Assembly: GCA_024689485.1 (NCBI GenBank)
Contig: JAILDK010000107.1
Span: 1-55,541, forward strand
Length of the DNA: 55,541 nucleotides
Source: Fibrobacter sp.
GTDB taxonomy: Bacteria > Fibrobacterota > Fibrobacteria > Fibrobacterales > Fibrobacteraceae
Direction of reading: 5' to 3'
This document shows positions 1-55,541 of this stretch, one piece after another (position 1 is the first letter of the stretch; each line of letters starts with the position of its first letter). The translations under genes were made by a program, and so were the position numbers. Under the pieces are notes generated by a model. It ran no database searches. It had not been told where the DNA came from and was given only the letters and a program-made list of their open reading frames with translations.

Positions 1-191
1 TTCGGGGTGTTTCTCAGTCGTTCTCGACCGGAACGACGCCAATTATAGAAATCCCCACGGAAACGTCAAGGGTGTTTTTCTCGATTTTTTCATTTTTTCG
101 CTTTTTTTTCGCTTTCCATGCGTAAAAACAGCCTTTTCCGCGGTTAGTTTCACGAAAAGAACACTCTATCAACAAACTTTTAACAATTTTC
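1..191. other. Left-edge intergenic stretch, no gene seen
   Basis: No convincing reading frame is visible. The stretch is rich in T runs (about 75-115). It contains one perfect 7-bp inverted repeat, GTCGTTC at 17-23 with GAACGAC at 31-37 and a 7-base loop. It lies downstream of miaA, so the hairpin could belong to a terminator for miaA or to a gene beyond the left edge. There is no clean T tract directly after the stem, so I do not call it a terminator. Confidence 0.4.
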
Positions 192-1097
192 TTATTTAGA
201 AATCAGGCTTCGGGCGATTTTTTCGAAGTTTTGATCGAAATTTTCCCCTAAATCGATTCTTTCCGCCACGGTTTGGTGACGGAACCAGGTGATTTGGCGC
301 TTTGCATAGCGTCTTGTGCCCTGTTGAACCATTTCAATGACCTCTTGAGAGGACATTTTCCCCTGAATGCAGGATATCCATTCTTTATATCCGAGGCTTT
401 GCCACGCAGGCGCCGTCAGCGGAACCTGGGAAAGCAAGCTTTCCACTTCTTCCTTCCAGCCTTCTTCGACCATTTGAAGAACGCGTTTGTCGATGTTTGC
501 ATACAACGTTGTCCGTTCACGGTCAAGCCAGAATGTTTTCACGTTGCCGATACCACCTTTACGGTCGTTACGGACTTCGGAAAACTTGCGTCCGGTCTGC
601 TTAGAAACTTCAAGCGCCCGAAGTAAACGTTGGCGGTCTTGAGGAAGAATAGTTTGTGCGGAATCCGGATCGATTTCTTTGACCTTTTGATACAAAGCGT
701 CTAGACCTTCTTTCAAAAGGATTTCTTCGCATTCTTTTCGAATGTCTTCACGGACCTGCGGAATTTCGGCAAGGCCTTCCGTGAGAGCCTGCAAATACAT
801 TCCCGTTCCGCCGACCAAGATGTACGGAGTCTCGGGATTCTTTTGCAGAAGCTCTTTTACAAGACGGACAAACTCACCTACCGAAAAGTTTTCCGTCGGA
901 GGATAAAAATCTACCAGATGATGGGGAATACTCTTTAACGCTTCTTTAGACGGTTGAGCCGTGCCGATGCAAAAGTCTTTATAGATCTGGCGGGAATCCA
1001 TGGAAATGATTTCCGCGTGAAACTCTTTCGCAAGTGAAAGAGAGAGTTTCGTTTTTCCTACGCCAGTGGCGCCGACTAGAGCACAAAGAAGAGGCAT
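192..1097 (-). CDS. miaA: tRNA dimethylallyltransferase (MiaA)
   Basis: This enzyme transfers a dimethylallyl group from DMAPP to N6 of adenosine 37 in tRNAs that read codons starting with U. It is cytosolic and works in tRNA modification. The 301-residue product has the family P-loop GATGVGKT (residues 9-16), the DSRQIY motif (34-39), GGTGMY near residue 96 and the QDRQRLLRALEV helix near 155. Near the C-terminus is the RRYAKRQITWFRH signature. The length is normal for bacterial MiaA. The ATG at 1095-1097 puts the P-loop at the usual distance from the N-terminus. It is divergent from the membrane protein at 1128, leaving about 30 bp for both promoters. Nothing looks abnormal. Confidence 0.97.
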   Translation of the reverse strand: MPLLCALVGATGVGKTKLSLSLAKEFHAEIISMDSRQIYKDFCIGTAQPSKEALKSIPHHLVDFYPPTENFSVGEFVRLVKELLQKNPETPYILVGGTGMYLQALTEGLAEIPQVREDIRKECEEILLKEGLDALYQKVKEIDPDSAQTILPQDRQRLLRALEVSKQTGRKFSEVRNDRKGGIGNVKTFWLDRERTTLYANIDKRVLQMVEEGWKEEVESLLSQVPLTAPAWQSLGYKEWISCIQGKMSSQEVIEMVQQGTRRYAKRQITWFRHQTVAERIDLGENFDQNFEKIARSLISK

Positions 1098-1127
1098 CGA
1101 TTTTCAATGTAGTTATATTTGGACAGC

Positions 1128-2210
1128 ATGAAAAACAAGAATCTCATCCTAGTCGCGATTTGTGTGGCGATTGTTCTTTTAGGGGTGTCCTTTATTCTGA
1201 TGAATCGGGAAGCCTTTGAGAATACGCTGATCGCGACGGGCTTAAAAGAATCAAAGCCGATGCTTGCAGACGCGGATCCTTATATGAAGAAGCTGCTTCA
1301 GGAGATCCCCGTGCTGAAGGTGCTGCCGAAGAAAAAAAAGAACCCGCGCGAAATCTGGAAAGTGGGACGCGGAATTTCTTACCCGAATTACCTTTTGAAA
1401 GCGCAGAAGCATTTGGAAAAACACGGTGGGAAGGTGCTTTCGATGGAAGAAATTGAAAATCGAAATGGTTCGGTTGTCGATTTCGATTTCGTCGCGCCTT
1501 TTGGCGATACCTTCTACGTGGAATTGCAAGTCGCAGATAGCTTTTATAATAATACGTCCCGCTTAGCGGTCGCCTTTTATGCGAACAAAGAGCTTTCGGG
1601 ATTTTCGGATGAATTGAACAGCTTAAACTTTCCGTATTCCCTGCTGATTACCCCGTCCGAAATTCAATCCTACAAATCGGGCTTGAAGAAATTGAAGCAG
1701 TATGAATCCGTCGTTTGGCTTCCGATGGAAGACAAGAAGCTTCGCTCCAAAGCTTTTAGCAAATCGATGATCTTTATTCATCAGTCTCAATCGGAAATTC
1801 AGGACCTTGTGACGGACGCTTTAGAAAAAGTTCCCCATGCACAAGGAATTGCGACCCGCTTTGGCAGTCGCGCTGTAGAACAGCAAGCCTTGCTCCACGC
1901 TATTTTCAACCCTCTCAAGGAACGTAGGCTTTGGTTTATGGATTTGACCACAAACCGCTATTCCAGAACCGAAGACGTCTGTGAAGACATCCACCTCAAG
2001 TGTCGCACGGAAAGCCCCTTCGACCCGTCTAGAATGACGCATGCTGTTTACGTTTCCCGCGTGTTGAAAGCGGCAAGACGTTCCGGCAAAGCCATTTTGA
2101 TTCTTCCCATCTCTAGCGCAACCTTCAAGGCGATCGAAAATTTAGAAGCCGACGCAACTGCACAAGGGACAGAATTTGTTAGTTTATCCAATATCTTCCA
2201 AACTGAATAG
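1128..2210 (+). CDS. Membrane-anchored divergent polysaccharide deacetylase-like protein (YibQ family), active site lost
   Basis: A 360-residue protein with one N-terminal membrane segment (about residues 5-25), so most of it should lie in the periplasm. The C-terminal 200 residues follow the YibQ/divergent polysaccharide deacetylase pattern: a WLPMED segment near residue 198, ATRFGSR near 245, WFMDLTTN near 268, and an AARRSGKAILILP segment near 325. In the family (from memory of E. coli YibQ) these positions read HLPM, NHMGS, FLDS and IGHP. The histidines expected to bind metal are W, R and P/I here, so catalysis is unlikely. I prefer the ATG at 1128 over an in-frame TTG at 1119; neither has a strong ribosome site. 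pdxJ follows after 8 bp, so the two are probably co-transcribed. The role is unknown; a structural or binding role at the cell wall is inference. Confidence 0.72.
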   Translation: MKNKNLILVAICVAIVLLGVSFILMNREAFENTLIATGLKESKPMLADADPYMKKLLQEIPVLKVLPKKKKNPREIWKVGRGISYPNYLLKAQKHLEKHGGKVLSMEEIENRNGSVVDFDFVAPFGDTFYVELQVADSFYNNTSRLAVAFYANKELSGFSDELNSLNFPYSLLITPSEIQSYKSGLKKLKQYESVVWLPMEDKKLRSKAFSKSMIFIHQSQSEIQDLVTDALEKVPHAQGIATRFGSRAVEQQALLHAIFNPLKERRLWFMDLTTNRYSRTEDVCEDIHLKCRTESPFDPSRMTHAVYVSRVLKAARRSGKAILILPISSATFKAIENLEADATAQGTEFVSLSNIFQTE

Positions 2211-2218
2211 GAGGGCTC

Positions 2219-2953
2219 ATGTCTGTTAAACTGAGCGTAAATATTGACCACATCGCTACGATCCGCGAAGCTCGCAAGATTCGCGAACCGGATCCTGTTG
2301 CAGGCGCCACCCTTGCAGAACTCGCCGGTTGCCACGGCATTTCCGCACACCTGCGCGAAGACCGCCGTCACATTCAGGAACGCGACGTCCGACTGCTCCG
2401 TGGCATTGTCACAACCCATTTGAATTTGGAAATGGCACCGACTCCGGAAATGATCCAGCTCGCCATCGATATTCAGCCGGATATGGTAACGCTTGTTCCT
2501 GAAAATCAAGAAGTGACCAGCGAAGGCGGTTTGAACGCAGCGGCTCGTATCGACGAACTGGCCAAGACTGTCGCCTCCTTCAAAAACAACGATATCGCAG
2601 TCAGCGTCTTTATCGATCCGGACACGGACCAGGTGAAAGCGGCAAAGAAAATCGGAGCAGACTTTGTGGAGCTGCACACAGGCCACTTTGCAAACGCTTT
2701 TGATTTAGGTTCGTCCGCAGACGTGGACCGCGAACTCGCAGCCCTCCAAGACATGACCGTTCTCGCCCGCAAATACGGTTTGCGCGTCAACGCAGGCCAA
2801 GGCTTGAACTACCGCAACGTCGGCTACATTTCGAGCATCAACGGCATTGAAGAACTGACAATCGGCCACAGCATCATCGGACGTTCCGTGATGATCGGCA
2901 TGGACCGTGCGGTTCGTGAAATGCTTGAATCGATCCGCCTCGCCGAGCATTGA
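2219..2953 (+). CDS. pdxJ: Pyridoxine 5'-phosphate synthase (PdxJ)
   Basis: PdxJ condenses 1-deoxyxylulose 5-phosphate with 3-amino-2-oxopropyl phosphate to give pyridoxine 5'-phosphate, the last ring-closing step of the DXP-dependent vitamin B6 pathway. The 244-residue product is full length. It shows NIDHIATIREAR at residues 8-19, HLREDRRHI near 46, and the phosphate-binding end IGHSIIGRSV near 216. The ATG at 2219 has an excellent AGGAGG ribosome site at 2208-2215, which overlaps the stop region of the preceding gene and suggests coupled expression. A symmetric terminator follows at about 2982-3019. A pyridoxal-kinase-like gene lies 21 kb away, so both de novo synthesis and salvage of B6 look possible. 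Confidence 0.97.
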   Translation: MSVKLSVNIDHIATIREARKIREPDPVAGATLAELAGCHGISAHLREDRRHIQERDVRLLRGIVTTHLNLEMAPTPEMIQLAIDIQPDMVTLVPENQEVTSEGGLNAAARIDELAKTVASFKNNDIAVSVFIDPDTDQVKAAKKIGADFVELHTGHFANAFDLGSSADVDRELAALQDMTVLARKYGLRVNAGQGLNYRNVGYISSINGIEELTIGHSIIGRSVMIGMDRAVREMLESIRLAEH

Positions 2954-2981
2954 CATTTGCCCCAAGCTTTGGGTTCAAAAG

Positions 2982-3019
2982 AAAAAACCTTCCGAAAAAT
3001 CGGAAGGCTTTTTTGTTTT
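2982..3019. terminator. Bidirectional rho-independent terminator between pdxJ and the FKBP lipoprotein gene
   Basis: A perfect 7-bp stem, CCTTCCG (2988-2994) and CGGAAGG (3001-3007), is flanked by an A run on the left and a T run on the right. It can serve both converging genes. Confidence 0.85.
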
Positions 3020-3035
3020 TATCAATTCTCAAGAA

Positions 3036-4445
3036 TTACTTTTTTGCGGCAGGAGCGGCGGTCTTTGCCGTATCTGCGGCAGGCTTTGCGGCTTCTGCAG
3101 CTGGCTTCGCAGCTTCGGCCTTAGCCGGTTCTGCAGGCTTAGCCTGAGCAGCCTTCTTGGCGGCAGCGATGCTATCCTGTTCAGCCTTCTTTGCTGCCTT
3201 CACAGCGGCAATGCTATCGGCCTTCGCCTTTTTCACGGCAGCGATACTGTCTTGCTTTGCCTTTTTCGCAGCGGCAATGCTGTCTTGCTTCGCCTTCTTC
3301 ACGGCTGCAATGCTGTCCTGCTTTGCCTTCTTCGCAGCTTTCTTGGCGGCAGCAATGCTGTCCTGTTCCGCCTTCTTTGCAGCCTTTACTGCGGCGATGC
3401 TGTCGGCTTTCGCCTTTTTCGCGGCGGCGATGCTGTCTTGTTTTGCCTTCTTGGCAGCAGCAATGCTATCCTGCTTTGCCTTCTTCGCGGCCTTGATGCT
3501 ATCCTGTTCAGCCTTCTTCGCAGCCTTTACTGCGGCGATGCTGTCGGCCTTTGCCTTTTTCGCGGCGGCGATGCTGTCTTGCTTCGCCTGCTTCGCAGCC
3601 TTCGCGGCGGCAATGCTATCGGCCTTGAGTTCTTCCGGAGTCTTCACAGCCTTGACCGTATCGACAACCGGAGCGGCCGTCACCACGTTCAAAAGTTCCA
3701 CTTCAAAGACGAGGAGAGCGTTAGGCGGAATCACCGGAGAAGCGCCTTCTGCACCGTAACCGAGTTCGCTCGGAATCCATGCCTGAACCTTTTCGCCCTC
3801 CTTCATCAAAGTCAAAAGTTCCTGCCAGCCCTTGATCACGGCATTCACCGGGAATTCAAGCGGTTCACCGCGCTTGATAGAGCTGTCAAATTCCGTTCCG
3901 TTCAAAAGAGCGCCTGCGTAATGGACACGCACCTTATCCGTAAGCTTCGGAGTTCTTGCGCTCGAATCCTTCGCCTGAGTGATATACTTGTACTGAAGAC
4001 CGCTTGCCGTGGTAATCACGCCAGCCACAGTCTTGTTCTTTTCAAGGAAGACCTTCTGAGAGTCCAGAGCGGCCTTGGCAGCTTCTGCAGCCTTCTTTTC
4101 ACGCGTGACCTGCATCTGAAGAACCAGTTCCTGGAGAGCCTTTTCCGCCTGGGAATCCGTCATCAGCAAGACCTTGCCGTCCATCTGGTCGCTCAAAGAG
4201 CGGAGGAAAAGTTCCTTGTCGATTTCCGCGTCCACATTCTTAATGGCACGGCCCATATCCATACCGAGAGCGTAGCTGTAACGGTCCTTCGGCGTAATCA
4301 AAGTGTCTTTTTTAACGGTAACCGCAGCCGAGTCCGTCGGAGCGGCCGCTGCAGCAGGAGCGGTTTCCGGCTTCGGAGAAGAAGAACATGCGATTAACGT
4401 GCCCAAAATGGCAGCGGAAAAAATACTAGAAGTCCATAATTTCAT
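3036..4445 (-). CDS. FKBP-type peptidyl-prolyl isomerase lipoprotein with long Lys/Ala/'DSI' repeat tail
   Basis: A 469-residue lipoprotein. The signal peptide ends in the lipobox LIAC with cysteine 20. A Ser/Pro/Ala-rich linker is followed by an FKBP dimerisation-type N-domain (about 55-140; YALGMDMG, KALQELVLQMQ). Then comes an FKBP catalytic domain (about 150-255) with KVRVHYAG, GTEFDSS, VIKGWQE and GYGAEGASPVIPPNA, as in the Mip/FkpA group. These proteins catalyse prolyl cis-trans isomerisation and chaperone proteins in the periplasm. Unusually, residues of about 265-440 form a charged alanine-rich tail with 13 DSI-centred units, probably one long helix. Usual Mip/FkpA proteins end after the FKBP domain. 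The tail could reach peptidoglycan or partner proteins, which is inference. The gene is monocistronic between terminators. Confidence 0.9.
   Translation of the reverse strand: MKLWTSSIFSAAILGTLIACSSSPKPETAPAAAAAPTDSAAVTVKKDTLITPKDRYSYALGMDMGRAIKNVDAEIDKELFLRSLSDQMDGKVLLMTDSQAEKALQELVLQMQVTREKKAAEAAKAALDSQKVFLEKNKTVAGVITTASGLQYKYITQAKDSSARTPKLTDKVRVHYAGALLNGTEFDSSIKRGEPLEFPVNAVIKGWQELLTLMKEGEKVQAWIPSELGYGAEGASPVIPPNALLVFEVELLNVVTAAPVVDTVKAVKTPEELKADSIAAAKAAKQAKQDSIAAAKKAKADSIAAVKAAKKAEQDSIKAAKKAKQDSIAAAKKAKQDSIAAAKKAKADSIAAVKAAKKAEQDSIAAAKKAAKKAKQDSIAAVKKAKQDSIAAAKKAKQDSIAAVKKAKADSIAAVKAAKKAEQDSIAAAKKAAQAKPAEPAKAEAAKPAAEAAKPAADTAKTAAPAAKK
3156..3633 (-). repeat. In-gene tandem repeat encoding 'xQDSIAAAKKAK' units
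   Basis: Thirteen imperfect copies of a unit centred on Asp-Ser-Ile lie in the 3' part of the FKBP lipoprotein gene. Distances between successive DSI triplets are mostly 11, 14 or 15 residues (33, 42 or 45 bp). These lengths are whole numbers of alpha-helical turns, so the same face should be kept along one helix. Unit variants KADSI, EQDSI and KQDSI recur in a partly ordered pattern, suggesting growth by unequal duplication. The repeat also creates long shadow frames on the plus strand. Confidence 0.85.
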
Positions 4446-4491
4446 ATTTTAATCCTTGATATTCGATACCTCCCAATTTAGGAACTTTATC

Positions 4492-5178
4492 ATGAAAAAG
4501 TGGATCGTCGTTTTGTTTTTAACTGCATTTGCCGCAACCCTTTACGCGGCGCGGCCCGTAACGCACGTCGAAGTTCCATTTAATGCGGGAATCGGCCCTA
4601 CCGCCTTCTGGATTCCGGGCGTCGCCGGCAGAGAGTTCCACACGGGCTTCAATCTGAACCTCTACGGGGTCATTACCCCGCAGACGCTCGAAGCCAACAA
4701 GGAAAAGATTCCTATTAAGTACCGCCGTTACCTGAACACCATGCGCGAAGTGCACGTGGCCCCGATGTGGATGATTTTGATTCCCCAGTATGTGATCGTG
4801 AGTCCCGCCGCCCTGGGCGAAGACGACGCCCTTTACGGCGCCATTTGGTCGTTGCTGAGCGTAGGTCCTGAATTCATTTCGAAGCGTTACTATGTCGTCG
4901 AAGGCAAGTTCTCGCCGACCGTGAGCTATTTGCACGTAGATTCTGACGATAATGAAGACACGGAGAACCTGGTCGGCGTCGGCTGCATGCTCTCGCTCGC
5001 CCTGACCTACACCTTTACGGACAATTTCCTCGTGACCTTCTCCTATGCGCACTTGCTCCAGTTGCCTCTCAGCATCAACTCGTACAAGCCTACAGACGCT
5101 ACTTCGGAGCATTGGATACAGGCGGGCGCCCTTTCTTTGACCCTGCATTTCCGCTTCGGCATGAGCCAAAAACTTTAA
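4492..5178 (+). CDS. Exported protein of unknown function, probable outer-membrane barrel or envelope protein
   Basis: A 228-residue protein. The in-frame reading begins upstream, but the ATG at 4492 gives a clean signal peptide (MKKWIVVLFLTAFAATLYA, cleavage near residue 19) and has an AGGAAC ribosome site. The mature part has alternating aromatic and hydrophobic stretches (PTAFWIPGV, FHTGFNLNLYG, YVVEGKFSPTVSYLHV, LALTYTFTDNFLVTFSYAHL, GALSLTLHFRFGM). It ends in phenylalanine-containing beta strands, as outer-membrane barrels often do. I do not recognise a named family. It stands alone, divergent from the FKBP lipoprotein gene, and a shared promoter region of about 45 bp fits both. An outer-membrane location is inference. 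Confidence 0.6.
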   Translation: MKKWIVVLFLTAFAATLYAARPVTHVEVPFNAGIGPTAFWIPGVAGREFHTGFNLNLYGVITPQTLEANKEKIPIKYRRYLNTMREVHVAPMWMILIPQYVIVSPAALGEDDALYGAIWSLLSVGPEFISKRYYVVEGKFSPTVSYLHVDSDDNEDTENLVGVGCMLSLALTYTFTDNFLVTFSYAHLLQLPLSINSYKPTDATSEHWIQAGALSLTLHFRFGMSQKL

Positions 5179-5358
5179 AATGGCGATTTTTCGATAAAAA
5201 GAGCAGTCTGAGTGTGACGCAGAACATTTCCCCAGAGGAAACTTTCAAAATGTGTTACAAAACACTTTACATCGGGGAAAAGTTTTCTTAAAATTTACAT
5301 ACGGATGGATTGAGTGGATAACGGAGCACATGTGTGTTTCGTAACAGAGGGTACAATA
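5179..5358 (+). promoter_or_regulatory. Leader region with alternative inverted repeats before a small protein gene
   Basis: This 180-bp stretch holds several inverted repeats. TTTCCCC at 5227-5233 pairs with GGGGAAA at 5274-5280. AAACTTT at 5239-5245 pairs with AAAGTTT at 5279-5285, so the two long-range pairings compete. GTGTT at 5252-5256 pairs with AACAC at 5261-5265. An AGAGG ribosome site sits at 5346-5350. It may be a structured 5' leader; no known riboswitch class is recognised. Confidence 0.3.
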
Positions 5359-5586
5359 ATGCAAGCAAATAGCAATACGTTATTCTCTTCCACTGCAGAG
5401 AAGGCTCGTATCGTGCGCACCCCCCATGAATTTGAACTCGTGCAGGAAAAAGCACGCAAGACCCTTTTTGCAGAAATGACAGCTGTGGACTCTGAAAAGA
5501 TCTACGAAAGCTCCAGACAGACGGCAAAGCTCAGCCCGTTGGCGGCTTTTGCGGTTTTCATCGCAAGTTTGAGCGTTCGTGACTAA
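5359..5586 (+). CDS. Small protein of unknown function (75 residues)
   Basis: The frame extends upstream, but the ATG at 5359 follows AGAGG at a good distance and gives a 75-residue product. The first 55 residues are polar and helix-prone (TPHEFELVQEKARKT, DSEKIYESSRQT). The last 20 contain a short hydrophobic run (LAAFAVFIASL) that is too short to be certain as a membrane span. I do not recognise the family. It lies between an exported protein and folD, about 110 bp before folD, on the same strand, and no terminator is obvious in between. Codon use resembles its neighbours. It could be a small membrane-associated protein. That it is a real gene rests on its start site and on its placement in otherwise empty DNA. 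Confidence 0.5.
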   Translation: MQANSNTLFSSTAEKARIVRTPHEFELVQEKARKTLFAEMTAVDSEKIYESSRQTAKLSPLAAFAVFIASLSVRD

Positions 5587-5646
5587 TTTATCGATTCGGC
5601 ATTCAACTGCCAGAATCCATAAATTTTTAGAGGGGAAATTTTGATA

Positions 5647-5694
5647 CAGGAGTTAACCACAATTCCTGTTTTCTATCTTTTAAAAAAACAGGAG
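5647..5694 (+). promoter_or_regulatory. Candidate translational switch in the folD leader (two mutually exclusive hairpins)
   Basis: Hairpin A pairs CAGGAGTT (5647-5654) with AATTCCTG (5661-5668), with one G-U pair and a loop of 6. Hairpin B pairs TCCTGTTTT (5664-5672) with AAAACAGGA (5685-5693), nine perfect pairs with a loop of 12. Hairpin B buries the folD ribosome site (AGGAG, 5690-5694). The two share TCCTG at 5664-5668, so only one can form. This geometry fits an on/off control of folD translation. No ligand-binding class is recognised. Confidence 0.45.
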
Positions 5695-5699
5695 ATCTT

Positions 5700-6545
5700 A
5701 TGTCTGCTCTTATCCTCGACGGTAAAAAACTCGCCAAAGAATCTGAACTTCAACTGAAGGAACGCGTCGAAGCCCTCAAGGCTCGCACCGGCAAGACCCC
5801 GATCCTCGCCACGATTCTCGTAGGCGACGACCCGGCCAGCGCCACCTATGTGAAAATGAAAGGCAACGCCTGCGCTCGCGTGGGCATGGAAAGCCTCCCG
5901 GTTCACATGCCGAAGCAGACGACGACCGAAGAACTCCTCGCCAAAATCGAAGAATTGAACGAAAACCCGAACGTGCACGGCATCTTGCTGCAGCACCCGG
6001 TTCCGCGCCACATCGACGAACGCGCCGCCTTTGAAAAGATTGAACGCCGCAAAGACGTGGACGGCGTCACCTGCCTCGGCTTTGGTCTGATGGCAATGGG
6101 AGAAAAGGCTTACGGCAGCGCAACGCCGGCTGGCATTATGCGTATCCTCAAGGCTTACGACATTCCTCTGGAAGGCAAGCACGCCGTGGTTGTCGGCCGT
6201 AGCGCAATCCTCGGCAAGCCGATGGCCATGATGCTCTTGAACGCAAACTGCACCGTGACGATTTGCCACAGCAAGACCAAGGACCTCGAAAAGTACGTCG
6301 GCGAAGCAGACATTTTGATCGGTGCAGTCGGCAAGCCGGAATTCATCAAGACCGCCTGGATCAAGAAGGGCGCAGTCGTGATCGACGCCGGTTACCATCC
6401 GGGTGGAGTCGGTGACGTGGAAAAGGCTGGCCTTGAAGAAGTCGCTAGTGCTTACACCCCGGTTCCGGGTGGAGTCGGCCCGATGACGATCAACACGCTC
6501 ATTTACCAGAGCGTGGACAGCGGTGAAAGCTTCCTCGGCAAGTAA
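5700..6545 (+). CDS. folD: Bifunctional methylenetetrahydrofolate dehydrogenase/methenyl-THF cyclohydrolase (FolD)
   Basis: FolD oxidises 5,10-methylene-THF with NADP and hydrolyses the methenyl product to 10-formyl-THF, supplying one-carbon units for purines and initiator tRNA. The 281-residue product is full length. It has the substrate motif YVKMKGNAC with the catalytic lysine near residue 56, [10 protein letters not shown] near 95, the nucleotide-binding [12 protein letters not shown] near 162, and the C-terminal PGGVGPMT near 257. The ATG at 5700 has AGGAG seven bases upstream, inside the hairpin described for the leader. A terminator follows directly. Control through the leader is inferred from base pairing only. 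Confidence 0.97.
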
Positions 6546-6569
6546 ATTCCATCGCTTACAGTTTTTCAC

Positions 6570-6607
6570 AAAAAAAAAGAGTCTCCCCGCTGGGAGGCTC
6601 TTTTTTA
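6570..6607. terminator. Bidirectional terminator between folD and the pectate lyase gene
   Basis: Stem GAGTCTCCC (6579-6587) with GGGAGGCTC (6592-6600), nine pairs including one G-U, loop CGCT. It is flanked by a nine-A run on the left and six T on the right. Confidence 0.87.
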
Positions 6608-6626
6608 TTTGCTCCTTCCGAGAACT

Positions 6627-9155
6627 TTACTTCACTTGAACGCGGACCTGGTAGCGGCCCTGCGGGAGTGTTGAGCGGCTAAAGCCCAACTGAGTTGCAC
6701 CCGACGAGACATTTCCGGCAAAATTTGCCACTTTTCGACCGTTCATATCAAAGACAGACACCCGGACATAAGCGGAATGCGACACGCGGAGGATTCCCGT
6801 TCTCAAGTCGTAGGCGGCACTGGTCACCATTTGGAACGGAACCGTGGAACCGATAGCGACTTCTTCAGAATCCTCGCTTTGTCGTTCAATTTCTTCGAGA
6901 AGCTCTCCCGGAATCTGAGTAACGCCGGCGACATCAAAACGGAACTCGTCTACATTCGGACCACCGTTTTCCGTAAGAGACTTTAGACGCAGAACATTCG
7001 TATCTTTTAGAAGATTCACCTGTACAGATATGCTGTCATAAGTTGTCCAATCCGATGTAGACGGAAATACGATGATACCGACGCTCTTCCCGTTGAGGAA
7101 AAGTTCCATGTTGCGTTCAGCGCTTCCCCCGTTAGCAAATCGGATGTTCAAGATTGCGGGATTCTTGGCAGTCGGAACATTCAAATTCCAAGCACCATAA
7201 CTTTCTAAGCTGTTGTTAAAATTGTAATAACCGCTATCGATCCAGCCCGCATTATTTTCTTCATAGGCGCCGATGCCTTCGTTTGGATAGGCTGCATTGA
7301 CACTGCTGAGAAATTCCGTGGATGCTGTAATCACGGTTGCCATGGCGCGAACCGTGATGGTTCCGCTGACCGTTGCACTTTCACCTCCGTCATCGGTCGT
7401 GACGATAGTATAGCCGAGATTTCCAGTCGCAGTCGGAGCGCCTTGCAAAACAATTGTACTATCCAAATAGTTCACCGTAGCCGTGACGCCCTCTGGAAGT
7501 TTTGTTGCCAAAGCGCCTCCACAAGCGGAATATTTATAGGTGATGTTTTGAATGGAATCGCCGAGCATCATGCTCTGTTCCGAAGATCCTGCGATAAGCA
7601 AGAGAGCAGGTCCCGAAACTAAGTCACTTTCTTCGACAAGCACTTCAACACGGCCCGTATATTCCGTTCCATCAGAGCCTTTGACCGTGTACTGGAAAGA
7701 GGCGAGGCCCGTGTAATTCGGATTCGGCGTAAACGTCACCGTGTAACCATCTGCCCCCAGCGAAACCGAGCCGTTTTCCGCAGATGCCACTGCATACGAC
7801 GGGGAAACTTCTAAAAAGCCTTTCGTGATGCTGCGAAGGTCAAAGGTCGCACTCCCATTTTTAGAAACGGACATGTGCATTGCCCCGAGCCAGTTGATGT
7901 ACTTTTCAATGTAAGCGTACCCGTCCGCACCGATTGTCATCGCATCATCCGAAGAAACATTGTAGCCCATCGCCTTTTCAAAAAAGTCTGGAATTCCATC
8001 CCCATCTGTATCGAGAGACTTTTCTCCCGCGATGACTTCTCCCCAGCCATTGTTCGTCGTGAGACCCATAGCCCCAACGGACTTGACAAGAGCACCAGCC
8101 GTTCCAAGTGTTCCCACCTGGTACCACACCAAAGAATCGATGTCGTCGTAAGGCAACACGCCGCTCTGGGAATTCACATAGCGCCAGGCGCTGGCAGCGC
8201 TAAGCATGGGACCATTCACAGTCATTTCATTCCAAGGCGTCGAAAGTTCTTCGCCTGCACCTTGGTAGTAATAAATACTAGAGGCTTCTCCGTTCAACAC
8301 TCCATCGCGATTCGTATCAATCATATTGCCGGAAGCGTAAATACTCTGATTCTTATCAACCTGATACCAGGGATTGCTTCCCTTAGGACCATATACAAAA
8401 TAATTGTTCACGATATCATGATTGAAATGTGTACTCGTGTGAGTGGTGTACCCCGCTTCGAAATTATAAAGGATGTTATTGACAAAGACATCGTTGATCT
8501 TATCCAGAGGATTCCTGTTGTGGGTATTTACGAACGCATTGTAATACCAAGCCCAGGTTCCATCCACAGATTCAATGTGGGCGCCAAACTGCTGTCCGAT
8601 CGGATTTGCAATGAGAGAATTCTGCACCGTCACACCGGTCACGCGATAATTCGCATCGTCCGAAGACCCTCCGAAATTGTTCCAAGGAGCAAGTTCTACG
8701 GAGCAGTGATCCACAATCACATTCTTCGCATCGTACAAGTTAAGGGCGTCGTCTTTTTCGGAATTGGTATTTTCACCTGGACGAATTCGCAAGTAGCGGA
8801 TAATGATGTTGCTCTGTTTACCGGTGCTGAGCTTTCCACCGTGAATGGCGATTCCTTCCCCAGGAGCAGTCTGCCCCGCAATGGTAATGTTGCTTTTGAT
8901 AGAGACCGCCGTTTGGATGTTGATAATTCCACCCACGTCAAAGACAACGATTCGGTTTCCTTGACTCACCGCATCGCGAAAAGAGCCTTCACCCGAATCG
9001 TTGAGATTTGTAACGTGATAGACCGAGCCGGATCGTCCCCCGGTCACTTGGGCGCCAAACCCCAAAGCTTCCGGGAATGCGAGCGGATCCGCAACCACAG
9101 AGCCCAAACCAAATACAGTTGAAATCATCGCGACAGCGAATTTTGATTTTTGCAT
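6627..9155 (-). CDS. Secreted pectate lyase (PL1-like) with Ig-like, CBM35-like and C-terminal sorting-type modules
   Basis: An 842-residue secreted enzyme expected to cleave polygalacturonate by beta-elimination. The signal peptide ends near residue 22. The parallel beta-helix catalytic domain (about 30-400) begins with the typical FPEALGFGAQVTGGR and has SGEGSFRDAV, IVVFDVGG and VIVDHCSV. A calcium-loop-like DTDGDGIPDFFEK follows near 390. Then come a cadherin/Ig-like segment (FTPNPNYTGLASFQYTV, about 460-510), a second Ig-like segment (about 515-605) and a CBM35-like beta-sandwich (about 610-755; YNFNNS, WTTYDSISV, LRLKSL, NVDEFRFDV). The last 65 residues (VFDMNGRKV to YQVRVQVK) resemble a type IX sorting tail. 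It is monocistronic. The PL1 assignment is confident and the CBM class less so. Confidence 0.87.
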   Translation of the reverse strand: MQKSKFAVAMISTVFGLGSVVADPLAFPEALGFGAQVTGGRSGSVYHVTNLNDSGEGSFRDAVSQGNRIVVFDVGGIINIQTAVSIKSNITIAGQTAPGEGIAIHGGKLSTGKQSNIIIRYLRIRPGENTNSEKDDALNLYDAKNVIVDHCSVELAPWNNFGGSSDDANYRVTGVTVQNSLIANPIGQQFGAHIESVDGTWAWYYNAFVNTHNRNPLDKINDVFVNNILYNFEAGYTTHTSTHFNHDIVNNYFVYGPKGSNPWYQVDKNQSIYASGNMIDTNRDGVLNGEASSIYYYQGAGEELSTPWNEMTVNGPMLSAASAWRYVNSQSGVLPYDDIDSLVWYQVGTLGTAGALVKSVGAMGLTTNNGWGEVIAGEKSLDTDGDGIPDFFEKAMGYNVSSDDAMTIGADGYAYIEKYINWLGAMHMSVSKNGSATFDLRSITKGFLEVSPSYAVASAENGSVSLGADGYTVTFTPNPNYTGLASFQYTVKGSDGTEYTGRVEVLVEESDLVSGPALLLIAGSSEQSMMLGDSIQNITYKYSACGGALATKLPEGVTATVNYLDSTIVLQGAPTATGNLGYTIVTTDDGGESATVSGTITVRAMATVITASTEFLSSVNAAYPNEGIGAYEENNAGWIDSGYYNFNNSLESYGAWNLNVPTAKNPAILNIRFANGGSAERNMELFLNGKSVGIIVFPSTSDWTTYDSISVQVNLLKDTNVLRLKSLTENGGPNVDEFRFDVAGVTQIPGELLEEIERQSEDSEEVAIGSTVPFQMVTSAAYDLRTGILRVSHSAYVRVSVFDMNGRKVANFAGNVSSGATQLGFSRSTLPQGRYQVRVQVK

Positions 9156-9220
9156 AATACACCCATTCCTTTATGCTAAAAATCTATCTTCGCTAAAGAA
9201 AATGCGAATAAAATAAAGTT

Positions 9221-9943
9221 TTATGCGTTGTCCAAAGACAATTTGCGAATTTCACCGGATTTCAAATCTCCGAGCGTCCAACTTCCAATGCGAACGCGGA
9301 CAAGGCGCAAGACTTCGATTTCAAAAGTCTGCAAAATACGGCGAATTTCACGATTTTTGCCTTCATGCAAAACAACCGAAAGCCAAGCCGTTTTTTCTCC
9401 GGTCCGCAAAACGCGAACCTGTGCCATTTGCATCTGTTCTGGAGATTCTCCAAAGACGCGCGGCGGAACCAAAACGCCTTTTTTCATCTGAGCCATTTCT
9501 TCTGCAGAAGGCTCGCGGGAAACCTGGACGTGATATTCCTTTTCTAAATGCGTTTCTGGTGCGAGAATGCGGTCTGCGAAAGCGGTATCGTTCGTAAACA
9601 GAAGCAGTCCCTCGCTCGCCTTGTCGAGACGCCCAACGGGAAAGACATGCTGAGGCAGTTTTCCTTTCAAAAGGTCCATGACCGTTTCGCGGCCCTTTTC
9701 ATCGGAAGCGGTCGTCACGATTCCGCGGGGCTTGTTCATGGCGAAGTAAACAGGTGCCGTTTTTGAAACGGGCTGTCCATCAACGGCGATTTTGGAGGTT
9801 TCCGTTGCAGGGGTTTCCGGGTCGCGGACAAGACGCCCTTCCAAGGTCACGCGACCTTCACGGACAAGCTTTTCTGCGGCAGAGCGGGAGCAGTAACCGC
9901 GTTTGTTGAGAATTCGGGCGACGCCGAAACGTTTCAGGGGCAT
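9221..9943 (-). CDS. RsuA/RluB/RluE-family rRNA pseudouridine synthase
   Basis: A 240-residue enzyme that isomerises uridine to pseudouridine in 16S or 23S rRNA. It has an N-terminal S4 RNA-binding domain (RILNKRGYCSRSAAEKLVREGRV, about 8-65). The synthase domain has FAMNKPRGIVTT near 68 and the catalytic motif VGRLDKASEGLLLFTND near 102, where the aspartate is the nucleophile. The tail has EGKNREIRRIL near 195. Residue patterns alone do not separate RsuA, RluB, RluE and RluF, so no symbol is given. The start codon lies 6 bp after the stop of the upstream diguanylate cyclase gene and the AAGGA ribosome site overlaps that stop, so the two are likely co-transcribed. Confidence 0.9.
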   Translation of the reverse strand: MPLKRFGVARILNKRGYCSRSAAEKLVREGRVTLEGRLVRDPETPATETSKIAVDGQPVSKTAPVYFAMNKPRGIVTTASDEKGRETVMDLLKGKLPQHVFPVGRLDKASEGLLLFTNDTAFADRILAPETHLEKEYHVQVSREPSAEEMAQMKKGVLVPPRVFGESPEQMQMAQVRVLRTGEKTAWLSVVLHEGKNREIRRILQTFEIEVLRLVRVRIGSWTLGDLKSGEIRKLSLDNA

Positions 9944-9949
9944 GCAGAA

Positions 9950-11632
9950 CTAATCCTTGCGCGTATCCTTGGATTCTTTTTTCATCTTGTACATGCGATC
10001 GTCCGCGCGGCGGTAAACATCGTCGGCGGTAGAACGCACTTCACTGCGCATCGCGGTTCCGTATGACGCGGCAAGCGGGATCGGTAAGAGCCTAGAAGCT
10101 TCTTCCTGAAGAGCTCGCATTTTTTCAAATGCTGCATCCATATCGTTCAAGTGTTCCTGACGTACGATGATCAAAAATTCATCGCCGCCCATGCGAATCG
10201 GAGTTCCGATTCCCTTGAACGCTTCGGACAAGGTTTTGGCAAAAGCCTTGAGCTGTTCATCGCCCATTCCATGCCCATAAGTATCGTTCAGCTTTTTGAG
10301 GCCGTTCATGTCGATACTCGTCACCGCATAGTCCGAACTGATTCCGTTCAGCACGTCGAAAATTTGCTCACATTTTGCACGGTTGTAAAGCCCTGTCAAA
10401 GCATCTCGATACGCAAGCGACGAAAGGAGGTCTTTTTCCGTCTTGTTCACGATTGCTCGTTGCAGGTAAATCGCATAGCTGATGAGGAGCGACATCAAAT
10501 AGACGAGAAGTCCCCAGGGCGCAATCGGATTTCCACGCGGATCCACACCTGGCGTAACCCGGTTCAAATTGAACACGACGAGTTCCGCGATGCAGGAAAG
10601 GCAGAACAGCAAGAAACCGATACCGGAAATTCTTTCCGGCAAACCGTCCTTTTTCGAATAAACCACTCCCGGCACCATCAGGAACGCGATGCCCACGACC
10701 ATATAAATATGGAACGGGAAAAGGAATTGAGAATAGTTCGCCACATGCGTAAGCTGAAGAACCGAAGTGACGATAAAGAAGATCCCATTAAAAATGGGAA
10801 GCGCAATAAGCCCATACCAGCGCCATCCCGACAGCTTCTTTTTGCGCATGGTAACGAATAGAAGTTCTATCGAAATCGGCGCAAGATAGAGCATCGCGTA
10901 TTCAAGGATTGCATTGAATTCAAGGTCCAACGAGATCAGCTGAATTTCATGCGTGTAGCAAGTCGTCCAAATGCCGAGCACGAACGAAAAGAATCCGATT
11001 AGCGGCAAGCGGAAGAAATACCCAGCGAAGCCCATCGCCCCGATGCCGCCGACCATCGCCATCGCACCGAACAGGGTCATAAAAATCGCAATGCAGAACG
11101 ACGACGAAATATGCACCGCCGAATACGGCACACCCAAAATCTGGTTCGGCAAAATCGTCGTCTCGGGCATAATGTCAAAGGCTCCCGATTCCGCTGCATA
11201 AACTTTAAGCCTTAATTTTTGACCGCCCCAACCTGCCGGAAGCTCGATCCGGTGATATCCACTCCCCACCATCAAGCCGTCGCGTAAAAGATCCTGCCCG
11301 TAGGAATAGATTTTTTCATCGTTCAAATAGACATCCATTGCCGACACAAACAATCGGATGTGCAAAGCGGAATAATCCGAAAGACGCATCGGCAGCGTCG
11401 TTTCTAGAAGCAAGGAATCTCCTAACTGGGCATCTCCCTGGATCGGTCGGTACTGGGCAAGTGATTTCGGTTGCGACGTTTTTCCATGGTATGTGACTTC
11501 CCAGGACGTATCCCAAACGATGGATTTGTTCGCGGAAAGATTTCGGACAACCCCAATCAATGCAAAAATGAATATTGCCGCAAGCACGAGGGCCGCAGCC
11601 AAAAATCCCACTTTCCGTTTTATTGATGTCAT
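9950..11632 (-). CDS. Membrane diguanylate cyclase with 7TM sensor (7TMR-DISM-like) and GGDEF domain
   Basis: A 560-residue inner-membrane signalling protein that should make cyclic di-GMP from two GTP. After one N-terminal membrane segment comes a periplasmic beta-rich domain (about 35-165; WEVTYHGK, DVYLNDEKIYSYG), like the DISM extracellular region that may bind carbohydrate or similar ligands. A block of about seven membrane segments follows (about 170-390). The GGDEF domain (about 405-555) has DALTGLYNRAKCEQ and an intact MGGDEF signature. The RxxD inhibitory site usually five residues before GGDEF is absent (GIGT there), so feedback inhibition of that type is unlikely. The ATG has AGGAG about 11 bases upstream. 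It precedes the pseudouridine synthase gene. Confidence 0.9.
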   Translation of the reverse strand: MTSIKRKVGFLAAALVLAAIFIFALIGVVRNLSANKSIVWDTSWEVTYHGKTSQPKSLAQYRPIQGDAQLGDSLLLETTLPMRLSDYSALHIRLFVSAMDVYLNDEKIYSYGQDLLRDGLMVGSGYHRIELPAGWGGQKLRLKVYAAESGAFDIMPETTILPNQILGVPYSAVHISSSFCIAIFMTLFGAMAMVGGIGAMGFAGYFFRLPLIGFFSFVLGIWTTCYTHEIQLISLDLEFNAILEYAMLYLAPISIELLFVTMRKKKLSGWRWYGLIALPIFNGIFFIVTSVLQLTHVANYSQFLFPFHIYMVVGIAFLMVPGVVYSKKDGLPERISGIGFLLFCLSCIAELVVFNLNRVTPGVDPRGNPIAPWGLLVYLMSLLISYAIYLQRAIVNKTEKDLLSSLAYRDALTGLYNRAKCEQIFDVLNGISSDYAVTSIDMNGLKKLNDTYGHGMGDEQLKAFAKTLSEAFKGIGTPIRMGGDEFLIIVRQEHLNDMDAAFEKMRALQEEASRLLPIPLAASYGTAMRSEVRSTADDVYRRADDRMYKMKKESKDTRKD

Positions 11633-11791
11633 TTTCCAACTACTCCTTTTTACAATTTACAAAGCAAAAAGAGAAATCCAACTCCAATGAGATTTCTTTG
11701 TGCGAAAAACAAACTTTTTTTGCAAAAAGGCGAGTTTGTCATTCCAAATTGGAATGCTTATTGATAATTTTAAAGCAAACAAGGAGATTCT

Positions 11792-12181
11792 ATGAAACAC
11801 ATTACCCTTTTCGCCCTTCTCATTCTCTGCATTTGCGGTTTTACCTTCGCCGGCAGCAATTCCAAGGATTTGTTCACCACGATTTCTTGGGAAAAGGCGA
11901 TTGAAATGAGCAAGGATAAAAAGGCAAAGGCCATTTTTGTGGACGTGCGCACTCCGGAAGAAGTCGCCCAGGGTACTGTCGCCGGTTCTATGAACATTCC
12001 TCTGCAGCAGATTCAGGTTCGCTACTCGGAACTTCCGAAAGACAAGAACCTGCTCGTGTTCTGCCGCAGCGGAAAGCGCAGCCGTGCCGCTTCGGACTTT
12101 TTGACTCAGCAGGGTTACACCAAGGTTTACAATGTGGACGGTGGATTCTTGGCAGCACCGCCGGCAGCCGCTTTTAAGTAA
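11792..12181 (+). CDS. Exported single-domain rhodanese-like protein
   Basis: A 129-residue protein with a signal peptide (MKHITLFALLILCICGFTFAG) and one rhodanese domain. The domain has FVDVRTPEEVAQGTVAGSMNIPL (about 50-72) and the active loop CRSGKRS with the sulfur-accepting cysteine at residue 91. It ends VYNVDGGF, as single-domain rhodaneses do. Such periplasmic proteins move sulfane sulfur or bind thiols; the partner is not evident here. The ATG has AAGGAG seven bases upstream. The last 18 codons overlap, on the opposite strand, the last codons of lpxK by 55 bp, so no terminator separates the two genes. Confidence 0.92.
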   Translation: MKHITLFALLILCICGFTFAGSNSKDLFTTISWEKAIEMSKDKKAKAIFVDVRTPEEVAQGTVAGSMNIPLQQIQVRYSELPKDKNLLVFCRSGKRSRAASDFLTQQGYTKVYNVDGGFLAAPPAAAFK

Positions 12182-13053
12182 TCCCATAAAGCAGACTGGA
12201 TTTGAACCCGTTCCTTCGCCATGTAGAGGGACGGGTTTTCTTTTTCCTGCAAGCATAGACGGGCGGCGTCTTTTTCGGAAAGGACAATCGGAAGATTGCC
12301 TTCGAGTTCTGCGCGGAGAACTCGCGCGTAAGCCTTGGAATGATCCGGCAGGAATACGCGCTTTTGAATTTGAAGTCCAGAACTTTCAACGTCTAATGCA
12401 AAACGTTCTGGATTCCCGATACCCGTGACAACGGCAACGGGAGAATTGGGCGAAAGCGTTTTCCCTTGAAAATTTTGAATGCTTTCGATGTCAAATGTAA
12501 CGGCAAAAGCCTGTGACGGAACATTTGCATTCAAAGCGTTCTGTTCGCGGTAGCACTCAATCGTCAACGCATCGGGATGATCTTTTTCAAGGCTCACGCA
12601 CGGGCCGCAGGGAAGCAGATCGGTCAGGGATTTTGCCGTTTCGTTCCACCGCAAGACGAACCGTTGGGCATGAACAAAACGCGTGTCTTCAAGTCCCCCG
12701 TCACAAATTAAAATGTCGAATTTTCCATCGAGCTGTTTTGCGGTCTTGTAACGGTTGGATGTTTGAAAGACGGACGCTCCACAGGGCGAGGATTGGAGCA
12801 TGCGAAATTCATCCCAGGCGGCTTGATGGCAAAGGATGGCAACGCGGTATCCTTGCGCGGTCAAAAGCTCTGCGAGCCTTTGCACAAAGGGCGTTTTTCC
12901 AGCGCCGCCGGCAAGGAACGATCCCACGATCCAAACCTGACTTTTTTGTAGCGGTTCCTTTGCGCGGTAAAGCGTTCCGCGCAAAGCGCAAAACACGGCC
13001 CGGTAAACACCAGCCAGTAAAAATCGCAGCGGAAATGGAACTTGCCCAAGCAT
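12127..13053 (-). CDS. lpxK: Tetraacyldisaccharide 4'-kinase (LpxK)
   Basis: LpxK phosphorylates the 4' position of the lipid A disaccharide at the inner membrane, so the cell makes lipid A. The 308-residue product has an N-terminal amphipathic region (VPFPLRFLLAGVYRAVF), the P-loop VGSFLAGGAGKTPFVQRLAELL near 43, the ILICDGGLEDTRF segment near 113 (family: IISDDGLQH, where the acidic residue is catalytic), the VVTGIGNPERF motif near 208 and FLPDHSKA near 233 (family: FPDHH). Several positions differ from Enterobacteria, but the order of motifs is right. Its 3' end overlaps the rhodanese gene by 55 bp. It is divergent from ackA. Confidence 0.9.
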   Translation of the reverse strand: MLGQVPFPLRFLLAGVYRAVFCALRGTLYRAKEPLQKSQVWIVGSFLAGGAGKTPFVQRLAELLTAQGYRVAILCHQAAWDEFRMLQSSPCGASVFQTSNRYKTAKQLDGKFDILICDGGLEDTRFVHAQRFVLRWNETAKSLTDLLPCGPCVSLEKDHPDALTIECYREQNALNANVPSQAFAVTFDIESIQNFQGKTLSPNSPVAVVTGIGNPERFALDVESSGLQIQKRVFLPDHSKAYARVLRAELEGNLPIVLSEKDAARLCLQEKENPSLYMAKERVQIQSALWDYLKAAAGGAAKNPPSTL

Positions 13054-13119
13054 GGTCTCAAATTAAATTTATACCTTTAATCTCGTCCAATTTAAATACT
13101 CGAAAACAAGGCTAAAGTT

Positions 13120-14301
13120 ATGCGCGTACTCGTTCTTAACTGCGGCAGCTCTTCTGTGAAGTTTGCCGTCATCGATACAAATACCAAGGAATCCATCGCA
13201 AGCGGTCTCGTCGAAAACATCGGCGTGAACGGCCACACGAAGGCAAAGGGCCCGGAAGGCAAAATCGATTTCAACTTTGACTGCCCGACTCACGCAGAAG
13301 CTGTCGATCAGGTCAAGAAGTTCCTCGACTCCCAGAATCTCACTTCTTCGATCGAAGCCATCGGCCACCGCGTCGTGCATGGCGGTAAGTACATCAAGAG
13401 CGAAAAGGTGACGCAGGAAGTGATCGACTACATCCGCAGCATCACGCTCTTTGCTCCGCTCCACGAACCGGCTCACGCAACCGGCATGGAATGCGCCACC
13501 AAGTTCTTCCCGGGTCTTCCGCAGGTCGCTGTGTTCGACACGGCTTTCCACCAGACGATGCCGGAAAAGGCTTTCCTCTACGGCATTCCGTACAAGTTCT
13601 ACGAACAGGACAAGATCCGTCGTTACGGTGCTCACGGCACAAGCCACCGCTTTGTGACCGCAGAAGCTTGCAACGTTCTCGGCACGAAGCCGGAAGAAAC
13701 CTGCCTCATCACCGCTCACCTCGGTAACGGTAGCTCCTGCTCTGCAATTCTCAACGGCAAGTGCGTCGACACCACGATGGGCTTCACCCCGCTCGAAGGC
13801 CTCATCATGGGAACGCGTTCCGGTTCTCTCGACCCGGCGATCCTCTTCTACATCAGCAAGAAGTACGGCAAGGAATACGGCACGATCGATCAGCTCGACC
13901 ACTTGGTGAACAAGGAATCCGGTCTCCTCGGTCTTTCTGGCCTTTCGAACGACATGCGCACTTTGACGCAGGCCGCAAGCGAAGGCAACAAGCGTGCTCA
14001 GATCGCTCTCGACGTGTTCTGCTACAGACTCACCCGTGAAATCGGCGGCATCGCCATGGCTCTTCCGCGCATTGACGCCATCGTCTTTACCGGCGGCATC
14101 GGCGAAAACAGCTCTTACGTTCGCAAGCAGACTCTCGAAAACCTGAAGATTCTCGGTTACCAGATCGACGACGAACGCAACAACAAGAGCGGCAAGGAAT
14201 CGAACCACTTGATCACCAAGGACGGCACTCCGAAGGCGATCGTCGTGGCGACGAACGAAGAACTTTTGATTGCTCTCGACACCGAAGCTCTCGTGAAGTA
14301 A
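13120..14301 (+). CDS. ackA: Acetate kinase (AckA)
   Basis: AckA interconverts acetyl phosphate plus ADP with acetate plus ATP, giving ATP by substrate-level phosphorylation in fermentation. Acetate is a known end product of Fibrobacter relatives. The 393-residue protein is full length, with the N-terminal signature VLVLNCGSSSVKF, HRVVHGG near 87, DTAFHQTMP near 147, AHLGNGSS near 204, GTRSGSLDP near 233 and FTGGIGEN near 322. It stands alone, with a terminator after it and no phosphotransacetylase next to it. The malic enzyme at 24.8 kb carries a phosphotransacetylase-like domain, but that domain is usually regulatory in this family. Confidence 0.98.
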   Translation: MRVLVLNCGSSSVKFAVIDTNTKESIASGLVENIGVNGHTKAKGPEGKIDFNFDCPTHAEAVDQVKKFLDSQNLTSSIEAIGHRVVHGGKYIKSEKVTQEVIDYIRSITLFAPLHEPAHATGMECATKFFPGLPQVAVFDTAFHQTMPEKAFLYGIPYKFYEQDKIRRYGAHGTSHRFVTAEACNVLGTKPEETCLITAHLGNGSSCSAILNGKCVDTTMGFTPLEGLIMGTRSGSLDPAILFYISKKYGKEYGTIDQLDHLVNKESGLLGLSGLSNDMRTLTQAASEGNKRAQIALDVFCYRLTREIGGIAMALPRIDAIVFTGGIGENSSYVRKQTLENLKILGYQIDDERNNKSGKESNHLITKDGTPKAIVVATNEELLIALDTEALVK

Positions 14302-14321
14302 CTCGCTTCCGTCTCATTTTG

Positions 14322-14356
14322 AAAAAGGCTCCGCATTGCGGGGCCTTTTCTTTTTG
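14322..14356. terminator. Terminator between ackA and truA
   Basis: GC-rich stem GGCTCCGC (14327-14334) with GCGGGGCC (14338-14345), loop ATT. It is extended by A run/T run pairing on both sides, so it should work for both converging genes. Confidence 0.85.
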
Positions 14357-14368
14357 AAATCTTGATTT

Positions 14369-15112
14369 CTAATAGATCACATCTTCGAGAACAAGAGCCT
14401 GGGGAGGCGCCATCGTGCGTTCTCCCTTAAAGCGGTCGGCAAAGATTTCGTTTACCGTGCCTTCCGGGTAACGTCCACGTCCGACGTCAAAAAGCGTTCC
14501 CACCATTGCACGCACCTGGCGGTGCAAAAAGCGGTTGCCCTGAATATGCCACTGCACCATGGAGTCCGAAACTTTGATAAGTTCAAAACGGGTGATATTG
14601 CAGAGCGTGCTTTTGCCGTCATTTCGCGGAATGCAAAAACGAATAAAATCATGTTCGCCGATAAAGGATTTCGCTTCGCGCTGCATCAGGTCATAATCGA
14701 TTGGCAAATGTCCAATCTCCCAGCCAAAGTCGCGGAGTAGTGCCACGGGTCTTGTGAAAATCGAATAGACGTAATAGCGGGAAACCGCGTCGTAGCGGGA
14801 ATGAAATTCCGGGTCGCAAACTTCCAAGTCGCGGATCTTGACCGTGTGACGTCCAAGACCGTTGATGGATCGCGTCAATTTTTTGCAGTCGATTTCGCCG
14901 TCGTAGTCGAAGTGGACCATCTGTCCGCGGGCGTGTACGCCTGTGTCGGTGCGGCCCGCGGCGACGAGATCGATCGGGGTGCGGAGTGCGGTTTTGAAAG
15001 CTTCTTCCAGCGCCGACTGCACCGTCACGTATTTCGTTTTACCGTGTTCGTTCTGTTCTTGCCAACCGTAGTAGGCGCTGCCGAGATATTCGCAGCGGAA
15101 GCGATAGCGCAT
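14369..15112 (-). CDS. truA: tRNA pseudouridine(38-40) synthase (TruA)
   Basis: TruA makes pseudouridine at positions 38-40 in the anticodon arm of many tRNAs. The 247-residue product has the N-terminal YLGSAYYGWQEQ, the catalytic motif GRTDTGVHARGQ with aspartate 56, FHSRYDAVSRYYVY near 102, and HIQGNRFLHRQVRAMVGTL near 190. Length and motif order are normal. Its ATG is 3 bp after the stop of the upstream membrane protein gene, with GGAGAA inside that gene, so the pair is likely translationally coupled. Confidence 0.97.
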   Translation of the reverse strand: MRYRFRCEYLGSAYYGWQEQNEHGKTKYVTVQSALEEAFKTALRTPIDLVAAGRTDTGVHARGQMVHFDYDGEIDCKKLTRSINGLGRHTVKIRDLEVCDPEFHSRYDAVSRYYVYSIFTRPVALLRDFGWEIGHLPIDYDLMQREAKSFIGEHDFIRFCIPRNDGKSTLCNITRFELIKVSDSMVQWHIQGNRFLHRQVRAMVGTLFDVGRGRYPEGTVNEIFADRFKGERTMAPPQALVLEDVIY

Positions 15113-15115
15113 GGG

Positions 15116-16096
15116 CTATTCTCCGGTTTCGCGTTTGACGCGGATGACCGTTTCGACTTGCTCTTCGGAAAGTTGCGTGCGACGAGCGATTTCTGCAGGC
15201 GTGTATCCGCGACGATTCAGCTGGATCACGCGTTCCTTGTCCTGACGTTCTCTGTCGAAGCGCGTCATTTCGAGCGGATTCGGCTTAGGAATCGCGGTTC
15301 CCTTCATTGTATTATGACTCTGGGCGCGAACGTTCTGAACCTTATCCGGATCGCGATGAATGCCCTTGGGAACAGCTAAACCGGCGAGGGTATCGGAAAG
15401 AGACTGCATCGCCTTGGTAATGCGCTGTTTGGCGGTCGGGCGCAGAACGGGATGTTCCACTTCACCCTTCGCATTTTCAAATTCCACATCGTCCGTCGTC
15501 ACCAGGGTCGATTCTTGCTGGGACGATGCAAGCGTTTCGTCCGACTGTTTCGCATCATCGATAATCGAACGGCGATGGACTCGGGTGCGGTCCACAAAAG
15601 TCGGATCATCCAGACCGCCCTTCGGCGTTTTGAAACGGTTATCCTTGCGAATCTGTTCAAGCTGACGGGTGATCGCTTCCTGGCGGTTGCGCAGAATGAA
15701 GAAGACAACGCCACCGATGACGATCAAAGCGATCAGGCCGCCGATGATAAAGACAAAAACATTCGTTCCCGAACCTTCCTTTTCGACCGAAGATTCCTTC
15801 GCTTTGACAGAAGCTTTGGCAGGAGCCTTGACCGGAGCAGGAGCCGAGGCGTTCGATTCCAAATTGCGCATGGCAACAAGAACACCCCAGAGGGAATCAC
15901 GGTGAGCGATCGCCACCATTTTTTCATCAGGATCGTCTGCGGCAGCAAAGACAGCCATATCGGCTTCATCAATTTCTTCGCGCAGGGACAGATAACGCGC
16001 TCCATCCAGTTTCGGCTGGAACGGATCCGCTTTCAAAAAAGCGAAAAGCGCTATCGCGAGAACCAAGAGAACTGCGGGAACAATAAACTTCTTCAT
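15116..16096 (-). CDS. Membrane protein with two TM segments and a C-terminal putative helix-turn-helix
   Basis: A 326-residue protein of no named family. It has an N-terminal membrane segment (about 3-22), a 95-residue polar and Ala/Pro/Lys-rich stretch that should be periplasmic, and a second membrane segment (about 113-135, VFVFIIGGLIALIVIGGVVFFI). A cytosolic part of about 190 residues follows. The end reads NRRGYTPAEIARRTQLSEEQVETVIRV, which looks like a small helix-turn-helix of the type seen at the end of some membrane-anchored DUF6115-like proteins. A membrane-tethered DNA-binding or regulatory protein is possible, but the resemblance is short. It is the first gene of a pair with truA. 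Confidence 0.6.
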   Translation of the reverse strand: MKKFIVPAVLLVLAIALFAFLKADPFQPKLDGARYLSLREEIDEADMAVFAAADDPDEKMVAIAHRDSLWGVLVAMRNLESNASAPAPVKAPAKASVKAKESSVEKEGSGTNVFVFIIGGLIALIVIGGVVFFILRNRQEAITRQLEQIRKDNRFKTPKGGLDDPTFVDRTRVHRRSIIDDAKQSDETLASSQQESTLVTTDDVEFENAKGEVEHPVLRPTAKQRITKAMQSLSDTLAGLAVPKGIHRDPDKVQNVRAQSHNTMKGTAIPKPNPLEMTRFDRERQDKERVIQLNRRGYTPAEIARRTQLSEEQVETVIRVKRETGE

Positions 16097-16143
16097 ACAA
16101 CAAAAAATTTACAAATATTCTGATTCGAATTTTTAAAATCAAA

Positions 16144-16170
16144 CAAAAAGCCCCGGAAATCCGGGGCTTC
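16144..16170 (-). terminator. Terminator of the carB-carA operon
   Basis: Perfect 9-bp stem AAGCCCCGG (16148-16156) with CCGGGGCTT (16161-16169), loop AAAT. On the minus strand it is followed by a T run (16149-16145), 22 bp past the carA stop. Confidence 0.85.
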
Positions 16171-16191
16171 TGTGACAAAGCTAAAGTCCGA

Positions 16192-17349
16192 TTACTTCTT
16201 GTTTTCGAGAACAAGCTTGCGGCAATCATCGAAGAACGGATTCGAGTCATGCGGACCCGGAGCCGCTTCAGGGTGGAACTGCACAGCAATCATCGGAACC
16301 TTCTTCGAACGGAAACCTTCGATCGAATGGTCGTTCAAGTTCACATGCGTGATTTCAAGAACTTCCGGGTCGATGGATTCGTCGAGAACGGCGAAGTTGT
16401 GGTTCTGGGATGTCACCATGACACGTCCCGATTCCATGAACATCACCGGATGGTTTCCACCGTGGTGACCGAACTTGAGACGACCGGTTTTTGCACCGGA
16501 GGCGAGTCCGAGAATCTGAAGGCCAAGGCAGATGCCCATCACAGGAACCTTGCCGAGAATCGCCTGAGCGTTCTTCACCGCGTCTTTCACGCCGGCCGGG
16601 TCACCCGGGCCATTCGAGAAGAAAACGCCATCCGGATTCATCGCGAGCACTTCTTCTGCAGGCGTGTAAGCCGGGACCACCGTCACCTGGAAACCCTGAA
16701 GGCGGAGGTTGCGAAGAATGTTGCGTTTGATACCGAAGTCATAAGCGACGAGCTTCAAATCCGCAGCAGGAAGTTCCTGCGGCATTCCGAAACCCTTCAG
16801 GAATTCATCCGAGAATTCGTACTTTTCTTTGCACGTGACGGTTTCCACCATGTCGATGCCGTCGAGGCCCGCCCAAGCTTTCGCCTTGGCAACGCCTTCT
16901 TCCGGAGTCACGCTTCCCGAAGTGCAGATAAAGCCCTTGACCGTACCCTTTTCACGCAAAAGAAGCGTCAGGGCACGCGTATCGATTCCAGCGAGAGCCG
17001 GAATGCCATAGCGTTTGAGAGCTTCGGTCAGTTCTTCTTCCGAGCGCCAGTTCGACGACGGATTGATCTGCTGAACGAGCAAACCGCCCGCCTGGAATTT
17101 GGGACTTTCCATGTCTGTTTCATTCACACCGACGTTACCGATTTCGGTTTCGGTGAGAGTCACAAACTGTCCTGCATAAGACGGGTCGGAAAGAATTTCT
17201 TGGTAGCCCGAAAGCGAAGTGTTGAACACAACTTCACCGAAGGAATCTACCGGTGCGCCCATCGAGTAACCGTAAAAGACGCTACCGTCTGCCAAAGCGA
17301 GAAACGCTTTGCGTTCACGTTGGAGTTTCCATTTTTCTTGTAATGTCAT
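16192..17349 (-). CDS. carA: Carbamoyl-phosphate synthase small subunit (CarA)
   Basis: CarA is the glutaminase subunit that feeds ammonia to CarB for carbamoyl phosphate, the start of pyrimidine and arginine synthesis. The frame opens upstream, but the ATG at 17347-17349 has a GAAGGA ribosome site and gives the family N-terminus (385 residues). The N-terminal domain has SGYQEILSDPSYAGQ, ALAGIDTRALT and SNGPGDP. The glutamine amidotransferase class I domain follows, with the nucleophile in MGICLGLQIL, then VTSQNHNFAV, and histidine/glutamate in VQFHPEAAPGPHDS near the end. It is downstream of carB with a gap of 14 bp, the reverse of the common carA-carB order. argB and argD lie 15 kb away. 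Confidence 0.97.
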   Translation of the reverse strand: MTLQEKWKLQRERKAFLALADGSVFYGYSMGAPVDSFGEVVFNTSLSGYQEILSDPSYAGQFVTLTETEIGNVGVNETDMESPKFQAGGLLVQQINPSSNWRSEEELTEALKRYGIPALAGIDTRALTLLLREKGTVKGFICTSGSVTPEEGVAKAKAWAGLDGIDMVETVTCKEKYEFSDEFLKGFGMPQELPAADLKLVAYDFGIKRNILRNLRLQGFQVTVVPAYTPAEEVLAMNPDGVFFSNGPGDPAGVKDAVKNAQAILGKVPVMGICLGLQILGLASGAKTGRLKFGHHGGNHPVMFMESGRVMVTSQNHNFAVLDESIDPEVLEITHVNLNDHSIEGFRSKKVPMIAVQFHPEAAPGPHDSNPFFDDCRKLVLENKK

Positions 17350-17363
17350 TGTTGCGGTCCTTC

Positions 17364-20300
17364 TTAAACGTTCACCTTGGGAGCGTGGCGCTGATATTCC
17401 TGAATCGAGCAAACTTCCACGCGGAACTTGCCATCACCAAATTCGCCCTTCATATCTTCCAAGCCTTCGATGGTCGCTTCGAGAGCGTCGATGGTCGTGG
17501 TGATAGGAATGCCGCGGAGAATGCAAGTGGAGCGAATCTTCGCTTCGTCCTTCGCAGCCTTGGCGCCCGGAGTCGGCGTATTTACGATCCACGCAAGATC
17601 CTTTTCATCGATCAAGTCGAGAACGTTCGGGCGGCCGTCCGAAATGCGGAACACGCCGTGCGTTTTGATGCCGTGATTGCGAAGAACAGTACTCGTTCCG
17701 CGGGTCGAGTAAATTTCGAATCCGAGTTTCACAAGGCGCTGTGCAAACGGCACCACCGTTTCCTGGTCTTCGTCCTTGACGCTGAGGAAAATGTTTCCCT
17801 GCATCGGCACGTAGTTTCCAGCGCCGACCTGACTCTTGATGTAAGCCATCGAATGACGGAAATCAAGGCCCATGACTTCACCGGTGGACTTCATTTCCGG
17901 GGAAAGGATTACGTCAACGCCCGGGAAGCGGGCAAACGGGAACACCGCTTCCTTCACCGCGTAATACTTCGGCGTAAAGAGCTTCGTGTAACCGAGATCC
18001 TTGAGCTTCTTACCCGCCATCACCAAGGATGCGAGCTTTGCAAACGGAATACCCGTCGCCTTCGAAACGAACGGAACCGTACGGCTTGCACGCGGGTTCA
18101 CTTCGATCACGTAGATATCGTCCCCGTGAACAGCGAACTGGACGTTCATCAAACCGACGACGTGAAGTTCCTTGGCAAAGGCGATCGCATAACCGCGGAG
18201 ACGTTCCTGAATTTCCTTCGAGAGCGTCGGAGGCGGAATCGTACAAGCGGAGTCACCAGAGTGAATACCCGCAAGTTCGATGTGTTCCATGATTCCGCAG
18301 ATTTCTGCCGTTTCACCGTCAGAGATGCAGTCGACATCGCATTCCGTCGCCTGTTCAAGGAAGTGGTCAATCAAAATCGGGCGGTCCGGAGAAACTTCGA
18401 GAGCTTCTTCTTCCATGTACTTGCGAAGGCCCGCTTCATCGTGGACGATGCACATGGCACGTCCGCCAAGAACGAAACTCGGACGAGCGAGAACCGGGAA
18501 GCCGATCTTGTGAGCGATCGCAATCGCTTCGTCCGCCGTCTGAGCCATGCCCGAAGGCGGCTGCAAAACGCCGAGCTTGTTCACGATTTCACCGAAGAGT
18601 TTGCGGTCTTCCGCAGCATCGATCATCGCAGGCGCCGTACCGATAATGTGAACGCCGTTCGCTTCGAGCTGATCGGCAAGGTTCAGCGGAGTCTGGCCGC
18701 CGAACTGAACGATTGCACCGTCGCACTTTTCGTGACGGTAAACGTTCAATACATCTTCGAGGGTCAGCGGTTCAAAGTAAAGCTTGTCACTCGTATCGTA
18801 GTCAGTCGAGACCGTTTCCGGGTTCGAGTTCACCATGACCGTTTCAAAGCCCGCCTTGCGCAGAGCAAAGGAAGCGTGAACGCAGCAGTAGTCGAATTCA
18901 ATACCCTGACCGATACGGTTCGGGCCACCGCCAAGAATCATGATCTTCTTCTTGGTCGAAGGCTTTTCACCCGGACGGAGACCGGTACCGTCGCCCAGCT
19001 GACCTTCCGTCGGATTTTCAAAACGGTTGTCGTTATGGCGATAGGTCGAATAGAGGTACGGCGTATAAGACTGGAATTCCGCAGCACAGGTATCGACCTG
19101 GGCAAAGCTCGGCACGACGCCGATCTTTTCGCGGGCTTCGCGGACTTCGAGTTCCTTCGAACCGAGAATCCATGCAATCTGACGATCCGAGAATCCGAGT
19201 TCCTTCGCCTGGAGGAAGAGAGCCGGATCCTTGGCAAGACCTTCGAGAGTCTTGGCAGAACGGATTTCGTCTTCGAACATCGCGATTTCTTCGAGTTCGC
19301 GGAGGAACCACTTGTCGATCTTGTTGATTTCGTGAATCTTGTCGACGCTCCAACCGCGACGGAAAGCGGCGCGGACAAAGAAGATGCGGTTCGTCGAAGG
19401 ACGCTTGAGTTCCTGCGCGAGAACTTCATCGGAAACTTCTTCGAAGTGAACGTCCTTGCCGTCTGCGCCATAGCCTGCGCGGCCCGTTTCGAGGGAGCGC
19501 ATCGCCTTTTGGAAAGACTGCTTGAACGTGCGGCCAATCGCCATCACTTCACCGACGGACTTCATCTGAGTTCCGAGAGTCGTATCGGCACCGTTGAACT
19601 TTTCAAAGGCGAAGCGCGGAACCTTGGTGACGATGTAGTCGATCGAAGGTTCAAAGCAAGCCGGCGTCACCTTGGTGATGTCGTTCAAAATTTCATCGAG
19701 GGTATAACCCACGGCGAGCTTCGCTGCAAACTTTGCAATCGGGAAGCCCGTTGCCTTGGAAGCGAGAGCCGAAGAACGGGAAACACGCGGGTTCATTTCG
19801 ATTACCACGATACGGCCGTTTTTCGGGTTCAAGGCGAACTGCACGTTCGATCCACCGGTATCGATACCGATTTCGCGCATCACAGCGATCGAAGCGTCAC
19901 GCAGCTTTTGATATTCGCGGTCGGTGAGCGTCAAAGCCGGAGCAACCGTAATCGAGTCGCCCGTATGAACACCCATCGGGTCCAGGTTTTCAATGGAGCA
20001 GACGATCACGCAGTTGTCCTTGTGGTCGCGCATCACTTCCAATTCAAATTCCTTCCAACCTTCAATCGATTCTTCGATCAAAACTTCGGAAGTCGGGCTG
20101 TAATAAAGACCGCGCTGAACAATCGTTTCAAATTCTTCTTCGTTGTGAGCGATACCGCCACCGGTTCCACCTAAAGTAAAACCCGGGCGAATCACCACGG
20201 GCCAACAGTCAAGAGAATTTCGAGCGGCAATCGCTTCTTCAAGCGTGTTTGCCGAAATGCTTCTCGGCATGTCCAGTCCGATGCGTTCCATCGCTTCCTT

Positions 20301-20696
20301 AAAGAGTTCGCGATCTTCTGCCTTGTTGATGACATCCGGACGGGCACCGATCATTTCCACGTTGTAGCGGGAAAGAACGCCTTTCTTGTGAAGCTTCATC
20401 GCGAGGTTCAAAGCGGTCTGACCGCCGAGAGTCGGAAGAAGCGCATCCGGACGTTCGCGGCGGATGATTTCCGTCAGCGCCTGGGCGGTAAGCGGTTCAA
20501 TATATGTACGGTCGGCAAAATCCGGGTCCGTCATGATGGTCGCCGGGTTCGAATTGACCAGGACGACTTCGTAGCCTTCGGCTTTCAGCGATTTACACGC
20601 TTGAACACCGGAGTAGTCGAATTCGCAAGCCTGACCGATGACGATCGGGCCGGAACCGATGAGCATGATTTTTTTGAGATCTTCACGTTTTGGCAT
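17364..20696 (-). CDS. carB: Carbamoyl-phosphate synthase large subunit (CarB)
   Basis: The large synthetase subunit has two ATP-grasp halves that phosphorylate bicarbonate and carbamate. At 1110 residues it is slightly longer than the E. coli protein (about 1073). The start reads [20 protein letters not shown], the second half [19 protein letters not shown] near 550, and the ATP-grasp loops [13 protein letters not shown] near 175 and [11 protein letters not shown] near 730. The MGS-like allosteric domain is at the C-terminus ([19 protein letters not shown]). The dense, biased codon use makes a 973-codon open frame on the opposite strand, which is a shadow. The 309-bp upstream region holds a direct repeat that could be a control site. 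Confidence 0.98.
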
Positions 20697-21005
20697 AGTA
20701 CCTTCGCTTGGGGCTAAATCGTGAAAATTTTAGAAAAAGAACCCTTACCGGAAAAGGGAAAAATTTTATCTTTTTTGCATCCAAAATCGCGGGACCGCAA
20801 GTCCTAGTGGGAGCTAGTTCTCTCTCCAAAATCCCCCTTCCAAAAAATCACAAATTCGTCATAGCAAATCACAAACTTGTTATGTACGTTTCAAAAATGT
20901 CATTTTGAAAATGGACTCTTTTTGGGGGCATTTCTGCCAAAAGAACTCCAAAAATCCATGCGATTTATCTCTCATGATGTAAACGGAATATTAGATTTAT
21001 AGTAT
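20697..21005. other. 309-bp divergent intergenic region between carB and the degenerate GGDEF gene
   Basis: No gene is convincing here; the one plus-strand frame (20708-20908) has no good start or recognisable sequence. Visible structures are a near-perfect direct repeat at 20845-20884, an inverted repeat TTTCAAAA (20889-20896) with TTTTGAAA (20903-20910), a small hairpin CCCTT/AAGGG near 20742, and GGAC/GTCC near 20793. The region must carry promoters for both genes, but I cannot place -35/-10 boxes with confidence. Confidence 0.5.
20845..20884. promoter_or_regulatory. Imperfect tandem direct repeat, 21-bp period, possible operator
   Basis: AAATCACAAATTCGTCATAG at 20845-20864 is followed one base later by a copy with three differences at 20866-20884. 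The 21-bp period equals two turns of the helix, so a regulator could bind both on one DNA face. The repeat lies between the divergent carB and GGDEF genes, about 150 bp from carB and 120 bp from the GGDEF gene. Confidence 0.4.
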
Positions 21006-22358
21006 ATGAAATGGAAACTCTACATTCTTTGGCTGATCTTTTTCTTTGCAGGTGTCATCTTCGTTTATGTTTTACCTGCGGATTCCCTTTCCCCGTCCCT
21101 CCGCTATTTGTTCCTGGGAATTTGGGGAGCGGTCGTCAGCGCCCTCTTTAACGTAATTACGCACAAACTAAGCAATCGTTCCAAGGAAGATCCTTTCGAC
21201 GCTCTCACCAAAAGAGTCCCCGAAACGCAGTTCGTCCCCGTCGTCGGCGGCAAGGAACAGACACAAGGCTCCGACATTCCCGCCTACAAAAAAGCGGAAG
21301 AAGAAGCCGCAGCCGAAATGCGTGCACAAGTCGCCAAGCCGAAGATCATCGCCCCGGATTTCCCCGACGAAAGCTGGATCGACTTCACACATGAACTTTT
21401 GCACAACCGCCCGTTCCCCGAAGTGGTCCGCATGCTGAACGATCTTCTGCCGAAGATTTTCAAGAACGCCTCGGGCGTGCTCTACATGTACAGCAACAAT
21501 CAGTCTGAGCTGCACCAGATTTTTGCATTCGGTCCGAACCTGATCAGCGACCCGGTCATTTCCCGCTCCGAATGCGCAAGCTACGACAGCGCAAAAATCG
21601 TCGTCGCCGACTACTCCGACCCGCAGCACGTCAGCGGTTGCATTCACCTGCACCACCGTCCGCAGGGATATTCCTTCTGCGCACCGATCGAAGGTCTCGA
21701 AGAACACTTCGGCGTTCTCACCATTCAAGTGGACGCCTTGCCGGAAGGCGAAACGACCGAAACCTGGAAGACCAAGATTTCGATGGTCGCCACCGCATTC
21801 GGTCTCTTTGTCGCCAACCAGAATTTGCAGCTCCGTTTCAAGAGCCAAAGCCTGCGCGATCAGCTCACCGGCCTTGTGAACAAGCGCTACATGGAAGAAG
21901 CTTTGACCCGCGCCGTCAGCGAAGCCCGTCGTCACGGAACGCCGATCGGCATGATCATGATTTCTCCGGACAATCTGGAAACCCTCAAGACTTCCCACGG
22001 CGCCCATGCCGCAGAACAGATGCTTTGGGAACTCGCCCAGCGCCTTCCCCGCTACATCCGCACCGAAGACATTCCGAGCCGCTACGCAGACAACACGCTC
22101 TGCGTTCTGCTCCCAGGCGCCGACAAGGTTCGCACCCAGCAGCGCGCCGAAAAGATTCGCCACGAAATCGAGAATCTTCAAGTCGCTTACGGGAACCTGA
22201 TTTTGCAGACAACGCTAAGCCTTGGCGTCGCCATTTACCCGGACAATGCGAAAAATGCTTCCGAGCTCGTCTCCGTTGCCGAACAGGCGATGCAGCAGGC
22301 AGAAGCCCTCGGCAAGAATCAGGTTTGCCTGGCGCAGACTACGCCTCCGGGAAATTAA
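21006..22358 (+). CDS. Membrane-anchored GAF-like/degenerate GGDEF protein
   Basis: A 450-residue protein with two close N-terminal membrane segments (about 3-22 and 30-50). A charged linker leads to a GAF-like sensory domain (about 115-275; ASGVLYMYSNNQSELHQIFAFG, YSFCAPIEGLEEHFGVLTIQV). The GGDEF-fold domain (about 280-440) opens with LRDQLTGLVNKRYMEEAL and ends with TLSLGVAIYP and AEQAMQQAEALGKNQV, both typical. The catalytic signature is lost: the family RYGGDEF reads RYADNTL near residue 359. Diguanylate cyclase activity is therefore unlikely; GTP or c-di-GMP binding, or a scaffold role, is possible. The two-membrane-segment start is common in uncharacterised Fibrobacter signalling proteins. 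It is monocistronic with a terminator. Confidence 0.8.
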   Translation: MKWKLYILWLIFFFAGVIFVYVLPADSLSPSLRYLFLGIWGAVVSALFNVITHKLSNRSKEDPFDALTKRVPETQFVPVVGGKEQTQGSDIPAYKKAEEEAAAEMRAQVAKPKIIAPDFPDESWIDFTHELLHNRPFPEVVRMLNDLLPKIFKNASGVLYMYSNNQSELHQIFAFGPNLISDPVISRSECASYDSAKIVVADYSDPQHVSGCIHLHHRPQGYSFCAPIEGLEEHFGVLTIQVDALPEGETTETWKTKISMVATAFGLFVANQNLQLRFKSQSLRDQLTGLVNKRYMEEALTRAVSEARRHGTPIGMIMISPDNLETLKTSHGAHAAEQMLWELAQRLPRYIRTEDIPSRYADNTLCVLLPGADKVRTQQRAEKIRHEIENLQVAYGNLILQTTLSLGVAIYPDNAKNASELVSVAEQAMQQAEALGKNQVCLAQTTPPGN

Positions 22359-22374
22359 CCACTAGAATGTAAAG

Positions 22375-22406
22375 CAAAAAGCCCAGCCGGTTGGCTGGGC
22401 TTTTTT
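22375..22406. terminator. Bidirectional terminator between the GGDEF-like and hydrolase genes
   Basis: Perfect 10-bp stem AAGCCCAGCC (22379-22388) with GGCTGGGCTT (22393-22402), loop GGTT, A run on the left and T run on the right. Confidence 0.9.
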
Positions 22407-22421
22407 CATGGTTGAATTTTT

Positions 22422-23537
22422 TTAGAGAGTCGAATGTTTGTCGAAGAATTCGAAGGTTTCGCGGTAAGCCTTTTCACGGGCATCTTTCGCGGAAAGATAC
22501 AGATCGTGCAGACCGCCTTGGATTTCGTCAAACGTCACATGCGGACCGAGCCGATGTCCGAACTTTTTCATGTTGTTGATATCCAGCACGCCGTCGCAGT
22601 GCGTGTATTCTTCGGTCCAATTCTCATCTCGAATGCTGCAGTCGCTGTGCATCAAAAGAATCGGCGTTTCCACGTTCAAGCCTTTTTGAACCTGTTCGTG
22701 CGCGGTGTGAATGGCCCGAATCCAGCCGAGATCCTTCATGGGGCTGATAGGCGGTTTTAGGCGCGTATCATATTCCCATTCACCGTGATAGTCTTTGCGC
22801 AGACTGTAGCTGTAATTCGGATTCGGCAGATCGTTCACCGGGAAATCCGGAATCAACGAACCGACAGCCGATGCTACCGGAACCAAAACATTTCGTGCAA
22901 ACCATTGCAGGTTCATTTCGAGGAACGGGCTGCTCAAAACGATGGCAGCCAAGTCCTGACCGTGGCGGTGCGCCTCTGCATAAAGCGGCACAATCAAGCC
23001 ACCCGTGCTGTGGCCGATCAAATATTCAGGCAACCGAGTCTTCGTCGAATCCGAAGGCGTCATCAGCGAACGGGAAAGCGTTTGCGCCATCGACAAAGCC
23101 GAATCGATTTCCGGGAAGTACTCCTGGATTTCGCGAGCGCGGAACGGATCATCGTCGCTGCGAAGGGAACGTCCATAGAAATGCAGATCGATGGCAAAGA
23201 AGGCGTAGCCCGCCGAATCGGTCTTTTGGGCAAGTTCCCGGTTGAAGTAATAATCGTTATAACCGTGAACATACAAGACGATGCCTTTGTAAGCTCGCGA
23301 GGAATCCGACGGATACTGAATCAAAGTCGCCCGATACTTTCCCTGAATCGGATAAACTTTAAACGGTTCTCCCAAGAGCGGGTCTGTTTCCGCGAATTCG
23401 ATCGATTCCACAACCGCTTTCGCTTCCGCATCCTGGACATCGGAATTGCAGGCACACAATCCACCCCCTGCAACAGCCGCCAAGGCGAAAAGGGACACGA
23501 TCCCCCTCGACGACTTTTTCAAATTCCCTAAAACCAT
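22422..23537 (-). CDS. Alpha/beta hydrolase lipoprotein (monoacylglycerol lipase-like)
   Basis: A protein of about 371 residues. From the ATG at 23537 the signal peptide is MVLGNLKKSSRGIVSLFALAA followed by the lipobox LCAC. The frame continues upstream with other possible starts (MPVYL at 23558), so the start is uncertain. The hydrolase fold has GIVLYVHGYNDYYF (oxyanion region), AFFAIDLHFYGRS, and the nucleophile elbow LIGHSTGGLI. Further on are an acidic stretch PILLMHSDCS and a terminal catalytic histidine candidate in GGLHDLYLS. The pattern fits the lysophospholipase/monoacylglycerol lipase group with a cap domain. Its substrate cannot be read from sequence. It stands alone in the minus direction. 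Confidence 0.8.
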   Translation of the reverse strand: MVLGNLKKSSRGIVSLFALAAVAGGGLCACNSDVQDAEAKAVVESIEFAETDPLLGEPFKVYPIQGKYRATLIQYPSDSSRAYKGIVLYVHGYNDYYFNRELAQKTDSAGYAFFAIDLHFYGRSLRSDDDPFRAREIQEYFPEIDSALSMAQTLSRSLMTPSDSTKTRLPEYLIGHSTGGLIVPLYAEAHRHGQDLAAIVLSSPFLEMNLQWFARNVLVPVASAVGSLIPDFPVNDLPNPNYSYSLRKDYHGEWEYDTRLKPPISPMKDLGWIRAIHTAHEQVQKGLNVETPILLMHSDCSIRDENWTEEYTHCDGVLDINNMKKFGHRLGPHVTFDEIQGGLHDLYLSAKDAREKAYRETFEFFDKHSTL

Positions 23538-23802
23538 GAAGCAAAGATATACAGGCATCGACCGCTTCACAAGGCTATGGAACCCTACATATTTCATACA
23601 AATGCCCGAATTTCGCAAAACATTTCACATTTCGACACCAATCGGTGATAGTTCGCCCCTATAGCAAGGCATTGCCTAAAAGAATTGGACATCTCGTAAA
23701 AGGAGTTCTAATTTGCGCATTGCAGTCCAAAAGTCTTCGGACCCGGACTCATTTTTTTATCTTTGCCCATTCGAAAAGCCGTTCCAACCGGAGGTTACCC
23801 AC

Positions 23803-24642
23803 ATGAACTATCCCTACAAGCGCATTTTGACCATTCAAGACGTCTCTTGCGTCGGACAATGTTCGGCAACGGTCGCCCTGCCGGTTATTTCGGCCTGCGG
23901 AATTGAAACATCCGTGTTGCCGTCGGCGGTCCTTTCGACCCATACGGGCGGTTTTCAAGGATTCACCTTTCGCGATCTGACGGACGACATTCCAAAGATT
24001 TTGGAACATTGGAAACGTGAAAAGATCCAATTCGACGCCTTTTACACGGGCTATTTGGGAACCCCGAAGCAAATCGCCTATGTGCGCGATGTGCTGCATT
24101 CGGTGAGAAAGCCGAACAGTGTGAACATCGTGGACCCTGCGATGGCGGACAATGGAAAGCTCTACGTCGGATTCGACAATTCCATTGTAGAAGCGATGAG
24201 ACCTCTCATCAGCGACGCGGACTATGCTCTGCCGAACATCACCGAAGCGGCGCTTCTCACGGAAAACGAATACCGGGAAACCTATGACGAAGCCTATATT
24301 CAAAAGCTTTCCGAAGACCTGGTAAAGCTGGGAGCGAAGACCGTCATTTTGACAGGCGTCAGCTACACAGCAGAAACGACCGGCGTCTCCGTTTTTGCGG
24401 ACGGAAAGATTTCTTACTACGCGCACCGGAAGATTTCCAAGGGAAGTCACGGGACGGGCGATGTTTACGCATCGACCTTCGTCGGGGCGCTTCTCCGCGG
24501 CAAAACACCTTTCGACTCGGCAAAGATCGCTGCTGAATTCACCGTCAAATGCATTGAAAATACGGTCGGAGATCCGAGCCACTGGTACGGAGTCAAGTTC
24601 GAAACGGCCCTGCCAGAGTTGATTTCTGCCTTAAACGCCTAG
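23803..24642 (+). CDS. Pyridoxal/pyridoxamine kinase-like PfkB-type kinase
   Basis: A 279-residue cytosolic kinase expected to phosphorylate pyridoxal, pyridoxine or pyridoxamine in vitamin B6 salvage. It starts RILTIQDVSCVGQCSATVALPV, where the family reads ISIQSHVVYGHVG, and contains PSAVLSTHTGGF near 45, a YTGYLGTP segment near 85, VDPAMADNGKLY near 117 and the anion-hole motif GSHGTGDVYAS with the catalytic aspartate near 228. The ATG at 23803 (GGAGG upstream) matches the family start. An in-frame TTG at 23713, also with AGGAG, would add 30 unrelated residues. This is the PdxY/PdxK-type family often annotated as pyridoxamine kinase; the exact substrate is uncertain. Confidence 0.88.
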   Translation: MNYPYKRILTIQDVSCVGQCSATVALPVISACGIETSVLPSAVLSTHTGGFQGFTFRDLTDDIPKILEHWKREKIQFDAFYTGYLGTPKQIAYVRDVLHSVRKPNSVNIVDPAMADNGKLYVGFDNSIVEAMRPLISDADYALPNITEAALLTENEYRETYDEAYIQKLSEDLVKLGAKTVILTGVSYTAETTGVSVFADGKISYYAHRKISKGSHGTGDVYASTFVGALLRGKTPFDSAKIAAEFTVKCIENTVGDPSHWYGVKFETALPELISALNA

Positions 24643-24672
24643 AAAAGTCCCTTTCCAGACCGCAATCCGTCT

Positions 24673-24709
24673 GAAGTTAAGCTACGGCTAACTTCATGTG
24701 TCCTTTTTT
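24673..24709 (+). terminator. Possible terminator after the pyridoxal-kinase-like gene
   Basis: Stem GAAGTTA (24673-24679) with TAACTTC (24689-24695), extended by GC pairs, and a six-T run at 24704-24709. The T run starts eight bases after the stem, which weakens the call. Confidence 0.5.
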
Positions 24710-24799
24710 ATACATAGCACTTCAATTTGCAAATGCGTTTTGCTATATTTTGCGCGCTCAAAATGAGTATTTATCGCTGGAACAACAAGAGGTTCACTC

Positions 24800-27097
24800 A
24801 TGTCCAATCTTAAAGAACAAGCACTCGCCTACCACGCTAACGGCAAACCGGGTAAGATCGAAGTCGTCCCGACTAAGCCGCACAGCACGCAGACGGACCT
24901 CGGCCTTGCTTATACGCCGGGCGTCGCCGAACCATGCCGTGAAATTGAAAAGGATAACAACAAAGCCTACGATTACACCGCAAAAGGCAATCTCGTCGCT
25001 GTGATTTCTAACGGTACCGCCGTTCTCGGTCTCGGAGACATCGGTGCCGTCGCCGGTAAACCGGTGATGGAAGGTAAGGGCCTCCTGTTCAAGATTTACG
25101 CTGGCGTGGATGTGTTCGACATCGAAGTCAACGAAAAGGACCCGAAGAAATTCTGCGAAATCGTGAAGGGCATCGCTCCGACTTTCGGCGGCATCAACCT
25201 GGAAGACATCAAGGCTCCGGAATGCTTCGAAATCGAAGAAACCTTGAAGAAGGAACTCGACATCCCGGTCATGCACGATGACCAGCACGGTACCGCAATC
25301 ATCAGTAGCGCAGCTCTTATCAACGCTCTCGACGTCGCCGGCAAGGAAATCGACAAGATCCACGCAGTCGTGAACGGCGCTGGCGCAGCTGCAATCGCTT
25401 GCACCAACCTTTACGTTTCCCTCGGCCTCAAGCGCGAAAACATCGTCATGGTCGACTCCAAGGGCGTGATCCGCAAGGACCGCGAAAAGCTCACCCCGCA
25501 GAAGGCTGTCTACGCAACGGATCGCGACATCCACACGCTCGAAGAAGCCATGAAGGGCGCAGACCTCTTCCTCGGTCTTTCCAAGCCGAACATCCTCACG
25601 AAGGAAATGCTTCAGTCCATGGCGAAGAACCCGATCGTGTTTGCTCTCGCAAACCCGGTTCCGGAAGTCGCTTACGATGTCGCTACTTCTTCTCGCGAAG
25701 ACATCATCTTTGCAACGGGCCGTTCCGACTATCCGAACCAGGTGAACAACGTGATCGGTTTCCCGTACATCTTCCGCGGTGCTCTCGACGTCCGTGCAAC
25801 GGAAATCAACGAACACATGAAGCACGCCGCTGTTCGCGCTATCGCTGAACTCGCACGCAAGCCGGTTCCGGAAGTGGTGAACATCGCTTACAACTCGGAA
25901 CGCTTCTCCTACGGCAGAAAGTATCTCATTCCGAAGCCGCTCGACCCGCGTCTTCTCACCGACGTTTCGATCGCTGTCGCTAAGGCTGCAGTCGAAAGCG
26001 GTGTCGCTCGCAAGCCGATCACCGACTGGAACGCTTACTACGATAAGCTCCGCGACATGATGGGCTACGACAACAAGCTCATGCGCGGCTTTACGGACAT
26101 GGCAAAGTCCGCTCCGAAGCGTCTCGTCTTCACCGATGGTGAAAACATCAAGTCGATCAAGGCTGCCGTCCAGACTCTCACGGAAGGCGTTGCAAAGCCA
26201 ATCCTCCTCGGTAACGCAGACGTCATCAAGGGCTTCTTCGATCAGGAATCCCTCTCCATGGAAGGCATCACGGTCATCAACCCGCGTTCTGCAGAAGAAG
26301 CGGACCGTCGTCGCAAGTTCGCACAGATCTACTGCGAAGAAAACGGCCGCAACGGTGTCACGTTGCCGCAGGCTTACGACGAAATGTTCCGTCGTGACCG
26401 CTTCGGTATGATGCTCCTCAAGACCGGCGCCGCAGACGCAGTTCTCGTCGGCAGCCACAGCAACATGGCCGACTCCATCGAAACCGCCAAGAAGGTCATC
26501 GGTATTCGCAAGGATTACAACCACTTCGGCGCTCTCCACATCGTGAGCACCAAGAAGGGCGTTTACTTCCTCGCTGACACGCTCGTGAACTCTGACGCAA
26601 ATGCCGACACGCTCGTCGACATCGCAAAGCTCACGCACGACGCCGTGAAGTTCTTCGCATTCGACCCGGTGATGGCGATGCTCTCCTACTCGAACTTCGG
26701 AAGCGATCCGAAGACGACGGGTTGTGCAGAAACCGTCCGTCAGGCTGTGAAGAAGCTCCACGAACAGTATCCGGACTTCGTGGTGGATGGCGAAATGCAG
26801 GTCAACCTCGCTATCGACGACAAGCACCGCGATCGCAAGTATCCGTTCACGAAGCTCTTTGGCAAGACCGTCAACACGCTCATCTTCCCGAGCCTCAGCG
26901 CAGCAAGCACCACTTGCCGTATGCTCCTCGAAATGGGCGTGACCGAAAACATCGGCCCTGTCCAGATGGGCTTGAACAAGCCGGTTCACTTTGTCGAAGG
27001 CGACAGCTCCATTCACGACATCTTCAAGCTTGCCGTGATCGCCGTTGTCGACGCTATCGCTCAGGAAAAGAAGGAACAGTCCGCTAACGCGCACTAA
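24800..27097 (+). CDS. maeB: NADP-dependent malic enzyme with phosphotransacetylase-like domain (MaeB)
   Basis: MaeB decarboxylates malate to pyruvate with NADP reduction, linking C4 acids to pyruvate and NADPH supply. The 765-residue product has the malic domain (about 15-155) with [14 protein letters not shown] and a NAD(P)-binding domain (about 160-420) with DDQHGTAI near 155 and a [13 protein letters not shown] nucleotide loop near 193. The C-terminal phosphotransacetylase-like domain (about 430-760) is often regulatory in MaeB. The ATG at 24800 has AAGAGG upstream and codon use is strongly biased, which suggests high expression. In a succinate producer the enzyme could work in either direction; that is inference. 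A terminator follows. Confidence 0.96.
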
Positions 27098-27117
27098 GTT
27101 CTTCTGAACTGTGAAAT

Positions 27118-27152
27118 TAAAAAGCACCGCGATTCCGCGGTGCTTTTTTTGT
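27118..27152. terminator. Bidirectional terminator between maeB and the SGNH hydrolase gene
   Basis: Perfect 10-bp stem AAGCACCGCG (27122-27131) with CGCGGTGCTT (27136-27145), loop ATTC, A run on the left and seven T on the right. Confidence 0.9.
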
Positions 27153-27165
27153 TTGCAAATATCGA

Positions 27166-28389
27166 TTACTTCACCTGGCGAATCACACGACCGTGGACGT
27201 CAAAGCTTTTGGACTTTTCCCCGCCCGGCGTCTGGATTTCTACAGCGCCATCGCGGAAAAGGACCTTCACCAAAGACTGGCCCGAAGCTTTTCCAAGCGA
27301 ACGGTTCTTGTAAAGGGCCGACGTAGTATCTGCATAAATCGGAGCGAGAGCTTCTGCCCACAAACGGTGCATCTGTGCGCCGCCGCCCGTTTCCGCATTC
27401 GGATGCACACCGTCACTCGCCAAGTATTCCGGATGTTCCTTGAAGAACGTGTAAAAATCCGGACCTTTATAAAGACCGTTCACTTCAACCAGGCTATCTT
27501 CCGCAGCCAAGAATTCCGGAGCGACCTGCCAACCGGCGCGGCTCGAATCCGTCGCCAGTGTTCGGGCAAGGACAATCGAAATTCCCCGCGCCTTTGCCGA
27601 ATCGATAATCGTCTGCAGGTTTTGAACGTAGGTCGCAAGGTTCCAAGTTCCGCCGCCCCAGCCATCGTTCGTTCCCATTTCAATCGCCCAGAAGTTCACG
27701 TTCCCCACCGCTTCAAGGTATTCGGAAAGATGGTTCACAATATCTGTCGTATTCACACAGGAGACTCCACCTCGGAGCATCGCCGGGGTAAAGTTCGGGA
27801 ACTGCTCATGAATCAACTTTGCAGTCGTCGCCGTCGTATCCGTATCCTGCTGTTTAATGCCCATCGACGAAATGCTCGTTCCCATGAAGAACCAAGTATC
27901 GTTTTGCCCTTCACTAATGTCAAAGGCTTCGATTTCGAGGAAGGAGCCTGTATTTTCTTGCGAGACAAAGCGGACCCAGGACTTGCCTTCAAAATCGATG
28001 GCGACGCCTCGTGCAAGCACTTGGTTGTTCGTGACAACGTAAGCGGTATCCCAGTCGCCGTCAACGCCCGTGGTGCTGTTCCCGGACGTCAAAATGGCGA
28101 AGTCCGTCAAAGAGGTTTGGGTATGCGGACAGCCCGCCGCAAAGTTTCCCCAGTCCACGCAGCCCGCCGCGTGAAGTTCCCACGCAAGGAAAATTTTGGA
28201 AGGGCCTTCGCCGACTTCTACTGCGACATCCTTCGTATCTACATATTTCCAGTTGATAAGCGACCCGTCCGTCAAATACGTCGAAGTCGTCCCGTTCACA
28301 TAAGCCGTCTTCCCCGAAGTCAAAAGCGCATTCGGTTGAATAGCAAAAGCGCATGCCGCACAAAAGAACGGCAACGTCCAAAGTTTCAT
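27166..28389 (-). CDS. Secreted SGNH-hydrolase (carbohydrate esterase-like) with C-terminal tail module
   Basis: A 407-residue secreted protein. The ATG at 28387-28389 has a GAGGTAC ribosome site and begins a signal peptide (MKLWTLPFFCAACAFA). An N-terminal beta domain (about 20-160; WKYVDTKDVAVEVG, KIFLAWELHAAG, WVRFVSQ) resembles the jelly-roll front of CE2-type or related acetyl esterases. The SGNH domain (about 165-355) has FFMGTSISSMG (serine block), AIEMGTNDGWGGG and the Asp/His block SDGVHPN. The last 40 residues (VKVLFRDGAVEIQTP to HGRVIRQVK) resemble a short sorting or cell-surface tail. Deacetylation of hemicellulose or pectin is inferred from these features and from the pectate lyase in this window. 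Confidence 0.8.
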   Translation of the reverse strand: MKLWTLPFFCAACAFAIQPNALLTSGKTAYVNGTTSTYLTDGSLINWKYVDTKDVAVEVGEGPSKIFLAWELHAAGCVDWGNFAAGCPHTQTSLTDFAILTSGNSTTGVDGDWDTAYVVTNNQVLARGVAIDFEGKSWVRFVSQENTGSFLEIEAFDISEGQNDTWFFMGTSISSMGIKQQDTDTTATTAKLIHEQFPNFTPAMLRGGVSCVNTTDIVNHLSEYLEAVGNVNFWAIEMGTNDGWGGGTWNLATYVQNLQTIIDSAKARGISIVLARTLATDSSRAGWQVAPEFLAAEDSLVEVNGLYKGPDFYTFFKEHPEYLASDGVHPNAETGGGAQMHRLWAEALAPIYADTTSALYKNRSLGKASGQSLVKVLFRDGAVEIQTPGGEKSKSFDVHGRVIRQVK

Positions 28390-28460
28390 TTTGTACCTCA
28401 TTCTTCGCAAAACACCTTTTAGAAATATATATCTTTGAATTCCAATCCCAAGGAGTCCCT

Positions 28461-29201
28461 GTGTTCAAAAAACTTCCTCGCTTTATCACGATCGTCCTTT
28501 TGATGTCCGCCATTTCCGCATTCGCGGCGGAAGAGTCTTCGATCTACACCAAAATTACCGATTGGTACAGCGATAATTTGAACTACGGGTCCGTCGCCCT
28601 GCTGATGGCGATCGAAAGCTCCTTTATTCCGTTCCCGAGCGAAGTCGTGGTGCCGCCGGCCGCGTACAAGGCCCTGCAGCCGGACTCCGGTTTGAACATC
28701 GTTCTGCTCGTTCTCGCAGCCACGTTCGGCGCGCTTTGCGGAGCATTCATCAACTACTTCCTCGCCAAGGTTCTCGGTCAGCCGATCATTTACAAGTTTG
28801 CCGATTCCCGTCTCGGTCACATGTGCCTGCTCGATTCGAAAAAGGTGGAACAGGCCGAAAAGTTCTTCCGCGATCACGGTGCCATTTCCACTTTCCTCGG
28901 GCGATTGATTCCGGCGATCCGTCAGCTGATTTCAATCCCTGCGGGACTTTCGGGAATGAAGCTCAGCACCTTTGCCATTTTCACCGCTCTCGGCGCAATC
29001 ATCTGGAACACGGTCCTTGCCGTTCTCGGCGTGATTGCCCACGGTCAAAGCGACATCATCCAGAAGTACAATTCCGAGCTCTCGATGATTCTTTTGGGCC
29101 TTGCAGGGCTTTTCGTCTGCTACATCCTGTACAAGGGTCTGAAAAAGAAAAAGTCCGTTCCGCAGAGCGCAGAACAGACTTCTGAAATTCCGGAAAAGTA
29201 A
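28461..29201 (+). CDS. DedA-family inner-membrane protein
   Basis: A 246-residue integral membrane protein of the DedA/SNARE-associated family. Some members flip undecaprenyl phosphate or phosphatidylethanolamine in the inner membrane. The likely start is GTG at 28461 with AGGAGT seven bases upstream; the frame extends further upstream without support. It has an N-terminal signal-like segment (FITIVLLMSAISAFA), the family motif ESSFIPFPSEVVVPPAAY near 57, FGALCGAFINYFLAKVLG near 96 and GRLIPAIRQLISIPAG near 157, which carries the conserved arginines. A final membrane segment precedes a basic tail. It is divergent from the SGNH gene by 71 bp. Substrate is not predictable from the sequence. Confidence 0.9.
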   Translation: MFKKLPRFITIVLLMSAISAFAAEESSIYTKITDWYSDNLNYGSVALLMAIESSFIPFPSEVVVPPAAYKALQPDSGLNIVLLVLAATFGALCGAFINYFLAKVLGQPIIYKFADSRLGHMCLLDSKKVEQAEKFFRDHGAISTFLGRLIPAIRQLISIPAGLSGMKLSTFAIFTALGAIIWNTVLAVLGVIAHGQSDIIQKYNSELSMILLGLAGLFVCYILYKGLKKKKSVPQSAEQTSEIPEK

Positions 29202-29213
29202 TTCTCTAAAATT

Positions 29214-29810
29214 TTAGAACTTGCAATTTTCCACGCAACGGTTGCGGCGGAATTTTGCCGTGTGCACCACGATGCCCTTGTTGTACTTGTGGTAATGACC
29301 TTCGCGGACTCCGTTCACAAATTCCATGTCTTCCGAGATCATGCCGTTCGCGTCGAACATGCGAGCGACCCCGTTGATGTAACCTCTGACGTAGGTCATT
29401 TCCGAGCGGAGCGTTCCCGTTGAATCCCATTCCTTGGAAGTGCCTTCCGGAATTCCCATCACAAAAGTATCCTGATTGCGAAGCTTTCCATTTTCATAGT
29501 AGGTCTTGGAAACACCATGTTCTTTTCCAACCGCATATTCGACTTCTTGCCAAAGCTGACCGTTCACATAGTAACTCTTGTAAAGACCGTCGAGCTTGCC
29601 GTCCAAGTAGTTGGATTCAACGCCGAGCTTTCCATTCGGATGGTACGAAACAAAGCGTCCTTGGCGAATTTTCGTGCCTTTCTGCACGGTGTAAACTTCT
29701 TGCAACGTTCCGTCAGCGGCGCTCACGCGTACCGTATCCAATTCATCTGCCGCCATCCCATGGGTTGCGGCCAAAAACAAGGCGATTAGAGCATACTTTT
29801 GCATTTTCAT
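29214..29810 (-). CDS. Exported MORN-type repeat protein (YwqK-like)
   Basis: A 198-residue protein with a signal peptide (MKMQKYALIALFLAATHGMA) and about six beta-hairpin repeats of the MORN_2/YwqK kind. Examples are GRFVSYHPNGKLGVESNYLDGK, GLYKSYYVNGQLWQEVEYAVGK and GVSKTYYENGKLRNQDTFVMG, each about 23 residues, ending near residue 185. Such proteins are often labelled YwqK-family antitoxins. No toxin gene lies next to it and the product is exported, so that label would mislead here. The repeats probably form an extended beta sheet for binding. Its stop codon sits in a 12-bp palindrome (29206-29217) shared with the end region of the DedA gene; the two 3' ends are 12 bp apart. Confidence 0.82.
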   Translation of the reverse strand: MKMQKYALIALFLAATHGMAADELDTVRVSAADGTLQEVYTVQKGTKIRQGRFVSYHPNGKLGVESNYLDGKLDGLYKSYYVNGQLWQEVEYAVGKEHGVSKTYYENGKLRNQDTFVMGIPEGTSKEWDSTGTLRSEMTYVRGYINGVARMFDANGMISEDMEFVNGVREGHYHKYNKGIVVHTAKFRRNRCVENCKF

Positions 29811-29861
29811 TTCACTATCCTACTTTCTTTTTAAAAATTAGAATGTATTTTGTGGGGGCTT

Positions 29862-31364
29862 ATGAGAGTCACCTTTTTAAATCCGCCATATTTCCCGATG
29901 TTTAGCCGGGAATCCCGGAGCCCGTGCGTTACCAAGTCCAGTACGCTTTATTGGCCTATGTTCTTGAGCTATGCAGCCGGAACCGTGGAAGCGGATAACA
30001 ACGAAATTCAGCTGATCGACAGTCCCGCAATGGACCTCGACCTCGAAAAGACGGCTGCCGCTATCCGCGCCTTTGGCCCGGAACTGATCATTGCGAGCAC
30101 CAGCACTCCGAGTATCATCAACGACCTTTCCGTGATCAAGACGCTCAAGGTCATGTTCAACGTTCCGACCGCCATCATGGGAACGCATGCAACAGCCGAA
30201 CCGCTCGAATGCATGCAGATGGAACCGAACCTCGACTACGTCATCATCGGCGAAGCGGACTACACCTGCCGCAACCTGGTCAGGCTCCTCCGCGGCGAAA
30301 TCGCACGTCCGTCGGACATCGCAGGTCTCGCCTACCGCACACCGGAAGGCGGCGTGGACTTCCAGCCAGAAGGCCCGAAGATTGCGAACCTGAACGAAAT
30401 CCCGTGGGTCAGCAAGACTTATTACAAACATCTGTATTCTTGCTACAAGCGTTACTTCTACGGCGCAAACCTGAACCCGCTGATCGTGATTCTTTCCGGA
30501 CGCGGATGCCCGAACCGCTGCAGCTACTGCGTCATTCCGCAGACGTTGAACGGTCACGTTTTCCGTATGCGCGATCCGAAGGATGTCGTCGACGAACTCG
30601 AATACATCAAGGAACATTTTGAAGACCTGGGCGAAGTCTTCTTTGAAGACGATACGTTCACCGCAAGCCATCGCCATGTGAAGGAAATCTGCGAAGAAAT
30701 TCTCCGCCGCGGACTGAAGATCACCTGGAGCTGCAATGCCCGTGCCGACGTTCCGCTCGAACTTCTCCAGCTGATGCACAAGGCCGGTGGCCGCGAAATG
30801 TGCGTCGGCTTCGAAAGCGCTAGCCCGGATGTTTTGAAGAATATTCACAAGGGAGTGAAGAGCACCGACCGCGCCATCCAATTCACCAAGGACGCCCGCA
30901 AGGCAGGTTTCCTGGTACACGGATGCTTCATGGTCGGCAACCTGGGCGACACCCCGGAAACTCTCCGCATGACCTTGGACTACGCGAAAAAGCTGAACCC
31001 GAATACAGCCCAGTTCTACCCGATCATGGCTTATCCGGGAACCGAAGCTTACAAGGAAGCGGTCGCAAGCGGCGCCCTCGAAAGCACCGATTACAACCAG
31101 TGGCTCGACAAGGACGGATTCCATCGCACCACGATCAAGCGCCCGGGACTTTCAAGCCAGGCACTCGTGGACTTCTGCGACAAGGCTCGCCGCGAATTCT
31201 ATTTGCGTCCGAGTTACATCATCCGTCAGGGCATCATGGCGATCAAGAATCCGAGAGAACGCTATCGCGTTTTCCGCGGCTTCAACACGCTCATCAAGCA
31301 CCTGTTCCGCAAGCACGGCGAACTGACTCCGATCGCTCGCCAGGCTCCAACGAACAAGCAGTAA
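29862..31364 (+). CDS. B12-binding-domain radical SAM protein
   Basis: A 500-residue cytosolic enzyme. It starts MRVTFLNPPYF at the ATG at 29862 with a G-rich ribosome site (GGGGG); a TTG four codons upstream is the other option. The cobalamin-binding-like domain (about 5-140) has IIASTSTPSIINDL and YVIIGEADYT. The radical SAM core (about 195-400) has the cluster motif CPNRCSYC near residue 217, FFEDDTFTAS near 262 and VGFESASPDVLKNI near 317. In this group, SAM and cobalamin are used for methylation or rearrangement, as in HpnJ-type proteins of lipid modification. No gene partner defines its substrate; it stands alone between terminators. Confidence 0.85.
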   Translation: MRVTFLNPPYFPMFSRESRSPCVTKSSTLYWPMFLSYAAGTVEADNNEIQLIDSPAMDLDLEKTAAAIRAFGPELIIASTSTPSIINDLSVIKTLKVMFNVPTAIMGTHATAEPLECMQMEPNLDYVIIGEADYTCRNLVRLLRGEIARPSDIAGLAYRTPEGGVDFQPEGPKIANLNEIPWVSKTYYKHLYSCYKRYFYGANLNPLIVILSGRGCPNRCSYCVIPQTLNGHVFRMRDPKDVVDELEYIKEHFEDLGEVFFEDDTFTASHRHVKEICEEILRRGLKITWSCNARADVPLELLQLMHKAGGREMCVGFESASPDVLKNIHKGVKSTDRAIQFTKDARKAGFLVHGCFMVGNLGDTPETLRMTLDYAKKLNPNTAQFYPIMAYPGTEAYKEAVASGALESTDYNQWLDKDGFHRTTIKRPGLSSQALVDFCDKARREFYLRPSYIIRQGIMAIKNPRERYRVFRGFNTLIKHLFRKHGELTPIARQAPTNKQ

Positions 31365-31381
31365 GCCATTCCGTTTACAAA

Positions 31382-31418
31382 AGAAAAAGCCCGTTCAAAC
31401 GAACGGGCCTTTCTTTTT
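31382..31418. terminator. Bidirectional terminator between the radical SAM gene and argD
   Basis: Perfect 8-bp stem GCCCGTTC (31389-31396) with GAACGGGC (31401-31408), loop AAAC, A run on the left and T run on the right. Confidence 0.88.
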
Positions 31419-31433
31419 GCATTTCTAAAAGCT

Positions 31434-32642
31434 TTACTTCGAAACCTTGGCAAATGCAGCGTCGAGCTTCGTCAAAGCTTCCTTCACTTCAGCAGCCGAA
31501 ATGTTCAGCGGCGGAAGCATACGAAGAACGTTACCCTTGGCAGAAAGCACCATGAGTTTTTCTTCGCGGGCAGCGGTAATCACGTTACCCACCGGAAGCT
31601 TTTCGTCCAAAGCGAGACCGAGGATCAAGCCTTCGCCACGAACCGCGAGAATCGAAGCGTACTTTTCAGCAAGCTCCGAAAGACCTGCGCGGAGTTCCGC
31701 GGAACGATCTTCCACATTCTTCAACATGGACTTGTCTGCAATCTGTTCCACAACGGAAAGGCCCGCTGCGCAAGCGATCGGGTTACCGCCGAACGTTGTA
31801 CCGTGATCACCTGGCTTCAGCTGATCGGCAATCTTCTGACGCAGAAGAACTGCGCCGAGCGGAAGACCGCCGCCGATGCCCTTTGCCAAAGAAACGAGAT
31901 CCGGCTGCAGACCGTACTTTTCAAAACCGAGGAACGTGCCGAGACGGCCCATACCAGCCTGCACTTCATCGAGAATCACGAGGACGCCGAATTCCTTCTG
32001 CAGGCTGTTGATCGTTTCGACCATTTCCTTCGAAAGGGTCATCACGCCGCCTTCGGCAGCAAGGCTTTCGAGCATGATCGCGCAGGAGTTGCCGTCGATT
32101 TCTTTCTTGAGAGCATCCACATCGTTCCAAGGGACATGTACAAAGTCACCCGGCATCGAACCGAAACCTTCACGAATGGAAGGCTGACCCGTTGCAGAAA
32201 GAGCGGCAAAAGTACGACCATGGAAGCTGTTGATGAAGGTCACGATCTTCTGGCGATGCGCTTCACCCTTGCGATTGAAATACTTACGGGCGAACTTGAT
32301 GCAACCTTCGTTTGCTTCCGTACCGGAGTTGCAGAAGAAAGCCTTGTCGAAGCCCGTGACTTCCAAGAGCTTCTTGCCGAGAGCGATCTGCGGGTAGTTC
32401 GGGTAAAGGTTGCTGATGTGGTTGAAATGGTTCAACTGTTCGATGATCGCAGCCTTGATGCCTGCGTTCTGGTGACCGAGACCGTTCACGGCAATGCCCG
32501 CGACGAAGTCCAGATACTTGTCACCCTTGTCGTCAAACAGATAAGAGCCTTCGCCCTTCACAAAATTGATATCGACCTTGCCGTAAAGCGGAGCGATGGT
32601 CGCCTTATCCTGTTCCAAAAGATTAGCGAAGGATTGTGCCAT
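31434..32642 (-). CDS. argD: Acetylornithine aminotransferase (ArgD)
   Basis: ArgD is a PLP-dependent class III aminotransferase that makes N-acetylornithine in arginine synthesis, and sometimes acts on succinyldiaminopimelate for lysine. The 402-residue product has GSYLFDDKGDKYLDFVAGIAVNGLGH near 31, FCNSGTEANEGCIKFAR near 105, FHGRTFAALSATGQ near 140, LDEVQAGMGRLGTFL near 225, the PLP lysine in SLAKGIGGGLPLGA near 253, and GTTFGGNPIACAAG near 280. Its start overlaps the end of argB by 20 bp, so it is read from the same transcript. A symmetric terminator follows. Confidence 0.95.
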   Translation of the reverse strand: MAQSFANLLEQDKATIAPLYGKVDINFVKGEGSYLFDDKGDKYLDFVAGIAVNGLGHQNAGIKAAIIEQLNHFNHISNLYPNYPQIALGKKLLEVTGFDKAFFCNSGTEANEGCIKFARKYFNRKGEAHRQKIVTFINSFHGRTFAALSATGQPSIREGFGSMPGDFVHVPWNDVDALKKEIDGNSCAIMLESLAAEGGVMTLSKEMVETINSLQKEFGVLVILDEVQAGMGRLGTFLGFEKYGLQPDLVSLAKGIGGGLPLGAVLLRQKIADQLKPGDHGTTFGGNPIACAAGLSVVEQIADKSMLKNVEDRSAELRAGLSELAEKYASILAVRGEGLILGLALDEKLPVGNVITAAREEKLMVLSAKGNVLRMLPPLNISAAEVKEALTKLDAAFAKVSK

Positions 32643-33399
32643 AGTTCAATTCTCCCTGAATTTGTTTCACAAACGTATCCGCATCCTTCCATCCGAGAAT
32701 GTGGATTTCACCGAGTCCGAGCTTGATTGCCTTGATGCTTTCCTTCACCTTCGGGATCATACCGCCACTGATCGTACCATCGGCGATCAGAGCTTCTACC
32801 TTGGCTTCATCAAGGCTCGAAACGAGATTCTTTTCCTTGTCGAGAACGCCCGGAACATCGCTCACAAGAAGGAACTTGTCTGCCTGGAGCGCAATGGCGA
32901 GTTCCGACGCGGCAGTATCCGCGTTCACGTTCCAAGCGACGCCTTCGCCGATGGAAATCGGGCTTACAACAGGTGTCCAGCCAGCGGTCCAAAGGTCCGT
33001 CACAATCTTCGGATTGACCTTTGCAATGTTACCGACCTGGCCCAGGTCCACGCCGCCTTCACGCTTCTTCGCTTCGAAGAGCTTGCCATCCACACCGGAA
33101 ATGCCGATAGCAGATGCACCTTCGTTTTCGAGCATGCGGACGAGCTTTTTGTTCACGTGGCCGGAGAGAGTCATTTCGACCATCTTCATGATGCTCGGAG
33201 TCGTCACTCGCAGACCTTCGATAAATCGCGGTTCTTCGGAAAGAAGCGCAATATTCTCGTTGATATCCTTACCACCGCCATGCACCACAGCCACCTGGAA
33301 TCCCTGGGCAGAGAGCTTAGCGATTGCGCGAGTAAAATCCAGGAGCTTGGCCTCGTCGATTGCGAGACTGCCACCGATTTTAACGACGACTTTTTTCAT
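32623..33399 (-). CDS. argB: Acetylglutamate kinase (ArgB)
   Basis: ArgB phosphorylates N-acetylglutamate, the second step of arginine synthesis. The 258-residue protein has VKIGGSLAIDEAKL at the N-terminus, VVHGGGKDI near 39, NADTAASELAIAL near 158 and VPGVLDKEKN near 183. It is shorter than the arginine-sensitive hexameric enzymes and lacks their extra N-terminal helix. Strong end-product control of that type is therefore less likely (inference). argB-argD form an overlapping pair; the promoter should lie in the 226-bp region upstream. Confidence 0.95.
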   Translation of the reverse strand: MKKVVVKIGGSLAIDEAKLLDFTRAIAKLSAQGFQVAVVHGGGKDINENIALLSEEPRFIEGLRVTTPSIMKMVEMTLSGHVNKKLVRMLENEGASAIGISGVDGKLFEAKKREGGVDLGQVGNIAKVNPKIVTDLWTAGWTPVVSPISIGEGVAWNVNADTAASELAIALQADKFLLVSDVPGVLDKEKNLVSSLDEAKVEALIADGTISGGMIPKVKESIKAIKLGLGEIHILGWKDADTFVKQIQGELNYGTILR

Positions 33400-33625
33400 T
33401 TCTCTGTGTACCTCTTTGTGAATTTGGGAACAAATTTATTTATTAATCCCGTAGTTTTGCACCTTATATTTTAAATGCGGAGCATCAAAAGGCACTTTTC
33501 TTTACGGCGGATTTTTGACAATTTTCGCATCTTTTCCTGTCAAGAATTATTATATTCAAAGAAACTACCACCCGAATGGGCTAAAATTCGTCGTTTTAGA
33601 CCATTCATAACCAGAGGCAAGATCT
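33400..33625. promoter_or_regulatory. Divergent promoter region between argB and a ferredoxin gene
   Basis: 226 bp, AT-rich, no gene seen. It contains TTGACA at 33515-33520 and its inverse TGTCAA at 33538-33543, centred 23 bp apart, which could be a -35 element by chance or a binding dyad. Both flanking genes are transcribed outward, so promoters for both must lie here. Confidence 0.35.
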
Positions 33626-33823
33626 ATGGCAATTAAAAAGGTTTGGCTCGATGAATCCGTCAGCGAATGCATCTGCTGCGGCGCCTGCGAAGGTGTCTGC
33701 GACGCAGTGTTCTCCGTCCCTGAAAAGATGAAGGTGAACGAAGACGCGGACTTCAACAAGTACGAAGAAGACATCAAGAACGCGGCAGAAGGCTGCCCGG
33801 CTCAGGTCATCAAGTACGAATAA
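33626..33823 (+). CDS. Single-cluster [4Fe-4S] ferredoxin
   Basis: A 65-residue electron carrier. Cysteines 15, 18, 21 and 25 form CxxCxxCxxxC, and a fifth conserved position is in GCPAQ (Cys57). In monocluster ferredoxins of the Desulfovibrio gigas/Thermotoga type, three of the first group plus the last cysteine bind the cluster, and the extra one may form a disulfide or be free. Cys17 is an additional cysteine. The acidic character (many D/E) is typical. The ATG at 33626 has AGAGGCAAG upstream. It stands alone with a strong terminator, so its redox partner is not next to it. Confidence 0.93.
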   Translation: MAIKKVWLDESVSECICCGACEGVCDAVFSVPEKMKVNEDADFNKYEEDIKNAAEGCPAQVIKYE

Positions 33824-33844
33824 TCTTCTTTCCTAAGTCAAAAC

Positions 33845-33882
33845 AGAAAAGCGGTTCCCCTCAAGGAACCGCTTTTCGTTTT
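33845..33882. terminator. Bidirectional terminator after the ferredoxin gene
   Basis: Perfect 12-bp stem AAAAGCGGTTCC (33847-33858) with GGAACCGCTTTT (33865-33876), loop CCTCAA. It serves the ferredoxin gene and the converging lipoprotein gene. Confidence 0.92.
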
Positions 33883-33894
33883 AAACAAGAGAAA

Positions 33895-35460
33895 TCAATC
33901 CGGTAAATTCTTCGCCGCGGACTGGGTTTCATACTCCATGCGCAGCCATTCCGCAGACCGAGCCTTGGTCACCACTCGGACCTCATCGAGCGAACCGTTC
34001 CACGTTTCCTCTTCCACATCATTACCGCCCACGCGGAACGGAAGAACCATATCCACTTCGCGCAGCTGAAAGGCGATCGGATCGCTCACGCGTTTTCCGT
34101 TGACGAACATCGAAATGGAATCATTCTTCGAAACGAGGCTGAGCATTTTCCACTTCGCCGAATCCGCAGTCAAAGAAACTCCCGGCAAGGAATCCCAGTG
34201 CAGAACATCGTATACAGCAAACACATCGGAGTTCGTTTCAAAGTACCACTGGAAAAGGGTCGAGTCCGCCCAAGAAGCCCGTTTGGCAAACAAAATCTGG
34301 TGATTGCCGTTATCGCCATTCCAGAGTGCCCAAAGAGAAAGCGTAAAGTCGCCCGAACACGGATTGATCGAATCCAGAGAAATGTACTGCCCCGCCGAAA
34401 GCGTCGCACCATAACCGATGACACCGTAAGCCGCATCCGAATCCGTCGCCGCATGAATCGCCGCATCGCCGTTCATGTGCAAACTCGCCATCACCGAATC
34501 CGCTTCAAGGAAGGCCCCCTGCGGAGCTAAAGCCTTTTCGCGAAGCGCAAGCGAAAACTTCACCTGTTGCGTTCCCGCCGGCAAAGAATCCAGGCGCACC
34601 CACAGCACCCCCTGCGAAGCCGAAGGCGTCCAATAGTCAACTTCAAAATTCAATTCCACGCCTTCTTCCGAAAGCACCTGGAACAAATCCGGATCCGAGA
34701 ATTTTTCAAAATCAATTTTATCGTTGAACTTCACCGGCAGCACAAAGCCGTAAAGCGTTTCCGTCGGAGCGCTCAAAAGTTCCACAGTCATTTCGGTCAA
34801 AGAATCCGAACTCGCATTTTGGGAAGAATCTTCTGGCACATCTGAAATCACGAGTACAGAATCTCCGTCCTCCGAAACTTCGAGCTGCGGAAGAAGAATT
34901 TCTGCCGAATCCGATTCCGAAGAGGCAAATTCATAATGCGCTTGCGGAGTTCCATTCTTCACATAGACAAGCGAAAGTTCCCCATACGGCACCGCATCAA
35001 AAGAGAAGTTCCCGTTCAAGTCCAAAGAAGCTTCTAAACTCGTACCGACAATGCGCACCTTGCCCGTCGTCTGCTCCGCAATCGAGCCCGTCAAAGGCTT
35101 GGACTCGCCCAGAATGTAATTCACCGAATCCTTCACGGATCGTGCAAGATAGTTTTCTGCATCCTTCGACACGTACAACACCTGCATTTCACTAGGCACA
35201 TCGTCGAATTCAAAACGGCCAAGACTATCCGTCACAGTTTCAAGCGAGTCCGAAATTCCCGAGCTTTCCCAGGAGTCCGCATAGGCAACCACACGAGCCG
35301 CAACCGCCGGCGTCACACCGTCCGCAAGCGTCACCGTGCCCGCAATCGAATTTCCGATATCCGTCACGCCACCTGCATTCCGGTGATCGTCACTACAACC
35401 CACCCAAACACCGCAAAGGATCACGAACAAACTAACAAAGCCATTCTTACTCAGCTTCAT
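33895..35460 (-). CDS. Surface lipoprotein with carboxypeptidase-regulatory-like and LamG-like domains
   Basis: A 521-residue lipoprotein (signal peptide MKLSKNGFVSLFVILCGVWVGC, cysteine 22 of the lipobox). Two small beta domains like carboxypeptidase regulatory domains follow (about 37-110, IAGTVTLADGVTPAVAARVVAY and DSLGRFEFDDVP; about 130-165, LDLNGNFSFDAVPYG). A serine/aspartate-rich middle and a DUF2341-like segment (about 225-320) precede a LamG/concanavalin-like domain (about 345-510; FTLSLWALWNGD, DSISMFVNGKRV, GSLDEVRVV). LamG domains bind glycans or other ligands. The start overlaps the end of the upstream TIGR02147-type regulator by 14 bp. Such pairs occur in Fibrobacter as I recall, so the regulator may control this protein. 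Confidence 0.82.
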   Translation of the reverse strand: MKLSKNGFVSLFVILCGVWVGCSDDHRNAGGVTDIGNSIAGTVTLADGVTPAVAARVVAYADSWESSGISDSLETVTDSLGRFEFDDVPSEMQVLYVSKDAENYLARSVKDSVNYILGESKPLTGSIAEQTTGKVRIVGTSLEASLDLNGNFSFDAVPYGELSLVYVKNGTPQAHYEFASSESDSAEILLPQLEVSEDGDSVLVISDVPEDSSQNASSDSLTEMTVELLSAPTETLYGFVLPVKFNDKIDFEKFSDPDLFQVLSEEGVELNFEVDYWTPSASQGVLWVRLDSLPAGTQQVKFSLALREKALAPQGAFLEADSVMASLHMNGDAAIHAATDSDAAYGVIGYGATLSAGQYISLDSINPCSGDFTLSLWALWNGDNGNHQILFAKRASWADSTLFQWYFETNSDVFAVYDVLHWDSLPGVSLTADSAKWKMLSLVSKNDSISMFVNGKRVSDPIAFQLREVDMVLPFRVGGNDVEEETWNGSLDEVRVVTKARSAEWLRMEYETQSAAKNLPD

Positions 35461-36316
35461 TTTTCGTCTCCTTCTCTAATTTTTTGCTCATCGGAAAAGC
35501 AACAACCATCATCTCGTAAACCTTATCGACCACTGGATCGTCCGACGCCTTCGCGATGATTTTCTGACGCGCTTCTTCCAAAACTTTTACCGCATAATCA
35601 TAGGATTTTTCACTCATCGCGAGCGTGGTAAAAGTTGCAAAGCGTTCAAAAGGCTTCTTTGTTTCAATGGAGCCGATTGCGTGCTGCACATATTCCCGGC
35701 GAATCTGACGCAAGTCCATCGGAGCGACCTGTTTCGCGTCGAGCATCAAAGCGGTACTCTTGTACTTTCCGGATTTATCCTTTTGAATGAGCCCCCAGCG
35801 AAGCATGTTTTCAACAGCCGCACGAGCCTCTTCCGTCGAAATCGAAGGTTCCACGGACCGCGCGAGGTGCATCATGTCGCCGTCAAAATCCGGATGCACC
35901 ACCAATTCGCGCAAAACCGGATAATACCACTTGGAAAAATATTCCTTCTGATCGTGGGAAACGTGTGCAAATTCACTCTGCGAACGGATCTGGATGATTT
36001 CATCCCATGCGCTTTCGCGCTCTTCACTGCGCTTTGCCTGATTGTATTCCACCAGAGCAGAAAAATATTTGGACTGGCGATTGTCAAGACCCATCGCCTT
36101 TGTCATCTTTTCAATGGACTTTGGCGTCAGATTAAAACGTCCGCGGATTACGTTCAAGCAATAGGACGAAGAACTGAACCCCGCCTTGGCCGCAAAAAAG
36201 CGATGCGAAAAAACGGCGCGCATCTTCTTCTGCTCGTCAAAATAATCTTGCAGAAAACGGCGGTAATCGTCGTAATCGAACAATTTATCTATCGCTGACA
36301 TATCTAGTTCAAACAT
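35447..36316 (-). CDS. TIGR02147-family (DUF4423) putative regulator
   Basis: A 289-residue cytosolic protein of the TIGR02147 group expanded in Fibrobacter. It starts with the family pattern DYDDYRRFLQDYFDEQKK, then FSHRFFAAKAGFSSSSYCLNVIRGRFNLTPKSIEKM (about 38-75), which looks like a helix-turn-helix. A second half carries SKWYYPVLRELVVHPDF (about 130) and MLRWGLIQKDKSGKYKST (about 175). The family is thought to be regulatory, but its DNA targets are not established to my knowledge. Start: ATG at 36316 or five codons later (36301); neither has a clear ribosome site. It overlaps the LamG lipoprotein gene by 14 bp, so the two are co-expressed. Confidence 0.8.
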   Translation of the reverse strand: MFELDMSAIDKLFDYDDYRRFLQDYFDEQKKMRAVFSHRFFAAKAGFSSSSYCLNVIRGRFNLTPKSIEKMTKAMGLDNRQSKYFSALVEYNQAKRSEERESAWDEIIQIRSQSEFAHVSHDQKEYFSKWYYPVLRELVVHPDFDGDMMHLARSVEPSISTEEARAAVENMLRWGLIQKDKSGKYKSTALMLDAKQVAPMDLRQIRREYVQHAIGSIETKKPFERFATFTTLAMSEKSYDYAVKVLEEARQKIIAKASDDPVVDKVYEMMVVAFPMSKKLEKETKNEAE

Positions 36317-36397
36317 AAATTTTTACACACTAAAAGTCAAAAATCGTAAGCAATACGGAAGAAAGAAGAGGCGCAACCCCTTCAACTTCTTTTAAAA

Positions 36398-36428
36398 TTT
36401 ACACGGCTAGCCATTTGGCTAGCCGTTA
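36398..36428 (-). terminator. Terminator of the purA-to-nitroreductase run
   Basis: Perfect 10-bp stem ACGGCTAGCC (36403-36412) with GGCTAGCCGT (36417-36426), loop ATTT. On the minus strand it is followed by an AT-rich rather than pure T stretch. It lies about 35 bp after the nitroreductase stop and upstream of the TIGR02147-type gene. Confidence 0.65.
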
Positions 36429-36459
36429 AACGATCGAAATAGCGTGTAAAAAGCGTTTT

Positions 36460-37053
36460 TTAGTAAATCCAGGTCACTTCATTGCCCTGACGGTCCAAGG
36501 CTTTGCGAAGCGGTAAACCGTCTTCCGTTTCCGGGTATCCGATAATCACCGAAGCGTAAACGCGTTCGTCTTCGTGCATGCCGAGTTCCTGCAAATAAGC
36601 GACCAAATCCGGATCTTCATTCAGCCAGCGAAGCTGATTGATCCAACAGCTTCCCAGGTCAAGTTCATTCGCTTCGAGCATCATATTCTGAATTGCACAA
36701 GCGGTATCCGCCATGTTGTTGCCGTAATCCTTTTGATTCGCAACAACGATCAAAACCGGAGCATCATAGCAAAAAACGTAGCCGCCTTTTTTCGACTGCA
36801 AAATCGAATTGCGCAGGCTCTTGTACATGCCTTCCGTCACTTCCATTTTGGCAAAGGCTTTTTCCACCAGAGCCACGAGCTTTTGAATCACATCCTTTTT
36901 GAGGATCGCAAAAAAATGTGCGGACTGGTTATTTCCACCGCTCGGCGCAAAGCGGCCCGCTTCAATGACTTTTTGCACCTTGTCGAGTTCCACCGGAATC
37001 TGTTTGTAACGGCGGGTGCTGCGACGGGTCAGAATCGATTCGTAAACATTCAT
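36460..37053 (-). CDS. Nitroreductase-family flavoprotein
   Basis: A 197-residue FMN-dependent oxidoreductase. It starts SILTRRSTRRYKQIPV, the usual RRSxRxY substrate/FMN end, followed by VIEAGRFAPSGGNNQSAHFFAIL (about 30-52), DTACAIQNMMLEANELDLGSCWI (about 115-138) and the C-terminal IIGYPETEDGLPLRK. These enzymes use NAD(P)H to reduce nitro or quinone compounds or modify flavins. The natural substrate is unknown. The start codon overlaps the stop of the TrmA-like gene (ATGA at 37050-37053), so translation is coupled. It is the last gene of a long minus-strand run. Confidence 0.9.
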   Translation of the reverse strand: MNVYESILTRRSTRRYKQIPVELDKVQKVIEAGRFAPSGGNNQSAHFFAILKKDVIQKLVALVEKAFAKMEVTEGMYKSLRNSILQSKKGGYVFCYDAPVLIVVANQKDYGNNMADTACAIQNMMLEANELDLGSCWINQLRWLNEDPDLVAYLQELGMHEDERVYASVIIGYPETEDGLPLRKALDRQGNEVTWIY

Positions 37054-38228
37054 TTGGAAACCTTTTCAAAAAGGATCATCGTTTCCAGGTGAGGAGTTCC
37101 CGGGAAAAGATCCAACGGTTGAATTTTCGAAACTTGGTAATGGGCAATGCGCCACTGGTTCACGGAGCGTGGAATTTCATCCGTACCGCAGAACACATGC
37201 AGAACGCGCTTCGGATTTCTTTTTGCAAGCGCCGGAATCACGCCCTGTTCCACACCTTTACGCGGCGGGTCCAGCAAAACAACTTCCGGTTCGCGGAACT
37301 TCGGAATTCTCTTTTCCACAAATTCGCCGTCGATTTTTCCCGCGAGGAACTTCGCATTCATTCGCTTCAAGAAGCGTGCACTGTTCTTTGCGTATTCAAT
37401 CGAAGGACCTTCCCATTCCACGCCAAAAGTAGACTTCGCCTCTTTGCCGATGCCGAGAGAGAAAAGTCCATAACCGCAGTAGAGATCGAGCATGTGCTCT
37501 TCCGCATTCGGCCGCAAAAGTTCTTTTGCCTTCGAAAGCAGATTCGGAATCTGCGATTCGTTGATCTGGCTAAAGCCTGTGACCGGATACTTCAAACGGA
37601 TATCGCCGAGGTCAAGCGAAAGATCCTTGGGGCCGTAAAGCGTTTTGAACGCAAGCGCATTCGTCGGGCGCTGAGCTTCCAGATAGTAGTCGGAACGGGT
37701 CGGGTCAAAATAAACGTGGGCAGAAAAAATGCCGAGATTCGAAGCGGTCAAATGTTCGCCCATGAGCTTCAGCTTGCGCACCACGGAAGCGTTCATTTCG
37801 TTCACATTAAAAATGACCGTGCGACGCTTGTAAGAGCCTCGAATGATGAGCCAGTTCATCGCTTCGGCAAGAGCCTTGAATACGGGCTTTTTCAAGTAGC
37901 CTTCGACGAGCTTGTAAATCGCGAGATGCTCTTCTGGTTCAAGAGGCTCCGCGTATTCCGAGCGGTCATCGTCTTCGCCAAAGACCAAGGAGAATTCCCC
38001 GTTTTCAAAAATGGCGCGACGCTTGGTCGTTGTACGGTAAGAACGCGACATCGGACTTGCAATCACTTCTTCCGGAGACGGCAAACCGTTCTTTTCGCAG
38101 AACAAGGCAAAGGCTTTGTTCTTCACCGCGAGTTCATCTTTATAGTCCAAAATGGGAATCGAAAGAAGCGGAAGGCTCGAAAGAGTCTTCGGCATCGATT
38201 CCCGAAGAGCGTTAGAAAAAGTGATCAT
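37050..38228 (-). CDS. TrmA/RlmC-D-like RNA 5-methyluridine methyltransferase with altered catalytic loop
   Basis: A 392-residue SAM-dependent enzyme of the TrmA fold. The ATG at 38226-38228 overlaps the upstream stop (ATGA), which fixes the start; the frame extends upstream without support. It has SPMSRSYRTTTKRRA near 58 (TrmA-type N-domain), GFSQINESQIPNLL near 223 (the FxQxN SAM/RNA loop), MLDLYCGYGLFSLGIG near 247 (SAM motif I), and VVLLDPPRKG near 326. The catalytic-cysteine loop that reads YISCNP in the family reads VLHVFCGTDEIPRS here. No [4Fe-4S] cysteines or TRAM domain are seen, so it is closest to the TrmA branch. The RNA target is not predictable. Confidence 0.8.
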   Translation of the reverse strand: MITFSNALRESMPKTLSSLPLLSIPILDYKDELAVKNKAFALFCEKNGLPSPEEVIASPMSRSYRTTTKRRAIFENGEFSLVFGEDDDRSEYAEPLEPEEHLAIYKLVEGYLKKPVFKALAEAMNWLIIRGSYKRRTVIFNVNEMNASVVRKLKLMGEHLTASNLGIFSAHVYFDPTRSDYYLEAQRPTNALAFKTLYGPKDLSLDLGDIRLKYPVTGFSQINESQIPNLLSKAKELLRPNAEEHMLDLYCGYGLFSLGIGKEAKSTFGVEWEGPSIEYAKNSARFLKRMNAKFLAGKIDGEFVEKRIPKFREPEVVLLDPPRKGVEQGVIPALAKRNPKRVLHVFCGTDEIPRSVNQWRIAHYQVSKIQPLDLFPGTPHLETMILFEKVSK

Positions 38229-39028
38229 GGTTCGTTCTTTGAAATGAGAATAACACGGATGCCAGTCGTTGTTGAAGCGTAATCCGGAAGATGATTTTCG
38301 TAAGCGTCCAAAGCGATTTCCTTCGCGACCGACGTCCAATTTCCGCCGCAAAGAGCCGTGTCGCTTGTCCACTCGGCAACGTTTCCGGCAACGTCATAAA
38401 GTCCCCAGGCGTTCGGCAATTTTTGCGCCACGACCTGATACGTATCCGTCAGATTGTTGTACTGTGCATAATCCGAAGCTTTCGCCGTGCCCCAGTAATA
38501 AGTATCCGAAGAGCCTGCACGAGCCGCCACCTTCCACTCCGCTTTTGTCGGGAGTCGAACGGCATTCGCTTCCAAATCGATTTGCACTCCAGCTATTTTA
38601 TTTCCTGCTCCCACAGAGGTGTAAGAATACGCCGTATCAAGCCCTAAAACCTTGGACAGCGCGTTTGCAAAAAGAACAGCATCATACCAGCTCACGTTCG
38701 AAACCGGAAAAGAATCGCCCACCGCTTTCGTCATCTGCGCCGGAAGCGTTCCCATCAAAGCTTCATAATCGGCTTGGGTAATTTCCGTTTGCGAAATCGA
38801 AAATGCAGAAGTTTCAATCCAAGAAACGGAAAGCGTTACCGAGCTCGACGACGTTTTCGAAGCCGAAGAAACTTCCGTCGAGGAAGAACTCGCGTACGAA
38901 GCGGAACTCGTTTTGACAGCGCATTCCGGGCAGTCCAAGCCGCCCGTTTCCCCGTTCGTCGGAGAAGAACAGGCGCCAAGCATTCCCGCAAAAGCGAGGG
39001 CGGCGATTTTAAATTTCCAATGACGCAT
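38225..39028 (-). CDS. SUMF1/formylglycine-generating-enzyme-fold lipoprotein
   Basis: A 267-residue lipoprotein: signal peptide MRHWKFKIAALAFAGMLGAC with the lipobox LGAC, then a serine-rich linker with SSSTEVSSASKTSSSS. The rest follows the SUMF1 pattern: FSISQTEITQADYEALMG near 80, FPVSNVSWYDAVLFANAL near 105, VRLPTKAEWKVAARAG near 155, WGLYDVAGNVAEWTSD near 205, and a final RVI. In the FGE family, catalysis needs two cysteines; here only LCGGNW is near the usual site, so activity is doubtful. Ligand or carbohydrate binding is an alternative, as in C-type-lectin-like relatives. I chose the ATG at 39028 with GGAG upstream; an overlapping GTG one codon before is possible. The stop overlaps the next start. 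Confidence 0.78.
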   Translation of the reverse strand: MRHWKFKIAALAFAGMLGACSSPTNGETGGLDCPECAVKTSSASYASSSSTEVSSASKTSSSSVTLSVSWIETSAFSISQTEITQADYEALMGTLPAQMTKAVGDSFPVSNVSWYDAVLFANALSKVLGLDTAYSYTSVGAGNKIAGVQIDLEANAVRLPTKAEWKVAARAGSSDTYYWGTAKASDYAQYNNLTDTYQVVAQKLPNAWGLYDVAGNVAEWTSDTALCGGNWTSVAKEIALDAYENHLPDYASTTTGIRVILISKNEP

Positions 39029-39040
39029 CACGCTTCTCCA

Positions 39041-42000
39041 TTAGCGAACAACGCCGACGCGGTAGAACTTTTCTTTCTTCTTGCCCGAGGTGAACTTCAC
39101 CTTCAAACGCACCGTGTAAACGTCACTGCCCAAGCGGGAAATGTCCAAATGGTCCGTCTGGTTTGCGCCTTTGTTTGCGGCACCGAGCTTTTTCGAAAAG
39201 ACGCAAAGTCCCGTGATGTCGTAGAATTCAAGCGTTGTTGACTTCGCATTCATGCCGAGCGTATAACGCACATTCGCGACGCCTCCGCGCACCGGATTCG
39301 GATACACAAAGAATTCTTCAATGCTTTCCACGGAATCGCTTGCCGCAGGTTCCGGAAGTTTCGAAGCGTCAAAGTAATTCAAACGTTCATAGCCTGCGCC
39401 CGGAATGTTCCAGGATCTCGCCATCACATCCGCATCCGTCGAAGCCTTTGCCAAATTGTACCCCGAAGCGGAATGACGTTGGAACGCATAAACCTGCGGA
39501 GTCGAAAGGGAATCAATCGCCTTGTCCACAAAGAACGTCATCGGGTAAACCGTTTCGCCGTATTCAAAGTTGCCCGCCGAAATCGGGAAACCATCCGTCA
39601 CCGCCTTTCCCTTGGAATTAAACGCCATCAGCATACCGCCGTTCGTTCCAATGAGAATTTCCGGGAGCGAATCCCCCGTCACATCCATCAACAACGGATC
39701 CGAAAGGAAGGAATATTCCGGCAAGTTTTTCGTCACCGTCGCCGGGAATCCCGAAATCACGACGCCCGAACGGTCAATCGCATAAACCAAATTGTAACCG
39801 ACAAAGACCGCATCCGGATAGCCGTCGCCGTTCACGTCGCCGATGGCAATCGGAGAGGTTTCTTCATCCAGAGCGTTTTTTCCATCGTTTCCACGCTTAA
39901 AAGAACGCGGAGCAAAGATTACCGTCGCAGAATCATTCGCACGGACCATCGTCGCATAACCGCGACTGCCGAGCACAAACATTTCGGAACTACCGTCGCG
40001 GTCAAAATCCGAGCAGGCGACGCGGAAGCTCTGCTTTTTCACGCTGATTAAATTCTTGTTCGTTATCTTCGGAGAGGCGAGCTTTTGCACACGGCCTTCG
40101 TCGCCCTTGTACAGAGCCATTGCAGCGTCCTTGCCGACGATGGCGATGTTGTCCGATTCGCCGTCCGGGCAAAGTGCCATATCCTGCGGAATCAAATTTT
40201 CCGGTAAGTTAAAGGTTTCCACCTTCGCAAGGTTCGAAGTCTTCAAACGATAAAGCTTATTCGAGTCTGCAACATAAACGTAACCGTTCCGAATCATCGG
40301 GCCAATCACAGGCGCCGTCATCGAAGCGAGTTCGCGGTCATACTGTACCTGATCGATTGCAGAAGACAGCACGGTGCGAACAAGACCTTTCTTTTGATGC
40401 AAGCTGAACACGGAATCCTTGACCGCAGCCATGCCGATGAGCTTTCCGTAAGAGCTTCCCAAGCGGTAGAGCGAAACCGTTTCCGTCGAATCCGCATTCG
40501 AAAGGATCGAAGTCTTGACCGTCGTATCGCTTTCCATCAGAGCGTTACCCGAAGCGCTCATCACCTGGAGCGTTCCATCCGCCGCCCCAAAGACGATCAA
40601 CTTTTCGCCATCGCCGACCGACATGCCTTCCGGATAATCCAGCGCCACCGCGCCACGTACCGCCGCATTCAAACCGACATTCTTCGGGAACTCGGAACCG
40701 GAAATCAAAGAATTCGAAGCCCAGGAAATCGTCACCGGAATCGAAGCGGCGGCAAAGTTCACCACACTATCGCCCATAAAGGCATTCGCCGTTTTTTCCG
40801 TGTGATATTCCTTCGCCTTTTTCGCCGTCACGGTAATGCCCGTATAGCCGCCTGTAGTCGTCGCTGTATTGCCGTAGCCCGAAGGTTTAATCGACCAGAC
40901 CGTATCCTTCGGCGAATCTTCACCCTTTCGTACATGCGGAATCAAGTCCGAACCGGAACCGTAATCGTAGGTGTCCTGACCGAGAGCATTCTTAAAAGTT
41001 TTACCAATCGAAAGAATGCCGTCCGCCTCGGCAAGCATAATGCCGTACTGGTGATCGCGCACCGTATCGCCGCCCCAGAAGTTCGCAACGCCGTAGGGCA
41101 AGCCTTCTCTCAAATACCAATCGTTCACCTTCCACACAGCAACACCGCTCGAAGGGAGCCCCGCATCAAAAGAAGAAAGGTTTACGATTACACCGTTCAG
41201 CTTCTTCTTGTTCTTCACGCAATTCTTTCCCTTCGAATCGCAAGTGCTGTCTTCAAAAGCCACGTGCAGACTATCGACCGGGTAAACCTTGGTCACAATT
41301 TCATAATCTTCTTCCGCCGCTACATCTGAAGCCGGCACATACGAAACCGCAATCTTTGCCGAATCGCCAAGCGAACGTTCCCGGTTTTCAATCAAAAGGT
41401 ATTCATTCGAAGAAAGCGGCACCTTTACCACTTCCGTCCCATTTCCAGAACCCGCCGCCACAAGATCCTTCGTAATCGAACCCGAGCTCGGCGGATAAAC
41501 CGTCACAGGCTTTGCCCAGCCCATATAAGAGCGCACCCATGCAGACGGCAAAACCGGGAAAAAGCCGTTGCCCGCATTGTAGCCCGCAAAGTCCATCACA
41601 TCAAAATAACCCAAACGGGAAATGCCCTGCACCACATCATAAGTGTTCGGCATGCCGAGTTCTCGACCGATCTGATAAACAATCGTTCCGTTGATGCCCC
41701 AGTTCAAACCGTCCTGCGAAGCGGTTTCGCTCGTCACCATGATCGTCTTCAACGTATCGAAAGTCGCATTCGGAACGATCATGCCCTTCAAATCCTTGGC
41801 ACAGTTTCGAGTCGTATCCGTCGAATCGAGATAGCTCCAAAAATCCTGCGTCACATAGACGTCCATAAAGTCGCCCTGGGTATCCGCATTGTTCGTCCCC
41901 ATACTTCCGCCGTCGAGCAAACGGCTCGCACCCGCATGGATAATCATAAAGGCGCGCTTGGTATTCGAATTCTTGGACTGCGGAACGATAAACGGGTTAT

Positions 42001-42460
42001 CCAGCGTATCCTTCGACTGGTTCGCTTCGGTCACCGCGTCCCAAATAAAATTCATGTAGTCACGGCTACGGGCTTCGTCGAATTCCGCGGTTTTTTCGCC
42101 TTTCTTTTTCGCGGTACGGTTGTAATCGATAATGTAATGATCAACGGTATAAGGTTCTCCACTCGGAAAGATGCGAGTCTTGATGACCAGGTTTCCGTTG
42201 CTCACCGCCTTGTAATAATTATTCGCAAAATCAAAATGCTTTTGCCAGTACGCAGCACTTGCACGGTGACCGCTCGGATCCAAGCTGTAGTTCGCATTGG
42301 AAGTATCACTGTCCGAATCAAAACGGCCCGTTCCCGTCGTCAGGGAATTATCCGGGGATTCCTGCAAGAACTGCACGCGCAGCGCAAAGATTTCAAGCGT
42401 GTCCACCGCAAAGGAAGACGCGAAAAGAGCGAGCCAGGCGAAAAAGAAAAGACGTCTCAT
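39041..42460 (-). CDS. Giant secreted M6-peptidase-like protein with lost HExxH site, FG-GAP-type repeats and type IX-like sorting tail
   Basis: A 1139-residue secreted protein (ATG at 42460; signal peptide MRRLFFFAWLALFASSFA). The first 330 residues follow immune-inhibitor-A/M6 peptidases: an ASAAYWQKHFDFANNYYKAVSNG region and, near residue 262, VYQIGRELGMPNTYD then YFDVMDFAGYN. The family has VHELGHxLGLPDLYD there, so both histidines and the glutamate are replaced (Y, Q, R). Beta-propeller-like FG-GAP segments follow (FDRDGSSEMFVLG, GDVNGDGYPDAVFVG, MDVTGDSLPEILIG, about 865-1020). The last 90 residues (FVYPNPVRGGVANVRYTL to YRVGVV) match a type A sorting tail. It is likely a surface-anchored non-catalytic binding protein. 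It sits in the run with LolB-like and SUMF1 lipoproteins. Confidence 0.8.
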   Translation of the reverse strand: MRRLFFFAWLALFASSFAVDTLEIFALRVQFLQESPDNSLTTGTGRFDSDSDTSNANYSLDPSGHRASAAYWQKHFDFANNYYKAVSNGNLVIKTRIFPSGEPYTVDHYIIDYNRTAKKKGEKTAEFDEARSRDYMNFIWDAVTEANQSKDTLDNPFIVPQSKNSNTKRAFMIIHAGASRLLDGGSMGTNNADTQGDFMDVYVTQDFWSYLDSTDTTRNCAKDLKGMIVPNATFDTLKTIMVTSETASQDGLNWGINGTIVYQIGRELGMPNTYDVVQGISRLGYFDVMDFAGYNAGNGFFPVLPSAWVRSYMGWAKPVTVYPPSSGSITKDLVAAGSGNGTEVVKVPLSSNEYLLIENRERSLGDSAKIAVSYVPASDVAAEEDYEIVTKVYPVDSLHVAFEDSTCDSKGKNCVKNKKKLNGVIVNLSSFDAGLPSSGVAVWKVNDWYLREGLPYGVANFWGGDTVRDHQYGIMLAEADGILSIGKTFKNALGQDTYDYGSGSDLIPHVRKGEDSPKDTVWSIKPSGYGNTATTTGGYTGITVTAKKAKEYHTEKTANAFMGDSVVNFAAASIPVTISWASNSLISGSEFPKNVGLNAAVRGAVALDYPEGMSVGDGEKLIVFGAADGTLQVMSASGNALMESDTTVKTSILSNADSTETVSLYRLGSSYGKLIGMAAVKDSVFSLHQKKGLVRTVLSSAIDQVQYDRELASMTAPVIGPMIRNGYVYVADSNKLYRLKTSNLAKVETFNLPENLIPQDMALCPDGESDNIAIVGKDAAMALYKGDEGRVQKLASPKITNKNLISVKKQSFRVACSDFDRDGSSEMFVLGSRGYATMVRANDSATVIFAPRSFKRGNDGKNALDEETSPIAIGDVNGDGYPDAVFVGYNLVYAIDRSGVVISGFPATVTKNLPEYSFLSDPLLMDVTGDSLPEILIGTNGGMLMAFNSKGKAVTDGFPISAGNFEYGETVYPMTFFVDKAIDSLSTPQVYAFQRHSASGYNLAKASTDADVMARSWNIPGAGYERLNYFDASKLPEPAASDSVESIEEFFVYPNPVRGGVANVRYTLGMNAKSTTLEFYDITGLCVFSKKLGAANKGANQTDHLDISRLGSDVYTVRLKVKFTSGKKKEKFYRVGVVR

Positions 42461-42479
42461 ATTCAAAAACTACAAAATC

Positions 42480-43199
42480 CTAATCTTTCAAAAGTTGATA
42501 GTTCTCAGGAACCGGCAGGCGCCACGTACCGCTCCCCCATTCCGCATCCGTTTGAACCTTTTTAATGCGAATGGTAAGCACATTTTCGCCCCCGCGATAA
42601 GCCCGCGTTTCCGCAGGCGCCACGAGAGTTCCAAATTCCGCATAATCGACAAATTCCAAGCGTTCCGCTCCTTGAGAAAGTTCCACAATGCGACCGTCCG
42701 CATTCCGCGTCGCCACAAAGGGAATCCCGAAGGCATTTGTCCCATAAATCTTCCGATACGCTAAAGAATCCCGCGTCGAATCGATCGTTCCGCCGTGGGG
42801 CAAAGTTTCGCCCCAAAAGAAAGCCGCAATCTGGTGAATATCAAACACCGGAATTCCCGCAAATCCGCCGAGCACATAGCCCTTGCCGACCGCATAAGTC
42901 TTTTGCGTCGAAACGGTCAACGTCCAACCCGTATCGCTCCACAGTACAGACGCGACACCCACCCCCATCGGGCCCGAAAATTCCATGCGATAACGCTTGT
43001 ACGGCACCGCAAACAAAACGCCCGAAAGCGTATGCGAGCCTTCCACGGAATCGTTCACTTCAATCGAGAATTTCGCCTTGAGACTATCCGGCGGGAGCAC
43101 TTCCAAAGACTCCGCGGGTCCCTTTGCCAAACGCGGTCCGCAACCGATAAACATCCAAGTAAGAGCGAAGATCGCGAGTAAAGGGAAGAACTTTTTCAA
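42480..43199 (-). CDS. LolB-like (DUF4292-type) outer-membrane lipoprotein
   Basis: A 239-residue lipoprotein (signal peptide LKKFFPLLAIFALTWMFIGC, lipobox IGC). The mature part looks like the LolB/DUF4292 beta-barrel fold: LKAKFSIEVND near 40, LSGVLFAVPYKRYRMEFSGPMGVGVASVLWSDTGW, then AVGKGYVLGGFAGIPVFDIHQIAAFFWGETLP (about 100-140) and a VELSQGAERLEFVDYAEFG strand. LolB inserts lipoproteins in the outer membrane; whether this protein does so is unproven because LolB is absent in many phyla and its residues are poorly conserved. The start is TTG at 43197-43199 and overlaps the stop of the TPR gene (TTGA), so translation is probably coupled. A gap of 19 bp leads to the M6-like gene. Confidence 0.65.
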   Translation of the reverse strand: MKKFFPLLAIFALTWMFIGCGPRLAKGPAESLEVLPPDSLKAKFSIEVNDSVEGSHTLSGVLFAVPYKRYRMEFSGPMGVGVASVLWSDTGWTLTVSTQKTYAVGKGYVLGGFAGIPVFDIHQIAAFFWGETLPHGGTIDSTRDSLAYRKIYGTNAFGIPFVATRNADGRIVELSQGAERLEFVDYAEFGTLVAPAETRAYRGGENVLTIRIKKVQTDAEWGSGTWRLPVPENYQLLKD

Positions 43200-45223
43200 G
43201 GCGTTTTACCGGAATCCTTTTCTGCGGCAGGAGCCTTGGCGGGTTCGTTCGCAGGTTCTGCTTTTGCGCCTTCGGCAGGTTTTTCCACAGGCTCTTTTTC
43301 TTCGGATTTTTGAATCGCCTGTTTCAAAACTTCAATCTGCTTCTTCGCATTTTCATTTTTCGGATCGACATTCAAAACGCGCTGGTAATAATCCAAAGCA
43401 CGCTTATTCAAAGAAAGCGCCTGACAGATGGCGGCCAAGTGCGCATAGATCGAAGTATCCTGGTAGAACATTTCCTTCAGCGAATCTTCCGCCGCTTCCA
43501 CCTGTTCCATCATCATCAACGCTTCCGGATACTTGCCCTGGCGATACAGAGCCCAGCCTTTCGAATCCTTATAAGCCACATTCGACGGATCCAGTTTCAA
43601 CGCTTCATCGATCAGGGAACTTCCCCACTTCAATTCTTCGGCGTTGCGGTTCAAGTCCACCAGGTAATAGCCCAAGTGATTCTTCGACATCGCATCCTGC
43701 GGATACTTTTCAAAAATCTTCTTAAAGACGACGATCGCGGAATCGATCTGGTTGAACATCAAAAGATTCGAGCCATAGGCAAAGAGCAAATTCTGCGATT
43801 CCCCGCCGATCTTTGCCGCTTCCAAATAATGATCGTCCGCTTTTTTACGGCAAGCCTTTGCCTGGTCCAGCTTTTCGGGCGTCGTCGGAGCACGTTCCAA
43901 TTCTTCCGCATTCATCTGCAAGAAGGTGCCGTATTCATAATGCACGTTCGCCACATCGAGAGTTGCTGCGGCATCGAACTTGCGAAGTTCTTCCAAGTCG
44001 CCCGATTCCTGCACCTTGGCGCGAAGCGTATCGAGCTTCGGATTCGGAAGCAAAGCCTTGTCCAAAACCTTGTAAGCCTTCTGATACGCTCTTGCATTCG
44101 CATAGCGCACAAGCAACGCGTTGCGGTAAGCGATCGGCTCATGTTCATAAGCCTTTTCCAAATATTCCAAAGCCTTGACGGAATCCTTTTCTTCCATCGC
44201 GTAAGCGCTGAGCATGCCAAAAGCCGTAGCCGCATACTTATCCGTCGTCGAAAGGCGCTTCCAGTGGACCAAAGCCTGGTCCTTCTTTTCAAGCTTTGTT
44301 TCGAGCAGGGCAAGGTTCATCAAAACGTGATGCCTATCCGGGTGACGCTTGTAGATTTCCTTCAAGGAATCCACCACCACGGAATCCTGATTGAGTCCGA
44401 CATAGGCTGCCGTCAAAAAGGCGATCGAAAGGGAGTCATCTGCAAAAGTCGTATCCGCGCGGAATTCATTCACACGGTCCACCGCTTCCTCAAAGCGCTT
44501 CATGCCAAAAAGCAACCGGATCTGATTTTCCAAAAAGATACGGTCGCCGCGGGCGTCATAAACTTCGCCGAACAGATCCGCCAAAGCCGAATCCTTTTTC
44601 GCGTTCGCCAGCAAAGAAATCTGCCGTTCGAGCATCGACTGCGGATATCCGATCTGCGGAAGGAGAATTCCATAAACGCGGATCAGTTCGTCATAATTAT
44701 GGACAATTTCAAGCAGCAAAGAATATTCGTATGCGGCGTGAAGATTCTGATCGCTTGAATCGACCGCTTTCTTGTAATAGAAAAGTGCGCTGTCCAAGTT
44801 CGACTGTTCGCTGTACACGCGTCCTAAAAGCGCATACTGATTGCTCGTCTGCTTGCCCTTCAAATTTTTGGCTTTTTCTGCCAAGGCGGCCGCTTCCGCA
44901 GAACCGCCGCGCATTTCCATCAATTCCAAAACAGAGAATGCCAAATAACGGTTTTCCGGATCGGATTCATACGCATGCTGCATGAACTGTTCCGCAAGCG
45001 CATATTCCCCTTGGGTCTGTAACGCAAGAGCGCGCAAATAAGAACTGTGCGCAATCTGCAAACGCAAAAGTTCCGCACTGTCCATCTGCACCGGGTAGCG
45101 CGATTTCTTCGCTTCTTCCGGTGTCGAATTCGCAGGCGCCTGTTGCACCACGACCTGTTTCGAACCGCTACAGGCGACGAGTGCTAAGCTCAGCAAAAAA
45201 AATGCAAGAAGCTTCAGACGCAT
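43196..45223 (-). CDS. TPR-repeat lipoprotein
   Basis: A 675-residue lipoprotein (signal peptide MRLKLLAFFLLSLALVAC, lipobox). The body is about 15 helical tetratricopeptide repeats, for example YALLGRVYSEQSNLDSALFYYKKAV near 132, AFGMLSAYAMEEKDSVKALEYLEKAY near 335, KNHLGYYLVDLNRNAEELKWG near 510, and KDSKGWALYRQGKYPEALMMME near 545. The C-terminal 40 residues are Lys/Pro/Ala-rich. Such proteins scaffold envelope complexes (compare BamD- or gliding-type TPR lipoproteins). The start has AGGGG upstream. It follows the PASTA protein after 9 bp and overlaps the LolB-like gene by 4 bp, so it probably works with them. Confidence 0.82.
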   Translation of the reverse strand: MRLKLLAFFLLSLALVACSGSKQVVVQQAPANSTPEEAKKSRYPVQMDSAELLRLQIAHSSYLRALALQTQGEYALAEQFMQHAYESDPENRYLAFSVLELMEMRGGSAEAAALAEKAKNLKGKQTSNQYALLGRVYSEQSNLDSALFYYKKAVDSSDQNLHAAYEYSLLLEIVHNYDELIRVYGILLPQIGYPQSMLERQISLLANAKKDSALADLFGEVYDARGDRIFLENQIRLLFGMKRFEEAVDRVNEFRADTTFADDSLSIAFLTAAYVGLNQDSVVVDSLKEIYKRHPDRHHVLMNLALLETKLEKKDQALVHWKRLSTTDKYAATAFGMLSAYAMEEKDSVKALEYLEKAYEHEPIAYRNALLVRYANARAYQKAYKVLDKALLPNPKLDTLRAKVQESGDLEELRKFDAAATLDVANVHYEYGTFLQMNAEELERAPTTPEKLDQAKACRKKADDHYLEAAKIGGESQNLLFAYGSNLLMFNQIDSAIVVFKKIFEKYPQDAMSKNHLGYYLVDLNRNAEELKWGSSLIDEALKLDPSNVAYKDSKGWALYRQGKYPEALMMMEQVEAAEDSLKEMFYQDTSIYAHLAAICQALSLNKRALDYYQRVLNVDPKNENAKKQIEVLKQAIQKSEEKEPVEKPAEGAKAEPANEPAKAPAAEKDSGKTP

Positions 45224-45232
45224 GAATTCCCC

Positions 45233-46003
45233 TTATTCAGCAACGACAAGATTTACACGGGAGCCCGCCGAAAGAACAGAACCCGCAGCCGGATCCTGCT
45301 TCAAAACCTGACCGGACTGTTCGCCGGAATTTTTACGACGTTCCGTCTTGCCAATAATAAAACCAGCCGAGCGCAAGTTCGCAAGAGCGACCGTCAAACG
45401 AGTTCCCACGACTTCCGGCATTTCCACCTTCGCCCCATCCGGGCCCGAAGAAAGGAACACGTCCACCGTATCGCCCTTGTGCACCAAGGAACCTTCCGAC
45501 GGATTCGTGCGAACAACTTTGCCCTTCTTGACATTCGTATGCGGCATGGTAAACGTCAGGCCCATATTCAAACCGGCCTTTTCAATCGCCGCCACCGCTT
45601 CCGAGCCGTTCTTGTCAAACAGATCCGGCACGGTAAACTGATGCAAGCCATCGGAAATCGTCAAATGGATGGTGCGACCCGGCTTCGACTTTTGATCAGC
45701 CAGCGGATTCTGACGCATCACAAGATCCATGTCGTAGGTCTTGCTGTATTCACGTTCCTTGGCAAAGAGAACGTTAAAGCCCGCTTCCGTCGCCTTCTGA
45801 ATGGCGGTGAGACTGTCTAAGCCTTCCAGCGCCGGGACGGTCTTTTCTTCGACATGGGCGCGTGCCACAATCGGCATCGCAATCTTATCGAAAACGATTG
45901 CGCACAAAATAAGCACGACTACCAACAGGAGTAGTGCATAAGCCCAAGGCTTCGTCCGAAGAATGCGGTGAATGAGATTTTCTTTGCCCGGCTGATCGGC
46001 CAT
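45233..46003 (-). CDS. Membrane-anchored PASTA-domain protein
   Basis: A 256-residue protein: a cytosolic N-terminus of about 20 residues, one membrane segment (about 20-42, YALLLLVVVLILCAIVF), then three PASTA domains in the periplasm (about 55-118, 122-188 and 192-256). Each starts with a VP or MP motif (EKTVPALEGLDS, FTVPDLFDKNGS, EMPEVVGTRLT) and has the usual pattern of P followed by a small GxxG-like end. PASTA domains bind peptidoglycan fragments or penicillins in kinases and PBPs. No kinase domain is fused here. The gap to crp is 1 bp. Sensing or anchoring at the cell wall for the downstream lipoproteins is inference. Confidence 0.85.
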   Translation of the reverse strand: MADQPGKENLIHRILRTKPWAYALLLLVVVLILCAIVFDKIAMPIVARAHVEEKTVPALEGLDSLTAIQKATEAGFNVLFAKEREYSKTYDMDLVMRQNPLADQKSKPGRTIHLTISDGLHQFTVPDLFDKNGSEAVAAIEKAGLNMGLTFTMPHTNVKKGKVVRTNPSEGSLVHKGDTVDVFLSSGPDGAKVEMPEVVGTRLTVALANLRSAGFIIGKTERRKNSGEQSGQVLKQDPAAGSVLSAGSRVNLVVAE

Positions 46004-46004
46004 A

Positions 46005-46718
46005 CTAGTCCTTCGGGTTCAAATCGTGAAGTTTGCTTTCTTCCGAAATCACGAGGTCCTTGCCCATCAGCGAAATCGTTCCGTTGCGGGAAAGCGTGGA
46101 GAAAACACGGCTCACCGTTTCACGCGTCGTACCGGACATTTCCGCAAACTGCTGCTGCGTCGGACGGTTACGGATCACCGTGACCATTTCACCGTTGCGA
46201 CCGTGAATACGGACACCGCGATCTTCCATCAAGCTCAAGATCGTTCCTGCCACGCGTCCATAAACAGACATCGTCGCAAGGGAACCGATCTGGCGATTGG
46301 CATTGCGAAGACGACGGCTCATCTGCACGAGCAAGCCCGTCGCAAGTTCCGGCGTCGTTTTCAAAAGTTCCAGGAAATGTTCACGGCGAATGATCAGCAC
46401 TTTGGTCGGTTGGACAGCCTTGACGGAAGCGGACCTCGGTTCGCCGTCGATCAAAGACATTTCACCAAAAGAGTCGCCACGCGACAGGAGCGTCAGGATC
46501 GTTTCCTTTCCATCGGTACCCGTCACATAGACTTTAACTTCGCCATCCGCAATGAGGAACAGCGCACGCGTCGATTCATCTTTTTCCAAGATGATCGTTT
46601 CATCGCGCCCGTACTCATTCGTAATGACGAGCGACGCCAACTGAGACAATTGATCTTCCGAAAGTTCCGAAAAGAGATCGACTCCCTTCAGAAGTTCAAT
46701 GCTGTTTTCGTCCGCCAT
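46005..46718 (-). CDS. Crp/Fnr-family transcription regulator
   Basis: A 237-residue regulator. The ATG at 46716-46718 has a strong AGGAGG; the frame extends upstream without support. The cyclic-nucleotide-binding domain (about 8-125) has FSELSEDQLSQLA, ESTRALFLIADGEVKVYV and GDSFGEMSLIDGEPRSASV (phosphate-binding cassette near 85, with RSA in the usual cNMP-binding place). The helix-turn-helix (about 165-225) has RPTQQQFAEMSGTTRETVSRVFSTL. No cysteine cluster for oxygen sensing is seen, so it is not Fnr-like in that respect. Cyclic-AMP binding is possible but unproved. Its place after purA and directly before the PASTA gene (1-bp gap) suggests it regulates the envelope genes. Confidence 0.9.
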   Translation of the reverse strand: MADENSIELLKGVDLFSELSEDQLSQLASLVITNEYGRDETIILEKDESTRALFLIADGEVKVYVTGTDGKETILTLLSRGDSFGEMSLIDGEPRSASVKAVQPTKVLIIRREHFLELLKTTPELATGLLVQMSRRLRNANRQIGSLATMSVYGRVAGTILSLMEDRGVRIHGRNGEMVTVIRNRPTQQQFAEMSGTTRETVSRVFSTLSRNGTISLMGKDLVISEESKLHDLNPKD

Positions 46719-46737
46719 AAACTTCCTCCTAATCGAA

Positions 46738-48033
<1,296 letters not shown>

Positions 48034-48063
48034 TCAATGATTAAAAAGAAAACGCGAAAGGAA

Positions 48064-48091
48064 GGAGCTAGGTTTTTCCAAGCCCCTTTTT
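48064..48091. terminator. Possible terminator between yggS and purA
   Basis: Near-perfect 9-bp stem GGAGCTAGG (48064-48072) with CCAAGCCCC (48078-48086), with one mismatch and one G-U, loop of five T. Five T follow on the plus strand, but both flanking genes run on the minus strand, where the sequence after the stem is only partly T-rich. It may still end the yggS transcript. Confidence 0.4.
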
Positions 48092-48109
48092 CGCCTTAAA
48101 ACTAGAAAA

Positions 48110-48829
48110 CTAAATCTTGGGCGGGTAAACGCGTTCGCCAAAAAGGGCCGTTCCCACGCGAATCATTGTCGCGCCTTCTTCGATCGCGACTTCGAGATCT
48201 CCGGTCATTCCCATCGAAAGCTCGGTAAAATTCTGAAAGGCGCCACCACGGGCGAGCATTTTATCGCGCAAATGGCGTAAAAAAGCAAAACCTTCGCGGG
48301 AATCTTCCGCAACGCCCGTATTCTTTCCGATGGTCATCAGACCTCTGTAGCGCAAATGCGGAGCTTCCGGAAGCGAAAGCAAGAACTGTTCCGCATCCGC
48401 CATCGAAACGCCGCTCTTCGTATCTTCTTCCGAAGTGTTCACCTGGAACAAGATGTCGAGAGTCTTGTCGAGTTCGCCGCAAATGCGTTCAAGCTTTTGC
48501 ACAGACTTTACATCGGCAATGGAATGGATGCAATCGGCAACGGTTGCCGCATGGCGAAGCTTATTCGACTGCACCGGGCCAATCACATGGCAGCGGACAC
48601 CCGGACGCTTCACAGTGAACTTTTCCACCGCTTCCTGGACACGGTTTTCACCGAAGTCCGTCGCGCCGAGCTGCAGAGCATTTTCCACAGCTTCCATCGG
48701 ATGGAATTTGGAAACCCACACCAAGAGAACACTTTCTCTTGAACGGTTACTTTGTTTGCAAGCGTCTGCAATTCGAGCTTCCAGAGCTTCGTAAGCGACG
48801 CGCATTTCTTCTAAAGTACGCTCAGCCAT
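48110..48829 (-). CDS. YggS/PROSC-family PLP homeostasis protein
   Basis: A 239-residue PLP-binding protein of fold type III with no known catalytic reaction; it maintains vitamin B6 balance and amino acid pools. It has VLLVWVSKFHPMEAV near 30 with the PLP lysine, ATDFGENRVQEAVEK near 52, WHFIGP-type CHVIGPVQSNKLRHAATVADCIHSI near 79, FQVNTSEEDTKSGV near 126, GLMTIGKN near 163 and LSMGMTGDLEVAIEEGATMIRVGTALFG at the end. The start overlaps the end of lon by 8 bp, so it is the last gene of the tig-clpP-clpX-lon group. Its pairing with pdxJ elsewhere in the window is not an operon link. Confidence 0.93.
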   Translation of the reverse strand: MAERTLEEMRVAYEALEARIADACKQSNRSRESVLLVWVSKFHPMEAVENALQLGATDFGENRVQEAVEKFTVKRPGVRCHVIGPVQSNKLRHAATVADCIHSIADVKSVQKLERICGELDKTLDILFQVNTSEEDTKSGVSMADAEQFLLSLPEAPHLRYRGLMTIGKNTGVAEDSREGFAFLRHLRDKMLARGGAFQNFTELSMGMTGDLEVAIEEGATMIRVGTALFGERVYPPKI

Positions 48830-51224
48830 TTTTTTCCTTCTTTGCCCGCACCGCTTTTTTCTTGGCCTTCGGGAAAAGAATAGAAATCAAATCGTCGATG
48901 TGTTCTTTCGTATGAATCTTCAGGCCTTTCTTTGCAGTCGCAGGCAATTCAACAATATCTTTTTCATTCTGCTTCGGCAAGTAGAGCGTTTTTACGCCCG
49001 CATCCACAGCCGCCAAAGCCTTTTCGTTCAAGCCGCCGATCGGGAGCAAATCACCGGAAAGGCTCACTTCACCCGTAAAGGCGATATCCGGCGCAACCGG
49101 AGTTTTTGTAAACGCGGAAAGCAGCGAAAGCGTGAGCGCGATACCGGCAGAAGGACCGTCCTTCGGCACAGCGCCTTCCGGAACGTGAATGTGAATATCC
49201 GTCTTGCGAACAATCGCCGGGTCAATGTCAAAACGCAAAAGTCTTTCGCGGACAAGGCTCAAAGCGATCTGTGCCGATTCCTTCATCACGTCGCCGAGCT
49301 TACCCGTCAAAAGCAGGTTTCCACGGCCCGAAAGCAGTTTCGTTTCAATCAAAAGGATTTCCCCGCCGACCGATGTCCAGGCAAGGCCCGTGATGACGCC
49401 AAAATGTCCTGGCTGCGGCAAACGGTTACTCAAAAAGCGCGGAACGCCGAGATACTTTTCCACGAGCTTCGGGGTGAGCGAAAGCTTACCCGACTTGCCC
49501 ATGAGCGTTTCCTTCACACGCTTGCGCACGATGGTTTCCACCATGCGTTCGAGTTCACGCACGCCCGCTTCACGGGTGTATTCGCGCAAAATCGTCTTGA
49601 TCGAATCTTCATCGAAAACGATGGAATCCTTATTTTCCACGCCGCAATTTTTGAGCGCCTTCGGAACCAGGTAATCCTTCGCAATCGAAAGCTTTTCATG
49701 CGGATAGTAGCCCGGCAAGCGGACCACTTCCATACGGTCTTCGAGAGGAGCCGGAATCGTCGCTTCGGAGTTTGCCGTCGCAATGAACAGCACCTTCGAA
49801 AAATCGAGTCCCACTTCCATAAAGTGGTCTACAAATTCCGGGTTCAGCTCCGGGTCCAAAACTTCGAGCATCGCACTCGCCGGATCGCCACGGTAATCAT
49901 TTCCCATCTTGTCGATTTCATCGAGCAAAATGACCGGGTTCATGCACTTCGCATGGCGCAAAGCCTGCACAAAACGGCCCGGCATGGAACCGATATACGT
50001 GCGACGGTGACCGCGGATTTCCGCTTCATCCTGAACGCCGCCGAGAGTCACACGGGCAAAGTTACGACCGAGGGATTCCGCAATCGAACGCACAAGCGTC
50101 GTCTTGCCAACACCCGGAGGACCTACGAGGCAAATAATCGGAGCCTTGTTTTCCGCCTTGGTCTGCTTCAACACGGCGACGTATTCGAGGATACGTTCCT
50201 TGACCTTGTCGAGACCAAAGTGCTTCGAATCCAAATTCTTTTTGACCTTCTTCAGGTCGAGATCGGTATCCGTATAGACGCCATAAGGAATGGCGAGGAA
50301 CCAATCGATGTAGTTGCGGGACACCGCATATTCCGGACTTGCCGGCTGCATCAAACGCATGCGGGCAAATTCTTCGTCGAGCTTTTCCTGGATCGCCTTG
50401 GAGAAGTGCTTTTCCTTCACCTTCTGCACAAGCTTTTCCACTTCGTCGGTGTCACCGTCCGAAATTTCACTCTGCAGCATACGGATCTGTTCGCTGATGA
50501 ACCAGTCCTTCTGATTCTGCTGCATCTTCTGCTGCACGTCATCACGCACATGCTCCACGACGCGTTCCGCATCGAGAGCCGCCTGCAGATAGGCGTTAAC
50601 GGTACGGCCAAGGCCGTCCAAGGTTTCCTGCTCCAAAGCCTTCTGCTTTTGGGCCGGAGAAACGCGCACAAAAGGAAGCATCGCCATGTAAGTCGCAAAG
50701 GCTTCCCCCTTCGACTTCACATCGGCAACAATATCCGACGAAAGATTCTGCAAGCCCGCATACTGTTCAAACAGCTGAACGCCTTCCGCAAGCACAAGCT
50801 TCATCAGGGATTCGTCAACAGAAGTATAAAGGCGAAGCGAAATCTTCGAAGAGAAATAATTGCGTTCGTCGAGCTTTTCCGGATGGACAAGGTCCACCAC
50901 GACGACCCCTTCCAAAAGAACGCGCCAGCAACCGTTCGGAAGCGGCGAAACCGACTGCACATGAGCAAGCATGCCCACGAGCGGCAAATCTTCTGGCGAT
51001 ACCGCTTCCTTATCCGGATCCGGCTGCAACGCGAGCAGGATCAAATCGTGATAAGAGCGAGAGGCCTGGAGCGCATTCTGGGAAATTTCACGACCCACGA
51101 GAACACGCGTCGAAGAACCCGGAGTGACAAGAGCGTCACGCAGCGGGAGCAGCGGAAAATCATGAGACAAATCCAGTGCAACGGTCTCAAGCAAATTTTC
51201 AGTATCAGAGATCGACTTTTTCAA
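48822..51224 (-). CDS. lon: ATP-dependent protease Lon
   Basis: Lon is a cytosolic AAA+ serine protease that degrades misfolded and regulatory proteins. The 800-residue product has the N-domain (about 15-215; LPLLPLRDALVTPGSS), a coiled helix region (about 220-330), the AAA+ core with ICLVGPPGVGKTTLVRSIA near 360, GRNFARVTLGGVQDEAEIRGHRRTYIGSMPG and VILLDEIDKMGND, and the protease domain (about 600-785) with the serine in PKDGPSAGIAL near 690 and the lysine in the NEKALAA region. Its start is TTG at 51222-51224 with AAGGA upstream overlapping the clpX stop (gap 9 bp); no nearby ATG fits. It overlaps yggS by 8 bp. Confidence 0.96.
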   Translation of the reverse strand: MKKSISDTENLLETVALDLSHDFPLLPLRDALVTPGSSTRVLVGREISQNALQASRSYHDLILLALQPDPDKEAVSPEDLPLVGMLAHVQSVSPLPNGCWRVLLEGVVVVDLVHPEKLDERNYFSSKISLRLYTSVDESLMKLVLAEGVQLFEQYAGLQNLSSDIVADVKSKGEAFATYMAMLPFVRVSPAQKQKALEQETLDGLGRTVNAYLQAALDAERVVEHVRDDVQQKMQQNQKDWFISEQIRMLQSEISDGDTDEVEKLVQKVKEKHFSKAIQEKLDEEFARMRLMQPASPEYAVSRNYIDWFLAIPYGVYTDTDLDLKKVKKNLDSKHFGLDKVKERILEYVAVLKQTKAENKAPIICLVGPPGVGKTTLVRSIAESLGRNFARVTLGGVQDEAEIRGHRRTYIGSMPGRFVQALRHAKCMNPVILLDEIDKMGNDYRGDPASAMLEVLDPELNPEFVDHFMEVGLDFSKVLFIATANSEATIPAPLEDRMEVVRLPGYYPHEKLSIAKDYLVPKALKNCGVENKDSIVFDEDSIKTILREYTREAGVRELERMVETIVRKRVKETLMGKSGKLSLTPKLVEKYLGVPRFLSNRLPQPGHFGVITGLAWTSVGGEILLIETKLLSGRGNLLLTGKLGDVMKESAQIALSLVRERLLRFDIDPAIVRKTDIHIHVPEGAVPKDGPSAGIALTLSLLSAFTKTPVAPDIAFTGEVSLSGDLLPIGGLNEKALAAVDAGVKTLYLPKQNEKDIVELPATAKKGLKIHTKEHIDDLISILFPKAKKKAVRAKKEKNG

Positions 51225-51233
51225 ACAAAATCC

Positions 51234-52499
51234 TTAGGCGACGTTTTTCTTATCGCCTTGCGACAGAGCTTTTTTGACAAGCGTGGCGTCCACCACGAGC
51301 TTCTTTGTCTTCGAGCCCGGCAGTTCATACATCGCTTTCTGCAGGGTGCGTTCCACCACCGAGCGGAGACCGCGAGCACCTGTCTTGCGTTCCATCGTAA
51401 AGTTGACGATTTCAGAAATACCGTCGTCCGTAAAGGACAGCTCGATACCGTCCATCTTGAAGAGCTTCACATACTGCTTCACGATGGCGTTCTTCGGTTC
51501 GGTCAAAATGCGCTTCAAAGCATTTGCATCCAATTCTTCCAAAGAAACCACGACCGGCAAACGGCCGACAAGTTCCGGGATAAGACCGAAGCGAATCAAA
51601 TCATCCGGTTCGAGAAGCTTAAAGAGCTTCGACAAGGAATTGTCCTTTTCCGAACGGATGTCCGCGCCAAAGCCCATTCCGCCCTGGTTCACACGGTGCG
51701 CGATAATCTTGTCGAGAGTTTCGAAAGCGCCACCGCAAATGAACAGAATGTTGCGCGTGTTAATTTGTACTAAACTCTGTTCCGGATGCTTACGTCCACC
51801 CTTCGGCGGAACCTGAGCCGTCGTGCCTTCCAGGATCTTCAAAAGTCCCTGCTGGACACCTTCACCGGAAACATCGCGGGTAATCGACGGGTTCGCAGTC
51901 TTACGGGCAATCTTATCGATTTCATCGATAAAGATGATGCCACGTTCCGCGCGAGCCACATCGTAATCCGCAGCCTGCAGAAGACGGACGAGGATGTTTT
52001 CCACATCTTCGCCGACGTATCCCGCTTCCGTCAAAACGGTAGCGTCTGCAATGGAGAACGGGACGTTCAGGAATCGGGCAAGCGTCTGAGCAAGGAGCGT
52101 CTTACCGCTACCCGTCGGACCGACGAAGAGCAGGTTCGACTTTTCCACTTCGACGTCGTCCTTTTCCTTCTTCCCAGCATTCGCGTCTTGGTAACGCAAA
52201 CGCTTGTAATGGTTGTATACAGCCACAGAAAGAGCCATCTTCGCATCGTCTTGACCGATGACGAATTCATCCAGGTGACCCTTCAATTCCTTCGGGGTCG
52301 GGAGCGGTGCCTGAGCGGCTTCCGCACGAGCCTTAGAAGCCTCTTTCGCAAAGTCGTCCAAAAGAAGATTGTAGCACGCCGACACACATTCATTGCAAAT
52401 GTGGACGTTCGCGCCCGAAATCATCTTCGCGACCTGTTCTGCAGGCTTCCCGCAAAAACTGCAGGTAATCTGAGTATGGTTCTTTCCGTTCTTATACAT
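51234..52499 (-). CDS. clpX: ATP-dependent Clp protease ATPase subunit ClpX
   Basis: ClpX is the AAA+ unfoldase that feeds proteins to ClpP. The 421-residue product has the N-terminal zinc-binding domain with [15 protein letters not shown] and [10 protein letters not shown] (two CxxC pairs, residues of about 15-43), the Walker [16 protein letters not shown] near 128, DIDEIDKIA-type [13 protein letters not shown] near 190, the pore-loop region, [14 protein letters not shown] near 260 and the sensor end [22 protein letters not shown] near 370. It follows clpP by 29 bp and precedes lon by 9 bp. Confidence 0.97.
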
Positions 52500-52528
52500 C
52501 GAATCAGCCTTTATGCTTTTGTGTTCAC

Positions 52529-53113
52529 TTACGCCTTGTGCGGCTTGAAGATTTCATCAATGACACCGAATTCGAGAGCTTCTTCCGGAGTGAGGAAGAA
52601 GTCGCGTTCGGTCTTTTCACGGACTTCTTCGATCGAACGACCGGAGTGTTCCGCGATGATCTTCGTGAGCATTTCACGCGTGCGAACGAGTTCCTTCGCA
52701 TGCACCTGGATATCGGTCGACTGACCGGTCACCGCGCCCGAAGGCTGGTGCAGCATGATGCGGGAATGCGGGAGAGCGTAACGCTTGCCCTTCGTTCCCG
52801 CAGCAAGAAGAATCGCCGCCATGGAGATGCTATCGCCGACGCAGATCGTCGCCACGTTCGGGCGAATGTGCTGCATCGTATCGTAAATAGCAAGGCCAGC
52901 CGACACATAGCCGCCCGGGCTGTTGATGTACAAAGTGATGTCTTTCTCGGGATTCTCGTATTCCAAGAAGATCATCTGCGCCATCACATTATTTGCGACT
53001 TCATCATTGATCGGCGTACCCAAGAAAATGATACGTTCCTTGAGAAGACGCGAGTAGATGTCGTAAGCGCGTTCACCGTGACCGGTGTTTTCAATGATTG
53101 TTGGAATGACCAT
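52529..53113 (-). CDS. clpP: ATP-dependent Clp protease proteolytic subunit ClpP
   Basis: ClpP forms the tetradecameric peptidase chamber used by ClpX and ClpA. The 194-residue product has [18 protein letters not shown] near 63, the serine region [15 protein letters not shown] with Ser97, and [11 protein letters not shown] with His122. The catalytic aspartate should be in the [19 protein letters not shown] segment near 170. The nucleophile elbow reads GDSISM, where E. coli has GQAASM, a common variant. The start ATG is at 53113 (purine-rich upstream); it follows tig by 18 bp in the usual tig-clpP-clpX order. Confidence 0.97.
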
Positions 53114-53131
53114 GAATTTTCCCCTAAAAAG

Positions 53132-54385
53132 TTACTTGGCTTCTTCTTCCTGCTTGATGCCGACGATCAGATCTTCAGCGAGTTCAATGCGGAGTTCTTC
53201 GCGGAGAGCGACAGAACGACCGGACTGGCGGAAGTGGTCCTTCAAGGACTTTGCGTCCACACCGTAAGCCTTAGCGATTTCTTCGATGCGAGCGTCGACA
53301 ACAGCCTGGGTCGGCTTGAGCTTTTCGGCGTTAGCGATGAATTCGAGAATGCGGTGTTTCTTGATTTCGCGGATAGCTTCCGGTTCGAGAGTCTTGAGCT
53401 GTTCTTCGGACGGTTCGATGTCTTCGTTCGTGCCAGCGTTACGCTTGAGCGTGTACTTGATGAGATCGATGACGCGAGAATGCGGAACGTCGAACGGGTT
53501 CGCTTCGATGAGCTTGTCGATCGCTTCGTTCACAGCCTTGTTCTTGAGAGAGTTCTTCTTGTTGTTGAGGAGGCTCGTCTGGAGGTTGTCCTTCAGTTCA
53601 GCTTCGTCCTTCACGCCAACCTTCTTGAAGAATTCTTCGTCCATCTTCGGGGTGCGGATCTCGCGGACGTCGGTGATTTCCACCTTGAAGTCAGCCGTCT
53701 TGCCACGGTACTGTTCGTCCTTGTGGTCCTGCGGGTACACAAAGTGGATGTCCTTCGTTTCACCCTTCTTCGTGCCGGTGAGGCCTTCGTCAAATCCCGG
53801 AGAAGCCGATTCGCCGAGGAGAGAACGGAATTCGCGGTCTTCCGGAATGTCCTTGTTTTCGCCGTCGATCTTCACTTCGAGGTAGTTACCGACAACAACG
53901 TCGCCCTTCTTGGATTCGCGGTCCACGGATTCTGCGGTAGAATACATCTGGAGCACGCGTTCGACTTCGGACTTCACTTCTTCTTCAGAAACGACAACAG
54001 CCGGAACCGTGATGCCGAGGTTCTTGTAATCCTTGATTTCGATTTCCGGATCGACTTCGACGATAGCGGTGAACGTAATGTCAGCCTGCTTGTCATCCTT
54101 AAAGTTTTCGACCTTCACGCGGGAAACCGGAATGATGTTTGCCTTCTTGAGTTCTTCGCTCAAGGTGGAGTTCATCAATTCTTCGATCACTTCCTGACGG
54201 ATCATTTCACCGAAACGGTTAATGATGATGTTGCGCGGAACATTACCAGCGCGGAAACCCTTCATCTGGACTTCCTTGCGGTAACGCGTCACTTTCTTTT
54301 CGAACGGAGCCTTCAGGGCTTCCTGCGGAATCGCAATTTCAACGTTGCGAGTAGTAGAGCTTGTTTCTTTGATCGAAGCTGTCAT
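53132..54385 (-). CDS. tig: Trigger factor (ribosome-associated chaperone, peptidyl-prolyl isomerase)
   Basis: Trigger factor binds at the ribosome exit tunnel and shields nascent chains. The 417-residue product starts at the ATG 54383-54385 with GGAG upstream; the longer frame runs into the tRNA gene and is not used. The N-terminal ribosome-binding domain has the signature GFRAGNVPRNIIINRFG near 42 (family: GFRxGKVP), with N for K at the usual lysine. The FKBP domain (about 150-245) has KKGDVVVGNYLEV and the FDEGLTGTKKGETKDIHF segment. The C-terminal helical chaperone domain ends with acidic KQEEEAK. It begins the tig-clpP-clpX-lon group and follows tRNA-Leu by 38 bp. Confidence 0.95.
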   Translation of the reverse strand: MTASIKETSSTTRNVEIAIPQEALKAPFEKKVTRYRKEVQMKGFRAGNVPRNIIINRFGEMIRQEVIEELMNSTLSEELKKANIIPVSRVKVENFKDDKQADITFTAIVEVDPEIEIKDYKNLGITVPAVVVSEEEVKSEVERVLQMYSTAESVDRESKKGDVVVGNYLEVKIDGENKDIPEDREFRSLLGESASPGFDEGLTGTKKGETKDIHFVYPQDHKDEQYRGKTADFKVEITDVREIRTPKMDEEFFKKVGVKDEAELKDNLQTSLLNNKKNSLKNKAVNEAIDKLIEANPFDVPHSRVIDLIKYTLKRNAGTNEDIEPSEEQLKTLEPEAIREIKKHRILEFIANAEKLKPTQAVVDARIEEIAKAYGVDAKSLKDHFRQSGRSVALREELRIELAEDLIVGIKQEEEAK

Positions 54386-54423
54386 GTTATCTCCATGAGT
54401 GAAAAACTCGGGGTTAAAAAAGA

Positions 54424-54506
<83 letters not shown>

Positions 54507-54567
54507 TTCGAATGCCAAAAATACAAAAAAGCGTTTCTTTTGAGAGCGAAACAACTATTTTAAGGGC

Positions 54568-55541
54568 GTGTCGAGCGCTTTTCGTACAATTCGCATCGGA
54601 GTTTTCATTTCCGCAGTCAACCTTTTGATTCAAGGGGTTGCATTCCTCGTCAACAATTTCATGGCGAAGAACCTTGGGAACGTATCGTTTGCTTACTTCG
54701 GCATTCTCCAGAGCGATTATACGATTTTTACAGCCCTTGCGGATTTTGGAACGGCGACTCTCTTGCTCGCCTTCTTCGGAAAAAAGGTCGTGCAGGGGAA
54801 AATGCTTTCGTCCGCGTTCCAGTTGCGGTACGTTCTCACATTCAGTTCCATGCTCCTGATGATGCTTTTTGCATGTCTCGTGCGCTGGAACCACCCCGCG
54901 TTCCGTGGTGAATTCATCATGGCTTTCGGGCTATTGTTCCAGCACGCCTTCTTTGACTGGTATTTCATCTGCGGCAAATTCTGGAAAAAGCTGCTCGTGG
55001 CAAAAATCCTGCACACGATCGCTTATACAAGCGTCATGGGATTTTCCCTGTTCTACCTCAAAACCGAAAGCATCGAAGGCATCGCCCTTTCCATGGTCCT
55101 CGCCGCCCTTCCCGCATGGGGATTCGGAGCGACAGCGGCGCTTCGCCCGGTCATTTTCAAGTTCACCCATCGGAGCCTTCTCTTTATCCGTCTAATGCTC
55201 TCCAAGGCTTTCCCCTTCGCCCTTTCGAGCCTCGCCAGTTTCCTCTACCTGCCCCTTGGACTCTACGCCATGGACGTTTTTGCTCCGCGTGAAATGTTCG
55301 GGGCTTACAATTATGCAAACAAATTAATCGTCCTCGCATCGGGACTCATGGTGAACTTCATCTCGTCATCTCTCGTCACCAAGCACGAAGCTCACGACGA
55401 CAAATTCCATTTAAAGGATATCGCCGTTTTCACGGCTTTCATCGCGGTCTGCTGTTCCCCCGCCTGGATCTTCCCCGAATTCTGCCTTAAAACTCTCTTT
55501 TTCGCAGCGCCGATCCATTCAAACCCAGAACTTCTCGCATT
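54568..55541 (+). CDS. Polysaccharide/oligosaccharide flippase-like membrane protein, truncated at the window edge
   Basis: An open frame of 324 codons runs without stop to the right edge, so the C-terminal end is missing. It is highly hydrophobic with at least eight membrane segments: IGVFISAVNLLIQGVAFLV (about 11-29), LTFSSMLLMMLFACLV, TIAYTSVMGFSLFYL, IALSMVLAALPAWGFGA, FALSSLASFLYLPLGLYAM and IAVFTAFIAVCCSPAWIF. The start of the Wzx-like fold with NFMAKNLGNVSFAYFGILQSDYTIFTALADFG is typical for PST/MOP-superfamily exporters of lipid-linked sugars. GTG at 54568 is the first start after an in-frame stop (54541); an ATG at 54661 is the alternative. It is divergent from tRNA-Leu by 64 bp. Confidence 0.8.
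   Translation, partial: MSSAFRTIRIGVFISAVNLLIQGVAFLVNNFMAKNLGNVSFAYFGILQSDYTIFTALADFGTATLLLAFFGKKVVQGKMLSSAFQLRYVLTFSSMLLMMLFACLVRWNHPAFRGEFIMAFGLLFQHAFFDWYFICGKFWKKLLVAKILHTIAYTSVMGFSLFYLKTESIEGIALSMVLAALPAWGFGATAALRPVIFKFTHRSLLFIRLMLSKAFPFALSSLASFLYLPLGLYAMDVFAPREMFGAYNYANKLIVLASGLMVNFISSSLVTKHEAHDDKFHLKDIAVFTAFIAVCCSPAWIFPEFCLKTLFFAAPIHSNPELLA

Follow-up and report, generated by a model that had tools for sequence, protein, structure and literature searches.

What is a large secreted protein kept for when every catalytic residue of its peptidase-like domain has been replaced? The question is raised by a gene of Fibrobacter sp., found in the window (the whole stretch of 55,541 nucleotides that was analysed), whose product is called M6i here. 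The open reading frame runs from an ATG at 42460 to a stop at 39041, and translation might also start at a TTG six bases further upstream. The gene and its parts are:

39041..42460, minus strand: M6i gene, secreted pseudo-peptidase of 1139 aa (open reading frame; NF052323, 264 bits; AlphaFold2 model)
42404..42460, minus strand: Sec-type signal peptide, residues ~1-19 (MRRLFFFAWLALFASSFAV), read off the sequence
40691..42409, minus strand: M6-like domain, residues ~18-590 (NF052323 and TIGR03296 matches; domain model; M6 homology via orthologues)
41636..41680, minus strand: pseudo-active site VYQIGRELGMPNTYD at residues 261-275 (aligned with 138 orthologues and 8 active paralogues)
41588..41599, minus strand: Met-turn-like segment VMDF, residues 288-291 (named by analogy)
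39326..40690, minus strand: beta-propeller of the FG-GAP type, residues ~591-1045 (PF13517 and PF01839 above cut-off; Foldseek)
39044..39325, minus strand: type A C-terminal sorting domain of the type IX secretion system (T9SS), residues ~1046-1139 (PF18962; TIGR04183; seven modelled strands)

Domain layout

The signal peptide, as read from the sequence, has neither a lipobox nor a Cys, and M6i is thus not a lipoprotein. The sorting tail passes the Pfam cut-off for PF18962 (31.7 bits, cut-off 27), falls just below that of TIGR04183 (22.4, cut-off 23), and forms seven strands in the AlphaFold2 model. Together, the signal peptide and the type A tail support a location at the cell surface. Both the tail and the FG-GAP segments had been recognized by an earlier sequence-only reading of this DNA, and the Pfam matches, which for the FG-GAP segment exceed the cut-offs of PF13517 and PF01839, bear it out.

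The model of the whole protein, built on 47 orthologues, reached a pLDDT of 88.1 and a pTM of 0.87, and that of the M6 domain alone 86.4 and 0.91. In Foldseek, propellers dominate the matches of the full model, for example the eight-bladed Tako8 (TMt 0.70) and BamB. Genus g4 (L109-L120) has shorter orthologues of ~760-880 aa, in which much of the middle propeller is absent and the M6i domain and the tail are kept.

The pseudo-active site

M6 peptidases are defined by an HExxH zinc site (MEROPS M6, PF05547), which was not found in the M6i of the window. The protein reads Y-Q-x-x-R instead, with Y262, Q263 and R266 at the H, E and H positions. The register is secure, because eight M6 proteins paralogous to it, all from the same family and with an intact HExxH (e.g. 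AHELGHLLGLPDLYD in L160), can be aligned over the motif without gaps. These controls (L158-L165) show that active-site-bearing M6 paralogues also occur in Fibrobacteraceae. The earlier claim that all three residues are replaced is thus correct; the stretch it had pointed to, nt 41648-41680, lies in the right place, yet covers only residues 261-271 of a motif that extends over 41636-41680 (261-275). Downstream of the motif, M289 is present in 136 of 138 M6i orthologues and in every active paralogue.

Could the domain still be an enzyme, working through other residues or another metal? Many conserved polar residues are left (H175, D197, E245, Q249, E358, N359, R360), but several of these positions are conserved also in an alignment containing HExxH-intact orthologues, and so look structural. 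Moreover, neither zinc histidine remains, nor does the catalytic Glu, and the third zinc-ligand position is D, N or Y among the orthologues. We regard retained activity as very unlikely.

Relationship to M6 peptidases

The best family match of M6i is NF052323, “T9SS-dependent M6-like inactivated metalloprotease” (2.3e-78, 264 bits), for which the cut-off of 600 bits was not reached, neither here nor in any of the 168 Fibrobacterota genomes. The M6 domain model TIGR03296 also matches, under its cut-off (3.5e-13, 50 bits, cut-off 110.8), and a Pfam search gave no PF05547 match for the window protein. As judged from the NF052323 and TIGR03296 matches, the likeness to M6 is more than chance.

Neither the window protein nor a profile of the M6 domain from the phylum (A4) found an M6 match in the PDB, and the link therefore needed orthologues from outside Fibrobacterota. 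In a contig profile search, the best 80 matches all came from Fibrobacterota or Ca. Raymondbacteria. A wider search reached M6i orthologues outside the phylum, several of which retain HExxH. Two of these intact orthologues were scanned and both exceed the PF05547 cut-off, and a profile built from the out-of-phylum orthologues matches the structure of immune inhibitor A (4yu5) at 4e-7. With the modelled M6 domain, the best Foldseek match in the PDB was the zinc peptidase OgpA (E 2.3e-4, TM 0.20/0.29 only); zinc-peptidase matches were weak, and 4yu5 was not among the 50 matches listed. The comparison of predicted structures supports the M6 relation only weakly.

Age and conservation of the loss

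M6i is present, mostly as a single copy, in 160 of the 168 Fibrobacterota genomes and in all 89 of good quality. In the alignment of 138 distinct orthologues from the phylum, none has HExxH. The first site is N in 117, S in 15, Y in four and H in two, the second is Q in 136 and L in two, and the third is R in 132 and otherwise Q, H, K or C. The phylum consensus is N-Q-x-x-R, and a divergent further family (G166) reads NQIAR too. A conservation of Y/Q/R across the phylum, which the sequence-only reading had proposed to check, applies with few exceptions to Q and R, but not to Y. This residue is confined to the genome of the window (G000) and to G142, G143 and G144, and the sister species (G140, G141) and Fibrobacter intestinalis (L226) carry N. 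On this distribution, the Y of the window is a late replacement of N that is restricted to a few species and does not typify the family.

Residues 251-300 are the best-conserved stretch of M6i, Q263 is invariant in one orthologue alignment (A2), and dN/dS within the genus is ~0.06-0.08. The top conservation of the pseudo-site together with the low dN/dS indicates that the site is maintained by selection. The sequence comparisons support a loss of the catalytic site that is ancestral to Fibrobacterota and under purifying selection. A recent loss was rejected, given the spread of the gene over 160 genomes, the lack of HExxH in all 138 orthologues, and the dN/dS. Intact orthologues, which the earlier reading would have taken as a sign of recent loss, do exist, but only outside Fibrobacterota, and the loss is therefore old. 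What had been called a pseudo-peptidase is strengthened as such. The view of M6i as a peptidase gene in decay is hardly credible and was also rejected: the catalytic residues are lost, but the frames are open throughout, and both the dN/dS and the invariant Q263 speak against decay.

Two orthologues (L309 and L308, from G222 and G365) read H-Q-x-x-H, with both histidines retained and Gln in place of the catalytic Glu. They may represent an intermediate stage of site loss.

Gene neighbourhood in Fibrobacteria

Around M6i, the window holds the following genes:

38225..39031, minus strand: lipoprotein with FGE-sulfatase fold, next downstream of M6i (PF03781, 99 bits)
42480..43199, minus strand: LolB-like lipoprotein, next upstream of M6i (weak PF03550 match, E 0.008, below cut-off)
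43196..45223, minus strand: TPR lipoprotein (Pfam TPR; conserved order)
45233..46003, minus strand: membrane protein with three PASTA domains and no kinase (PF03793; conserved order)
46005..46769, minus strand: Crp/Fnr-type regulator (PF00027 and PF13545)

Pfam and the sequences agree with the earlier description of the neighbours as envelope lipoproteins. The FGE-fold lipoprotein adjoins M6i in part of Fibrobacteraceae only. It scores 50 bits with the GldK model (cut-off 350), its fold being common to PorK/GldK, and also resembles TIGR02171. The LolB-like gene upstream of M6i is conserved in part of the class Fibrobacteria, as is the whole order purA-crp-PASTA-TPR-LolB-like-M6i, which occurs in several Fibrobacteraceae genera, including the window, and in genus g14. 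The operon thereby places a kinase-less PASTA-repeat membrane protein between conserved genes of a Gram-negative phylum.

This conserved order could mean that M6i takes part in assembling the envelope or outer-membrane lipoproteins, alongside the TPR and LolB-like proteins, and not in T9SS anchoring. Such a role seems improbable to us, as M6i persists where the order is lost, namely in genera g4 and g15, families f2 and f5, and all deep families. In the window's own class, M6i adjoins neither porU nor porV. The same genome holds a PorU (394 bits, just under the cut-off of 420) and PorV-family proteins, among them a barrel protein with an inserted propeller (G000:C34:5290-7398; L166:5050-7401).

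The porU and porV gene rows

In the deep Fibrobacterota families the order is c3-PorV-M6i-c2. A PorV-family gene (NF033709, 185 bits, cut-off 90) lies directly upstream of M6i in 27 of 28 loci. The next gene, c2, encodes a Peptidase_MA protein with a TolB/PD40 propeller and an intact HExxH, whose C-terminus, on our reading, resembles an outer-membrane barrel. It follows M6i in 20 of the 22 deep-family loci whose contig continues, and the two genomes without c2 beside M6i carry it elsewhere. Unrelated families outside Fibrobacterota have the row porU-porV-M6-c2. In one of these rows the matches are all above cut-off: PorU with 775 bits (420), PorV with 282 (90) and M6i with 685 (600).

The PorV-family barrel of the deep families has its own peculiarity. 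In the representative examined (L106:2979-5384, G025), a beta-propeller is inserted after the first strands, with a weak PorZ-like match inside the insert. Such propeller-inserted proteins occur throughout Fibrobacterota and in a small number of families beyond it. Genus g4, with its short M6i propeller, was suspected to have lost the PorV propeller as well; this was rejected, since its PorV proteins measure 724-765 aa where complete. Directly upstream of the chimera lies a small membrane protein (L106:2348-2992 and equivalents) with a conserved PPFHxGCxC-like motif, for which no family match was found.

Given the PorU-PorV-M6-c2 row, M6i looks more like a subunit of the machinery for T9SS attachment than like a free adhesin. 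The label of surface binding protein, given to M6i in the earlier reading, thus holds for the surface, as supported by the signal peptide and the tail, but its “binding” part is too loose.

Site loss and c2

Among the porV-linked loci outside Fibrobacterota, HExxH is intact in seven, none of which has an adjoining c2, and lost in 19, of which 18 are followed by c2 (Fisher p 1.2e-5, a figure that ignores shared ancestry). A full-length c2 was found in 14/14 lost-site genomes checked, including G220 and the window's own, in both of which it is non-adjacent. The c2 of the window's genome (G000:C5) lies on another contig than M6i, has 1180 aa and an intact HExxH. In none of the nine intact-site genomes checked was a full-length c2 found, only partial matches. 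This link between lost site and c2 rests on perhaps two origins, and its cases are therefore not statistically independent.

In the tree analyses, the Fibrobacterota M6i clade (support 100/100) is separate from the lost-site clade of NF052323, and in one tree it stands beside intact-site proteins (92/90). A single loss common to both lost-site clades is worse by a delta lnL of 12.3, with an AU p of 0.0625. The phylogeny thus favours at least two losses, a single one being disfavoured but not rejected, and the loss in the NF052323 clade was probably separate from that in Fibrobacterota.

A broader history would be as follows, and we offer it tentatively, at somewhat less than even confidence. 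T9SS bacteria of many lineages would share a surface row porU-porV-M6(-c2), with an M6 that was active in the ancestor. Its site would have died, twice or more, wherever an HExxH-intact c2 was present, and the dead M6 would then have become a permanent structural part of the sortase complex.

Proposed role of M6i

The attachment complex of Porphyromonas gingivalis contains PorU and PorZ, two CTD proteins that the PorV and PorQ barrels hold at the surface (PMC8545088). M6i most likely belongs, by analogy, to a PorU/PorZ-like complex in which its dead cleft holds a polypeptide. For the specific role, we infer with slightly better than even confidence that M6i is a non-catalytic subunit of the T9SS surface attachment complex, together with the PorU sortase and a PorV-family barrel. 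M6i would be exported by Sec and taken by its type A C-terminal domain through the T9SS, across the outer membrane. It would then remain at the surface, presumably docked on the PorV-type barrel. The pseudo-peptidase cleft would probably hold a polypeptide without cutting it, either the CTD junction of a cargo protein or a partner protein (PorU or c2, for instance), while the propeller would make additional contacts. The proteolytic step formerly done by M6 may be carried by c2.

Type A tails are, however, also found on ordinary T9SS cargo, and many Fibrobacter surface enzymes are proposed as such (PMC6851124). M6i, with its signal peptide and type A tail, could accordingly be a dead peptidase serving as an adhesin or as a glycan or fibre binder, which would leave PorV and be anchored by PorU in the way of cellulases; FG-GAP propellers are indeed known in adhesins and lectins. 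We consider this a serious but rather unlikely alternative. Unlike variable adhesins, M6i is near-universal and mostly single-copy over hosts and habitats, and the place of M6 in porU-porV rows is fixed in many families. Furthermore, its most conserved part is the pseudo-site and not the propeller.

Known systems and significance

M6i is not categorically new in kind, because NCBIfam already names it as NF052323, a family with the same dead M6 domain, propeller and type A tail, and with a porV neighbour as in the deep Fibrobacterota. The NCBIfam neighbours of that model include PorU2 and PorV2. The Fibrobacterota branch differs in its scores (264 bits for the window protein, cut-off 600) and in its site, which is almost uniformly N-Q-x-x-R, whereas the NF052323 clade has various degenerate forms (HQxxH, LMxxH, ANxxS, KLxxN). 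With the M6/InhA peptidases (PF05547; immune inhibitor A 4yu5) it shares a homologous catalytic domain, as shown through the out-of-phylum orthologues, but all three HExxH residues are replaced and PF05547 does not match the window protein.

Like M6i, PorZ of P. gingivalis is a non-catalytic surface protein with a propeller and a CTD, partnered by PorU and a PorV/PorQ-type barrel (PMC8545088). PorZ, however, lacks a peptidase domain and carries two propellers, whereas M6i has an M6-like domain in the place of the first propeller, and an NCBIfam search gave no match of the window protein to the PorZ model NF052228. PorU (NF033707) is likewise a CTD-bearing protein of peptidase fold docked on PorV, and stands in the same row as M6 outside Fibrobacterota; it is an active C25-type cysteine peptidase (PMC8545088), in contrast to the dead metallopeptidase M6i. 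In the open-access literature, judged by titles and abstracts, we found no paper on an M6 pseudo-peptidase with PorU/PorV. Neither did we find there the Fibrobacterota branch, the near-fixed NQxxR, the cross-family porU-porV-M6-c2 row or the link with c2, which appear to be new here.

What is known of the T9SS surface complex comes mainly from pathogens and gliders among the Bacteroidota. If our reading is true, many other T9SS bacteria, including rumen cellulose degraders, would have an extra conserved module, composed of a dead M6 and c2. A near-universal Fibrobacterota gene that lies below current model cut-offs gains a name and a test, and its past would be a clear and testable history of an enzyme turned scaffold.
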